Source of the DNA: Mytilus galloprovincialis
Lineage: Eukaryota; Mollusca; Bivalvia; Mytilida; Mytilidae
Assembly: GCF_965363235.1 (NCBI RefSeq)
Contig: NC_134839.1
Span: forward strand, 98,723,743-98,787,742
Reading direction: 5' to 3'
Length of the DNA stretch: 64,000 nt
In this document: in pieces, positions 1 to 64,000 of the stretch
How positions within the stretch are numbered: the stretch's first letter is position 1
Layout of the letters: each line of letters opens with the position of its first letter
The notes under the pieces: generated by a model
Told to the model about the DNA's origin: nothing
Databases searched by the model: none
The model's input: only the letters and a program-made list of their open reading frames with translations
Translations under genes and position numbers: made by a program

Positions 1-430
1 AAAACGATGGGTGAAAACCCCTCAGACATAATAGTCATAATAGTCAAAAATCGGGGTACATCAGTCAACATTGTGTTATAACCTTAATCACTATGAAAAC
101 AAACAAATATGTAACAAAGAAGCACAAAAAGGCATATAGATAAAGCACATTAGCAAAAATTAAAGACAAGAATACAAATGTTTTTACCATAGAACAATAA
201 TACTATGACGGGATGTTTAAGTACAGAGCCACTTGAAATAGAAATCACCAAAAACAGACTGTACAGTAAGTGATATTCATAAAGGCAAATAAAAGAATAC
301 TATAACACGTTTTCTAAAAGATGTTAAACAACGTCAGTACCCTGAATATATACCTCAAGACCATGCAATTTGACCATAGCAAAGCATTAGTCTCTAATAA
401 AACTAATATATAAAGGATTTACAGTATACA
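1..430. repeat. Rpt-A dispersed repeat, truncated by the window edge
   Basis: This stretch matches, with substitutions and indels, about 22560-23110: the shared landmarks are a 'gacataa..gtcaaaa..gggtaca' start, 'caaacaaatat', and then 'gacgggatgttta' and 'aacaacgtcagtac'. Other copies lie at 10025-10160, 17810-18060, 25430-25730 (inverted) and 54650-54950 (inverted). No coding potential was seen. It looks like a non-autonomous mussel repeat, but its class is unresolved. Confidence 0.6.
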
Positions 431-893
431 ATTATTGTACGTCAAATCAAAAGCTTCAAATAAAAAAAAAAAACCCACTATAGTTGGTTAATCGCTAAGA
501 GACAAAGAAACACTAAACCTACTCATGACAACCAATCCAGCACTTGCAAGTAAAATCGAAGTACATCCTGGAATGACTCGTAACCATCAAATAGTCATAG
601 CAAATATACATATGAAAGCCAAAACATAAAAAAAATTAGAAACCCAGACTGGTGCACCTTTTTAAAAAGGGCGATATGAATGGACTCGAAGAAAACAACT
701 TTGGAAACCTTATGAAAAACATGGAAGAAAACACTGTAAAAGAAAACTGGACATGCTTCAAAAAGATCATACTACAAGCAACTACAGAATTAATCCGACA
801 GAAAACGATAGGTAGTAAACAACGTGTGCCATGATCTTTACATATATCAAAAGACTGATACGACCCAGACAGCAAAGCTAAAAACATAACACC

Positions 894-1510
894 AAGAAAA
901 ATTGGAACAAATAGACACAATAAAAGCAAACGGTCCAGATGAACTACCAACTAGAATCTTGAAAGAAGCACACTGCGAAATTGCACCGTTCCTAACAAAA
1001 ATCTATGAACATTCCTATGCCAGTGGAGAAGTTCCTTAAGACTGGCAACAAGCAAACATCACAGCCATCTATAAAAAGGCAGAAGTCAAGCAGTAAACTA
1101 CCGACCCGTATCTTTAACCACAATATGTTGTAAAGTCATGGAACACATAATCTATAAGCACATCATGGAACATCTTGAAGAACATCAAGTCTTATCCGAC
1201 TTCCAACACGGATTCAGACGTAACCGATCATGTGAAACTCAACTCATTAACACCATTGAAACAGTTGCAAGAGAACTGGACCATCGAGGACAAATGTACA
1301 TGCTTATCCTTGATTTCTCGAAAGCGTTCGATACAGTTCCCCACCAAAGACTTCTAAAGGAAATGTTACACTATTGGATAACACCCAACACACTACAATG
1401 CGGCATGGCTCACTCAGCGACACTAGAGAGTATGTCTAGATGGAGACGCCAGTGAGATCAGGAGTTCCACAGGGTACATTATTGGGACCACTTTGTTTCC
1501 TAATATACAG
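894..1510 (+). pseudogene. Reverse transcriptase pseudogene, N-terminal and palm part
   Basis: The translation contains 'ANGPDELPTRILKEA', 'FRRNRSCETQLI' and 'LDFSKAFDTVPHQRLL', which are RT blocks 1-4 of non-LTR retrotransposons. In-frame stops and frameshifts are present (for example near 1036, 1096 and 1453). The ORF breaks off at 'FLIY' near 1508 and its continuation resumes at 2108. It served an RNA-templated DNA polymerase and is now non-functional. Confidence 0.75.
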
Positions 1511-2107
1511 TATATCGGGTCTGTTTCGCGTGTGTTTAATTTCCGCTTTGTTCGCGCCAGCTATTTAATCGCGAATATTAATCCCAGCAAGAATTTCCCT
1601 TAAAGTGTCGGAGTTGTCTCTCTATAAACATTCCATATACGGTCATGCGGGTAAGTAAATAATGAAAATACAAGTATGTGAACATTGTTTTAAAAAAACT
1701 GAAGGTAAAAATAATTATTATACCCGTATTAAGTCAGTGGTGTGTGTTGATCAAATTTGTCAACATGTCTTTGCTTAACTATCAATAGTTACTGACAAAT
1801 CCAAACTCCCACAAATGAAGAATTTGAAGTTGCCAATGAACAGATGCAAAGGCTTTTAGAAAACCCTAAGCCTTGTTGTCGTGGGAAATATGCTACATAA
1901 AGCCCAAGTCAAAGACTAGAAATGGGAAAATATGCTGCCGAAAATAGCCCTAGCTAGTGCCACGGTTAGGAAATTTTCACCGTTACTGTCGAGAACAATT
2001 AACAAAAGCACAGTGCGTGGTTTTAAAGGGGACTTTTTAAAAGAACTTGGTACACGAAAACGTAAATTGATTAAGATATTTTTATATGATACGTTGCAAT
2101 ATTATGT
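1511..2107 (+). mobile_element. Transposon remnant inserted inside the RT pseudogene
   Basis: RT codons for L-I-Y end near 1509 and I-N-D-I-R-E-T resume near 2107, so about 0.6 kb was inserted between them. Inside, two reading frames together give decayed coding sequence with 'EMGKYAAENS', 'ATVRKFSPLL' and 'NKSTVRGFKGDFLKEL' (about 1840-2060). This resembles the helix-turn-helix-like N-terminal region of invertebrate DNA-transposon proteins. I do not recognise the family, and target duplications could not be fixed. Confidence 0.5.
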
Positions 2108-2665
2108 ATCAACGATATAAGAGAAACAATCTCATCAAAATCAACCCTATATCTATTTGCTGACGACTCGATGCTATATAGATCCACCAATGGTAGTGAG
2201 GACAACTTACAACTTCAACAAGATCTGACAGAACTGACCAAAAGTGCGGTGAGGTGGCAAATGACATTTCTTCATCTAAATGCTACACACTGATGGGTAA
2301 TAAGAAAGAAAAAAACTAAACAATAAAAGATTATCAACAGTTCACCAATATCCATATTTCGGAGTCGAATTATCAGAAGGCATCAGTTGGGATTCTCACA
2401 TCTAGAAGTGACCACAAAACCCAACCGAGTAGAAGGATTCCTAAGACGCAACATCTGGAAGCGTCCACAAGACACCAATGCGCAGGCCTACATATCGCTA
2501 GTACGCCCATATCTTTTGTTCGCCTCTGCAGTTCGGGATCCGTATCGAAAACATCACATTGACTCATTAGAAATGGTCCAAAGAAGAGCTGTCAGATTTG
2601 CGACATTAACATACAGTCGGGAACCAGGCACTGTTACATATATAATGAAAACTCTAGAATAGCAA
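2108..2665 (+). pseudogene. Reverse transcriptase pseudogene, motif C to C-terminus
   Basis: This continues the RT interrupted at 1510: 'NDIRETISS', 'LYLFADDSMLY' (catalytic FADD at 2156-2167), a frameshift near 2290-2400, then 'NRVEGFLRRNIWKRPQDTNA' and 'DSLEMVQRRAVRFATL'. The remainder to about 3000 keeps traces of the C-terminal tail ('DFAHMERRQST', 'RSNFGDCRCIQ') in shifting frames. Confidence 0.7.
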
Positions 2666-3419
2666 ACGCTAGAATCTTAGTAGACTGATATGCAGTAGAC
2701 TTTGCACACATGGAAAGGCGGCAGTCAACATACCATCATACGTTAGAAGACCATCCACCTCAACAAGACAATATCATCCAGATTAATTCTCTCATATCAG
2801 TACCTCCGCAGATGCCTATAAATAGATCTACATACCACGCACCATCTCCGACTGAAAAAGCCTGCCTCTTGACGCCTTCCAAGCTACATCTATGTAATGC
2901 TTCAAGAAGCAACTTCGGGGACTGCAGATGTATTCAGAAACCACCTATTTTTATCCAATTTAAATTTACACTTACACGCAGGTTACAGTTTGCATAGCAG
3001 TATCTGCGTTATGAATTTTCACTGCAGATCAATAGTATAGATGTAGATGTGAAAATCATGATTTAAATGCTTGAATTAAATATTTTCCCCTAAATCCTTG
3101 AAATTTGGACGTTGTTAAAATTATGTGGGCTTTATCTTTTATATTATTTTGACATGTATCTCAGTTTCAATTTCTTAAAAGTAAATTCACATCTCCATAT
3201 TTCGGTTCTTAATAGGGTTACCTCACTTGACAAAAGAACTCTTAACGTGACAACAAGTGTTTGTTATATTATTTTTGTAAAACCGCATAAGACTTGTATT
3301 TTTTGTGATTAAAGATTATCGATATACTTCAATGAAAAAGCGTCCAACCGTTAGAAAAAAAACCTAAAATAAAGTCGTATTCAATTAAACACTGACAATT
3401 TTATATAACATCCACGCTT

Positions 3420-3690
3420 TGATTGATTGATTGGATGATTGTTGGTAGGTGTTTTGCGCCACTTTCTTCACTGTTGGTTTTGTCGTGAATGCCAATTTCA
3501 TTTGGTGGAGAATGCTGAAATTTCCGAAGAGAACCACTGGACTTTTACAGAAAAACTTTCAATTTAAGTTAGTTAAGAGCACATACCTTGTACGGGTCTC
3601 GAACTCACAACCTCAGTGTTGATCCGAGTGAGTGTTGACAGACTAGTGATCGTTGTATATGAACTACCTAAACCTCTTGGCCCCCTTCAA
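3420..3690 (-). repeat. tRNA-derived SINE-like unit
   Basis: On the minus strand, 'GGCCAAGAGGTTTAGG' (about 3671-3686) resembles a pol III A box and 'GAGTTCGAGACCCG' (about 3593-3606) a B box. They are about 65 nt apart, as in tRNA-derived SINE heads, and are followed by an unrelated body. It does not fold as an intact tRNA gene. The stretch 3020-3420 upstream shows no gene or recognised repeat. Confidence 0.4.
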
Positions 3691-3699
3691 TATTTGTAC

Positions 3700-4950
3700 A
3701 GTCCCGTATCTTAAAACGTTGAGAATAAATGTACACAGATTCTCAATATCTGTCTCCAAATAGTTATTTTAAAAGGTACCAGGCTTATATCTAAATCTTA
3801 TGTCTAAAATGTTTTAAAAAAAAAAGGAAGACATAACGACAGTCACTAATGAGGTTCCCGACTTTTAACAGGCACAGGTGTATGTTAATCCTATACGGAT
3901 TTATTATCTCCAACTTTTTCATTTCGATCTTGGTCATTTAAATGTGTTTGTAAGACGTTTTTTGCTCATCCCGAAATCTCAGGCGCTTGTTGTATATTCC
4001 AACTTTTTTATTATCTTTTTGTTTGCTTAATTTTTTGAAGAAAAAAAAAACCGAGGATGTAATCCGAATATTAAAAAAAATATCATAATTAAATCGATGC
4101 TAAAGGAAACAATATAAATAACTGAATGTATTAATTGTTAGAAATTATTTGTTATACCGAATACAAAAGGAATAGATGGGTGCTTATCGAAGATACGATA
4201 ATGGTAACTCACAATCGGATACGTCTTTACAACTCAGTACATACAATATGAATATGTGTGATGTCAAGGAGGATTCTTGAAAATTCCGTCAAGTTGGGAG
4301 AATTTAATTTTCAAAACTGACCTAAAAATCAAATTAATAGTTTTGGTTAAGAATTATATTTACCCTGTATATACAAGAATGCGATAACAGCATGTAATAT
4401 TTAAACTATATTAGTTTCAAGTTGACATTCGTTTTCCCAAAATTCCATCTAATTGATTCCTTTTGTAAAACACAGATGTTCTATAATTTTTTTAAACTTT
4501 TTTTCGTTTACTAGTAACTTATTGTTCTTGCTCTTATCCATACGATATTACTAAAAAACGGTTTAAATATGCGTTTCCTATATCCTTATTTTCCACAAAT
4601 TAAATAGAAATAGGGACAATAAGTGAAGTATTCAAGGTTTACATAAATACTGAAAAAAACACTAAAGCAAAACAATTCCATGTTAACCTTCCCTTTAACA
4701 CTATTCCACTATTAAAGCAAGTGTTTTATTTAAACGATCTTGTATGAAGATTAAAGTTATCAGCGACTGAAGTTGCTACTCAATCATGACATAATTTACG
4801 ATAATATGTAATTCAGAAAACCACAAATGATTCAGTAGTTGTATATTTAGTAGTTTACTTAGTCTTTTTGAAATCATTTGTAACGACATTATTATTATTT
4901 TGAAAATGAAGCTGGTGAACAATATACCATGAATAACATTCAGTCTGTTA
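3700..4950. other. AT-rich intergenic DNA
   Basis: No convincing ORF, splice-flanked exon, RNA gene or recognised repeat was seen. Poly-A/T runs and short simple-sequence tracts dominate. Confidence 0.5.
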
Positions 4951-4954
4951 ATAG

Positions 4955-5340
4955 TTATCAAAGGAACCAGGCTTATAATTTGATACGACAGACGCGCGTT
5001 TCGTTTACACAAGACCCATCAGTGACGCTCAGATCAAAATAGGTACCAAGCCAAACAATTATAAGGTCGAAGAGCATTGCGGACCCGAAATTCCAAAAAG
5101 TTATGCTTAATACGGCTAAGGTAATCTATGCCTCGGATAAGAAAATCCTTAGCATTTCGAATCCCTCATTTTTTCAAACAGTTAATTTGATAAAAATGAC
5201 CATATTATTGATATTCATGTCAACACCAGAGTGCTTACCACTGGGCTCGTGGTACTCTTGGGGACGAAACGTCCACCAGCAGTGGCATCGACTCAGTAAT
5301 GTAACTATTTATCAAAGGTTTTTAATAACAATTTGATACG
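4955..5340 (-). repeat. Hammerhead-bearing mussel repeat, near-complete unit (decayed ribozyme)
   Basis: The unit is bounded by a direct repeat ('tatcaaaggaacc' near 4957 and 'tatcaaaggttt' near 5312). Its minus strand at 4985-5028 holds a decayed hammerhead core: CUGAUGG replaces CUGAUGA, stem II has one mismatch, and GAAA and CGCGCGUC are kept. A second structured block at 5240-5300 has GGACGAAACGTCC flanked by potential long-range pairing. The same sequence as 5030-5160 recurs on the plus strand at 10200-10320. Confidence 0.65.
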
Positions 5341-7742
5341 CTTAGATCAAATAATGTTAAATCATGTGTTTAATTTCTCTTTCTTTACACTACTAGTATT
5401 ATTTGGTTACACCAAATGCCATACGCTTCACTTAAAGAATTCAATACTATTATTTGAATATTTAATCATTACAGTTATTGCATCTGCAAGTATTTGATAG
5501 ATTATATTTTAAAATGTTTATCAAATAAATTGTATTAATGCATGCAGTATGGGATGTACAAACCATTACAGACTCATTCGATAATAAACCAATATAGTAT
5601 CTGTCTATTTACTTTTTTGTTCATTTAATGTAATGTGTACAAAAAAAGGCACCGGTCATTTTTTTATATGCGTATTTCAATTCAAAATCATTGGAAAGTA
5701 TTATAAAGAGGACAATTTCTACTAAATACTAATTGGTCAAGTTATCAAAATCGTTCTGTTGAATCTTTTTTGGGTGAAATTCGGGTGCATTTTTTTTTAT
5801 CTATAGTCTGAAGTCTTTTATATCCATCAAATTATGGCCTTTAGACGCCAGACAAACAACCGTCAACTCGTATATTAATAAGTCTGTCACTTTTATACAT
5901 TTTAAAGGGAGTGGGTTATTGAAAATTAATTGAGAAACCCTTAAAAAAATTATCTTAAGTACTACTTAGTAAGCTACCGTTTGATTAACACAATCTTGGA
6001 TAGTTCATCTAGAGTTATAGGACTTCTAACGTGAAAAGCAGTAACATCAATATATAAAGAGTATTGGGACAGGACAATAAACCACATCAACATCTTCATA
6101 AATAAAGGTACAAACAAACAACAATAATAAATATGTGGTCAAGATAGCAATTTTTGGTAGAGACGAACAATCGTTCTCTTTTACCTGTCTAGACCATATG
6201 TCGGATAGTAAAAAACAAAATGAAATAACACCACTGCCCAACAATTATTCAGGATGACCACTAGCATGGCGGACAATGATAATAGTTTTAGGACACAGCT
6301 ACATCAACATAAAAATGTAATGTACATTATTGTGGAAGGCCTGTGATTTACATACAGCTGATTTCGACAAGTTGTTTTGTATCCACTGATACGATGTCCA
6401 GTATAAAATACGACATACTACGTGGACAGCAGTGTGAAAGTGTGCTTGCATTTCAGAATACAGTCAGGATAGCCCAGCTGACGGTTGAATACTGTAACCA
6501 GTTTAATTGCATAAATTAGTTAGTATATTTCGCATGTATTATTTCTTGTTGAAAGATGCAAGAACCTTTCCTAGTTTTAATATGTTATTTCGTTTTCAAT
6601 GTTGAAGTTCTTTTTACGACATTATTCCTGACTAGATGTGTGAGTTACATAATCTGTTTATGAGACGCATTATGATACTGATAATAACTGTCTGTCGTCG
6701 TATCTGTTACCCGCCCAAAGCGTCTGGTAGTAGAACTGTACACACGGTTGGATTCGGGGCTGAAGAAAAAAAAAGCTGTTTTCAAAAATGTTAAATTTAT
6801 GGTGATCAGGGCAAAATTAAAATTGTTTGCGGAATTTCAGTTCATGTTTATTTTCACGTAATGTTTATTAACCAATGCATGGTTTTCTGCCAGGATCCAT
6901 CCAGACCGGGTCAGTGTTTTTGTTTTGCTGTCATACATGTTTTTGTTAGAAAATTGATAACATAGTACTGAAACTATAGCCCAGTATGGACCAACTTCGT
7001 TTGTCAAAAAGTGTTTGCTGATCTGTTGCCCTCTATATAGATATCAGTCATGTTGAAAACATCATATGATATGATTAATTTTATCAAGTATGCTTTCCAA
7101 ACTCATTTTCTTATAGAAAAACAAAAGATATGGGATATCCATCCATGACACAAATTCAGTACATGCACAGCAACAAATTCAGGAAAGCAAAACAAAAGCG
7201 CATTTATTGCTGTTCTTCATCTCAAAGTCAAAGTGAGGGCCTATAAACACGGAGTAATTTAGCTCTCACCTCACTACCAGTTTAAGACGTCCACTAATAT
7301 TGGTTTGAGCAGAATATTTCACAGACTTTGCAAGATATATCGACACCTAATAAGGCCCGGACAAAGAAGAACATACTAAAGAAGTACATATTTAAGACAA
7401 AATTGATCCTACGCAAAGGTGTAAATATAAAACTATGTAGAACATATTCTAGGTTACTAGAAACACATTGTTGGTGGTATTTATATTAGTACGGATATAA
7501 AATATGTTTAAATTCCAAGCTGTAAGTACAGGAAAATACCTTCATTTTTGTCGTCCTTACATTATTTACTTAATAAATAGTATAAAATATTTTCAAAATA
7601 AAACAAAAGTTAAATCAAAGCTATTTTAATGTTTTATAATGCTAAAATGCAAAATAACAAATGTTACCAAGAAGGACCAAATGAATCCATTTCGGAATAT
7701 GGCATGCAGCGTACCAAACTAGTACATTTTTTACATGATTTA

Positions 7743-8293
7743 TTACATAAGTCCATTTTTGTACACATCATACACACAATCAGGTTTTGATTGGTCGTCA
7801 TTAGCAATAAAAACAACCCAGTCATCAATATATTCCTGGATGGAAATCATGCCATGACTAGGTTTGTAATGCGCAAATGCTTTTTGAAGTAATTTTTCGT
7901 TGTCAAGACCTACAGTTTTGAAAGCTTTCACATAGTTATCTAAAGAAATCATTTTTGTTTTGTCGGCATCGATTATATTTGTCATGTCTTCACATAAGGA
8001 TTTAATTATCGCTATGAAATTGGATTTACTTTCTGTATATCCTTTTTCGAAATCATCAAGGAATCCTTCTTTTGAAACTTCATGCTTTCCTTTGAGAATA
8101 TATGTATTCCACCATTTCTCTATCTGATCATCAGCAAGCTTTCCTTCTATTTTGCTGAGACCCTCAACAATAGGAAACTGTTTAAGTGTATAGTCAACAT
8201 CCGCCTTTGTGATTTTTCCATCGTGATTCACGTCCAGTGTGTCAAACCAGTAACTCCACTTTTCCCGCAGGAATTCTATGTTATCAGATGTCA
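7743..8293 (-). CDS. Sarcoplasmic calcium-binding protein-like, gene 1 (coding exon)
   Basis: The product is a cytosolic EF-hand protein of the invertebrate SCP family, soluble Ca2+/Mg2+ buffers typical of muscle, 183 aa with no signal peptide or membrane segment. Site 1 is canonical (residues 21-32, D-x-N-x-D-G-x-I-T..D). Site 3 (109-120, DADKTKMISLDN) lacks the loop glycine and has Asn instead of Glu at position 12. Site 4 (143-154) keeps G, I and E but lacks the first Asp. Site 2 has no loop, so one or two sites probably bind. The exon starts directly after an AG acceptor (8294-8295) with 'TG ACA TCT'; the A of the ATG comes from the upstream exon at 8586. The stop is TAA. The length is normal for SCPs, and the closest paralogue is gene 2. 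Family assignment is confident; muscle expression is inferred. Confidence 0.85.
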
Positions 8294-8585
8294 CTATGTA
8301 TCAAAAAGAGAAAGCTATGCTTTATTGTGTATGAAGTCAAACTAAACAAATTAGTTCATGATACAATAACTATATTGTGTTTTCTTCACTTTTGAACGAC
8401 ACTATTCATTACAATCAAATAGACCTAGTGCTTATAGTTTTAACGAATTTAAAAATCTCAAGTTGGTTGTTAACATGTAACTGGATGGACTCATTTGACT
8501 GGTTCAATTTTTTCTATTTTTATTTAGGCTCGCCCTCTCCAAATTAAACCCCAAATGTAATGATCGACAATAGATTAATACTTAC

Positions 8586-8637
8586 TTGTAGTGTTAGTGG
8601 TTGTCTTTTTTTTTGCATAAGCAGCAATGCTTTCAGT
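8586..8637 (-). other. SCP gene 1, exon 2 (5' UTR plus the A of the start codon)
   Basis: This 52-bp exon has acceptor ..TTTTACAG on its 5' side and a perfect donor GTAAGTAT on its 3' side. Its last base is A, so splicing over the 292-nt intron (8294-8585) creates AATG-ACA-TCT. The same exon with the same splice signals exists in the duplicate at 20266-20311, which supports it as real rather than chance. Confidence 0.7.
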
Positions 8638-9727
8638 CTGTAAAAAAAATTAAACGCATACATGTGGTCAATATTATGAGGTAAAAAAGACAAAAAATAC
8701 ATTTTGGTATTGTGACTTTCTTGAAATACCAAAAAATATGTGCCAGGGTCATAACCTTTGGAAGGTGGACTAGAGCATAGCTGTTACTTCAAATCATATT
8801 TCTATTCTTGGTAGATAACCAACCGTTTTGCATGCATTCTTTTAGTCCACCTTAGTATTATGTATAATACAGGATCCAACAAATGGATTGTATTTATCGT
8901 ATTTAGTAATTCATCCGATAATTGTCAACACGGGCAACTATGAATAAATTATCACACATTTGTTTATTAAACATTATTTTTCTCTTTCGATTGGAACAAT
9001 TAACTAATTTTGTCGAGTCAATTTTAAAACAAGACGATCATTGTTGAATGAAGAATTGTGTTTCTAATTTAAAATGATTCGTCTTATAACTATCTTTAAC
9101 TCGATACACTTTGTTCTCACACTTTTGGATTTCTTATAAAGCCTTCATTTATTCAAAGTATGTTGAATCAATCATTTCCAGTACTGAGGTGCTAATAAAT
9201 GTGTAGATGATAGCATAGGAACTAACAATACAATTTCTCGGTTTAGCAATGTAATTTTTGAGAGCATCGTGAGGCATGCGCAAATTTCAACATCATTGTA
9301 TGATTTGCAAGGATATTTGATATGGTGCATTATTTTGAACCCTGAATAGCAAACCGAGACCTTTCATTTTCATTTCTGAGACAACTAATGTGGACCAAAA
9401 CGCAAATTCAAATTTAAGATTCAATATAACCCTAAACTATATTTCAGCAATTGTCGGAGGTAGTTTACTATATATCAGCTTGCAATTTATGTAAGAAAAT
9501 CATGCACATAATAAAAATCCATTACCATTACCATTTTAGTCCGAATACTTTAAAAAGTTATTAAGATTTGAACAAGAAAAATAAGGCATTAATCTTAGAT
9601 ATAAACAGTTATGATAAAGACAAAAGTAGAATACTGATGTTCAATAGCCATAAATCTATCAATCAAAAATAAATCCGGGTCACAAACTCATGAAAATCAT
9701 GATACGAAATATATAACATTTACTTAC

Positions 9728-9758
9728 TTGAACTTGTGTTGTTTTGTCAAATGCTAAG
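9728..9758 (-). other. SCP gene 1, exon 1 (non-coding, 5' limit estimated)
   Basis: The donor GTAAGTAA lies directly after ..ACACAAGTTCAA, and the same context recurs in unit 2 at 24327 (..ACACAAGTTCAT|GTAAGTAA). The transcription start is not visible; it is placed roughly 20-30 nt after the TATA-like box. Confidence 0.5.
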
Positions 9759-9788
9759 AAGCCTTAAGCTAAACATGTTTTATATATA
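9759..9788 (-). promoter_or_regulatory. Putative core promoter of SCP gene 1
   Basis: On the minus strand TATATATAAAA (9778-9788) is followed by GCTTAAGGCTT (9759-9769). The latter is identical in the gene 2 copy at 24367-24377, where a weaker TATA-like TACATAAAG precedes it. Position and conservation suggest a TATA box plus a conserved initiator-proximal block; this is untested inference. Confidence 0.4.
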
Positions 9789-9809
9789 CTAGCAATCATA
9801 TTATATAAA

Positions 9810-9838
9810 ACCAAAAAAAAAAAAAAAAAAAAAAAAAA
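9810..9838. repeat. Poly(A) tract
   Basis: An uninterrupted run of about 28 A lies just upstream of the gene 1 promoter. The homologous place in unit 2 (about 24418) has no run, so it arose after the duplication. It could be a simple-repeat expansion or the tail of a lost retroinsertion. Confidence 0.7.
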
Positions 9839-10024
9839 CAACAATCCAAGGACACATTAAAACAGATAACGTTAGCGAATTTTAGGTCGAATGTCAAGGC
9901 ATTTGATGGATATCAACGACGCTTTATTCAACACCTTTATAAAGACTCTTGTGAATACAACACATAACCTCTTATTTAATGTGAAGTCAGCTATATAGAA
10001 GGCACAAAAAATTGTAATCATACT

Positions 10025-10160
10025 AGAAAAAAGTTTGCAAAAAGAAAATCACAAAAAACTGAACTCGAGGAAAATTCAAATCGCAAAGTCCCTAATCAAA
10101 TGGCAAATCTAATGCACAAACACATCAAACGGATGGATAACAACTGTCATATTCCTGACG
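10025..10160 (+). repeat. Rpt-A fragment
   Basis: 'aactgaactcgaggaaaatt', 'cacatcaaacggatggataa' and 'tgtcatattcctgac' match 22345-22435 in the same orientation. Only the leading part of the repeat is present. Confidence 0.6.
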
Positions 10161-10195
10161 TGATATAATTAAAATATCTCATGAAATCGAAAAAC

Positions 10196-10400
10196 TAAGG
10201 ATTTTCTTACCCCAGGAGTAGATTACCTTAGCCGTATTTGGCACAACTTTTTGGAATTTTGGGTCCTCAATGCTCTTCAACTTTGTAGTTGTTTGACTTT
10301 TTAACTATTTTGATCTGAGCGTCACTGATGAGTCTTATGTAGACGAAACGCGCGTCTGGCGTATAAAATTATAATCCTGGTACTTTTGATAACTATCATG
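10196..10400 (+). repeat. Hammerhead-bearing mussel repeat, intact ribozyme core
   Basis: This is a partial unit homologous to the complement of 4955-5160 and of 52355-52500. Its 3' end holds the hammerhead annotated at 10319-10362. Such ribozymes process RNAs of retrozymes and Penelope-like elements in animals; this unit has no ORF and is presumably non-autonomous. Confidence 0.7.
10319..10362 (+). ncRNA. Type I hammerhead ribozyme motif
   Basis: All core elements are in order: stem I 5' strand GCGTCA (10319-10324), CTGATGA (10325-10331), stem II GTCT/AGAC with loop TATGT (10332-10344), GAAA (10345-10348), a minimal stem III C-GCGC-G (10349-10354), then TC, so GUC is the cleavage triplet and cleavage falls after 10356. 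The stem I 3' strand TGGCGT (10357-10362) pairs with GCGTCA over 6 bp, two of them wobbles. The tiny stem III is typical of metazoan retroelement hammerheads. Confidence 0.75.
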
Positions 10401-13300
10401 ACTGTTTTTTAATCAGTTTTGAATATAGAGTCTTAAACTTAAAACTTTCCATCGTCTCAAACCAGTAGAAGTCCCAGTCATGCGTATGCAAAATTAATGT
10501 TATAATTAACGTTAACTTGTAGTTATGACATTTCGACTGATATATATTCAACTGACGAGGGGAATGTGAATGAAAGTTACTGACCGTCAAAACTGTGTAA
10601 TATATTGTTTATTTAAAGTTTTATAGTTTAATATTTTACAGAATTTAATAGTATATGTTGGGTCAAATTGTATTTGTTGTTTTCTAACAAATTGAGTTCA
10701 ACAAAAGTAAGAGCATATAAAAGAAAATAACCTACATAATTTAACCTTCTTAATAGACAAACATCACTTGGATAAAAATGTGCAGTCAAACGACAATTTT
10801 ATGTAACACATTAATAACACAACTTCAGTAAAACAATATCAAGTGTTATATAATGTCAGGTGGCTTGCATTTAGTACAAATCCTTGTTTGATTGTTCAAA
10901 TATAAATCGTATATAGTCCTCAATTTCCAATTAGTTATTCAGTATAATGCAAAGACAAATCGGATTTGAACAAATTTTCTAAATTTTCAACGGAAGCAAT
11001 GGATCAGCGTAATCTTTCCGATAAGACGTGTATGTTATTATTGAGAATGAGGAATGATACAACGAAGGGACACAATAATGCAAGGAATTATTTAGTATGA
11101 AATGTAGTATTAATAATTCTAGCCACGGCTACCTTAAAATGCTGAAGTCTGTTCTCTTCACCTTATGAGAAAATCATATCAAGATTCTATCCTATGATAC
11201 TAATCTGCTTCTGAAATTTGCATTAAATTCATATACAAGGGAAATTGTCCCAAAAGAGTACAAAATGTTAGAACAGGTACTTCCTGCGGGAAGTTGCAAT
11301 GTACACATATTCAGTCTCTGGCAACTCAAACATAACATGAACGTAGGGAAATTAATCAATGACACATTATAAGCTTTTATACGACAACAAATTGCCTTAC
11401 ATATCTACGACAGTTCAAATTTCGAAAACGAAATTCAGGAGGATTCGTTTTTGATCGGTTATTCATTTTTGTAAACTAAGAGGACAGATTATTAATTTTC
11501 TGCACTATTGACGCAAGATTTTTTATTTTCATTAAAGCAAGGGACTGATTGTTCATTTTCACAACTATATTTATGATATTCGAAAATATACAATTTTTTA
11601 ATGATTTGTTTATTATAAATAATACATGTATAGTCAAGTCATTATGTACTATTTAATCAGAATTAATCATCATCCTCTGCAGAAATGAATAGTTTATATT
11701 CCCAACTGCATTTACATGTATTGCATATATACATAGTATTAAAGTTTGGTTGTAACCAGCCTCTTTAAAAAGTATTGGCAAACATATTTCGCCGAGCGGA
11801 GCGATGTAAATTTTTTTAAGGGTTTTACAGCCACTGAAGGCCCAAGAAGCTATAGAACATATGATGCAAAAACCATGCTTTCTGAGTGTTCCAAAGACCC
11901 TTTCATAACCTGAAAATGCAAGTTTTGTTTTACAAAATGTATAAATTCAGTGTAAGACTTAAGTTTCTAAAGGGACAACATCAGAAGACCAAAGTGCATG
12001 TCAGATTAACTAAAAATGGAATTCACTTAGTTATGTCTGTGGCTGCTTTTTTTTAAACTCATGATCAAGTTCATAACAAAATTACTAGATAACAAAAGGT
12101 ATGCAACACTAACAAAATACAGAAGGGCAATCAACGAACAAAAGACAAATAAATAAGAAACATTGATCCCGAAAAATCAGGGCTACGTCTGAGGGAAAAC
12201 AGAACTTGGTTCTTGCAAGGCACTCGCCTTGAACACAATTTCATATGGAGACGAGCGTTTGGTTTTGAAATTTCCTACACGAGGCATTTGCCTCAATGTA
12301 GTTACGGCCCTGTTTAAATAAAAGTGAGGTAAGGTTTCCTGAGACAATATACCTCAAATTAAATTAAACCAATTTTCAGACACTTCAAGTATATTCAAAT
12401 AATATTTATACTTTTATTATTAAAAAAAATTCACATTTTTTTTTTTGGAAAAAAGATGAACTTATGAAGAATCTGGTGCCATCTTATACTTTCGATTAGA
12501 CCTGCTGAGTTACTTATTTTCAATACATTGCAAGTCAGGTAATTTATTTTGAAACTACCACAGAACAAACCATTTATTTTTGTGATAATCAAGGGTGAGT
12601 TATTTATTTTCAAAATCCTCCTGCCCCCCCCCCCCCCCCCACCAGAATATCAAATGGTCGTCCCCTAATTCAACTCATGTTAATAAATTTTCAGGCATTG
12701 GCCTGTAGCGGAAAACGTTTTGCATGTGTTCAGCATGTGGTAACTTCATTAAAAAGGAAAGCATGTCGTATTGAAAAGTGAAACAAGGGAGACACATACA
12801 AGAATATCCGTTTTATTGAATAACCCGGCATTTAATTCTTACATTATTAAGATAAGACGTCGTAGGCCGATACAAAGATTCTGGTAAAAAAAAATACAGA
12901 CGAAAATGATTATTTAGATATTTGAGGAAAAAAAACGGTAACTGCAATTGAGCTATTATTCGGGATCCCAGATTTTGTCTGTCATAATGCACCACTTTGG
13001 CACAATTTTGCGCAATCATAATTCATATCGTTATTACTTTTATTGATGTTCAGCAAATGTGTCATCAATGACCTTTTTATATGTACTGTTCTCACTTACT
13101 TGATACAATAACCTTTAAAATACAACGACATAATTAATGTTTTCTCACTAAATAGAAATACAGTTGAAAGAGTTTATTTGTTACCATATCGGGTTTGACA
13201 TCATTTTTGAGTTTCTATCACATTTCAGCAGGTTTTGTACACAAAAGTCTGAACTACAACTGAAGGTAGGATAAAAATGTTTACATAATTAAATTTTGGG
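10400..13300. other. Upstream half of duplication unit 1, no gene seen
   Basis: AT-rich DNA with blocks shared with 24630-26400 in unit 2. It contains a C-run of 17 at 12624-12640. No exon with conserved splice signals or coding bias was recognised; the short ORFs present are not shared with unit 2. Confidence 0.5.
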
Positions 13301-13303
13301 TGT

Positions 13304-14004
13304 TAAAAGGGGCACTAGCTGTCAAAGTCATGTTCACTTATTTGTCTCAAATTCTCATATTTGATTTATAACATACTAAAACGTAAATCCAAATAACAAT
13401 AAGTCTGAAAAAACTGCTAAGAAAACATGTATTCGATGATAAATATCAAAATTTAGTGTGTTTTTCAGTCATGACACCATCTATTTAACCATCGAGATGA
13501 CCTCTCGATACTGACGATGGTCACATAACCCGATATAAACATAAACCTAAATATAAATAGATTGCGACATCGTGCAATAGGATTTGTATAGGTCTGTTTG
13601 ATTTCATGTTTAAGGTTAAATAGAAAATAAAGTAATTAACGTTTTCACCTGTATATGAATGAATACTTGTTGGTCAAATCTGTAAATAAAAATTGTTTAC
13701 CTTTGTTTCACTTTCAATGTTGACCTTCTTTTCTTTTGAATGGCTGAACACGACTTATGCATGTATAGCCAATCTCTAGCCAATGGGTTAAACTGAATGT
13801 CACATGAATACGGATTTAATGAGGTCGAATTATCCACTTGCAGGTGAATAATTCTTCAGCAATATTACTTTGCTTCTTTTGACAAAAATGTACCAAATTG
13901 GCTGCTAAAAACGAATTATTATTTCATTAGTTCACTTTTATAAATGATTGAATCAAACTTAATTATACATTTTTTCATATCTCGTAGCTAGTGCCCCTTT
14001 AAAC
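13304..14004. mobile_element. MITE-like element with short terminal inverted repeats
   Basis: The left end AAGGGGCACTAGCT (from about 13309) and the right end AGCTAGTGCCCCTT (to about 14000) are perfect 14-bp inverted repeats. TTAA on the left and TAAA on the right allow a TAA target duplication. The element is about 0.7 kb with no ORF. The corresponding place in unit 2 (about 26400) lacks it, so insertion followed the duplication. Confidence 0.65.
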
Positions 14005-16484
14005 GTTTCAATCATTCATAATTAGGTTTTGATTATAAACCATTCTACTCTACCATTAATTCATTTGTTCCAAAGAACCAAATAGTTCATGTGAGCAAAG
14101 GACAAGAATCACAATTCAGTTTTCAGATATTTTTTTCTTTAAATAACAAAATACTTAATGTCATTTTAAACTTTGTAAACACAAAATGGTAAAAAGAATT
14201 GATAATATTCCCTTATATTTTAAAACTAATATAAACTTATAGACTGGGACTTTTTCTCTTATCAATTTTTTGGATTCTGTTTTGTATTTTTAAATAATGA
14301 GAAGGATCAAAGACTAAATGGCCCGGAGTAATATAATGTTATCATTTTTGGAGGATGTATCAGATTTGAAAATTTCTGTAAATATTGCGCACTTTTGATT
14401 TTGAAATATTGTATTCTGTTTTATACGAATTTAGAAAAAACAAGGATTGATTTTTTTTTGCAAAATATAGAAATCTTTATTTTTTGTACCTTAGACCAAC
14501 TTGCCTTGACATAGGAAAATACACTGTACAAATTGTCAGCAAGCGTACAAATCAGAACGTATTTGGAATGATATTATATAGCCGTATATTAAGTGGTGGG
14601 AAACAATTCCATGAATAAAATTCAGTCAGGTAAATTTCCTTAATTCTTCTTTCTGTCCAATACTTCTAATATTTGGTGTACTCAAGTGCAACAAACTTAT
14701 CAGGAAAAATAATTGAATATATTTAAATATTTAAACAATACAATTACTGCATCTATAAATACTGTAATAGATTATATGTAAATATGTTTATTGAACAAAT
14801 TGCATTGATGCATGAAATATGGGCTGTACAAACCCTTACAGACTTTTGACATATATTAACTTGACGTTACTATTTTTGAAAATGAAATTGACTCCAAGCT
14901 ACTACGATAGCAACAACGAGTCAATATCATATTCATACTATATGTTATATATGAATTAAGGACTTTCACTCAGTTGCCTATATAATAAGTCAAACTATGG
15001 GGCTATAATTAAAATATCCCATGCAGTTTTTCGTATATAAATAAAACAAGATGATGGGTATACGTTATATATCTTCAAACTGGCAAACTCAAGTTTATTA
15101 TTATTACTAGATCACAGACATTTTGTATACACCTGCTCGAAAGAGTACAGGTATTCTTATGATTGTCCTCCGTCCGTCAATCTTTCGTTTTCCATATGAT
15201 AAATTGAGAACCTTTTTTTTCTCTTAGGTAGTTGAAATTAAAATGGACTGCTTGGACCTGTTAACACTTCTCTTAAATTCCTATTTGGTTTATTTCACTT
15301 TTACATGTACTGTTGTTGATTTATATCACATGATAGTTTGAAGTATCTAAAATGCACTGTATTTCCAGACTTTAAAGAGGGTGGTAAAGGGTTATTTTCG
15401 TGCAACGTGTTTTGTCACTATTATTTCTCGTGCAGTCGTGAAAAGGGTTCGTTATTCACCGTGTTTCGTGAAATCGGTAAAAAGATCAACGTGCAAGCAC
15501 ATATTTTTGTTCATTCATCATGAAATGGCAATTTTATATCGCGTTCTTCCGTGCAGAAACACTCCCTTTACGCCCTTTTTCAAATTGATTTACATTTTAA
15601 TCGAATATTTTGGATAACTAAGGACAGCATAAGATCGATTTATGTCGTGTTCATTCTTTCTGTTCCTGAGTATTGATACTTGGCTGTTCAAACAATTCAA
15701 ACTGTTAGGATTTCCAGATAATAAATGAACCACAACTTCTGGAAATTAATTGAAACTTAAATGGAACGTGTTAGTCCATTAATGACAGGTTAAATTCGAT
15801 TCTCTTTGTTTCGATTTTATTGCTCTAAGTTAATAATAATTCATTGGAAACTTTTCAAAATTGATTCTGAAATTAAATGAAAAACCACTTAAAAACATAT
15901 TGGAGAGCACAACAAACCACAATTTCAAAACAATATTAAATGAACAAACAAAGACAAACAATAATTATCAACATATGGTTCCTATAACTCTTTTCATGAC
16001 AGAACGGACTTATCAAAGGTTAATAAAAAAACAAAAAAAAACTCGTATCGTGGGTACTGAAGTCTGTTCCAAACTTTTAGATCACTATTACGTGTTTGCT
16101 GTCGTTAGATGGTCAAACAAGGATTCATCCAAACTAGGGCCAGTGTTTGTTTTGGTTTTGCTATTATACATTTCTTTGGTTAGAAAATAAATAGTATAGT
16201 ACTGAATCCATGGGAACAAATTTGTATGGGAAGTTGATCTGTTGCGTTCCTTATTTATATTTATGCTGTTGAAAAAAACATATGATATGATTAAATGTTT
16301 TCATTTTGGCTTCCAAAAAATTTGTCTAGTTTACCAGAAACACCTGTCGGTTGTACTGAAATTAGTACACGGTATATGTTTAAATTACAAGTTGTCAGCA
16401 CATTCGTACATTATTATCTTAGTATAAAATGAAAAAGTATAAGATACAAAAAGAAAAAAGAAAATAAAGCAAAGTAAAATTAAA

Positions 16485-16842
16485 GTCATTTTATTGGAAT
16501 AACCGTTTCACAAATGATATCGGATATGTTCCTTACGTCGTAACTACAATCCCCTTCCCTTTTCGTGAATGTGACCTACCGAATTAGACTATTTACCGGA
16601 TCTGTTATCACATAAGCAACACGACGGGTGCCGCATGTGGAGCAGGATCTGCTTACCCTTCCGGAGCACCTGAGATCATCCCTAGTTTTTGGTGGGGTTC
16701 GTGTTGTTTATTCTTTAGTTTTCTATGTTGTGTCGTGTGTGCTGTTGTTTGTTTGTCTTTTTCATTTTTAGCCATGGCGTTGTCAGTTTGTTTTAGATTT
16801 ATGAGTTTGACTGTCCCTTTGGTATCTTTCGTCCCTCGTTTA
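16485..16842. repeat. Rpt-D dispersed repeat
   Basis: Nearly identical to 26670-27015 in the same orientation and to the complement of 32290-32620 and 62208-62380. Landmarks are 'ggaataaccgtttcacaaat', 'ccttccggagcacctgagat' and 'ggtatctttcgtccctc'. The high similarity between copies implies recent spread. It lies just downstream of the SCP gene 2 stop codon. ORFs across it (about 80-120 aa) are repeat-borne and not genes. Confidence 0.8.
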
Positions 16843-16899
16843 ATGTCTTTAAATGCTAAAATAATAGAATTACAAATTAAAAAGATGGTCAAAACTCAC

Positions 16900-17474
16900 T
16901 CATCTTGGAATATGGCATGCAACGTACTTTTTTGTAAAATATTTATCATAGAAGTCCATTTTTGTACACATCATACACACAATAGCAACAAAAACAACCC
17001 AGTCATCGATATATTCTTGGATTGGAATGGTGCCATGGCTTGGTTTGTAAAGCTCAAATGCTTGTTGAAGTACTTTTTTGTTGTCATGGCCTAAAGTTTT
17101 AAAAGCGTTCACATAGTTGTCTAAAGAAATCATTTTGGTTTTGTCGGTATCAATTACATTTGCTATGTGTTCAAATAATGATTTAACTGTGGCAAGGAAA
17201 TTAGTTTTTTTTTCTGCATATTCTTTCTGGAAGTCATCAAGAAATTCTCCTTTTGAAATTTCATGCTTTCCTCTGAGAATATATGTATTCCACCATTTCT
17301 CTATTTGATCATCAGCAAGTTTTCCTACTTTTTTGTTAAGACCCTCAACAACTGGAAACTGTTTGAGCGTAAAGTCGACATCCGCCTTTGTGATTTTTCC
17401 ATCGTGATTTACGTCCAGTGAGTCAAACCAGTAACTCCACTTTTCCCGCAAGAACTCTATGTTACCAGAAGACA
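16900..17474 (-). CDS. Sarcoplasmic calcium-binding protein-like, gene 2 (coding exon; altered C-terminus)
   Basis: An EF-hand protein of the SCP family, paralogue of gene 1 in the second duplication unit and close to it over residues 1-164. EF site 1 (21-32, DVNHDGKITKAD) is canonical; site 3 (109-120) is DTDKTKMISLDN, with the same missing glycine and Asn at position 12. After 'DDWVVFVA' a 22-nt deletion relative to gene 1 shifts the frame, so the usual SCP tail is replaced by about 27 unrelated residues ending at TGA, giving 191 aa. The exon starts after an AG acceptor (17475-17476) with 'TG TCT TCT'; the A of the ATG comes from 20266. Most of the frame is intact, so it may be a functional variant or a young pseudogene. 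Confidence 0.75.
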
Positions 17475-17809
17475 CTGTATGGCAAAAAAAAAAGAAGATA
17501 TTTTTCTATTTGTAATTAATGAAACTTAAAAAAAAGATAAAGATACAATCAGAAACTTTTGATTTGCCATCGTTTTTGGACGACACATGTTATTAAAATC
17601 TGAAAATGCAATTTAAATTAAAATCTCAAGTTTTGTCATTTAAGTTGTACAGCTGACATATAATGTCATGGATTCCTTTTTGAGTGGTTAAACTTTCCCT
17701 TTCAGAGTCGCTCTCTCCAAAAGTACAAAGATGGTTGTCATAAGAAAAGATAGCTCCAAGTAAAATTCATAACAGAAAGTACTTTATAAAATTGAAAAAA
17801 TGTAAAAGC

Positions 17810-18060
17810 CCTAACACATATAACGAATGGAAAATTAATGTCATATTCCTGACTTGGTACATGCTCTTTAAATAAAAAATTGTGGATTTAACCTGGTTTT
17901 ACAACTTACTAAACCTCTCCCTAGACAGTCGCATATAATTTGATTATATTGACAGCAATATGTGAGCAAAACAAAAAACAGACATAATAGGTCAAAACGT
18001 CAAAAATTGGGTTACAGCTATTTTCATTGTAATATAATCATAATCACTATAATCAAAGAG
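17810..18060 (+). repeat. Rpt-A copy in the SCP gene 2 intron
   Basis: Matches 22425-22640: 'gtcatattcctgacttggta', 'cctggttttac', then 'gacagtcgcat'. It lies inside intron 2 of gene 2, which is 2791 nt long against 292 nt in gene 1; insertions like this explain the growth. Confidence 0.6.
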
Positions 18061-20265
18061 CTGATAGCTCTGAGGTGGAAGAAGGTGAACAAAAGGTTAC
18101 TTGAATTACCATAAAAAGCAGCCCCAATAACCCAGCCTGCTTTGTTCCATTATCGTTATGACGTATTTTTCTTCTTCAAACAAGAATGTGTCATAAGTAC
18201 ATGGATTTCCCATCCGTACAAGCATTTTCTATGTTCAATGGACCGTGAAAATTAGGCATTATCTTTAATTTGGTAGTAAAATTAGAAAGATCATATATAT
18301 CATAAGGAACACATGTGTACTAAGTTTCACGTTGAATGGATTTCAACTTCATCAAAAACTACCTCCACCATTAACTTTAACCTGAAACAAGACGGACTGA
18401 CAGACCAGAAAATATAATGCCCATAAATGGGGCATAAAAAAAGGTAAGACTTGTTACATACCTGCCAACTTTTGAAAGTTCCCATGGGAGTTTTTAGTGT
18501 GCGACAACAATTTTAAAGGTTACAATTTTTAGCGAAGTATTTTGCGCGATCTGGATTGTTTAGAACAAGTGTCATATTTATATGATGAGCTCACATGCCT
18601 TTTTTCTTGTTGCATGATTCTAGTTATTAAATCAGTAGAAAATATGAACATGTAGCTAGCAGACCAGGGTTTATTTTCTTGTGTAAGAATATATGATGCT
18701 TGTTGAAATTTCCAATTTTGAATTATGCACAAAGATGGACCTTTTACAGGTTGGGACCAACACTCCAAATGAGGGGTAACCCTCATTGGAAGAACATAAC
18801 AACCCTTTGTAAAAAATGAGCACCTTTATATTCATATTATTTGATGAAACTTTCCCCAAGAACTATGCATCTATCAAGTATTAAATGGTCAAAACATGTC
18901 AAAAGAATTTTGTGATGTTTCTAAACTTATATCTTCTTTATTTATTTGACCCCTCATTTAGAAAAGTTGTTCCAAATATAATGAATTTTCCCACTTTGAG
19001 TTAAAAATGCTTAAAATTTTCTTTCTTTCTTTTCAACAGTAAAATGACACCTTGTTTAAGGGACAGTCTTTCATTTAAGGAGGGACACCATATATAATGA
19101 GAGGGGGGGGGGGGGGGGGGGTTCCCCACCTGTTTGTTGGTCTTTGTGAAAAAAAGAATAGTACATTGTGCTTTAATTGAATACAAAAATAACGTATTAT
19201 GTCAATAAATAAGAGAAAAAACTACTATTCAGTATTATCTCTATGGTAGTACTGCATCATTGAATTTTGTCAATCAGCCCTGCTTTTATCCTTAAGCTGT
19301 GTAAGAACCCTCTTTGCAGATGAAAATTCACATGCGACAGTGCAATGTTCACGATTTTACAACTAGATAAAAACAATAAAGTTCAAAATCTAGCATGTTA
19401 GAATAATATTCAGAAAAAACGTTTTTGATTGGCTTATTAATTTGATCATGAGAAACAAAGAATTTAATTGGCTGAACACGACTATTTTACCTTCGGAACA
19501 AAATAAGGAACAGATGATTTTCACTAAATCGTGTTTTAGAGGTTTTTTTTAACGATACCCTTAATAATAATATTTTTTAATAAATGCAAGGACGTATTAT
19601 AAAACGTCCTTGATAAGAGTGAATAGAATGAACACAGGGCGAACGTACTATATGGTCGAAAGAACTCAGGACGAACAGACCAAGGGCGAACATGTAAACA
19701 AGGCTAGTCGACCCGATACCAAATTCACGCATGCGTACTACAAATATCTACATTAAAAACATCTGGTTACAAGTAAACAAACAACGTTCATGTAGATGAG
19801 ATGAAATCTAATAATTTACATAAATAAAAGGGTACATATTTACGATAGTGAGTGTTTTTCAATCTTAATTTACAAATTAAATGATTCAGATGCTTAATCA
19901 TGTGTAAAAATCGGTATAAAGAAGTCGGCACCATAGGTCTTCAGAAGACTTGAAGTCTTCTTCCACCAAAAACAAATAGCTGTTTCAACACAGAAACCCA
20001 AAACGTCATATAGGAAAAGTATGTTAGCAATTATAAAGGACAAGCAATCAAAACTGAGCATAGGACAAGTAACAATCCACATCATAATTAAAAAAGGTTT
20101 AAAATATACAAGGAGAAAAGTGGGGTCTATATCACGAAATAGATATGATAAATAATGTCAGTACCTAGTACCTAGAAATCGAATCTATACTTCAAGACCA
20201 TCATGTATTATAAGTGAAAATGAAACGCATCCCAATGTACTATTTGACAATGCATAAATACTTAC
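18060..20265. other. Remainder of the enlarged SCP gene 2 intron
   Basis: AT-rich, with a G-run of 19 at 19103-19121. Short ORFs are present but none has coding features. No exon is predicted between 17475 and 20265. Confidence 0.45.
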
Positions 20266-20311
20266 TCGAAGTGGTAGGGATTGTCTTTGACCACACATCA
20301 GTGTTTTCTAT
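20266..20311 (-). other. SCP gene 2, exon 2 (5' UTR plus the A of the start codon)
   Basis: A 46-bp exon between acceptor TTTTTTAACAG and donor GTAAGTAT. It ends ..CTTCGA, so splicing to 17474 gives CG-ATG-TCT-TCT. It is homologous to 8586-8637 in unit 1 with both splice sites conserved. Confidence 0.7.
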
Positions 20312-20754
20312 CTGTTAAAAAAGTAGAACAAGTACTAACAGTCAGTATTATACAACAAAGACTTGGTAAAAGTTACAAAAGTAAACAATTTCATTCATGT
20401 CCTTTGACTTCTGTGAAATAAAAGAGAATATATACGAGCCAGGCCATCATTTTTTTCCCGACGTAGTCAGTATAGTTTCGGTTTGTGCCCTTTGAACTTA
20501 AGGACGCTTAACTATGGCAACACAATACGCATACTCGAAAATCCTTTCTGTGATTGGACAAAATGCTGTCATGGTGGGTGATTTGGTTGTGTTTGAAAAA
20601 AACGTGATGGTGATGGTAAGCAAATGAAAAACTATAAATATTTGAACTAGATCTTACAAAGATTTATATTTTTATTAAAATAATTGTTTCTCCAATAGTT
20701 CTTTGCATCCGTGACAGCTGTTTATTCGGGACAATTGGGTAGAAATAAGAAAAG

Positions 20755-21480
20755 ACCATTGACTTGCCCAAAGGGCAAGCTAATATCTAGATTAACTTGC
20801 CCTTGTATCTGTTAACTTGCCCGACTAATGCGGACGGCGTAGCCGTCCGCGCCGACGAGCATAGCTCGTCGCACTTACGGCGAGGGGTCTGGGGGCCGCT
20901 TAAGGCACCCAGAAGCTCTGGGGTAAATGGTGCCAAATCCTGCATTCTAGACCTCTCCTGGCAGATGATTTCAAGTTTCTATACACCCTTTTTTAAACAA
21001 AAACTTTTACTTTTACAAAAAAAAGTGACAAAAAAATTTCATTGTATCGACTTCCTTTCACGATTAGTAGCGGAAATCCCCGAGCAGGTGCGACTGAACA
21101 TTATAAAACGACGGCGCTCATTGGCTTACGCATATGATAGGAATTGACCAATAGAATTATTCGGGACAAACTACGATGTTTACGATTTTCCTGGCATGCG
21201 CATATGAAATAAATAAAGACGGCGAAAATAGTAATACAATAATACACAGTTGTACATCGTACAAAATTACGTCTGACATAGTTATACAAATATTTTATTG
21301 GCACAAATTCATTAACAATAAATGTTTAAGACCTATTGCATATATTATTATATTAATTGACATGATAGAATGAAACACAAACACAAAATTTCAACTTGCC
21401 CGGCGGACAACTATGTGATGAGATTCACTTGCCCGCTGCAGATTTTACTTGCCTCGGGCAAGCGGGATAGCGCTTATTTC
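20755..21480. mobile_element. CTTGCCC-rich element, unclassified
   Basis: Clusters of (A)CTTGCCC and its complement GGGCAAG occur at both ends (20762-20825 and 21390-21465), and an ORF-poor core lies between. The left side carries two adjacent hairpins with 3-nt loops (20830-20872). The remnant ends near 'cgcttatttcgaaccctg'. I cannot name the family. An ORF starting in it (about 20797) is repeat-borne. Confidence 0.45.
20830..20872. other. Paired GC-rich hairpins
   Basis: CGGACGGC-GTA-GCCGTCCG and, after 2 nt, CGACGAGC-ATA-GCTCGTCG form two consecutive perfect 8-bp stems with 3-nt loops, a conspicuous GC island in AT-rich DNA. They belong to the surrounding repeat and could act as a protein-binding or terminal structure. 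Confidence 0.6.
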
Positions 21481-21797
21481 GAACCCTGAATTATTATATA
21501 ATTTTTAATGTAAACTTTGTTATACGAACGTAGATGACTTTTAGAACGCACCTACGCATGTGAGATTTCCGCGGGGTTTTGGTGAATGTAAACAGAAAGA
21601 TACGAGGACCGAGAATACTGAACACAAACAGAGAAAACGTTATTTAAATGGTATCTTTGTGCTTCTGAAGGTTATTGAAATGATAGTTTTAAACATATGC
21701 TCAAATTTAAATACGTCGGATATCTTTTTTAAAGATAGTTCTTGTTTAAAGTTATAATAGTGTATACTTGTTAGCTCAAACCATTTTTATGCCTCGT

Positions 21798-22062
21798 TCA
21801 CACGGATATTTAATTAATTCGAATTGAATTCGAATCGAATGCTAATCGAATTCGCTTATCTCGTTCACACACTCTTCTTTTTTAATTCGAATTGATTCTA
21901 ATTGGTTAAGTCGAATTAGAAATACGTTTTTGTTAATATGAATCAAAAGTTAACGTCGTTTGGACAGTATTAGCGAATTTGACGCGCATTGTAATTCGAA
22001 TTAGAATTGACGTTAGGACGTAAAACGTTTCTAATTCAAATTACGTGTGAACTCAGCATCAC
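21798..22062. mobile_element. Palindromic MITE with GTTCACAC ends
   Basis: The left end reads ATGCCTCGTTCACACG and the right end CGTGTGAACTCAGCAT, an imperfect inverted repeat. Between them are iterated AATTCGAATT-type words and their complements, making the whole about 265 bp strongly self-complementary. There is no ORF. Confidence 0.6.
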
Positions 22063-22324
22063 TATCGGTAGAATATCAAAACGTTTGAAAGAAATCTTTT
22101 TACACAGCAGTGTTATGTGTAGTTCAAAATGATAGTATTTATAGGTTGCATTTCTGTGAATGTAGACAATGCAATTTCCCATACAACTTCCCTTTACGGC
22201 TAAAACTGTGCCACTTTACTTGAAGTTTCGTGAAAAATTATATCCTAGAATTGAAAGTTGATATGCACTACTATTTTATTGAAAGGTCAAATAATAAGAC
22301 TGTGCGGCATAATTTCAACATTTA

Positions 22325-23110
22325 TATACCTCTAACTTAAAATCACAAAAATACTGAACTCCGAGGAAAATTCAAATGGAAAAATCAAATGATAAAACAC
22401 ATCAAACGAATGGACAACAGCTGTCATATTCCTGACTTGGTACAGACATTTTCAAATGTAGAAAATGGTGGATTGAACCTGGTTTTATAGCGCTCAACCA
22501 CGCACGTGTATGACAGTCGCGTCAAATTCCATTATATTTACAACGATACATGAACAAAACAGACATAAATGGTAAAATTGTCAAAATAAGGGTACAGCAG
22601 TCATCACCGTGTCACAATCTCAATAAGAACAAAAACAAACAAATATTTAACTAAGAAGCACAAAATAGCATCTATCAAATTTAACAACCACATTCGTTAA
22701 TTACTTATATGAGTATTTTGAATCAATCCATAAAGGATTGAGGTCATGTGACTGAATGACACATGTTAACATCAACTCTTAGTATAGAGTCGCGTGTTTG
22801 ACGTCAGAATGTAAACGTCATACACGGAGAGATATAAAATTATTTTGTCGTTCTAAGTATTTTCAAATATAATTAAACATAAACATAATGGTATAATAAT
22901 AGAACAACTACAACATAATGACGGGATGTTTAAAAGTACAGAGCCACGTCAGATTGATATACTCGAAAACAGATCAAACAGTAAAAGTTATATTAGCCTA
23001 ATAATAGAACAAAGACAAATAAAAGTACAATATAACACGTTATTAAGATGATAAACAACGTCAGTACGCAGAATCTATACACCAAAACCATCATGTATTT
23101 TTGTGTGAAT
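22325..23110 (+). repeat. Rpt-A, longest copy in the window
   Basis: Runs from 'aaatactgaactccgaggaa' through 'cctggttttatagcgctcaa' to 'aacaacgtcagtacgcagaa'. Parts match 1-430, 10025-10160, 17810-18060 and the complements of 25430-25730 and 54650-54950. It is non-coding. Confidence 0.65.
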
Positions 23111-23419
23111 TTGACACGAAAATGTATTAACAAGGTCTTGTTACGAGACGTAAATTATCACACATATTTTCCTTCAACAATTTTTTAATTGACGCAATTA
23201 TTAAATGTTGTCGAGGTCATTTTAAAACTAGATATCTTTGGTGAATATAGAATTATGTTTTAAATTTTAGATTGAAATATGTTTTACTTATTATAACAAG
23301 ATAACTTGATTCGTTTTTGTTACACTTCAGTTTAATCATGTATATCTATTATATAGTCATTTTATAAAATTTACTGTTTGCAAAACTATGTTTTATTCTT
23401 GATAATAATGATGTTTTTG

Positions 23420-23965
23420 TCCCAGGCGGATAACCCTGGTCTCACAACTTTTTAGAACTTTTGGTCTTCGGCGATCTTCAACTTTGTAGTTGTTATGGCT
23501 TTCAAACTTTTTACATCTGAGCATAGTTTTGTGTGAACGTAGCGCGCGTCTGGCGTATAAAAATATTTTTTTAACCTGTTACCTTTTGATGGCTATTATT
23601 CTAGTATTCGTTTGTTTCTCTGTTCTATATTTTCTGCCATGTATCTGTTTATTTATTGTAACCCTGTCGTGTAATGTTGTCATTTTAATCTTATAATCAA
23701 CACTGTCATTAAAGCGGGAGGTTTGGCATGCCACAAAACCAGGTTCAACCCACCATTTTTTTCATAAAATGCTCTGTACCAAGTCAGGGAAATGGCCATT
23801 GTTACATTATAGTTCGTTTCTGTGTGTGTTACGTTTCGGTGTTGTGTCGTAGTTCTCTTATATTTGATACGTTTCCCTAAGTTTTAGTTTGTAACCCGGA
23901 TTTGTTTCTTCTCTATCGATTTATGAATTTTGAACAGCGGTATACTACTGTTGCCTTTATTTGCA
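23420..23965 (+). repeat. Rpt-B, relative of the hammerhead repeat
   Basis: Matches 52925-53670. The first third corresponds to the hammerhead repeat: GCGCGTCTGGCGTAT is kept at about 23541-23556, but CTGATGA is lost, so no ribozyme remains. It continues with 'ggcatgccacaaaaccaggt' and ends near 'tactactgttgcctttattt'. Confidence 0.6.
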
Positions 23966-24326
23966 CTGAACAATTCAAACATTGCTATAAAATTAAAATG
24001 GAAGACATTTGATATGGGCCATTATTTGAACTGTAAAATTTCAAAACGAGACAACTTGTTTAAATCGTTGAGACATCTAATTTTGAATACACGCAAGTTC
24101 AAAATAAAGATGCAATATGACTTAACGACATATAACATAAATTGTCTTTGGTAGAACACTATATCAGATCGCCAGTTATGTAAGACAATCAAACAATTTA
24201 AAAATGTCATTACCAAACGGCAAGACGTTTTAGTCCTTAGTTTTTATATATTTTATATTTAAATTAGAAAAATAAAGCATTAACAAAGACTATTAACAGT
24301 GAATGAAATCAAATAACATTACTTAC

Positions 24327-24366
24327 ATGAACTTGTGTAGTATATAGTTAAGTGTCTAATACTGAC
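24327..24366 (-). other. SCP gene 2, exon 1 (non-coding, 5' limit estimated)
   Basis: Donor GTAAGTAA follows ..ACACAAGTTCAT, as in unit 1 (9728). A conserved GCTTAAGGCTT block lies at 24367-24377 with TATA-like TACATAAAG upstream (about 24389-24397). If correct, gene 2 spans about 7.4 kb against 2.0 kb for gene 1. Confidence 0.5.
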
Positions 24367-25429
24367 AAGCCTTAAGCGAATAAAATGTACTTTATGTATA
24401 GTGTTATGTATTAAAACAACAATCAAATCCAAGGACACGTTAAAACAGCTGGCGTGAGGGAATTTTAGGTCGAATGTCACTGACATTTGATAACTATCAA
24501 CAAAACCTATTCAAAACCTTAAAAAGCATCTTATGACTTCAAAAAGAAATCTTTAATCTAAGGTCGAGCCAACTACACAGACCGCACAGAACGCGAAATT
24601 ACAATCAATACATAAATTTTCAATGAGACTTATAATTGATCCGTGTTAACTTTCCCAAAAGATATTATTGAATGGGGAATGGTTCAACGAAGTGGAATAG
24701 TGTAAGAAATTGTTCAGTATGAAATGCAGTTTTGGTGAAACTATTGATTAATGCAACAACTTGCTTCAAATACTGCATTCTGGTCTTTTCATCTTATGTT
24801 CAATCAATTCAGATTATGGTTTATCCTACCTTCGACAACTGCATTCCGGGATAAGCTGGTGCAATTCATATACAATGGAAAAAGTCCCCAAAGCGTACGA
24901 GATGTTGGTACAGGTACTCTTTGCAAGAAATTGCACTGTACATATTCTCTTTTGGCAAGTCAAACATATCATGAATATATGCAAATTATTCTACTATTAA
25001 TCTTTTATTCGATACCAAATTTGCTTACATAGCTATCTTAGTTCAGAAGCTTTTGTTTGCAGAGGTCAAACTAATGTTTTATCTCACATCAGACATACAC
25101 CTTACTGTACTGTATAATTGGGAATAGTGTTAATGAAGTTGTAAATGTAATTTCTTTCTTTTTTTTCGCACAAACATGGTGTAAATTAAAAGGAAAAAAG
25201 CTGTAAAATTCATCACCGATTTGACTTGAATTGTCACATTTGATTTATAAAATACTACAGCGTAAATCATAATTACAAAAAAAGCTACGATATTATTTGT
25301 ATCCGATAATTATAAAACCGGAATATAAAAACAATATTTACGTCAGACACACAAATCAATGAATGTGTTTGTAGGTGGATGTTTTTTTGTGTTCTGTTGG
25401 ATTGATCCTTTTAAAATTGTTATACGATG

Positions 25430-25730
25430 ATGACTGATGTACCCATATTTTGACTATTTTATTTATTGTGTCTGTTTAGTTAACGCATCAATGTAAATAT
25501 AACGGAATTTGATGAGACTGTCATCAAAGTGAGAGGGTTAGCGCTATAAAACCAGGTTTAATCCACCATTTACTACATTTGAAAATGCCTGTACCAAGTC
25601 AGGAATATGACAGTTCTTGTCCATTCGTTTTTGATGCGTTTTGTTATTTGATTTTGCCATGTGATTATGGACTTTCCGCATTGATTTTCCTTTAAGTTCA
25701 GTATTTTTGTGATTTTACTTTTTGCTAAAA
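25430..25730 (-). repeat. Rpt-A, inverted copy
   Basis: The complement matches 22345-22600, with landmarks 'ccaggtttaatccaccattt' and 'gtaccaagtcaggaatatga'. The same orientation occurs at 54650-54950. Confidence 0.65.
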
Positions 25731-26589
25731 GCAGTTTGTTTCAATTATGTCAAATTCAGCGAGCAAAATAAAGATCGTCGATGTATTATATGCTTGCAAG
25801 TCAATAACTCATCTCATTTGAATACGCATTCATGCAACATTTAATTTGAAATGTAGTGGGGAATAATTCGTATGTTTCAGCATTGGGTTGGTTTATTAAG
25901 AATAAATGCATATCAGCATTGCAAAAGTGAAACAAAGAAGACACATGCAGAAATAACGAATTCGTTGAATATCTTGTAATAAGACGACATAAGTCGAACA
26001 AATAAGTACTGGTGACAAACCAAAATGATTGTTTATATAATGATCAATAGAAAAAAACACAGGAATTGAGCTTTTATGTCTGTCACGATCCAACACTTTG
26101 GTGCAATTTTGTACAAATTATAATTCGTTTCGTTATTACTTTTATTGGTGCTCAATAAATGTGTCCATAATGACCTTTTTATATTGTCAGCCCCCCTCCC
26201 TGACCTAATTCAACGGCATTTTAAAATACAACTACATAATGCATATTTTCTCACTAAACACAATCTATTGAAAGAGTTTACATGTTTACATTTCGTGATT
26301 GACATTATATTTTGAATTTCTATCACATTTCAACAGGTTCTGCAAACAAAAGTCTTAACTACATCTGAAGGTAAGATAGAAATATTTTCATTATTATTTT
26401 CCGTCGGGGAACGTACATTTATTTTGCAAAATTTAGATAATATTAATTTTAATTACACCATGCAAAGAATAATATCCGAAGTGTAAAATCAATTAAAAAA
26501 AATCAAGAAACTCCTCTTATTTTTCCGAACTACTGTAAACTTATATACTGGGACTTTTTGTCTTATCAATTTTTTAGTCATACTTCTCA

Positions 26590-27020
26590 CAAGGAAACTA
26601 CTAAACCAAGAGTTGAAATCATCCCTTCGTAAATTTTACGGACGCCATCACGAGTTGGTTGACCGTTATGGAATAACCGTTTCACAAATGATATCGAATA
26701 TGTTCCTTACGTCGTAACTACAATCCCCTTCCCTTTCATGAATGTGACCTACCGAATTAGACTATTTACCGGATTTGTTATCACATAAGCAACACGACGT
26801 GTGCCACATGTAGAGCAGGATCTGCTTACCCTTCCGGAGCACCTGAGATCACCCCTAGTTTTTTGGTGGGGTTCGTGTTGTTTATTCTTTAGTTTTCTAT
26901 GTTGTGTCATGTGTGCTGTTGTTTGTTTGTCTTTTTCATTTTTAGCCATGGCGTTGTCAGTTTGTTTTAGATTTATGAGTTTGACTGTCCCTTTGGTATC
27001 TTTCGTCCCTCTTTTATTAA
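26590..27020. repeat. Rpt-D, longest uninterrupted copy
   Basis: Includes an extra segment absent from 16485-16842 ('gacgccatcacgagttggtt' near 26640) that is shared with 33030-33090. It therefore shows the empty site of the insertion at 32617-33016. It has no gene content. Confidence 0.75.
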
Positions 27021-27189
27021 AAGACCATGCCAATCATATGCACCCATACAAAAGCATAATTTGTCAAACAGAAAGGAGTGGTTCCAACTACCGGAACACC
27101 TCCCCCACCCCCACCCTTGATCCTTCATAAACTGGTCCGCCGTTCCATCTATAGCTTCGCACCGTGAAGCGATAAGTGATCACAACAGT

Positions 27190-27430
27190 GGTCCACTTTA
27201 GATCCTTCACTGAACATTAAGATAAGTATCTATAATACTAAAATTACGAGGTCCAATTTGTCAGCCGTCATCACGTAAAAACGACGAATCACAGAATTCA
27301 ACTTTATATATAACTAATATAGTACAAAGGTGTAGATTAAAAATTACACCACTCCAGGCCCTTTTGTTTTCCACGTAATTAATATTGCCAATAATTAAGA
27401 AGTTCCGGGTCGAGTCCGCTACCGATACCA
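27190..27430. repeat. Rpt-G copy 1
   Basis: Similar to 28020-28260: 'gaattcaactttat', 'ataactaatatag', 'ccttttgttttcca', 'aattaatatt'. It is a dispersed non-coding repeat of unknown class. The 27430-28020 interval shows no gene. Confidence 0.5.
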
Positions 27431-28019
27431 ATAGTATATTCACCTGTTACCTATTACCTTATCTGTACGTTCCGCATCTGACAGGCGCACCACCAAACGT
27501 TGTATTCAGGATTAATATGCTATATACACGGGTCATAACCACAGGGTTGACACTACTAAATTGTCAAATTGTTACCTATTGTAGTATTTTAATCAGTAAG
27601 ACTTTCTAGGGAAAACGGTAGTATTTAATTTTCCCAGCATTAGGTTGGCCTTTTGTGTACCCAAGGCAGGTGAAGGAAGTCAAATAAGGAGCGCTGTGAT
27701 TGGATGTAAGGGTACAATATATTTTTTATTTATCTATGAATAACTGCAGTGTGTATATTTACAATATAAATTTTGAAACCTATTGAAATATTTTCTAGAG
27801 AATTATTGGAAAAGACTTGCAAAATTTTATAAATTTGGTGCAAAATGACGGTGGGCATGGATAACATAAACAAGCTCCGTTGGAAGTTGGTCATGATACT
27901 ATTTGGCTTCAATTTTTAAAACACAATAATAAAGTACTAACACAACATATAACTGTTTTATCCAGGTTTTTATCTTAAAAAGTGGTAAATTTAGAAAATG
28001 TTAATATTGTCGCCTATGG

Positions 28020-28420
28020 CAGAATAAATAGTACCGTTTCCCCTCTAAGATAACAATACGAATACTAAAAATCTGGAATAAAAATAAGGCGTATAGGTAC
28101 AGTTTTCAATTTGTTAGTGGGCATGACGTAAAACAGCAAAACAAAGAATTCAACTTTATTTATAACTTATATAGGACAATGCTGTTGATTAAAAAATACT
28201 CCATTCCAGGACCTTTTGTTTTCCAAATAATTAATATTATTGTTTCAGTTCGACGGGTTCAAACAGAAAGACTTGAAAGCAGAGAAAAACTGTGTATCTT
28301 ATAATCGGCATGACTTTATCAGATGACAATACTAATACTAAAATAAGGCTTGCGCATAGTTATATACTTTAATTCAGTCACGGACCCGTGATATCACGGG
28401 TGTGTTCTAGTATTACTGAA
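28020..28420. repeat. Rpt-G copy 2, with an 18-bp palindrome
   Basis: The second copy of the preceding repeat ends with ACCCGTGATATCACGGGT (about 28385-28402), a perfect palindrome. About 60 bases on, a 21-bp unit (AATTAATATGTGTTAACGCC and one more base) is repeated twice in tandem (about 28481-28523). Confidence 0.5.
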
Positions 28421-28833
28421 ATCTCCTGATATTCCCTTTAAGTCGATGTTTGCGCTTTCCATTATTTTCAATTAACAGGCAATTAATATGTGTTAACGCC
28501 AAATTAATATGTGTTAACGCCAAAAGTATCATCAAGAAAAAATCTACAAAAAAAAAATGAAATAAACCGTGAGTGAAGTCTTTTTTGCACTAATTGTCTT
28601 TTTAATACGACATTGATCATCAGTTTCTAAAAATAAATTGTTTGTTATGACTTTAATGTTGTTCCTTTTACAAAATTAGTGATTCAGACTCCTGGGAGCC
28701 TCTAGTTTAAAAATAGTCGTTTAATATGCAGGTTAAAACAAACAGTAAAATATTGAAAAAGAGGCTCTATTGGTTCTTAGGATAATTCTCTTGTGGTAAT
28801 AGTTGTTTCATGTTCTTCTTCTTTTTTTTTTTT

Positions 28834-28859
28834 AGAATTATCCTCTTTTATCATTTCAA
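28834..28859 (+). other. Possible 5' UTR mini-exon of SCP gene 3
   Basis: A long T tract ending TTTTTTTTAG (about 28833) is followed by about 25 nt and the donor-like CAAG|GTTAGT (about 28860). The position is like exon 2 of genes 1 and 2, but there is no sequence conservation to support it. Confidence 0.25.
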
Positions 28860-28994
28860 GGTTAGTTTACATCTGTCTTTTTTTGGGTAAACAGCTAAAT
28901 CGTTTTTGGAAATGTTCAATGGATTTCCTCTTTTACGTCTTGACATGTACTTTTCGACAAAATTTCACATAAAATACATTTATTTTTGCAGAAA

Positions 28995-29531
28995 ATGGAT
29001 TTTCTAAAGACAAAATGGTCTTATTGGTTTACTCTTCTAGATGTAAACCATGACGGTTTAATAACAAGGGACGACGTTGGTCAAACAGCCGGTGATTTCC
29101 CAGTTGAAGAGAATCTAGATGAAACGTCTGGGAAACTTGCAGCTAAGAAAATTTTACAATGGTGGGAGAAATATATTTTGAAGGGTAAAACTTCCCTAAC
29201 AAAAGAAGATTTTCTTTGTCGTCTAGAAAAAGAATATACCGACGATCAGGAGAAATTTGTCACTGAAATGAAGGCTGTCATTAAGGATGTGGCAGAAATT
29301 GTCGATGCAGATAAAACAGAATCTGTCACATTAGACAATTACATCAAAGCTTTTAAAGTATGGGGTCATGAAGATGAGGCTAAACTTCAAAAGTCTTTTG
29401 AACTTTACAAACCGACCAATGGTGCCATTCCTATTAAGCAATATGAAGCTGATTGGGTTACTTTTTATTCCAGCACTGATTCCGCCAATCCGGACCCGGT
29501 ATTGAAATCGTATGAGGCTGGATTTCTATAG
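28995..29531 (+). CDS. Sarcoplasmic calcium-binding protein-like, gene 3 (coding exon)
   Basis: A 178-aa EF-hand protein of the SCP family, soluble with no signal peptide. Site 1 (residues 16-27, DVNHDGLITRDD) is canonical; site 3 (104-115, DADKTESVTLDN) lacks glycine at loop position 6 and has Asn at 12; site 4 (YKPTNGAIPIKQ) is degenerate. The W-x3-Y-I-L-K-G block between sites 1 and 3 is shared by all four paralogues. I chose ATG 28995 because TTTTTGCAG ends at 28991 and AAAATGG follows, so an in-frame non-ATG extension would lie in the intron. The start is about five residues shorter than genes 1 and 2. AATAAA-type signals follow the stop (about 29572 and 29709). It is divergently oriented to genes 1 and 2. 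Confidence 0.85.
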   Translation: MDFLKTKWSYWFTLLDVNHDGLITRDDVGQTAGDFPVEENLDETSGKLAAKKILQWWEKYILKGKTSLTKEDFLCRLEKEYTDDQEKFVTEMKAVIKDVAEIVDADKTESVTLDNYIKAFKVWGHEDEAKLQKSFELYKPTNGAIPIKQYEADWVTFYSSTDSANPDPVLKSYEAGFL

Positions 29532-29539
29532 AACAAGCA

Positions 29540-30220
29540 AGTGAAACCAATAACAATAACGTTTTAAATTATAATAAACAATTAACTTACTTACTTACCT
29601 GAACTATTGATAAATGTATATACTAGTATGTATACCAATATAGCCCTGTCTTTGATGTTTGATGTTGATTGTTGCCTTTTAGTCATATTTGTAGTTTTCG
29701 TTCTCTTAAGAATAAACCTTTTTACTTATTCTTTTTTAAGTGTTTATCTTGTATATTTTTGTGTCAACCCGCTTTTCTGATTTTTTCCTACAGTTTCGGA
29801 AAATAATCATTACTACTGTTAATTAACCATTCTGGTGCGGAAACTAACACGTTTGATAGTTGCATAACCTTGAACTTCCATAAGTGTAAAAGTAATTTAT
29901 GATAAACAAAGTCCTCCTCTCAAACAAGGCTAGTATAGCATGTAATAAATAAAATGATTATTCTCGATTATTATCTAACATTTTATGAGGTGTATTAAGA
30001 GACATATTACGTATAGTTTCTACATTCAGTATTTGTAAAATGGCATGACGCATATAAAAATGTATATACAGCAAACGTCGGATTAGTGTACCATATTAGT
30101 TTTGAATTAATTTCCTGCTTCAAACGTACGTGTTGCTTAATACATTTTTATTCGAGTGTGACTGAGGAACAAATTTTAGTACCCTTACAATAAATTATGA
30201 ATTTGCATCAATACTGTCCT
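29540..30220. other. SCP gene 3 3' flank, no further gene seen
   Basis: Contains the likely 3' UTR (polyadenylation signals near 29572 and 29709) and then AT-rich DNA without recognised features. Confidence 0.5.
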
Positions 30221-30224
30221 GCCA

Positions 30225-30960
30225 AGACAAGTTGACAGTCCATCCTATAAGAGACCAAATGAACAGAAATAAACAACTATAGGTCACTTCGTACGGCCTT
30301 CAAAAATGAGCAAATCCCATACCGCGTAGTTAGCTATTAAAGGCACCGAAATGACAAATGTAAAGCAATTCAAAATTGGAAAACAAACGGCCTAACTTAT
30401 GTACAAAATAATGAGCGAAAACAAATATGTAACATAAACACAAACAACATCCACTGTATTCCATTACAGGCTACTGACTTAGGACAGACACATATATACA
30501 GAATGTGGCGGTGTAAAACATGTTAGTGGGAGTCAAACCCTTCCCTAATCCTGGGACAGTTGTGCATCAGAACACAAAACAACCAACGCATATTATAAGC
30601 AGCAACAAACAACAACCTCTCAATTGCAGGCTCCTTACTTGGAACCTGCACATTTAGAATGTGGCGGGGTTCAACATGTTAGTGGGCGCCCAACCCTCCT
30701 ACCAACCTGAACAGTGGTGAAACAGTATAACATAAGAACGAACTATAAAAAAAATCCGTTGAAAAAGGCTTAACTCATTGGATGGATATAAATAGAACTA
30801 CATCTAACAAAAACACAGAGTGGACGTGGCCGGGTATTAGTACATCCCAACAACCAAAGTCACCAAGAACAGATCTGAGAGTACTTGCAGTTATTTACAG
30901 CTAGTTAAAATTAAATAACAACTAATAAAAAAGTTCATGCATCTATGACTAAATCATCAA
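30225..30960 (+). repeat. Rpt-E dispersed repeat with two diverged internal sub-copies
   Basis: Landmarks are 'gtacggccttcaaaaatgag', 'caaatcccataccg', 'aggctactgacttaggacag', 'aatgtggcgg', then 'gtggacgtggccgggtatta' and 'agatctgaga'. The 'caggct..gactt' to 'tgttagtggg' part occurs twice (30465-30535 and 30625-30690), an early form of the amplification seen at 40165-41285. The complement lies at 36835-37345. Confidence 0.7.
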
Positions 30961-32280
30961 TCAGTTTACATCAAACATCCAATGGATTTAGTTTAAAGAC
31001 GTCATGAAAAGTATTCAGTTTGCGTTCAATTTACTGAAAACAAAATCAATATAAATACCAATTATTAAAACAATATTCAAAGAACGAATTACAGTTTTCA
31101 ACAGATAATCTGTAGAATAATTTTATTTTTAAGGATCGATAAGTTTACCATGATCGTTTTTCAAAATTTCCCGGAGCGGTCAACAACATGTCCGTAAATA
31201 TGAGAATGTGCTTTCCCGTTTGAAATAACTTTTCTACAGGTACAACCAAACTACGAAACCAAATATTTACATCTATATGAAAGAATTTAGTGAAGGCTAA
31301 AAGTGATTTGTGGTAACGAAATCCTGACTTAACAATTTACCATTAATACATAGGTTACGTAGACGTCACAACAGTCGCTTCCATTAGCTAAATGTTCCCT
31401 CCCACTTTCAGCGTATACGTGATGATACCTCATAACACTATTCCGCACGGACACTTGACAGCTCTTTTTTCCCCTAACCATTACAATAAAAGTTGACTGA
31501 CATATCCTACTTTTATGCACTTATACTTTTTTTTCTCTTTCAAAACAACTGCGTTTTTATCTTATTTAGAACAGCACATAGTGTATTACCAAATTTACTT
31601 AGGCAACCGATTCATTGTTTTCTTTTTTGGAAGGAGGTAAGCAATTTTTATTTTTTTTTATGTCATTTTATGAATCTTAAAATTTATCAAGCATAATTCT
31701 CTTGAAGAACTGAAAGAAGACTTATACACAATACAGACTAGATTATATTGGATGATGTTTTATTCTATATTAATGAACATTTGATGTTAATTTCTGAGTA
31801 ATCAAGTTCATAAAATGCCGAGACATTAGTTGGATATTATTAATGCTGGCAATAAATGATAACATATAAAAGTTAACGACTGGTGATTTGTGTAATTTGT
31901 TAACCATTATGAATATGTTCTTCAGTAAGTTATTTACTCGTTAAAAGTTGACTGTTTCTCCCTGACATTCCGATTTCTTTCATTGTGTGTGTAAATGATA
32001 TACAGAATAGCAAGTGTCGTGAATATCCATCAAACATAAGATACTGTCTATACCTGAATTGCACCCTCTTAAACACATTAAACGTATAACTTTTTGTCCC
32101 CTGCGAACGCACCCCTCCGTCTGTGTGTCCATTCGTCAGGTCTTGTTGGCGCTCTAACATGTACAGTTCTTACCAGAATTTTTTAAATACATCAGCTTTA
32201 TATCAACAATGTTTGGATGAGTTCCAAAATCAGTGCCTATAGATTATTTTAAACCAGATACTAGTATGCCCCTTACATAG
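30960..32280. other. Intergenic DNA between SCP gene 3 and Rpt-D
   Basis: AT-rich, with several short ORFs lacking coding features. No gene or RNA was recognised. Confidence 0.45.
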
Positions 32281-32284
32281 ATTT

Positions 32285-33090
32285 ATTATACGAAAGAGGG
32301 ACGAAAGATACCAGAGGGACAGTCAAACTCATAAATCGAAAATAAACTGACAACGCCATGGTTAAAAATGAAAAGGACAAACAGACAAACAACAGTACAC
32401 ATGACACAACATAGAAAACTAAAGAATAAACAACACGAACCCCACCAAAACAAGGGGTGATCTCAGGTGTTCCGGAAGGGTAAATAGACCCTGCTCCTCA
32501 TGTGGCACCCATCGTGTTGGTTATGATATAACAAATCTGGTAAATAGTCTAATTCGGTAGGTCACATTTATGAAAGGGAAGGGGATTGTAGTTTCGACGT
32601 TAGGAACATATCCGATATGTACCGATTATCAGGTTGTCTGCATGTTGATATCGTAAAATATCAGCTGCGAGACATAATATGAAGCTTTTTGTCGAGTAAG
32701 CGCAGCGAACAAGATCAAAAAGCCTTCATATTATGTCGAGCAGCTGATATTTTACAATATTAATATGCAGATAATCTGATAATCGATTTATCGGGCTGTA
32801 TTTGCGTCTTTTGAAAGTATTGTCTTAGTTTCACCAGCAACCGGAAGTTGACTTGATAAGTTCGGGTCAAACTTATCAACGTCGGTTCAAACATTATGAC
32901 GTCGCTGATATGTCCGGGTCAAAGTTATTAAGGCCAGGTCAACGTATTTGACGTCACAAAGCCGTGATATGGAGTTTTATTAAGAGCTGAGCAGATTGAT
33001 ATAGACAATTGGACGACCGATAACATTTGTGAAACAGTTATTCCATAACGGTCAACCAACTCGTGATGGCGTCTGTCAAATTTACGAAGA
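32285..33090. repeat. Rpt-D, inverted copy split by an insertion
   Basis: 32290-32616 is the complement of 26690-27015 and 33017-33090 continues into the complement of 26630-26690, so about 0.4 kb was inserted between. Confidence 0.75.
32617..33016. mobile_element. Foldback insertion inside Rpt-D
   Basis: About 400 bp present here but absent from Rpt-D at 26590-27020. CCGATA occurs at both junctions (about 32612 and 33016), consistent with a 6-bp target duplication. It contains a 68-bp inverted repeat: arm 1 is 32624-32691, the loop about 24 nt, arm 2 32716-32784. Most arm differences are G-to-A type that would still pair as G-U in RNA. There is no ORF and the family is unknown. Confidence 0.7.
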
Positions 33091-33575
33091 AAATTGCATC
33101 GTTAGCACTCCCACGTTTACAATTCTAGACCGATTTTTGGAGTTGTATCATATGTTTTTATCAGCAATGTCTTCGACACTTCTAAAAATAAGTGCTGATC
33201 AAATATTTTGAAATTGTGATGCCCTAGGAAAAATTAATTATAACGGAAATTACATTGCATTTGCCCTGAAGCCTTCATTTCTCTGAACAAAAGTGTTATT
33301 GCCCTTGGATAGTATAATATGTGCAACGCGGGAGACATCTGAACTCTGTTCTTGTATTGTCATTGATCGACTAGTTGGTTCTTTCACAGAAAAACATGTA
33401 TTTTCTAATGGCTTAAGTGTTTCAATGTATCGTCATCGACATGTAGGCTGATGACTATATTCTTACTTCCATGATTTCTAGACACTTTTACAGATTTACA
33501 GACCCATTCTTCATGTAATTGGGATACGTAAGAAATGTATTGATGGTAATGGTTTATTCATTTTAGGATTAAACA

Positions 33576-34121
33576 ATGGAGTTTTTAAAATACAAATGGT
33601 CTATTTGGTTCACAATTCTAGACGTCAACCAAGACAGTTTCATAACGCATGCAGATGTGGAACAAATGATCAAAAACTTCCCAATAGTAGAAGGTCTTTC
33701 AGAAGAGGATGCCAAATTAGCCTGTGATAATATCGAAAAATGGTGGACTTTTTATATATTGAAAGGCAGGGAAATTCTTACAGAAGAAGAACTAATCAAA
33801 GATTTTGAATATGAATACACATTGAACAAAAATGCTTTCATTGACAAAATGAAAAATTGTCAAGAAGAAGTTCTAAAAATTCTAGATACCGACAAAACTA
33901 ATTCAATATCGGTAGATAATTATGTGAAAGGGTTCAAGGCATTAGGTCATGATAATGAAGAACTTCTCCGAAAATCCTTCAAACTTTATAAATCGGCTAA
34001 CCACTCTATTCCAATCAAAGAATTTATCAACGTTTGGCTTTTCTTTCTGACTAATGATGACCCGACAAAGCCAGACACAGTGATGGACACCATTGAAGCT
34101 GGACTAATGGAATGTATGTGA
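33576..34121 (+). CDS. Sarcoplasmic calcium-binding protein-like, gene 4 (coding exon)
   Basis: A 181-aa EF-hand protein of the SCP family. Site 1 (residues 16-27, DVNQDSFITHAD) has Ser in place of the usual loop glycine; site 3 (104-115, DTDKTNSISVDN) has the family pattern without glycine and with Asn at 12; site 4 (YKSANHSIPIKE) is degenerate. Ca2+ affinity may be lower than in genes 1-3. The exon begins after CATTTTAG at 33566; ATG 33576 is the first ATG in it. The C-terminus ends with two extra residues after the conserved 'EAGLMEC'-type tail. AATAAA occurs at about 34243. It lies in the same orientation as gene 3, about 4 kb downstream. Upstream exons were not found. Confidence 0.85.
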   Translation: MEFLKYKWSIWFTILDVNQDSFITHADVEQMIKNFPIVEGLSEEDAKLACDNIEKWWTFYILKGREILTEEELIKDFEYEYTLNKNAFIDKMKNCQEEVLKILDTDKTNSISVDNYVKGFKALGHDNEELLRKSFKLYKSANHSIPIKEFINVWLFFLTNDDPTKPDTVMDTIEAGLMECM

Positions 34122-34284
34122 CAATGACCTCAGATATTCACATGTTTGAACACTATGCTATGCTATAAACCGAAAATCAAATCAGAGTGATTATATAAAC
34201 ATTCATCGATAGTATATGAGTTGCGCTTAAGAATGGGAGTAACTGAATAAACAATAAAAACCGAACTTAGTTTCGTTGTATTGA

Positions 34285-34375
34285 CCTGCATATCTTTCAT
34301 TTTTAGCTATCGCGTTGTCAGTTTCGATTTATGAGTTTGAATGTCCCTCTGGTATCTTTCGTCTCTCTTTTACAG
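34285..34375. repeat. Rpt-D fragment
   Basis: 'catttttagctatcgcgttg' through 'ggtatctttcgtctctcttt' matches the end of Rpt-D, just downstream of SCP gene 4. Confidence 0.6.
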
Positions 34376-36830
34376 TCTTGAATTTAAATGGTTGTTAGCA
34401 TTTTTATTTTTTGAATTTTTTTAATGATTCAAGGTGAAAAGAAGCAATTACGGCGTTTGTGAACACGGTTATAGAGAGGTTTAACATATGAAAGGACATT
34501 TAAGACAAATATCATTATACATGTGTACAACATTGAAAACCAAAGAATGAACAACAAGAAAGAAACCTCAGGGGCTCCAGAAGGGTTAACATATCCTGCG
34601 CCACACCAGGAATTATAATCTGAGCAGGAATGCAATCAATGAATAAAAATAAATAGCAAAATTTCCTTAATGCTTCCATTAAAAACTAATTGTTGAGAAG
34701 TAAGAGTAAATTTTGATTGCATAATATTTATAACATTATGTATTTAGATTGATCATTATACATGATTAATGATAAATATGTTATTTTGCAATATCAGATT
34801 TGAACCTTCATATTGTTGTATTACTCTTGCTAAGCAAAACGATATTTTGAAGAGGTAAGAAGAATATACACCGACCTAGAATCAGATACAACTTGTGCAG
34901 TCTTTATCTGTGAACAGCTTTATTAGCTCATAAATATACATAACCACTTAGAACAGTCATGCATATATATATTACATTATAAGACAATTATTAAAATGTA
35001 CCAAGCAAAAAAAAAATATTAGATCATATTGTAAAAAAGACTAATAAAAGTAAGGAGATGTGGTATAATATATATGATTGCCAACTATCCACATTAATGT
35101 AATACAGCCACACAAGCACAAACTTGTAATTTAAAGGAAAAAAACACTCTACTTGTATTTTATCTTCCCTTTTTAAGTTGACAATCCTATGGAATAAGTT
35201 TTTGGAAGCGTCATGCATTCTGTGTGGCACTATAAACGATCTTATATAAATAGTTTTCAAGACTAACATTGGTACCTATATTTGATAAACTTATATCATT
35301 ATAAGCTGTGCCTTAAATATCGAAGACTTATTCCTTACTGTTTGATGTTTCTTTGCATTCCAACATAGCAAAAAAACCCAAACTGAATGGTTTTCCTCTA
35401 TGACTAGTTATTTACTGTCATGCCCATAGCGTCAAATGATTTTTTTTCATTATCTAAATCTTTCACAGAATATCATAAATTGATCTAGACGTTAAACAAA
35501 TTTTATAACATATATGGACATTATTGTGGAAATTCACATGGAACACTCCATTTATAGAAAAATATACCAAGGGACATTCAAAACTCATTAGTTGAGAGAT
35601 GCTGACAACGCCATGGCTTAAAACGAAGGACGACGAAATGGCAAACAAGTTAACAAAATTATACAAAATATAGACATAAGAAGATATGGTATACAATGAG
35701 TAACACAACCCCCACCAAAAACCGTGAGTGGTCTCAGGTGTTAAGGAAGACCTGATTTAATTTGTTTTACTTGAAGTCATGTTGCGCCTTTTTATAAGTT
35801 TACTATATGGTTTTCTCATTGTTGAAGTCCGTTCGGGGAACTAAAGCTGTTTGCAACCTTCTCAATTTGATTTCTGATAGTTGTCTCATTGGTAAGCCTA
35901 TCATATATCTCTACACCCTCTACATATTTTTTACTTGACATGAATCTACAATTTGCGTTAAAAAGTTAAACTATAATTGACAAATTCGGGACAAAAGCGT
36001 AATATTAACTTACACTGAAGTCAATATTTCTGTTTACTGCTTAACATTTTCATTTATTTTATTAATGTACACTTTTTGTCCATGAGCTTTATCCAAAATG
36101 CATAGAAAAAAATGCACATGTTCTCGAGTTTTTAAAAGAAAGAAAACATATTTGTATCTTGTAAAAAAAATGTTGATCATCTTCGTAGGCATTGGTCAAG
36201 ATTTGTCGCTCGTTGACTGGTGTAATAAGCTGCTTTGAGTAAAAAAAAAAAATTAACGAAGTAAAGCCAATACTTTTAAATGTCGTATTACTTTTGGGAG
36301 TGGTTTTTGAAGATTTTTTCTCTAAACTCACAAGACATACAAGATGAACATAATTTGTGTACATAAATAGTCATTAAAATGACATACCAGTTAAGAGGAA
36401 GGAAAATGCTTTTGTAAATGGTAATTTATAAATTTCATTTGTAGATAGTAAAGAGTTTTATTAGCAAGGCTGGTACGACTGCGAAATAAGGGACACGCGT
36501 TGATATTAATTTCTCATCTGAGGGATCACTTACAAAAACTTTTCATAACGCTAGTTAGTAATATGAATCTCATCCGATCCGGTGATTTTATATTACTTTA
36601 AGTTTTTATTTTGCTGAACTAATATTACTAGTATGTTATATACATATACATATTCATGGATCTACAATCTGTCGATACCTGTAACTTGGCATTGCACAAG
36701 GTCATGTTTTTCTCTGGCTGTTTATGACGTCTTTACACTAAATCCATTGGATGTTGGATGTGTATGGATTGATAGTTTAGTCTTAGATGCATGCTTTTTT
36801 TCATTAGTTGTTAGTGGATTTGAACTAGCT
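34375..36830. other. Intergenic DNA with repeat fragments
   Basis: A diverged Rpt-D piece lies at 35565-35745 ('ctgacaacgccatggcttaa', 'ggtctcaggtgtta') and short Rpt-E pieces near 35050-35100. No gene was recognised. Confidence 0.45.
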
Positions 36831-36834
36831 GTCA

Positions 36835-37345
36835 GATAACTGTGAGTACTCTCAGATCTGTTCATTGTGTCTTTTTGTGTCGGAATGTATTAGTACCCGG
36901 CCACGTCGACTTGTATGTTTGTCCATCTGATGAGTTAAGCCTTTTTAACTGATTTTTTAAGTTCGTTCTTATGTTGTACTGTTATACCACTGTCCCAGGT
37001 TAGGGGGAGGGTTGGGATCCCGCTAACATGTTTAACCCCGCCACATTATTTATGTATGTGCCTGTCCCAAGTCAGGAGCCTGTAATTCAGTGGTTGTCGT
37101 TTGTTTATGTGTTACATATTTGTGTTTCGTTCATTTTTTTTACATATAAATAAGGCCTTTAGTTTTCTCGTTTGAATTGTTTTACATTGTCTTATCGGGG
37201 CATTTTATAGCTAACTATGCGGTATGGGTTTTGCTCATTGTTGAAGGCCGTACAGTGACCTATAGTTGTTAATGTCTGTTTCATTTTGGTCTTTTGTGGA
37301 TAGTTGTCTCATTGGCAATCATACCACTTCTTCTTTTTTATAGGT
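36835..37345 (-). repeat. Rpt-E, inverted copy
   Basis: Complement of 30225-30960: 'ctcagatctgttcattgtgt', 'attagtacccggccacgtcg', 'cccaagtcaggagcctgtaa', 'gttgaaggccgtacagtgac', ending 'tgtctcattggcaatcatac'. Confidence 0.75.
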
Positions 37346-39955
37346 TAAATAAACACAATATATTGGTAAAACAACTGTGTTATATTTTTTAACAGGTTTT
37401 ATCATTACGAGAGTTTAGAGATGTTATTCCCTATTGTTTCTTTAATTAAGTGCAAATGTTTACGTTAAAACGAGATGTTATGAAAACAGAGCTGAACTGC
37501 AGATGTGTTCAATTATCTAAGATAACATACACCAGGAATGTGACGTCTTGCAGATACAAATTTTATGATACAATATATATAGAATCAAATTGTTAACAAC
37601 TTGTAAGATATTTATGAATATTTCTAAAAATGATTGATTATTTTCAGTTTAGATAAATTAAAAGAAATGGATCTTTTAAAAAAAAATGTGCGTGTGTTTT
37701 AACACATTTCACGAAAAAATAAATACGCTTACAACATGTGTATATCAAAGAAAATGAAATTATAGTAATTCATTTTCTGCAGTTAAGCATATTTTTTTTG
37801 GTGTAGTCTAGCACATTCACTATTTTTTATTTTGAAAACTAATATTTTTGCTTAATTAAAATTTTCACATAATTCAAATGACTTGAATTTAGTTGCGAGT
37901 ACAATATTTCTGCCCTCTGTTTCGGTAATGTTTTCAATTTCGTGTTATGCTGAGTATGTCTAAATTGAGTAATTGGCTAAGTCACTTAACACTTTCCGCC
38001 AGTAAGCAGAGAAAACTATAACACATGTGATCGTTAGAAAGGCACACTTAATAATGAACATGAGGCGGTAAACAATAAAGGGAAATAACCCATCAATCAT
38101 ACATAGAGTAAGGGAGATAATACAAATCAATACATGTGACAATCAATACAATACTTTGGCGTTCCTGTTTTTCGTTTCTTTTCTGGAATTTTTAAAAAAA
38201 CATTTGAGAAGCATATCATATTCTTTTTTTTTAAATTTCAACGATGAATAGCTATCGAGACCTGGCCTTGCGGTCATAAAACTTTCGAGCACGATTTTTG
38301 TACTCAGACTCGAGAATCAACCAATCAAAATGCTTGATTTCATGTTTCGAGCATGATCTTTGTGCTCCGAGCACTGAGCAAAGTTAAATGACTTCAACCC
38401 CTGGTATCTATGATGAATTTATTTACCTTTAAATTTGGCGTCTATCTGATTACCGCAAAGAATGATCATAAATAAAGCTAACGTGTTCCAATACCGTTCG
38501 GGCGAATGTGCATGTCATAAGTCTTGAACCAAGTCAGAGGCTGTCTTATGTATATCTTCATGCGTTTTTTTTTTATACTAAGAAAATTCTATATACAAGG
38601 GTACAACGTTGATACTAAAGTTATGTTTTCAAATTTTTAGAACTCTGAAAGATTTAAAGTTTGGCATTTTGCATTAACACCTATCTATTCTTGAATCTTT
38701 GTACCGATGTTATGCATTCGCTGTTTGAAAAGTAAGATGTCCACATTTTTAAAGAGGATGACCGTGAGGGCATTTTGGTGTATTTCTATTCCCTAGATTT
38801 CCATTACGTATTATTCGTTTTGGGTTTTTAACCGATCTATAAACATGATGAATACGTAGACATCATCAAGTGCAAACTAACATTCCTTATCGCTTTTCAT
38901 AAATTCATTTTTAATGAATACTCATCTAATACTTTTTAAAGAAGATACATTAATGATATTAAAATGTTTTGTTATAATTATATGTATAAGTAAAAAATAT
39001 GAATGCCTACACAAATCTATTCTATTAGAATAATCGAGTTATTTCAGAAGAGTGTCCACCATGCACTTGCACTGCACTTTTATTAATATAGTAGAATAGA
39101 ATGATATACAAATGCATGAAAATTATATATACATGTAACTGTAATATATAGTATTAATATACTATATAACGATAAACCAGAGTAAACTGATTTGTATCAC
39201 TACAATATAATAGACTATAGTCATTACGGTGAGGTTGAATTCCCTGTCATCAATTTATCATCCAAGCACGAACTTGTCCCAGAAAAAGTTATTTGTACAT
39301 TAACCTCACTTTCAGGTGTAGAGATTTTTTCTGAGACAAGTGCTTGTAACCATTCACAAGAACTTGCAGTCGTCCGATGTTCAGCACTTCAGTACTTTAA
39401 TTATCTATTGGCAAAGCTGTTAGTTTATCTAAATGTGTTTTGGTTGTACTGCTGTCCAATTAGTTTTAATTCACAATTGAAACATTTGTGTTTGGTTATA
39501 CATCTAAATACTTACTATATGACATCTTTTATGAGATTTTTTTTTATGTCTCTGATTGTCTAAGCCTTAAAAGTTGCTCTCATGAAGTATAGCGTTGTTT
39601 GTCCTTAACTTTAACCATATGTTGTAATAATTATGGAGTTTTTTGTGTAACACACAGTTTTTTGCCCGTTTAGTTGCTGTATGTCATTGACGCTTGCAAC
39701 ACGTGCCTGCTCATGTGTACATCGTAATGTTTCAAGGCCTGCAATCTTGTGCCGTTCTATTAATGTAAGACTTTAATTTCCCTTTCTTCAGATTGTCGAC
39801 TACCATTTCATTCTTGTTTTCATTTAATGTACCAAACTGCTATTGTTTTCTAATTGTGTGAATGCTAATTTTATTTTTGAAAGTCGTGCGTAAACATCTT
39901 AGTGCATGGTTTATGTGGAACGTTTTCTTTTAAGTATAACTAGTTTCATGTTGGA
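37345..39955. other. AT-rich intergenic DNA
   Basis: Contains a self-complementary patch at about 38270-38400 ('tttcgagcacgatttttgt' and 'tttcgagcatgatctttgt'), probably a degraded MITE. A 123-codon ORF at 39192-39563 has no recognisable domain, splice context or homologous copy here and is not called. Confidence 0.45.
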
Positions 39956-41580
39956 TACATATAAGAATAAAGAGATGGGGTATGATTGTCAACCAGACAG
40001 ATATCCACTAGTATTCAAATGAAGTTGATGTTGGCAATTATAGGCAACCGTACTGTCTTCAACAATGAGCAAATCCCATACTGTACGACCTGAAATTTGA
40101 AAAAAATGAGAAAAAATGAGAAAACTAATGGCCTAATTTATAACAAAATTATGAAATCAAATATGACAGGCACGAACCAACGACAATCCCTGAACTACAG
40201 GCTGCTGACATGGAACAGGACCAATGACAATCCCTGAACTACAAGCTGCTGACATGGAACAGGACCAACGACAATCCCTGAACTACAGGCTGCTGACATG
40301 GAACAGGACCAACGACAATCCCTGAACTACAGGCTGCTGACATGGAACAGGACCAACGACAATCCCTGAACTACAGGCTGCTGACATGGAACAGGACCAA
40401 CGACAATCCCTGAACTACAGGCTGCTGACATGGAACAGGACCAACGACAATCCCTGAACTACAGGCTGCTGACATGGAACAGAACCAACGACAATCCCTC
40501 AACTACAGACTGCTGACATGGAACAGGACCAACGACAATCCCTGAACTACAGGCTGCTGACATGGAACAGGACCAACGACAATCCCTGAACTACAGGCTG
40601 CTGACATGAACCAACGACAATCCCTGAACTACAGGCTGCTGACATGGAACAGGCACGAACCAACGACAATCCCTGAACTACAGGCTGCTGACATGGAACA
40701 GGACCAACGACAATCCCTGAACTACAGGCTGCTGACATGGAACAGGCACGAACCAACGACAATCCCTGAACTACAGGCTGCTGACATGGAACAGGACCAA
40801 CGACAATCCCTGAACTACAGGCTGCTGACATGGAACAGGACCAACGACAATCCCTGAACTACAGGCTGCTGACATGGAACAGAACCAACGACAATCCCTG
40901 AACTACAGGCTGCTGACATGGAACAGGACCAACGACAATCCCTGAACTACAGGCTGCTGACATGGAACAGGACCAACGACAATCCCTGAACTACAGGCTG
41001 CTGACATGGAACAGGACCAACGACAATCCCTGAACTACAGGCTGCTGACATGAACCAACGACAATCACTGAACTACAGGCTGCTGACATGGAACAGGCAC
41101 GAACCAACGACAATCCCTGAACTACAGGCTGCTGACATGGAACAGGACCAACGACAATCCCTGAACTACAGGCTGCTGACATGGAACAGGCACGAACCAA
41201 CGACAATCCCTGAACTACAGGCTGCTGACATGGAACAGGACCAACGACAATCCCTGAACTACAGGCTGCTGATATGGAACAAGAACATAAAGAATATGGC
41301 GGGGTTAAACATGATTGTGAGCGCTGAACTCTCTCCTAACCTGGAAAAGTGGTGTTACAGCACAACATTAAAGCAAATTATAAAAATCAGTTGAAAAGGG
41401 CTTAATACATTAAATAAGAAAAAAAATATTATAAAAACAGACCACACCATACGTGGCAAGGTATTTATACATCCCGTAAAAAAAAACCCTCACAAAATAT
41501 AGATCTGAGATGTACTCGCTATTACTATCAGTGAGTTCAAAGCCTATAAAAAACCATGTATCTAAAACTAAAATGCCATT
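39955..41580 (+). repeat. Rpt-E copy expanded by an internal satellite
   Basis: The left part (39955-40165: 'gatatccactagtattcaaa', 'caatgagcaaatcccatact') and right part (41285-41580: 'aatatggcggggttaaacat', 'agatctgaga') match the two ends of Rpt-E at 30225-30960. The middle has become the tandem array at 40165-41285. Confidence 0.7.
40165..41285 (+). repeat. 44-bp tandem satellite (about 25 units) with higher-order structure
   Basis: The basic unit is 44 bp, e.g. GCTGCTGACATGGAACAGGA followed by the CCAACGACAATCCCTGAACT type, seen from phase starts at 40201, 40245 and 40289. Two variants occur: longer units with 'ggcacgaacc' and shorter ones with 'gacatgaacc'. A block of variants near 40594-40790 recurs near 41038-41232, about 444 bp later, so about ten units were duplicated together. 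Because 44 is not a multiple of 3, ORFs through the array (up to 114 aa) cycle through three frames and are artefacts. Confidence 0.9.
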
Positions 41581-42340
41581 AAATCACAGAATTGAATGTC
41601 AGTATATTCGAGCTATTTTTGATGTAACGTTGCAATGATTTTTTAGTATAAATAGTGTCAAAGGAAAAATATCAGAGTTTCTTAATCCCGGGATACAACG
41701 GTGCAGTTACCCTTCGTATTGCTAAGTCATTAGTTTTTTTATGTTGTTTTGTATAATGTTGCGTGTCTTTTTTTTGTCTTTTGTTTGTCATGGCGTTGAT
41801 AGTTTCTTTTTAATGTATGCATTTGAATATTCCTATGGTATATATCTGTTACATATCTGTCACCTACTTACTAACTTTAACAATAGATATTTTTAAGAAA
41901 TCTAATGAACACATCTTTTTCTTGTGAAGATATCGAAGAGAAAACAGCAGATAAGAATATATGTTATAAGTACAGGTCGATGTGTCTTTCTAATAAATGT
42001 TCAAGAACACGTGCACTAAGGTCATAAACATTGTATTACTTTGAGTATTGCAGCGTATTATTACCAGTACAATCAATTGAACATGATGACGTCGTTTGGT
42101 AATCAGAATTTCCTATAGCTGCCAATACACAAATTTTATCATATGGTACCGATTAACATTACCAAAAGATGTTTCAATTAAAGGGAGGTCTCGTAAGTGG
42201 TGAAGATGCTGAGAATGGCAATTAGTCATTACATCGATGAAGAATATGCTTATCAGACAACGGCGTTATTATTTATGAAACTTTCAAAGAGAAAATTAGA
42301 ACATTGACATGATAACTTTCTACTTACTGAATCGTGTGAA
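41580..42340. other. Intergenic DNA with a short Rpt-D-like piece
   Basis: 'ttgtttgtcatggcgttgat' near 41780 resembles Rpt-D. Otherwise nothing recognisable. Confidence 0.4.
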
Positions 42341-43130
42341 CACTTATCATTATCTAGAACGCCACAGATAACTAAATAATGACATCGTTACATGCATTGT
42401 CATTATATAAAAAATAATATATTCACATGTCTTTGTTGTTTTAAGATTGGTATTACCATTATATTTATTTTGTCAATTTGTCAATCATTTTTCCTTTGTT
42501 CTTAGTGTGAAAGACATTTCGACTTTTTTACAATTTGATATAAATTGATGTACTGGTACTATGTGTCTTTCCTAAGCAAGGTTCCTGATTAGTTGGGGTC
42601 TCCTTAGTTGTTTTCAGTCACAATTGTGTTATGGTTTATATTATTAATTTAAATAAGGCCCTTGACTTTCTATTCTATAAATCCGGATTTCTTTATTCTA
42701 ATACAAGTACATGTATACGTGGTATTGGGTTTACTAATTTTTTAACCATTATTTTTGATTTACAACTTTTCCTTTAGTTTTTGGTGGAAAGTTGTCTCAT
42801 TTGCAATCATACAAATACGAAGTTGCTAAAACAAACATCATCAGTGGCGGATCCAGAATTTTTCATAAGTGGGGGCCCACTGACTGACCTAAGAGGGGGC
42901 CTGCTCCAGTCACGCTTCAGTGATTCCCTAAATCCGCCTCTGATCATAATTGACAGCAACTATTAACAATAATTCTGGTCGGAAAAATAAATAAAATAGC
43001 TACTTTCCTGAGCGAGGTCGGAGTAGAGTTGAGTGGCCTACTGGTCATGCAAGTTTCATGTTTTTTTCTCTATTTTAAAGAACATTAAGTTAGTATCTTG
43101 GGAGATGTAATATATAATAAATAATATACG
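42340..43130. repeat. Local 0.8-kb duplication, copy 1
   Basis: Matches 43135-43641 and then 45766-45945 in the same order: 'atcgttacatgcattgtcat', 'cacatgtctttgttgtttta', 'gaaagttgtctcatttgcaa', 'ctactttcctgagcgaggtc', 'cattaagttagtatcttggg'. Copy 1 has its own insertion at about 42840-42945, a 'tggcggatccagaat..aaatccgcctctga' element. Confidence 0.75.
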
Positions 43131-43641
43131 GTTATCATTAGAACGCCAAAGATAATTAAATAATGAACATCGTTACATGCATTATCATTATATAATGATA
43201 ATATGTTTACATGTCTTTGTTGTTTTAAGATTGGTATCACCATTATATTTATTTTGTCAATTTTTCAATCATTTTTCTTTTGTTCTTGTGTCAAGAACAT
43301 TTCAATTTTTTTTACAGTTTGATCTCAATTGCTGTACTGTTATTTAGCGCTGTCTCAGGTATTGGTTAGTTGCTGTCAGTCACAATTATATTATGGTTTA
43401 TGTTATTAATTCAAATCTATCCCTTAGCTTTCTATATTTGAACTGATACCCATTCCTTAAATCCGAATGCCTTAATTTAATACATCAGTGATGTATATCT
43501 GGTATTGGTTTTGCTCATATTTTATCATTATTTTTTATTTTACAACCATTTCCTTTAGTTGTTGGTTGAAAGTTGTCTCATTGGCAATCATACGATTACG
43601 AAGCTACTAAAACAAACATCAAAATTGACAGCGACTATTAA

Positions 43642-45765
43642 GCTAGGTTCACACTGCCGATCAGACCAACTCGATGATCCCGATTGTCAAAATTTCCACG
43701 ACCAAGCTCAAACAAATTCTTGATCGGGCCTGTTGACGACTTCTACCAGACCGACATCCGACTGTACACGACCTAGCTCGGCAATTCACGACTCCATCAG
43801 GACTCCATCCCGACAACAAAATGAATACTTATTCGATAAATTCGATCAATTCACGATCTTTACTCGACTTGGTAGACCAAATCAACTTTTCATGATCTAC
43901 GTCTGATCTCGACCAGACCAGATTGACCTGATCGTATATGGGTCGAAGGGTTAATCGGGAATTGATCGCGTATGCACAATTTTAGTATAAAAACGTCCGA
44001 AACTTTTATTCCCCGCCGCTTCGGAGTGGGCATTGCGTGTTACCCTTGTCCGTCCGTACGTATGTGCGTACGTCCCAACAATATTAGTTTCCGTTCTATA
44101 TTTTTATTTTGCCTCAACCAAATTTTATAAAACGCCGTATACACAATGCTTGTCACCATAAAACACAGTTCAAATACCAATTTGGATGGCCGTTCTTGAG
44201 TAATGACCCTTTATAATGTTATATATGCTAACTGGGGTATTAGCAGTGTCCCATGGACACATTCTCTGTTTATTTTGTTATATTCAATAGAAGGTCCGAG
44301 TAAAGTCATACATTTAAAATAAATATTTACAAAGAAATAAAGCAATTGGATTTGTGGGCAAGGTGGTAAGAGCTCAGAGAGACAGGTTAATAGCTCTGAC
44401 GGAGCTTGAAGTGTGCATAGAAGACGAACAAGAAGATAAAGACAGCAACTGACGCCGATAAATCTAGACGAGGTAGCGGCTGACACGCCGACCACATGTG
44501 GGCAGTATGAGGGACTTGCACTAACTCTACTAAGAGGAACCCAATGCTAATAAAAACTTCAGCATAGTGGACACTGATATGTAATGGTAGTTGTATTGCT
44601 CTTTTTTGGAAATGACACCACAAAATGAGATTTGTCACTGGATTAGTACTTATGTTAGATAGCAATATAATACATAAACTTTACCATTCCCTTTTCCTTG
44701 CTTTCTTACAAATAAAGCATACTGTTTGTGTAATATATGTGCATAATAGTTGTCGTTTGTTTATGTAATTTAAACGTGTTTCTCGTTTCTCGTTTTTTAT
44801 ATAGATTAGACCGTTGGTTTTCCCGTTTGAATGGTTTTACACTAGTAATTTTGGTGCCCTTTATAGCTTTTTGTTCGGTGTGAGCCAAGGCTCCGTGTTG
44901 AAGGCCGTACATTGGCCCATAATGGTTAACTTTTATAAATTGTTATGTGGATGGAGAGTTGTCTCATTGGCACTCAGTTATGTGTTGCTAAGTTTTTAGT
45001 TTTCTACGTTATGTGGACTGCTGTTTGTCTTTTCGTCAGTTTTCGTTTTTTTGCTATGGTTGTGTCGCTTTGTTTTCGATCTTTGAGTTTGATTGTTCCT
45101 TTGGTGTCTTTTGTCTCTCTTTTAAAATGTTACATCTCATTGCAAAAGTAAAGACACGTACTGTACATGGAGGAATTTTTGTACAGTTAAATATGATGTT
45201 GCCAATATATTTTGACGGAGGCAGAGTTATGAGAATTAATCAGGTCTGCACACACTTTTAGCGAATCGTGTAGCAGTCATGTGTTGTCGTGTATTGCCGA
45301 GTAGAGATCAAAGAGTGGTCGAATGTGGTCTAAATGCAAGGGATCGGGTATTGGTCGAGTTGGTCAGGGATAAAATAAATATAGAAGTCGCGGTGATCTG
45401 GAAGCGATCGGACATTGGTCGAATTATCTGGAAATGATCGGACATTAGTCGAGCAAAGGTCGAAATGATCGAGTACTGATCGGTAAAATTTTTGTATACC
45501 GACCAAACTGGATCTCTACACGATCCTATCCCGATCAATTCGACCTCTACTCGACGAATTTTCGATCTCTTCTCGAGTGACTTGCTTCTCGGTCCTTACT
45601 CGATTGTTTTTGACATGTCAAAAACTTTCGGGTAAAAAGTCAGATCGATGACGAGTAAGTTAGACTATCCCGAACATCGTTTTCGATGTAATATAGTCTC
45701 CCGATCACGTAATTTGTCTTGACCGGGCTTGATCGAGTTGATCTGATCGGCAGTGTGAACATAGC
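43642..45765. mobile_element. TTAA-flanked TIR element (piggyBac-type target), composite
   Basis: The ends GCTAGGTTCACACTGCCGAT (43642) and ATCGGCAGTGTGAACATAGC (ending 45765) are inverted repeats continuing to about 35 bp. TTAA stands on both sides (43638-43641 and 45766-45769), while the empty site in copy 1 (about 42964) has one TTAA. Subterminal regions (43660-43970 and 45290-45740) are full of GATCGG/GTCGA words and their complements. The middle carries unrelated repeats: a 'ccccgccgcttcggagtggg' repeat (44015-44220), an Rpt-E piece (44725-44990) and an Rpt-D piece (45000-45130). No transposase was seen, so it is non-autonomous. Confidence 0.75.
44725..44990 (-). repeat. Rpt-E variant, nested in the TIR element
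   Basis: 'tagttgtcgtttgtttatgt', 'ctcgtttctcg', 'ggctccgtgttgaaggccgt', 'gagttgtctcattggcactc'; almost identical to 47030-47270 and to the complement of 61020-61140. Confidence 0.7.
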
Positions 45766-45944
45766 TTAAATATGATTCTGATCGGGGAAATACATTAAAT
45801 GGCCACTTTCCTGAGCGAAATCGGAGTAGAGTTATAGTGGTCTAACTGGTCGTACAAGTTTCATTGTTTTTTCTCTATTTTAAAAGAACATTAAGTTAGT
45901 ATCTTGAGAGATGTAATATACAATAAAGAGTGAGTGATTATGAA

Positions 45945-48335
45945 AAGTACACAGAGAAGACATCATATTATATGAGTCTTAAATACGATATAAGTTTTGA
46001 TTTTATAACTGTTATCGTCAAATGTTATACATGAATAATTAAGATACTGTAAAAAGACAACTAAATTAAAAAAGGGGTAAAATCACCCATACCCCACGTC
46101 ATTACAACGTCTTTGTATTGATAAAGCAAACTATTCTTTTCGGTAAGATGTTCAAAGATCTAAACCAAATATCTAAGACTAGTACGTTCAACAATGTTAA
46201 TACTAATACATTGTATCTGATAATTATAAAAAAAGATTGACTATACCAAAGAGATAAACACAAATCAGTCGAACAGAGAACGGCTAAAATCATGACAAGA
46301 AACGAAAGATGACAAAAAGACACACAACAGTCCTCAAAACACTAAATTAAACCTACAGACTGAGCAAGACCAACAAATACCAGAAAGGTGATCAAAGGTA
46401 AGTATAGCCTTCTCCTCATGTGGACCGCGACGTTTTTGCTCATGTGAAGAGGAAATTACGTCTCACTCGGCGATGTAAGATTCGTGGTCATCTATGATAT
46501 AGATACGTCATTGTTGTCAAACAACTATTGGAGGCAGTTCAGGGGAATTTGTTGACTAATTCATTTAAATTGGATTTTAGAATTCATGAGACAAAAAACC
46601 TGCGTTATAAGTCCTTTTTAAGATGTTTCAAAGTAACATTTTTTAAATAACTCTGTGTATTATTCTTCTCTTTGTTGAAACTACCATAAATTTCAGATTC
46701 AGGCATATCAGGTTTAAATATTTCGAAGTGGTGTCTTGCCATGGCTTTGTTTAGACTTGTTTGTTGCTTTTTGGCCTTGAATGTTTATCCATAATATTTT
46801 ATTAACTGTACATTTGCATTCTGATATCGCAGATCAAATTTATTGGTTCATAGTGTATTAATGTACGTTTTTTTGATTGAGTTAAGCCTGCCAATTGATA
46901 TTTTACCGTGTGTTTTTTCTATGTTGTGATGTTATGCTATTGTTTCAGAAAGAGGGAGAAGGTTTGGATCCATTAAAACGTTTAATCCCGCTGCAAATGT
47001 TTGCACCTGTCCTAAGTCAGGAGTCTGATGTACAGTAGTTGTCGTTTGTTTATGTAATCTATACGTGTTTCTCGTTTCTCGTTTTTTTTTATATAGATTA
47101 GACCGTTGGTTTTCCAGTTTGAATGGTTTTACACTAGTAATTTTCGGGCCCTTTATAGCTTGTTGTTCGGTGTGCACCAAGGCTCCGTGTTGAAGGCCGT
47201 ACATTGACCTATAATGGTTTACTTTTTTAAAATTGTTATTTGGATGGAGAGTTGTCTCATTGGCACTCACACCACATCTTCCTATATCTATATCAGTCAA
47301 ATGCTGTTGAGTTCGTGCCATGCATTAACACATCATATCTTATCTTTTCAGAACCGCTGTTGAAGAAATTAACGATTTCTCACATTCAAGTATATCAAGT
47401 AATATAAATATTGTTTATGTAAGATAAGAGCAATTTGTGATTGAGTAATGTCTATCGGTATATGTTAAGTCGTTCAACATGCATATTAACATTACGAAAG
47501 AGAAAGAATTAGCAGACAGTTTTGAACAGATAAAAAAGACGTATGGATAGGGGTCCGATATTATGCAAGAGCGATATATCTTCTACCGATTATGTTTGGC
47601 GTTGTTTATGATGTCAAAATTCTATATTTGTTTTGTAGAAATGAAAACAATTTGATTTTAATATGTAAAGTTTTGAATTATGTTGCGACAACAGACTTTT
47701 GGTACTAGTTTTGTGTTTTTTGTTCAGCTACCATTTCAGGAAAACCTAACATGAATACACTAAACTTGTTTTATTCTTAACTTTATATTACCTAATTATG
47801 CAAATTATGAAAGTTAATTGTATTGAATAAAGAGCACACATTTCAAATGTTAAAAAAACCAGCCCACAAAACATTTTTACATACGAATGATGCATGGTCT
47901 GTTCTACCATGCACATGTGTTAGAGAATGTTCCTCATAGCTTGTGCGAGTAAAAGTTTAACTTATGGTTTGTACACTTGTCCACATTTAAAAATCATATA
48001 TTCTTATTCTCCGATATTTTGTTCTTCTATCAATGATGTTTTTGTTGCGGTCTGTATGAGGTATATAAAACACCTATGGTCACCTATCTTTATTCACATT
48101 CTAACAAATAATATTACTCTAACGAGAAAACTTGGCATGGCATTATGGGTCACTGCACATCCTATTCCGGGATGACGCAGAGTAAGCTGCCATACCTAGT
48201 GAAGGCAATAAACACAAGAGGATACAACCAAGCAGTGTTAATCTTTGATTACCCTCTTGCATGCAGTTATCCAACTGATTAATACAAGTGTCAGAACCCA
48301 AATATAAAAAAAGAGAGTAATAAATAGACTTACTT
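45945..48335. other. Intergenic DNA with dispersed repeats
   Basis: Includes an Rpt-E variant at 47025-47285 and a diverged dispersed repeat at about 46190-46480. Short ORFs lack coding features. No gene was recognised. Confidence 0.45.
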
Positions 48336-48339
48336 GATT

Positions 48340-50300
48340 TTGTCGTTTGAGAAAGGTCCCTGTTCTATGGGCCAAAGGTGTAATTGTACCAGTACCAAAA
48401 TGTTCGTCGTCTGACCCCAGAGATCCTCTTTCATATCGTGGAATAACTTTAGTTCCAGCTACTTACAAGTTGTACTGACTGTCGGTTGCGAGAAAAGCTA
48501 GATGCATCTGATATTATCCATGATGAGCAGAATGGTTTCCGAAAAGATCGTTACACCTCTTGTCTATTACAAGTATAATAGAGTCTAGAAAACTACGTAA
48601 GCAGTCTACATTTGCTGCTTTTATAGACTTTAAAAAGGCATACGATACAATAAATAGAGCATTGTTATTTAGCAAATTAGAGTTACTTGGTGTTAGTTTT
48701 AAAATGACACAGGCATTACGATCTTTGTATAATAATGTTCAGTCTCGTATTAAGTTAAATGGTACTTTATCTGACTGGTTCTCAGTCAATACTGGTTTGA
48801 AACAAGGGTGTATAATTTCACAATTATTGTTTAATTTTTTCATTAATGATTTAATTGCTGTAGTCAAAAGTTAAATGCTGGTATCAGTATAGGTGAAGGA
48901 AAAGCATGTATAATGTTATATGCAGACGATGTAGTTTTCTTAACAGAAAGTGAAATTGAACTACAAATCATTTTGAATACTTTAGAATGTTGGTGTGATA
49001 GAAACATGATAAAGGTTAATCTAGAAAAATCAAAAGTTATGCATTTTAGAACACCTTCCGTGCCATGTACTAATTTTCCTTTTGTTTTTAATGGTAAATA
49101 TGTTGATAAAGTATCAAATTAAACATATTTAGGTTTATTATTAACCGAACATTTGAGTTATGAGGATATGGCAAAAGTAGTTGCCAAATCAACCATTAGG
49201 GCATTAGGGTTATTAATAGCAAAATGTAAAGCTCATGGTGGTTTTCAATATGATGTATTTACAAATCTGTTCAATTCAATTGTATGGTCAATGATTGACT
49301 ATGGTGCCTTTATTTTAGGTACTAAGGAATTTCCATGTATAAACGCTGTTAAACATAAGGCTATGAGATTGTTTTAAGGGAGTGGGTAGATATACCCCTA
49401 ACTTAGCACTTTATGGAGATATGGGATGGAAACCATGTATTGTTAAAAACAATGGTCTTCCATGTTTAGGACATGGTAATGATTTAATAAGATGTCAAAT
49501 TATAGACTTAAGAAGAAAAATTTTCTTTGGAGTAAGAATATCAGTTTTAATAAAGTAAAAAATTGGAACTGTAGAGTCAATACAAAGTTTAAAGAACTTG
49601 ATCTTAATCAGTATTGTAATATTGAATGTATTTTGAGCAAGTCTGTAATGAAAGATACTGAAAACAAACTATTTATTATGTACCAAAATAAATGGCATTC
49701 AAATTTACTATAGCTAATGAAAGCAGTAAATTGCGTACTTACAGGTTATTTAAATCAACTTATTGTACAGAAAAATATTTAAGTATTACTATGCCTGGTA
49801 AATATAGAAGTGCATATGCTAAATTAAGAGCAGGTGTTGCTCCGATTAAAATTGAAACTGGCAGATATGAAGGTATAGATGTAAATGAAAGGTTTTATTT
49901 TAATTATAGAAAAAAATGATGTGAATATAATTGAAGATGAAATAAGTAAAAATGTTTTATTAGAATGCCCAGAATATGCAGATTTGCGAACGATATTTTT
50001 TAACAGTGTATGTAATATAGAAAGTAATTTAATTTAATAATTTAAGTAATGAGGAAAAGTTTTTATTTATGTTTCGTCATGATAGAGTTTGCTATTTTTC
50101 AGCCAAAATCTGCCATGAAGTACTTTTTAAGAGAAAGTGTATTTTATACTCGTAATAGGTACATATAATGTTGTTTGTTTTCATTTTTATAAATATTTTT
50201 AATAGTATGGTGTTTTATGCTAAGATATATTGATATAATTATGTTATTTAGTGCCGTGTGGAGACAGTAGAGTGCCTCCCCGTGCTTAAGGTTTATGCTC
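48340..50300 (+). mobile_element. Decayed LINE-type retrotransposon, RT and C-terminal region
   Basis: The translation runs through 'WAKGVIVPVPK', 'DPLSYRGITLVPATYKLY', 'HDEQNGFRKDR', motif A 'AAFIDFKKAYDTINR' (about 48615-48655), 'NTGLKQGCIISQ' (motif B), 'MLYADDVVFL' (YADD at 48919-48930) and 'EISKNVLLECPEYADLR' near the C-terminus (about 49940-49990), ending around 50157. Frameshifts and stops (for example 48870, 49120, 49375 and 49711) make it inactive. The endonuclease is missing, so the copy is 5'-truncated. The family is a YADD LINE common in aquatic invertebrates; clade not resolved. Confidence 0.8.
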
Positions 50301-50617
50301 TTATATTATACTAGATTATGGAGTGTGTGTCCGTGTGTTCATTACTTTAGGAATATTTATCAAAAAGTAGTATTTTAATATTCAGCCCATTCACCTATTT
50401 AGTCAGACGTCAGTCGCTACCTTGATATACCCTATCTTTTGTTAAATTTGTCGGGCAATTTATGAGAAATAACGTTTGACGTCTTTAGCCGAACAGTTTT
50501 CTCATTTTTACATTATTCAATTAACTGTCTGCTGGTTCAAATTCTGGACGCCAGTCTTTGCTCCTTTCTAATAAAAATTAAAATCCACATACCAAAAAAC
50601 AAATATGAAGCTTAGAA

Positions 50618-51735
50618 ATGGAAAAATATTAGACTAAACTCGTTCAAAGTGTATCTACACGTCTCAAACTTCAAAATGGCTTATCTAAAAATACTACCAT
50701 CGCTAACATTTTTAACAATAAAAATCGTGGTTACCCTTCAATCGATGAGTTTCATGCGAAAAAATTACTTACATGTCCCCGTCTTTCCACCAACAATATG
50801 GTAAGGTCCACGTTTAATGGTCGCACATTTTCTTTAAATTTTGAAACTGATATTACTTGAAAAACAAACAGTATTATTTATTTACTCACATGAAACAAAT
50901 AGGATGCGGTATTCAGTACGTAGGTGAAACTGGACGATATTTATCTAAACGCACGCAAGAACACTTGTATCGTTTTAAAAGACCCAATAAATTCAAAAGT
51001 ATCATTTTCCAACATCTTAAGAAGCACAATCATCCTATTAAATATTTAACAGTTCAACCTTTAGAAGTAGTAAATAAGGAGCCTGGTGAATATCATTCAA
51101 AGTTTGTACGATCACGGAAAATAATTGAATTAAATTGGATTAAAAAATTGCAGACAGTCTAGCCTCTCGGTCTAAATGATAATATCATGGGAATTGGTAA
51201 TATATCAAGAACCGATTCTGTTAACATTTTGGATATAGTTTCTCATGGACGTAGAAAAAATCGCAATCAAAGAAAATTTCGGACCAACCGTACAAATATT
51301 TCGGACCCAATTTCTATTTCAAAAACAACGGCAGACATTATCTGTTATCCAAGCTCTGTTCTTTACCTATAAATAAATTAAATCAAATTTTAGAGGATTG
51401 CAACACAAATTCATATTACAGTCCTAAGTATGAAATCGTTCAAATTATAATGGCATATTGTTATTCTAAACTGTTTCCCAAAATTGATCGACCTGAAGAT
51501 CTTAAAAAACATTTTATTAAAATAAAGTATGTCAATAAAGGTTTTGATTTTGTAAATATTGCCGGTTTTTTTAACGACCATTCTGTTAAAGACCAAATTC
51601 CTGGATATTTTGATAGTACTGATCATGAACTCCATCTTATTTGTTATATTTACAATAAATCTACCCGGAAATATGTGTTTAAATATAGCCATTTGTATTA
51701 AGATATAAATATCATTGAAAATACACCTATGTCAT
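50618..51735 (+). pseudogene. Naiad N1: GIY-YIG endonuclease-like region with in-frame TGA at conserved Cys
   Basis: A DNA-cleaving domain used for insertion. It shows 'YPSIDEFHAKKLLTCPRL', then 'FETDIT' followed by TGA (50858-50860), 'KTNSIIYLLT' followed by TGA (50891-50893), and 'GCGIQYVGETGRYLSKRTQE', where QYVGET is the YIG-equivalent motif and R..R..E the following conserved block; 'HLKKHNHPIKYL' supplies the His pair of the CCHH finger. PLE endonucleases normally have Cys at both TGA positions. Other lesions are a TAG at 50630, a 1-nt deletion near 50900 (relative to N2) and a TAG at about 51160. Downstream is a basic 'RRKNRNQRKF' linker and 'MAYCYSKLFPKIDRP'. The copy is dead, but the TGAs are shared with N2 and the other lesions are not. 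Confidence 0.7.
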
Positions 51736-51744
51736 GTCAATTGG

Positions 51745-52347
51745 ACACGCTTTAATATTATATATGCGCTTGAATATTTACTTGATAACATCTTTGTTCG
51801 CTTTGGAAATTCCGTATATCGTCAAGTTATTGGAATTCCAATGGGGACTAACTGTGTACCACTTATTGCGGACCTGTTTTTGTATTGTTATGAGTTACAA
51901 TATATGATTAAATTAGCAAAGACCCATCGAAACAACATTTGATACAACAAATTTAACAATACTTTTAGATATTTAGATGATATATTGGCTCTCAATAATG
52001 ACGACTTCAGTATGTATACTAAAGAAATTTATCCTGTTGAACTTACTTTAAATAAAGCTAATACTAACAATGACCACTGCCCTTTCCTCGATCTAGATGT
52101 CTATATCATTAACGGGAAGCTTAATACAAAAAAAAAATATGATAAAAAGAGATGATTTTTCATTTCCTATCGTTAATTATCCATTTTTAGATGGTGACGT
52201 TCCCTTGTCAGCATCTTATGGTGTTTATATATCTCAACCTGTACGATTCGCTCGTTTATGTAACAACGTATTAGATTTTAGCGAGAGAAATTTATGTATT
52301 ACTGAAAAATTATTACACCAGGGTTTTCGATATCACAAACTAGTCAA
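51745..52347 (+). pseudogene. Naiad N1: reverse transcriptase palm fragment
   Basis: Contains 'YRQVIGIPMGTNCVPLIADL' (motif B, PMG), 'NNTFRYLDDILALN' (YLDD at 51970-51981), 'NNDHCPFLDLDVYI' and 'ITEKLLHQGFRYHKLV'. The fingers and motif A are absent because of the deletion at about 51735. Frameshifts occur after 'NTKKKYDK'. The missing C-terminus lies at 53682-53951. Confidence 0.75.
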
Positions 52348-53681
52348 TAGTTAACAAAGGTACCAGGATTATAATTTAGTACGCCAGACGCGCGTTTCGT
52401 CTACATAAGACTCATCAGTGACGCTCATATCAAAATATTTATAAAGCCAAACAAGTACATAGAGGATCCAAAATTCCCAAAAGTTGTACGTTTGAAGTGA
52501 GACCGGTGAAACAAACCGGACATAGCTTTATAATATAGTTAATTGCTGCCTTAGTTTGCTATTAATAAATATTGAAATGTGCATTGTTATTAAGTGCAAT
52601 ATCAGTAATTAGTTCAAATGTAATCTTGGGTCAGTCCTAGTTCTATCTTTTTCATTCAAATGACGTCATTTTTCATTTTTTGATGATCTGTTTTACAAAT
52701 TCAAATGACGTCATCATCATTTTTTTGTCATTTTTTACAATTTCAAATATTACGTCACTTGGCGTTGAGGTTTTAACATATTCGGATGTGTCTAGATATT
52801 GTGTTGCAAATGTCTGGTTATGTAATGTATTTCAGTTGTTTCCTGTAATTAGTTAATATTTCAGTTCTATCATGTACAGCTTTTGTTTATTAATTTTATA
52901 AATTTACTGTTTGCAAAAGTATAAATTATTCTAAATGATAAGGATGTTCTGGTAACAAACAGAAAACCCTGGCCGTTTTTGGCACAGCTTTTTTGATCTT
53001 TTGGTCCTCGATGCTGTTCGACTTTGTGCTTGTTTCGGCTTTCAAACTTTTGTATCTGGGCATCACTAGTAGATCTTGTGTGGATAAAATGCACTTCTGG
53101 CGTATTAAAATTTTCAACTTGTTGCCTTTTGTTGGCTGTTGTTCGTGTGTTTCTTTGTCAATTGTATTCTCCAATTTATTTATATTGTAGTCCTGTTGTG
53201 TTGAGTTGTCATCTTAATGTTATATTTCACATGCCTATAAAAGGGGAGGTTTGGCATGCCACAAAACCAGGTTCAACCCGCCATTTTTTTTCTTTAAAAA
53301 TGTCCTGTACCAAGTCAGGAATAGGGCCATTGTTATATTATAGTTCGTTTCTGTATGTGTTACATTTTAACGTTGCGTCGTTTGTTTTCTCTTATTTTTG
53401 AGTGTAAATTCACATTGCGATAAGACGTGTCACGGTACTTGTCTATCCCAAATTCATGTATTTGGTTTTGATGTTATATTTGTTATTCTCGTGGGATTTT
53501 GTCTGTTGCTTGGTCCGTTTCTGTGTGTGTTACATTGTAGTGTTGTGTCGTTGTTCTCCTCTTATATTTAATGCGTTTCCCTCAGTTTTAGTTTGTTACC
53601 CCGATTTTGTTTTTTGTCCATGGATTTATGAGTTTGAACAGTGGTATACTACTGTTACCTTTATTTTGTACCAAATACGGA
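52348..53681. mobile_element. Composite insertion in Naiad N1 with inverted hammerhead repeats
   Basis: N2 runs continuously where N1 has this 1.33-kb block (N2 near 59130). It starts with a minus-strand hammerhead repeat (52355-52500), continues with AT-rich DNA containing three 'aaatgacgtca'-like words (52660-52755), and ends with plus-strand Rpt-B (52925-53670) whose first part is the inverted partner of 52355-52500. An ORF crossing its right end (53607-53951) is a chimera of repeat and Naiad tail. Confidence 0.65.
52381..52424 (-). ncRNA. Type I hammerhead ribozyme motif
   Basis: The complement is identical to 10319-10362 in every core element: CTGATGA, stem II GTCT/AGAC with loop TATGT, GAAA, CGCGCGTC and stem I GCGTCA/TGGCGT. 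Predicted cleavage lies after the C complementary to 52387. The inverted partner at about 53060-53103 is decayed. Confidence 0.75.
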
Positions 53682-53951
53682 CTAATTTTTTTACATCGGT
53701 ATAAGGACATCATTCGTAAATATAGCTTAACATGCAGATTTCTTATACGTTCAGGTATTTCACATCCAATATTTTATGGAAATATTCTTTACAAAGCACA
53801 AAAATGTCAGTATTCACCTCAAAGGCTTACAAAACTTTTAAACAGACTTATTAAGAAGGGATATAGTTACGATACTGTTGTCAGGTCATTGAAGATTGCA
53901 TGTTTTGGCTTTAATATTGATTCACTTATAGGGTCTATGCATCGGAACTAA
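53682..53951 (+). pseudogene. Naiad N1: C-terminal RT extension
   Basis: 'YKDIIRKYSLTCRFLIRSGI', 'NILYKAQKCQYSPQRLTKLL' and 'YDTVVRSLKIACFGFNIDSL', ending in TAA. Nearly identical to N2 59155-59407, with few differences over 250 nt, which shows that the two copies are closely related. Confidence 0.75.
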
Positions 53952-54119
53952 ACACATTTATTTAAAAAAAAAAACAGTTGGCGGCATGACACTGGTTATG
54001 TTCTTCTCATATATTTTATTATAGTATGATACTAAACCCCTAACGGGAGGGATTGCGCCTGATATTCATATGCTGAAGACATAATCTTTCAATCAGTTTA
54101 ATTGAGGTCTGGGGCTGGT

Positions 54120-55223
54120 GTCAGAATTAGAGTTTCGGTGTATTTACTTGGAATTGGTCTTATACCTTGACGACTTGTGATGTCTGGAGCCAAGGCCTGA
54201 AACAATATTCAATGTGAAATAACTTGCACAGGTTTGTCTGTACTCAGAGTAAATTTTGAGGTGAAAATACGGCCATTTTAGGCATAGGGTCCACTTAAGG
54301 TGAATTGTTATTTCTTGTCAGTGCGACAAAACAGGTGAATGTTATAAATAACTATAAAAACAGATAAAATAAGTATACCAATTTTCCGATCAGAAACAAA
54401 GACTTTTCTTTATAAAAAAAACATAATTTATAACTATTTACAATTATAGCATAAAGAAAATATCTGATGAAAAATGAAAACTCTTATTAAATAAAATAAC
54501 TATGAAAATGCTTAACATGAAGATTTTACCAACAGTAAAATAAGTTCTATTTCTCTTCAAAAAGAATAATGCATTAGCAAATTAATAACTTTATCATAAG
54601 TTACTTTTAGGTAATAAAAATCTTTAAACAGAATGCTTTGTTGACTGCTGTACCCCTATTTTTGACATTTTTACCTATTGTGTCTGTTTTTGTTCACGCA
54701 TCGGTGACAATATAAGGGAATTTGATGCGACTGTCATACAAGTGAGAGGTTTAGCTACTTACAAAACCAGGTTCAATCCACCATTTTCTACATAAGAAAA
54801 TGCCTGTACCAAGTCAGGAATATGACAGTTGTTATCCATTCGTTTATGTGTTTAAACGTTTGATTTTTCCATTTGATTGGGGACTTAAAATGCTTTCCTT
54901 TTTGAATTTTCCTTGGAGTTCAGTATTTTTGTGCTTTACCTTTTAAATTATATTTAACAAAATTAAATTAACTTTGCTTACCTGAAACAATATTCAATAA
55001 AACTTGAAATAGTTTTATGTCTTTATTTCCAAAACGCGCATGTAAAAGTGACGCTTTTTGGAGTTTGCGTGAAAACCAAACTAAAGCTATTAAAATTTCT
55101 GTCTAATATTGCAATAAAATATTGAACTAAAAATAATTTGCTAAAAACTTGGAATTTTTCTAATTTTTACTGAAATTAAGAATTTCACAAAAATAATAAA
55201 ATCTGATCAAAATGATACCATGA
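54120..55223. other. Insertion within the Naiad N1 3' UTR, holding an inverted Rpt-A copy
   Basis: The 3' UTR breaks after 'gaggtctggggctgg' and resumes at 'ctggcatgtcagttaactgc' (55223), whereas N2 is continuous (59560-59600). Inside, 54650-54950 is an inverted Rpt-A. No gene was seen. Confidence 0.6.
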
Positions 55224-55499
55224 CACTGGCATGTCAGTTAACTGCTAGTAGTCTGTTGTTACTTATCTATTATTGTCATTTTAATTATTTTCTTTTGTTA
55301 CATCTTCTGACATCGGACTCGGACTTCTCTTAAACTGATTTTTTTTTGTGCGTATTGTTATGCGTTTACTTTTCTACATTGGCTAGATGTATAGGGGAGG
55401 GTTGAAAGGTTGAGATCTCATAAACATGTTTAACCCCGCCGCATGTGACTTACATGTCCCGTCTTTCCACCAACAATACGGTAAGGTCCACATTTAATG

Positions 55500-56332
55500 G
55501 TCCCACATTTTCTTAAAAAATTTGAAACTGATATAACTTGAAAAACAAACAGTATTATTTATTTACTCACATGAAACAAACCGGGATGCGGTATTCAGTA
55601 CGTAGGTGAAACTGGACGGTATTTATCTAAACGCACTCAAGAACATCTGTATCGTTTTAAAAGACCCAATAAATTCAAAAGTATCATTTATCAACACCTT
55701 AAGAAGCACAATCATCCTATTAAATATTTAGCAGTTCAACCTTTGGAAGTAGTAAATAAGCAGTCTGGTGAATCTCATTCAAAGTTTGTACGATCACGGA
55801 AAATAATTGAATTGAATTGGATTAAAAAATTACAGACAGTCTACCCTCTCGGTCTTAATGATAATTTCATGGGAATTGGCAATATATCAAGAACCGATTC
55901 TGTTTACATTTTGGATATTGTTTCTAAAACTGTTCGAAAAAAAAAACGCTCTCATGGTCGTAGAAAAAATCGAAATCAAAGAAAATTTCGGACAAATCAT
56001 ACCAATATTTCGGACCTAAATTCTATTTCAAAAAACAACGGCAGACATTATCTGTTAACAAAGCTCTGTTCATTACCGATTAATACGTTAAATAAAACTT
56101 TAGAGGATTGCAACACAATTTCATATAGCAGTCCTAAGTATGAAATCGTTCAAATTATAATGGCATATTGTTATTCTAAACTGTTTCCTAAAATTGATCG
56201 TCCTGGAGATCATAAAAAACATTTTATTAAAATAAAGTATGTCAATAAAGGTTTTGATTTTGTTAATATTGCTGGTATTTTTAACGACCATTCTGTTAAA
56301 GAACAAATTCCTGGATATTTTGATAATACTGA
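55500..56332 (+). pseudogene. Naiad N2: GIY-YIG endonuclease-like region, open apart from two TGA codons
   Basis: TGA at 55539-55541 and 55572-55574, exactly 33 nt apart as in N1, stand at the two conserved Cys positions upstream of 'GCGIQYVGETGRYLSKRTQE'. Between and after them the frame is open to about 56332, roughly 790 nt with no other stop. It encodes 'HLKKHNHPIKYLAVQPLEVV', 'SKFVRSRKIIELNWIKKLQ', a basic 'KTVRKKKRSHGRRKNRNQRK' linker and 'MAYCYSKLFPKIDRPG'. Upstream of 55530 two small indels break the frame. If UGA is read as selenocysteine, this domain is nearly intact. Confidence 0.7.
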
Positions 56333-57455
56333 GCTTCCTCTCAGTCGGAAACCCGGTTGAAATAGAACAAAAGAATCGAAGCTTTTTGTTAGAGAAGGCG
56401 ATAAATGCTTACTGTAATGTTTACTATAGTGACAATAATTTTAAAAGTTAATAGTAACAAACAAAATTACAATTTTCTTCTCAATTACGAAGTGTTTTAT
56501 TTTAAAAACACCATTTGCATAAGTTTTCAATTTATTTAGTACATAGTTAAGCAGAACAATTAGATATCAAGTCGACGACATGGGTATCTTTCAAGTTGGA
56601 TGTAGAAAATGCATAACCTCCGATTTTTTTTAAAAGTTACCTCGGACGGAAAACATATCCATCTATTAGTTCAGTAATTTTCGTGTCTGCCCTTCCATTA
56701 TGTGACTCAAGAAAAAATTCAAAAAAAAAAGGGTAACAATTGTATCGAAAAGAGAAAATCGAGTGCACCTTTTCATTTTAGGGCGTGTTTGAGTTGATTA
56801 TTTTGTCTTGATATCGTACAAAGCAAGAATATTTCATACATCGTCTCGCTTCAGATTCTATCATTTTTATATATCAAAGCTACAGGTTGACTTTATATCA
56901 TAAAAAAAAATCACAGTGCTAAAAGATGAAATATATGGGTTAAGTGAAATACCTATCTAATGAATCACAAAAACAGAGTAGGTGTGTTCGAATAGCTATT
57001 TTTTTTTTACTGAAAGTACTTGACGACAGTCTTTCAAGTTGGATGATGAAAATGCATATCTTCGAAAAATTATAATTTTTTGTGTGTGAAAACTAGGGTT
57101 TATAGTCTTCAACCACTAAAAAAATCAAGTCTGCCCTTCCACGAAATATTTAATTAGAATTTTTTTAAATGTTTATGAATTTTCGAAAATTCCACCTGAC
57201 AACCGATCAGACAATAGTTTTAAGTTGAATCAATGCAGACAAGATCATAAACTGATGCTCATTAGCTAGTTGATACATTTGCCTTTTAAAAAACAACTGA
57301 CATATAAGGATCGTAATGGTGCAATGTGGATAAATTTATCGGTTTCCGAGAGCAAAATTGGCAGCGCGTCATCCCTACAATGGCTTCCATTTCTACGATT
57401 GTGAAAATGAACTGGCGTAACGGGGAGATAACTTTGACGAAGTAGGATCCTGACT
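56333..57455. other. Insertion in Naiad N2 with a diverged internal direct repeat
   Basis: N1 is continuous here (about 51620). A block 'tctttcaagttggatg..aaaatgcata' occurs twice (56588 and 57030), each followed about 100 nt later by 'gtctgcccttcca' (56682 and 57128), so the insert contains two diverged copies of about 440 bp. No coding capacity was seen. Confidence 0.5.
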
Positions 57456-59407
57456 GCTCTTATTTGTTATATTTACAAGAAATCTACCCGGAAATTTGTG
57501 TTTAATTATAGCCAATTGTGTTAAGATGTTAATATCAGTGAAAATACACCTACTTCATGTAATTGCAGTAATTCCGAATACATTTATGGACCCATTTCCC
57601 ATGTTATAACAGGAGATCTTAACATCGTTCAAGACCGAGAGTTGAAATCATTCCTCAGTAAAGGACCTAAATATCGTCCCTCTTCAACTATTAATTGGAA
57701 TGAGTGTCGTGATATCATCCACGACTCACTCCGTACTTACTGTTTGAAATGGATAAAACGGAAAAAAGCTGACAAAAAAATCTTTGGACTCTTTTTTTTA
57801 ATTCAGTAATAAACATTGTTGATATACGTATTCAACATTTTAAAGAACATTTTACTCTTAACAATAACCACAATAAACCTATTTCTCGTATCAAACATAA
57901 ACTAAAAGAAATAGCCAAGGAATTTGTTTTTGTCCCGGCCGATAAAGCTGCTAATATTATTATTATTGTTTGACGTAAATTTTACATTGAGGTTCTACAA
58001 AAAGAAATCACCAATTCACCAACATTCCAACTGACTCCATTTTCAGAAAACGACATCTGTAACAAACATAAACTTTTAGCTACCGCTTTACAAGCAGAAC
58101 CAAAAACAATGATAGTCCCAACTATGTATTGGCTGCCGAAACTACACAAAACACCTTACAAATACAGATTTATTTCGTCTTCAAGCCATTGTTCCACTAC
58201 TAAATTATATATTCTTCTTACCAGTACACTTGGTACAATCTAAAACCTGATAATAAATTGTTCAAATAAGGCCCTTGAAATAGTGGAATTAATTACTTTT
58301 GGAGTGTCAAAAACTCGTTGGAAGTACTTGATAAATTGCATGCTTATATTGGTGATTTTGAATCTGTTCAAAGTTTTGATTTTTCTACCCTATATACCAC
58401 ATTGCCTCACATTTTCATTAAGAAAAATTCACACACCTAATTAAATGGGCATTTAAAAAGTCAGAATGTGAATATATATGTTCAAACTCTTTTAGGTCAT
58501 TTTTTAGTAGCAGTAAACAAAAAAACTATGTCAATTGGACATGCTTTGATACTATATCTGCCCTTGAATTTTTATAACATAACATTTTTGTTCGCTTTGG
58601 AGATTCCGTATATCGTCAGGTTATCGGAATTCCAATGGGGACTAACTGTGCACCACTTATTGCGGACCTGTTTTTGTATTGCTATGAGTTACAATTAATG
58701 ACAAAAATCAGCAAAGACCCATCGAAACAACATCTGATACACAAATTTAATAATACTTTTAGATATTTGGATGATATTTTAGCTCTCAATAATGACGACT
58801 TCAGTATGTATACTAAAGAAATTTATCCTGTTGAACTTACTTTAAATAAAGCTAATACTAACAATGACCACTGCCCTTTCCTCGTTCTTGATATATATAT
58901 ATATATATCATTAACGGAAAGCTTAATGCTAAAATTTATGATAAAAGAGATGATTTTTCATTTCCTATCGTTAATTATCCATTTTGAGATGGTGACGTTC
59001 CCTTGTTTATATATCTCAACTTGTACGATTAGCTCGTGTATGTAACAATGTTTTAGATTTTAACGAGAGAAATTTATGTATTACTGAAAAAATTATTACA
59101 CCAGGGTTTTCGATATCACAAACTAGTCAAAACATTTACTAAATTTTATCATCGGTATAAGGACATCATTCGTAAATATAGCTTAACATGCAGATTTCTT
59201 ATACGTTCAGGTATTTCACATCCAATATTTTATGGAAATATTCTTTATAAAGCACAAAAATGTCAGTATTCACCTCAGAAGCTAACAAAACCTTTAAATA
59301 GACTTATTAAGAAGGGATATAGTTACGATACTGTTGTCAGGTCATTAAAGATTGCATATTTTGGCGTTAATATTGATTCACTTATAGGGTCTTTGCATCG
59401 GAACTAA
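57456..59407 (+). pseudogene. Naiad N2: CxC linker and reverse transcriptase
   Basis: An RNA-dependent DNA polymerase of the Penelope/telomerase RT group. Seen in order: 'TSCNCSNSEYIY' (CxC motif, about 57547-57582), 'ITGDLNIVQDRELKSFLSKG', 'FVFVPADKAAN', then 'IIIIV' with TGA at 57971-57973 and 'RKFYIEVL', 'PTMYWLPKLHKTPYKYRFIS', motif A 'VQSFDFSTLYTTLPH' (about 58367-58410), motif B 'GIPMGTNCAPLIADL', motif C 'FRYLDDILAL' (YLDD at 58764-58775), and the C-terminus ending at TAA 59405. Frameshifts occur near 57790, 58280, 58430 and 58890, plus a TAA at about 58241, so it is inactive. The TGA at 57971 is where a Cys or Trp codon would be expected. Confidence 0.75.
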
Positions 59408-59833
59408 ACACATTTATTATTAATAAACCAGTTGTTGGCATGACACCGTTTATGTTCTTCTCATATATGTTATGATGGTATGATACTAAACCCCTCACGG
59501 GGAGGATTGTGCGTGATATTCATATGATGAAGACATAATTTTTCAATCAGTTTAATTGAGGTTCGGAGCTGGCATGTCAGTTAACTGCTAGTAGTCTGAT
59601 GTTATTTATGTATTATTGTCATTTTGTTTATTTTCTTTGGTTACATTTTCTGACATCAGACTGGGACTTTTCTTGAACTGAATTTTAATGTGCGTATTGT
59701 TATGCGTTTACTTTTCTGCATTGGCTAGAGGTATAGGGGGAGGGTTGATATCTCACAAACATGTTTAACCCCGCCGCATTTTTGCGCCTGTCCCAAGTCA
59801 GGAGCCTCTGGCCTTTGTTAGTCTTGTATTATT
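59408..59833 (+). other. Naiad N2 3' UTR
   Basis: Shared with N1. It is the place to look for a SECIS element if UGA is decoded. By eye the best AUGA-anchored hairpin (about 59525-59575) lacks a convincing helix and unpaired AA, so none is called. A CCCC/GGGG hairpin lies near 59487-59505. Confidence 0.55.
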
Positions 59834-59858
59834 GCGTAAACCCCTGAGGGTTTACGCA
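59834..59858. other. Perfect 10-bp hairpin, possible element end
   Basis: GCGTAAACCC-CTGA-GGGTTTACGC interrupts the Naiad 3' UTR-like sequence. Just downstream, a 35-nt unit starting TTCTATGACCACCTTTCAAA is tandemly duplicated (59924-59958 and 59959-59991). Confidence 0.55.
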
Positions 59859-59859
59859 G

Positions 59860-62205
59860 TATATATTGGACGATATCTGTAGTCTTTCGGAACACCGGAT
59901 GTTATTCGGAACACTTCTGTTCTTTCTATGACCACCTTTCAAATACATGCGCAATAGCTTCTATGACCACCTTTCAAATACATGCGCAATAACTTACTAA
60001 TCTGTTGAATAAGCATTAGCATCTTAAGTTGCTATAGAGATATTTTACGTATGATCTGAAATTTATTATGATATAATATTTCCTTGCACACGATTACAAG
60101 CTGCTAATATTAACCTACATGCGTGTATTTTAATTAGAGTCAAACGTTGAAACCAGCTGTGTTTAGATATGAGATAAGATTTTATGTAAACAATGCGATT
60201 TATATTCTGAACGAGAATAATTAAAAATAAAATCTTTAAAAATAGTATTAATAGCATTTTATTTTAGACTTTAAGTTTAGGGAAGATGTACATGATGTAA
60301 AAAGCAAGCTATTTATTTTTTTACTGAAATTAAAGGGAAGTCTTTCTTGCATATGATTAAATTACAGTTATTTTTTGTGATTAAATATTGCAACTTTAAT
60401 AAAAAAAAAAAGGTAATTAAAAATGTAATTAAATAGATATTGAATATGAAATTTTAAGATACCGAGTGATAACAGATGCAGATAGAGATAAGAACAGATA
60501 CTTTCTATTTATAGTTACCTTAGCCAGGGAACTAATTATCACTTCTGTAGTAATTAATTTTAAAATGTTCCTCTTTATATAAACAAAATAATTATTTTTT
60601 TGTGAAAACAATCAGATAATGAATTTTTGGTTTTTATAGATTATGTATAAATTTGATATTTAGGTTTTTTATGCATGTAAAATAATTTTATGAAATTTTG
60701 AAGTTTGTTTTATTAATGATATTTTTATTTTTTTATCAAAAGCAACAAAGCTTTGTTTGATCATTTTGATAATGTACTGATATAAACGCGTTCTTTATAA
60801 ATTAATTAAAAGCTCCTGGTCAACAGTTAGTACTGTTCTCATAACTGTGTAAACTGAACTTCCTCTGATGTCTTATATAATCGCTACGGTGTATGGGTTG
60901 TATGTGTTTCTTTGTGGTGTTAAATTAGCCTTGCAAAAACAAATCGGTTGTTGTGCTAATTAATTAGTTAACAAGACAGTAAGTGAGTATAAAATTATTT
61001 TTAATTGATACAGAGATATAGAAAGATGTGGTGTGAGTGCCAATGAGACAACTCTCCATTCAAATGACAATTTAAGAAAATAAACCATTATAGGTCAATG
61101 TACGTCTTTCAACACGGACGAAGCCTTGGCTCACACTGAACAAACATAGAAACACCAAGAACCTTGATATTGAATGACATATATAATTGGAGATTACTTT
61201 CTCTAGATTCAACTGGTTTGAGTTAAAAAAAATCAATGGAAATCAATTAATTTTTCATTCAAAACAGATTCGCTTTAAAATTCAGAAGATGTGGTATGAA
61301 TGTCATTGACACAACTCCCTTTCAAGACACAATATGGTACAATTAGGCAAAATGTAAATTTACAGGTTACATTTTTTTCTTTCAATACAAACCATCTCAG
61401 TGATCAGTAGGTTATACAGTGCATCCAAATGACTAGACTAGTATAAGAGAAGAAGGATAGGTCAATATAAGAAACCTACAAGGCTACTTCAGTTCAATTT
61501 AAATATTTAGATTATTCTAATGAAATAATCAAATGTCAGAGAGAAAATGTGTTTGTAAAGTGGTAGGAATACCAAAAGAGAACTCTCCAGTAAGATACAG
61601 TGTAGTTAAAGTAAGGAATTACAGGTTATAATACAGCCTTCAATATTTGGCTTACTTTGAACTGCATCCTACTAAGTGTACCAAAACACTGTTATAACAA
61701 TTCAAACAACATGCTTCTGACTAAAACATGTGCTTATGAATATACCTGTTTTAAAAAATCTTACATACATACCATAAAACATTAATGTAACTATACCATG
61801 TAAAAGACACTTTTTAAAAGTTAACGAAAGAACATGTTTAAATATAAAAGGAACACCTTACAATTTTCATAATTGTGAATTTTCTTTGTTCAAATACATT
61901 GTAACTATGAACATACACTACAGCGCAGGTGGATTCTGCTTTGTCTACCGGCCCACCAAAGGAGTGGGCACCGGGTGGGCAAAAATTCTACCTTGTCCAC
62001 TCTGCCCACCCATAGGAGTGGGCATGTAGTTTCTTTTGTTTAATCTAAAAAACATGCAAGTACAATCACTTGAAAAAAAGCAGATAAGCATTTGTAATCA
62101 ATATTTTTACAAAAAAAGAGATTATAGCTAGAGCACGGGTTGGCAGGTGGAAAAGGCAAAATCAAACACAGGCTGTTGTGTGTCTCAAATTCCAATAAAA
62201 ACAGC
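59860..62205. other. AT-rich intergenic DNA with an Rpt-E variant
   Basis: 61018-61150 is the complement of the Rpt-E variant at 47150-47280 ('gtgccaatgagacaactctc'). A GC-rich patch at 61925-62030 has repeated GTGGGC/GCCCACC words that can fold back. No gene was recognised. Confidence 0.45.
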
Positions 62206-62207
62206 TA

Positions 62208-62380
62208 TTAAAAGAGGGACGAAAGATACCAAAGGGACAGTCAAACTCATAAATCCAAATCAAACTGACAACGCCATGGCTAAAAATGAAAAAGACAAAC
62301 AAACGACAGCACACACGACACAACATAGAAAACTAAAGAATAAACAACACGAACCCCACCAAAAACCTAGGGGTGATTTC
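62208..62380. repeat. Rpt-D, partial inverted copy
   Basis: Complement of 26870-27015: 'agagggacgaaagataccaa', 'tgacaacgccatggctaaaa', 'cacgaaccccaccaaaaacc'. A 91-aa ORF here is repeat-borne. Confidence 0.8.
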
Positions 62381-62539
62381 ACGTATTGCATTTCTTTTTT
62401 TTTTAAGCACAAAAATCATTAATTTGTAATTAAGGCTAGAAACCAACTCTTTTCTTAAAAAATATCTAATATTTAATACCAAACATGCATTTTGGGTTTA
62501 CGATTGCATTTCTTTTTTAAAGAAAGCAACTTGTTTTAA

Positions 62540-62905
62540 CTTTTAGTTTATTGTGTACAATTTGGAGTTTAGTATGGTGTTCATTATCACTGAACCAGTA
62601 TATATTTGTTTAGGGGCCAGCTGAAGGACGCCTAGGGGTGCGAGAATTTCTCGTTGCATTGAAGACCTGTTGGTGACCTTCTGCTGTTGTCTGCTCTATG
62701 GTCGGGTTGTTGTCTTTTTGGCACATTCCCCATTTTCATTCTCAATTTTATTACATATCTTTTAAGGGGCCAGCTGAAGGACGGCTACGGGTGCGGGAGT
62801 TTTTCGCTACATTGAAGACCCATTGATGGCCTTCGGCTGTTGTCTGCTCTATGGTCGGGTTTTTGTCGCTTTGATACATTCCCCATTTCCTTTCTAATTT
62901 TATAG
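62540..62905 (+). repeat. Mussel dispersed repeat with a tandem partial duplication
   Basis: 'ggggccagctgaaggacg' begins twice (about 62614 and 62766), each followed by 'gaagacc', 'ctgctgttgtctgctctatg' or a near match, and 'acattccccattt'. The second copy is diverged. From memory this sequence follows the Naiad 3' UTR type of 59833 in other mussel repeats, so it may be the displaced end of copy N2. Confidence 0.55.
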
Positions 62906-63047
62906 ATGTAATATAGATGTATTTTAATCTGTATTTTTACAGTCTCTCATAACTGTTTTTAGAGTGGCTCTTTTATAAATAAATCTGTTAATATTACATT
63001 GTTTTAAATCAAATGTTTTAAAGAGGTGAGACTCTAATAAATTATTT

Positions 63048-63068
63048 GTTGTTGTTGTTGTTGTTGTT
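63048..63068. repeat. (GTT)n microsatellite
   Basis: Seven GTT units. The stretch 62905-63770 around it otherwise shows no gene; a T-run of about 15 lies near 63300. Confidence 0.85.
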
Positions 63069-63769
63069 CTTTGAGATTAATTATCGGTTCTGTAATTTTA
63101 AAGAATTATTGTTTTTCTTTTAATCATTCTAATGTGTTATTTTTCTACAATTATAATTTGATTTAGCCCTATTTGAAAATATGCCATAGAAGTTATAAAG
63201 AATTGTTTTGGCAACTATAACCACTGCCAACCGCTTCTCATAGTTAAAAATGTGGGAGCACCTGGTAGCAGTTGATTTCTTACATAACGATTTACTTATT
63301 TTTTTTTTTTTTTACAAAAAACTGTTACGTGTAACATGAAAACATTTTATTACTAGAAAGAAAGTAAATTGTATATCGTGATGTTTAACAGCGATGCTAA
63401 CACCTCTTTGGTAAACGTGTAACATATAATTCATTGCCAAAAAAATATATAAATTAGCACACAAAGAGCTGTTTAATTGGAGACAGCGTTTGGTACACTC
63501 ATCACAAGCCGCTAACAACACTGAAAACAGTTACCTAAAATATTTGCATTTAGGTGACAATCGCTATAATATTGACTTTCTTTGAATCAAAAGCATTTTT
63601 CTTAGACAAAAATAAATGAGATTAGGCGAAGAACCAACAGGGTAAAATAAAAATGTTGTTTAACATATCCTTCGCCTTTTGTCTGACTTCTAAGCCAAAT
63701 GTGTCTTAAAAATCTTTCTCTACACACTAATTCGATTCACTTTTTTTTCGCACTAGGTAACCAATAAGT

Positions 63770-64000
63770 TTACATCTGTTTCAGTGGTATGCGTTCTATT
63801 TGGCTCACAATTTCTATTTCGACTGTGTTACTGACTGTAACGTTTGGTGTAGTACAAAATATATCTGACCTATCTGTGACATTGTAGTCATAGTTACCCT
63901 CAAAACAGGTTCTATCATTAAAGTTTCCCCTAACGCAATGATAGAATGATTCTACATTGTGTCCGAATACAGGGCGGTAAATTGTCTGTCCTGTAAGGGG
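63770..64000 (-). CDS. Last coding exon of an unidentified protein, partial
   Basis: On the minus strand a frame without ATG is open from the window edge to TAA at 63770-63772 (76 codons). It reads as plausible extracellular protein: 'GQTIYRPVFGHNVESFYHC', 'GNFNDRTCFEGNYDYN', 'DIFCTTPNVTVSN', with three cysteines in spaced positions and two N-V-T glycosylation sequons, ending 'IPLKQM'. CCCCTTACAG at the extreme edge (63991-64000) could be a splice acceptor, so the exon may start at GACAG near 63990; otherwise it continues beyond the window. I recognise no family. Upstream exons would lie beyond 64000. Confidence 0.5.
   Translation of the reverse strand, partial: PLTGQTIYRPVFGHNVESFYHCVRGNFNDRTCFEGNYDYNVTDRSDIFCTTPNVTVSNTVEIEIVSQIERIPLKQM

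Follow-up and report, generated by a model that had tools for sequence, protein, structure and literature searches.

Dead copies of a Naiad-type Penelope-like retrotransposon in Mytilus galloprovincialis with TGA codons at putative selenocysteine sites

The 64,000-nucleotide window analysed here (Mytilus galloprovincialis, contig NC_134839.1, forward strand, positions 98,723,743 to 98,787,742) holds two broken elements, N1 and N2, which we consider with high confidence to be dead copies of a Penelope-like retrotransposon of the Naiad type, with a single protein that contained several selenocysteines (Sec). As both copies are dead, the part of this reading that concerns Sec applies to their ancestor. 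The ancestral protein would have joined a GIY-YIG endonuclease, a CxC linker and a telomerase-like reverse transcriptase (RT) in one ORF, and its mRNA would have carried UGA at the conserved Cys positions designated here S2, S3 and S5, probably at S1 too. Judging from the sequences, UGA appears to have been translated as Sec in this ancestor, a reading that a SECIS in the 3' UTR would direct together with the host's own Sec machinery, and the Sec residues presumably did the work of zinc-binding or structural Cys. UGA and SECIS being carried together by the copies, the trait would travel with the element. Descent from a selenocysteine-using Naiad had already been proposed in a sequence-only reading of this DNA, and the proposal is now supported by alignment columns in which Cys and Trp alternate (C/W columns), by gene calls of relatives that end at the sites and by SECIS-like elements.

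Structure and decay of the two copies

The two copies and the main parts of the more complete one are as follows.

50633..54124, plus strand: Naiad copy N1 (endonuclease, linker and RT remnants, 3' UTR), from blastn against N2 and tblastn with relatives
55226..55444, plus strand: N2 3' tail repeated immediately upstream of N2 (copy of 59569-59779, matching in two pieces), pseudo-LTR-like, from blastn
55446..59580, plus strand: Naiad copy N2, 5'-truncated (endonuclease, linker, RT, 3' UTR), from blastn and tblastn
55575..56342, plus strand: open GIY-YIG endonuclease of N2 and the region after it, from the open frame
59405..59407, plus strand: stop codon TAA of the N2 ORF, from ORF reading

In blastn N1 and N2 align collinearly (long blocks with 88-91% identity, three in number, and one 109-base block with 90%), and both are broken by frameshifts, extra stops and insertions. 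N1 lacks about 0.96 kb of linker and RT near 51737, carries a 1.3 kb insertion at about 52348-53680 in which Rfam places a hammerhead-like match on the opposite strand, and loses its frame right after the second TGA through a one-base indel. N2, interrupted by an insertion of about 1.1 kb (about 56343-57452), has the GIY-YIG endonuclease upstream of the RT on the same strand (endonuclease at 55440-56342, then the linker, which starts at about 57453, and the RT, which reaches about 59130), with a CxC between the two, RT motifs that include YLDD and a C-terminal part closing at the TAA at 59405. After its second TGA the frame of N2 stays open for 783 nt (55575-56357, the last few codons lying inside the insertion), in agreement with the roughly 760 nt of the sequence-only reading. 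The tail repeat before N2, which only this one of the copies has, may represent a pseudo-LTR-like or partial tandem arrangement.

This permuted order, endonuclease before RT, is that of the Naiad family. Among the relatives, P0066 and P0078 have a Pfam GIY-YIG domain (above cut-off) preceding RVT_1 (22.6 and 22 bits, below the cut-off of 29.6), and Pfam returned no family for the endonuclease piece of N2 and none for the relative P0001. For the relative P0084 (979 aa), an AlphaFold model (mean pLDDT 82.3) was compared with the PDB, and match ranks 1-14 were all telomerases; on this predicted structure, which is that of a relative and not of the broken copies, the RT is related to telomerase RT.

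The codons at the five sites, together with the shared TAA, are listed below.

50765..50767, plus strand: TTA at S1 in N1 (W or C in relatives), from alignment
50858..50860, plus strand: TGA at putative Sec site S2 in N1, from codon alignment
50891..50893, plus strand: TGA at putative Sec site S3 in N1, from codon alignment
51699..51701, plus strand: TAA at a Lys codon in N1, common to N2, from alignment
55446..55448, plus strand: TGA at S1 in N2, on the truncation edge, from codon alignment (weak)
55539..55541, plus strand: TGA at putative Sec site S2 in N2, from codon alignment
55572..55574, plus strand: TGA at putative Sec site S3 in N2, from codon alignment
57522..57524, plus strand: TAA at a Lys codon in N2, common to N1, from alignment
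57558..57566, plus strand: CxC linker motif of N2, TGT AAT TGC (CNC), whose first Cys is S4, from alignment
57971..57973, plus strand: TGA at putative Sec site S5, at the RT start, in N2, from alignment (column with C 106, W 10 and nothing else)

The TGAs at S2 and S3 lie 33 nt apart in N1 and in N2, as had been claimed and as can be read directly in the sequence, and in N2 they are in frame with GCGIQYVGET. In tblastn, similarity to the relatives continues on either side of the in-frame TGAs. The earlier account of two TGA sites upstream of this motif stands for both copies; it was incomplete, as more TGA sites exist, one at 57971 and one at 55446, the latter (S1) being weak because it falls on the edge where N2 is truncated. 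S4 is TGT in both copies. A degenerate DNA pattern spanning both TGAs and the intervening codons matched only the N1 and N2 sites in the window (100 shuffles: mean 0.00, largest 0).

Aligned in-frame stops comprise S2, S3, TAG 51160, TAA 51699 and TGA 51940 in N1, and S2, S3, S5, TAA 57522, TAA 58241, TAA 58575 and TGA 58985 in N2; five frameshift-edge stops of N2 (57770, 58267, 58276, 59030 and 59054) and one stop in the minus-strand remnant were left out of this list by judgement. Only S2, S3 and the Lys-codon TAA are common to the two copies. It had been stated that the other lesions are not shared, which is true of the other aligned stops outside the C/W columns and fails for the TAA at 51699/57522. 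Either the common source of N1 and N2 already had a nonsense codon or this TAA arose twice, and from the alignment the former is probably the case. The aligned in-frame TGAs of either copy occupy five distinct columns, three of them among the five C/W columns (chance about 6e-7 under uniform placement, the N2 frameshift-edge TGAs 57770 and 58276 having been removed beforehand). Differences between N1 and N2 by codon position amount to 10, 13 and 28 of 242, 243 and 241 sites, a third-position excess (p 0.004) which indicates that some of the divergence probably built up while the lineages were still coding and already had the TGAs; part of the history of the two copies was thus probably spent under coding constraint.

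Cysteine and tryptophan at the sites in related proteins

Three protein searches contributed 42 relatives, 3 (1 of them new) and 120 listed out of 792 matches. From the 163 proteins collected we removed P0038, a host chimera labelled Mytilus edulis, and aligned the other 162 to a ruler sequence; most of them do not span all sites, and the column counts set gaps aside. The columns of S2 and S3 are each covered by 40 of the 162 proteins and each contain 34 Cys and 6 Trp with no third residue, which confirms that the TGAs sit where relatives have Cys. The pattern is similar at S1, the upstream site of the endonuclease region (6 W, 31 C, nothing else), at S4, the first Cys of CxC (4 W, 105 C, 1 F), and at S5, where the RT begins; visual inspection shows the W of P0026 at S1 and the C of P0058 at S2 to be misaligned. 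W is absent from other conserved Cys columns, namely the third endonuclease Cys (43/43), the second Cys of CxC (108/111) and an RT Cys (120/120). Beyond the five sites no mainly-Cys column has at least two W; a lone W, against 87 C, occurs in one such column near the C-terminus. Two columns are mixed (W4/C15/Q49 and W1/C40/I50).

Gene calling under code 4 prints TGA as Trp, and the Trp of these relatives is best understood as TGA read under that code, to judge from the alignment. P0001, whose identity to N2 is 91% across 86% of the query, has W exactly at the TGA positions of N1 and N2, and the Trp types extend to P0037 and P0016, with 47-55% identity to the query. Several observations count against the Sec reading: P0044-P0046, 67-71% identical over the scored region, have Cys at S5, S4 is TGT in N1 and N2, S1 of N1 is TTA, and the two copies have the TAA in common. 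The distance from S3 to the next Cys is four residues in all six Trp types and two in all 34 Cys types, a contrast whose p-value overstates independence because the sequences are kin. In the aligned sequences the putative Cys-for-Sec exchange is accompanied by a longer loop before the GIY motif.

The gene calls of the relatives also end in a non-uniform way. Among the 41 first-search proteins (P0038 removed), 20 end right before S4 and 7 right before S5, and no other end point gathers more than two ends. The first search admits only proteins 0.55 to 1.75 times the query length, so that fragments are favoured, which leaves the two common end points unexplained. Ends exactly before S4 or S5 in 27 of the 41 are as expected of standard-code calls halting at TGA, and such sites are thus taken for a stop by one gene caller and for Trp by another, which is how Sec codons behave. 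As a Sec sign we counted W at any of the sites or a protein end just before S4 or S5, and the ruler from the window was included as one further row. A quick tree of the region before the RT (108 rows), used as a hint only, placed all 33 rows so marked in one set of 38 with support 84 and needed 6 label changes. The other five rows of this set are three fragments with no usable site (P0024, P0035 and P0036), P0017 with Cys at S4, and P0057 with Cys at S4 and S5.

Other DNA collections were searched as well. A protein search with the endonuclease found no relative in viral contigs or genome contigs, the two-TGA DNA pattern had 0 matches in viral contigs, and an RT alignment search found no locus in viral contigs and three in genome contigs, of which two come from a MAG labelled a Bathymodiolus symbiont and the third from a Thioglobus MAG. 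These three loci are probably host DNA in the bins; only one of them (L001) covers S5, with Cys there, and Rfam found no SECIS in the three up to E 5.

SECIS-like elements and a second Naiad family

Four SECIS-like stretches occur in the window, two of them belonging to a second family.

30249..31371, minus strand: second Naiad family, a C-terminal ORF remnant (31371-31161) and then a 3' UTR in which a SECIS-like stretch (30938-31023) has decayed, from tblastn and alignment
36716..37300, plus strand: 3' tail of the second family, starting at the SECIS-like element 36716-36782, from Rfam and blastn
54000..54081, plus strand: decayed SECIS homologue of N1, in which the ATGA core reads ATTA, from alignment and fold
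59462..59526, plus strand: SECIS-like element of N2 (Rfam SECIS_1 23.9 bits, gathering 35; fold z -2.75)

Every eukaryotic selenoprotein gene should have a SECIS in its 3' UTR. The 3' UTR of N2 contains a SECIS-like hairpin of the right place and shape, below the Rfam cut-off, which starts 54 nt past the stop codon and has an E of 0.83 for 16 kb and 4227 families (about 2e-4 per family by simple division). For the N1 homologue and the minus-strand stretch, folding is no more stable than that of shuffled sequences (z -0.60 and -0.68). Within positions 1-48000, SECIS_1 gave one match only up to E 10, at 36716-36782 (28 bits, also below the gathering value of 35; fold z -2.64). All four stretches can be aligned, with CTAAA and TGAT kept in every one and ATGA in three of the four. 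RNAalifold kept only 3 pairs on these four stretches, so covariation gives no support, and a covariance model made from them (3 pairs) picked up no further good match, either in the window or in the three related contig loci. A regular expression for the SECIS core plus helix was rejected as evidence: it matched 3 times, at 2 places in the window, whereas 20 random sequences averaged 1.35 matches, so the pattern by itself proves nothing.

The tail at 36716, before which no Naiad ORF was found, is 77.5% identical to the minus-strand copy at 31011-30604. As the repeat begun by the 36716 element has its minus copy (31011-30249) behind a Naiad C-terminal remnant, there is a second, diverged family with the same arrangement. 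The solitary tail 36716-37300 still has the SECIS core motifs. We see a slim chance that solitary tails of Sec-Naiads spread functional SECIS elements across the host genome, which in host 3' UTRs could let an existing UGA be read as Sec; if true, SECIS tails landing there could create new host selenoproteins or selenium-dependent readthrough.

Other readings, meaning and known systems

Termination at UGA is in general leaky and readthrough is employed by some retroelements, so that the TGAs might be regulated stops at which rare readthrough, not selenocysteine, yields the full enzyme. We hold this to be very improbable, because with several TGAs at Cys positions along the ORF plain readthrough would leave almost no RT, and because it needs neither a SECIS nor exchange with Cys. 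Ordinary decay, in which Cys codons (TGT/TGC) of a single dead ancestor mutated to TGA and passed in that form to both copies, would fit the fact that N1 and N2 are about 90% identical and have one other nonsense codon (TAA) in common, on account of which the shared TGAs alone are not independent evidence. It is nevertheless extremely improbable: the TGAs fall on the exact columns where C and W alternate, also in Trp types as distant as P0037 and P0016, the aligned TGAs off these columns (51940 and 58985) are not common to both copies, SECIS-like elements are present and the differences between the copies favour third codon positions. That the sites were ancestrally Trp (TGG), as the six proteins printing W at S2 and S3 might suggest, is hardly credible given the 34 relatives with Cys (including a misaligned one at S2), the absence of any third residue, the ends before S4 or S5, which TGG would not cause, and the need for TGG to become TGA at S2, S3 and S5 alike.

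If the ancestor did use Sec at these positions, a selenium-dependent enzyme would couple the spread of this selfish element to the selenium supply of its host; to our knowledge retroelements needing selenium for their own enzyme seem rare. The set of sites, the SECIS-like elements in two families and the four-versus-two residue mark after S3 can be tested in any bivalve genome. Our observations also suggest that standard gene calls cut Sec-Naiad proteins to pieces.

Among the papers listed in a literature search, none dealt, by title or opening of the abstract, with Sec-encoding Penelope-like elements. Selenoprotein-encoding Naiad Penelope-like elements are already known from spiders and clams, reportedly from the work of Craig, Yushenova, Rodriguez and Arkhipova (Mol Biol Evol, 2021), and the mussel copies would thus be a further case of a known type; clams and spiders are said to have gained Sec independently. 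Those elements reportedly have an N-terminal GIY-YIG before the RT, a CxC linker and several selenocysteines, the same as in the ancestor of N1 and N2 as read here, whereas N1 and N2 themselves are dead mussel copies. N1 and N2 have Cys at S4, whereas 20 of the 41 first-search relatives end just before it. Cys-type Naiad-like proteins (P0084, P0078 and P0111 among others) share the domain order and Cys columns of N1 and N2, but have Cys at the sites and a gap from S3 to the next Cys of two residues, not the four of the Trp types. Canonical Penelope/Poseidon elements also combine a GIY-YIG endonuclease with a telomerase-like RT, but their endonuclease is C-terminal and they have hammerhead motifs; the endonuclease of N1 and N2 is N-terminal, and the hammerhead match of N1, unlike those motifs, lies in an insertion on the other strand.

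Naiad 3' tail and similar sequence

One Naiad 3' tail in the window stands alone:

36716-37300, solitary Naiad 3' tail with a SECIS-like element; no Naiad ORF found upstream

It may be a source from which SECIS elements are seeded elsewhere in the genome. At 40264-41240 there is an array of ~44 bp units similar to part of the Naiad 3' tail (near cctgtcccaagtcagg), which appears as many matches in sequence comparison.

Other repeats and a putative host exon

A repeat found at three places in the window, which is also the interrupter of the Naiad copy N1, carries matches to Hammerhead_1, all of them under the cut-off of 34 bits:

4985-5028, minus strand, 23.4 bits
10319-10362, plus strand, 33 bits
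52381-52424, minus strand, 33 bits

The hairpin at 32648-32760 matches MIR1120 on the minus strand with 42.5 bits (cut-off 86) and mir-216 on both strands with ~24 bits; it is perhaps an inverted-repeat transposon. The intact ORF at 33576-34121, judged by eye to code for an EF-hand-like protein, is probably a host exon.

Naiad sequence in other genes and contigs

One stretch of a Mytilus edulis sulfotransferase 1A1-like protein (P0038) matches 21% of the Naiad query at 81% identity, and this piece of the element seems to be either exonised in the host gene or a misannotation. A Cys-type Naiad RT is encoded at 5872-6420 of a contig from a Bathymodiolus symbiont MAG (locus L001), probably host DNA within the bin.
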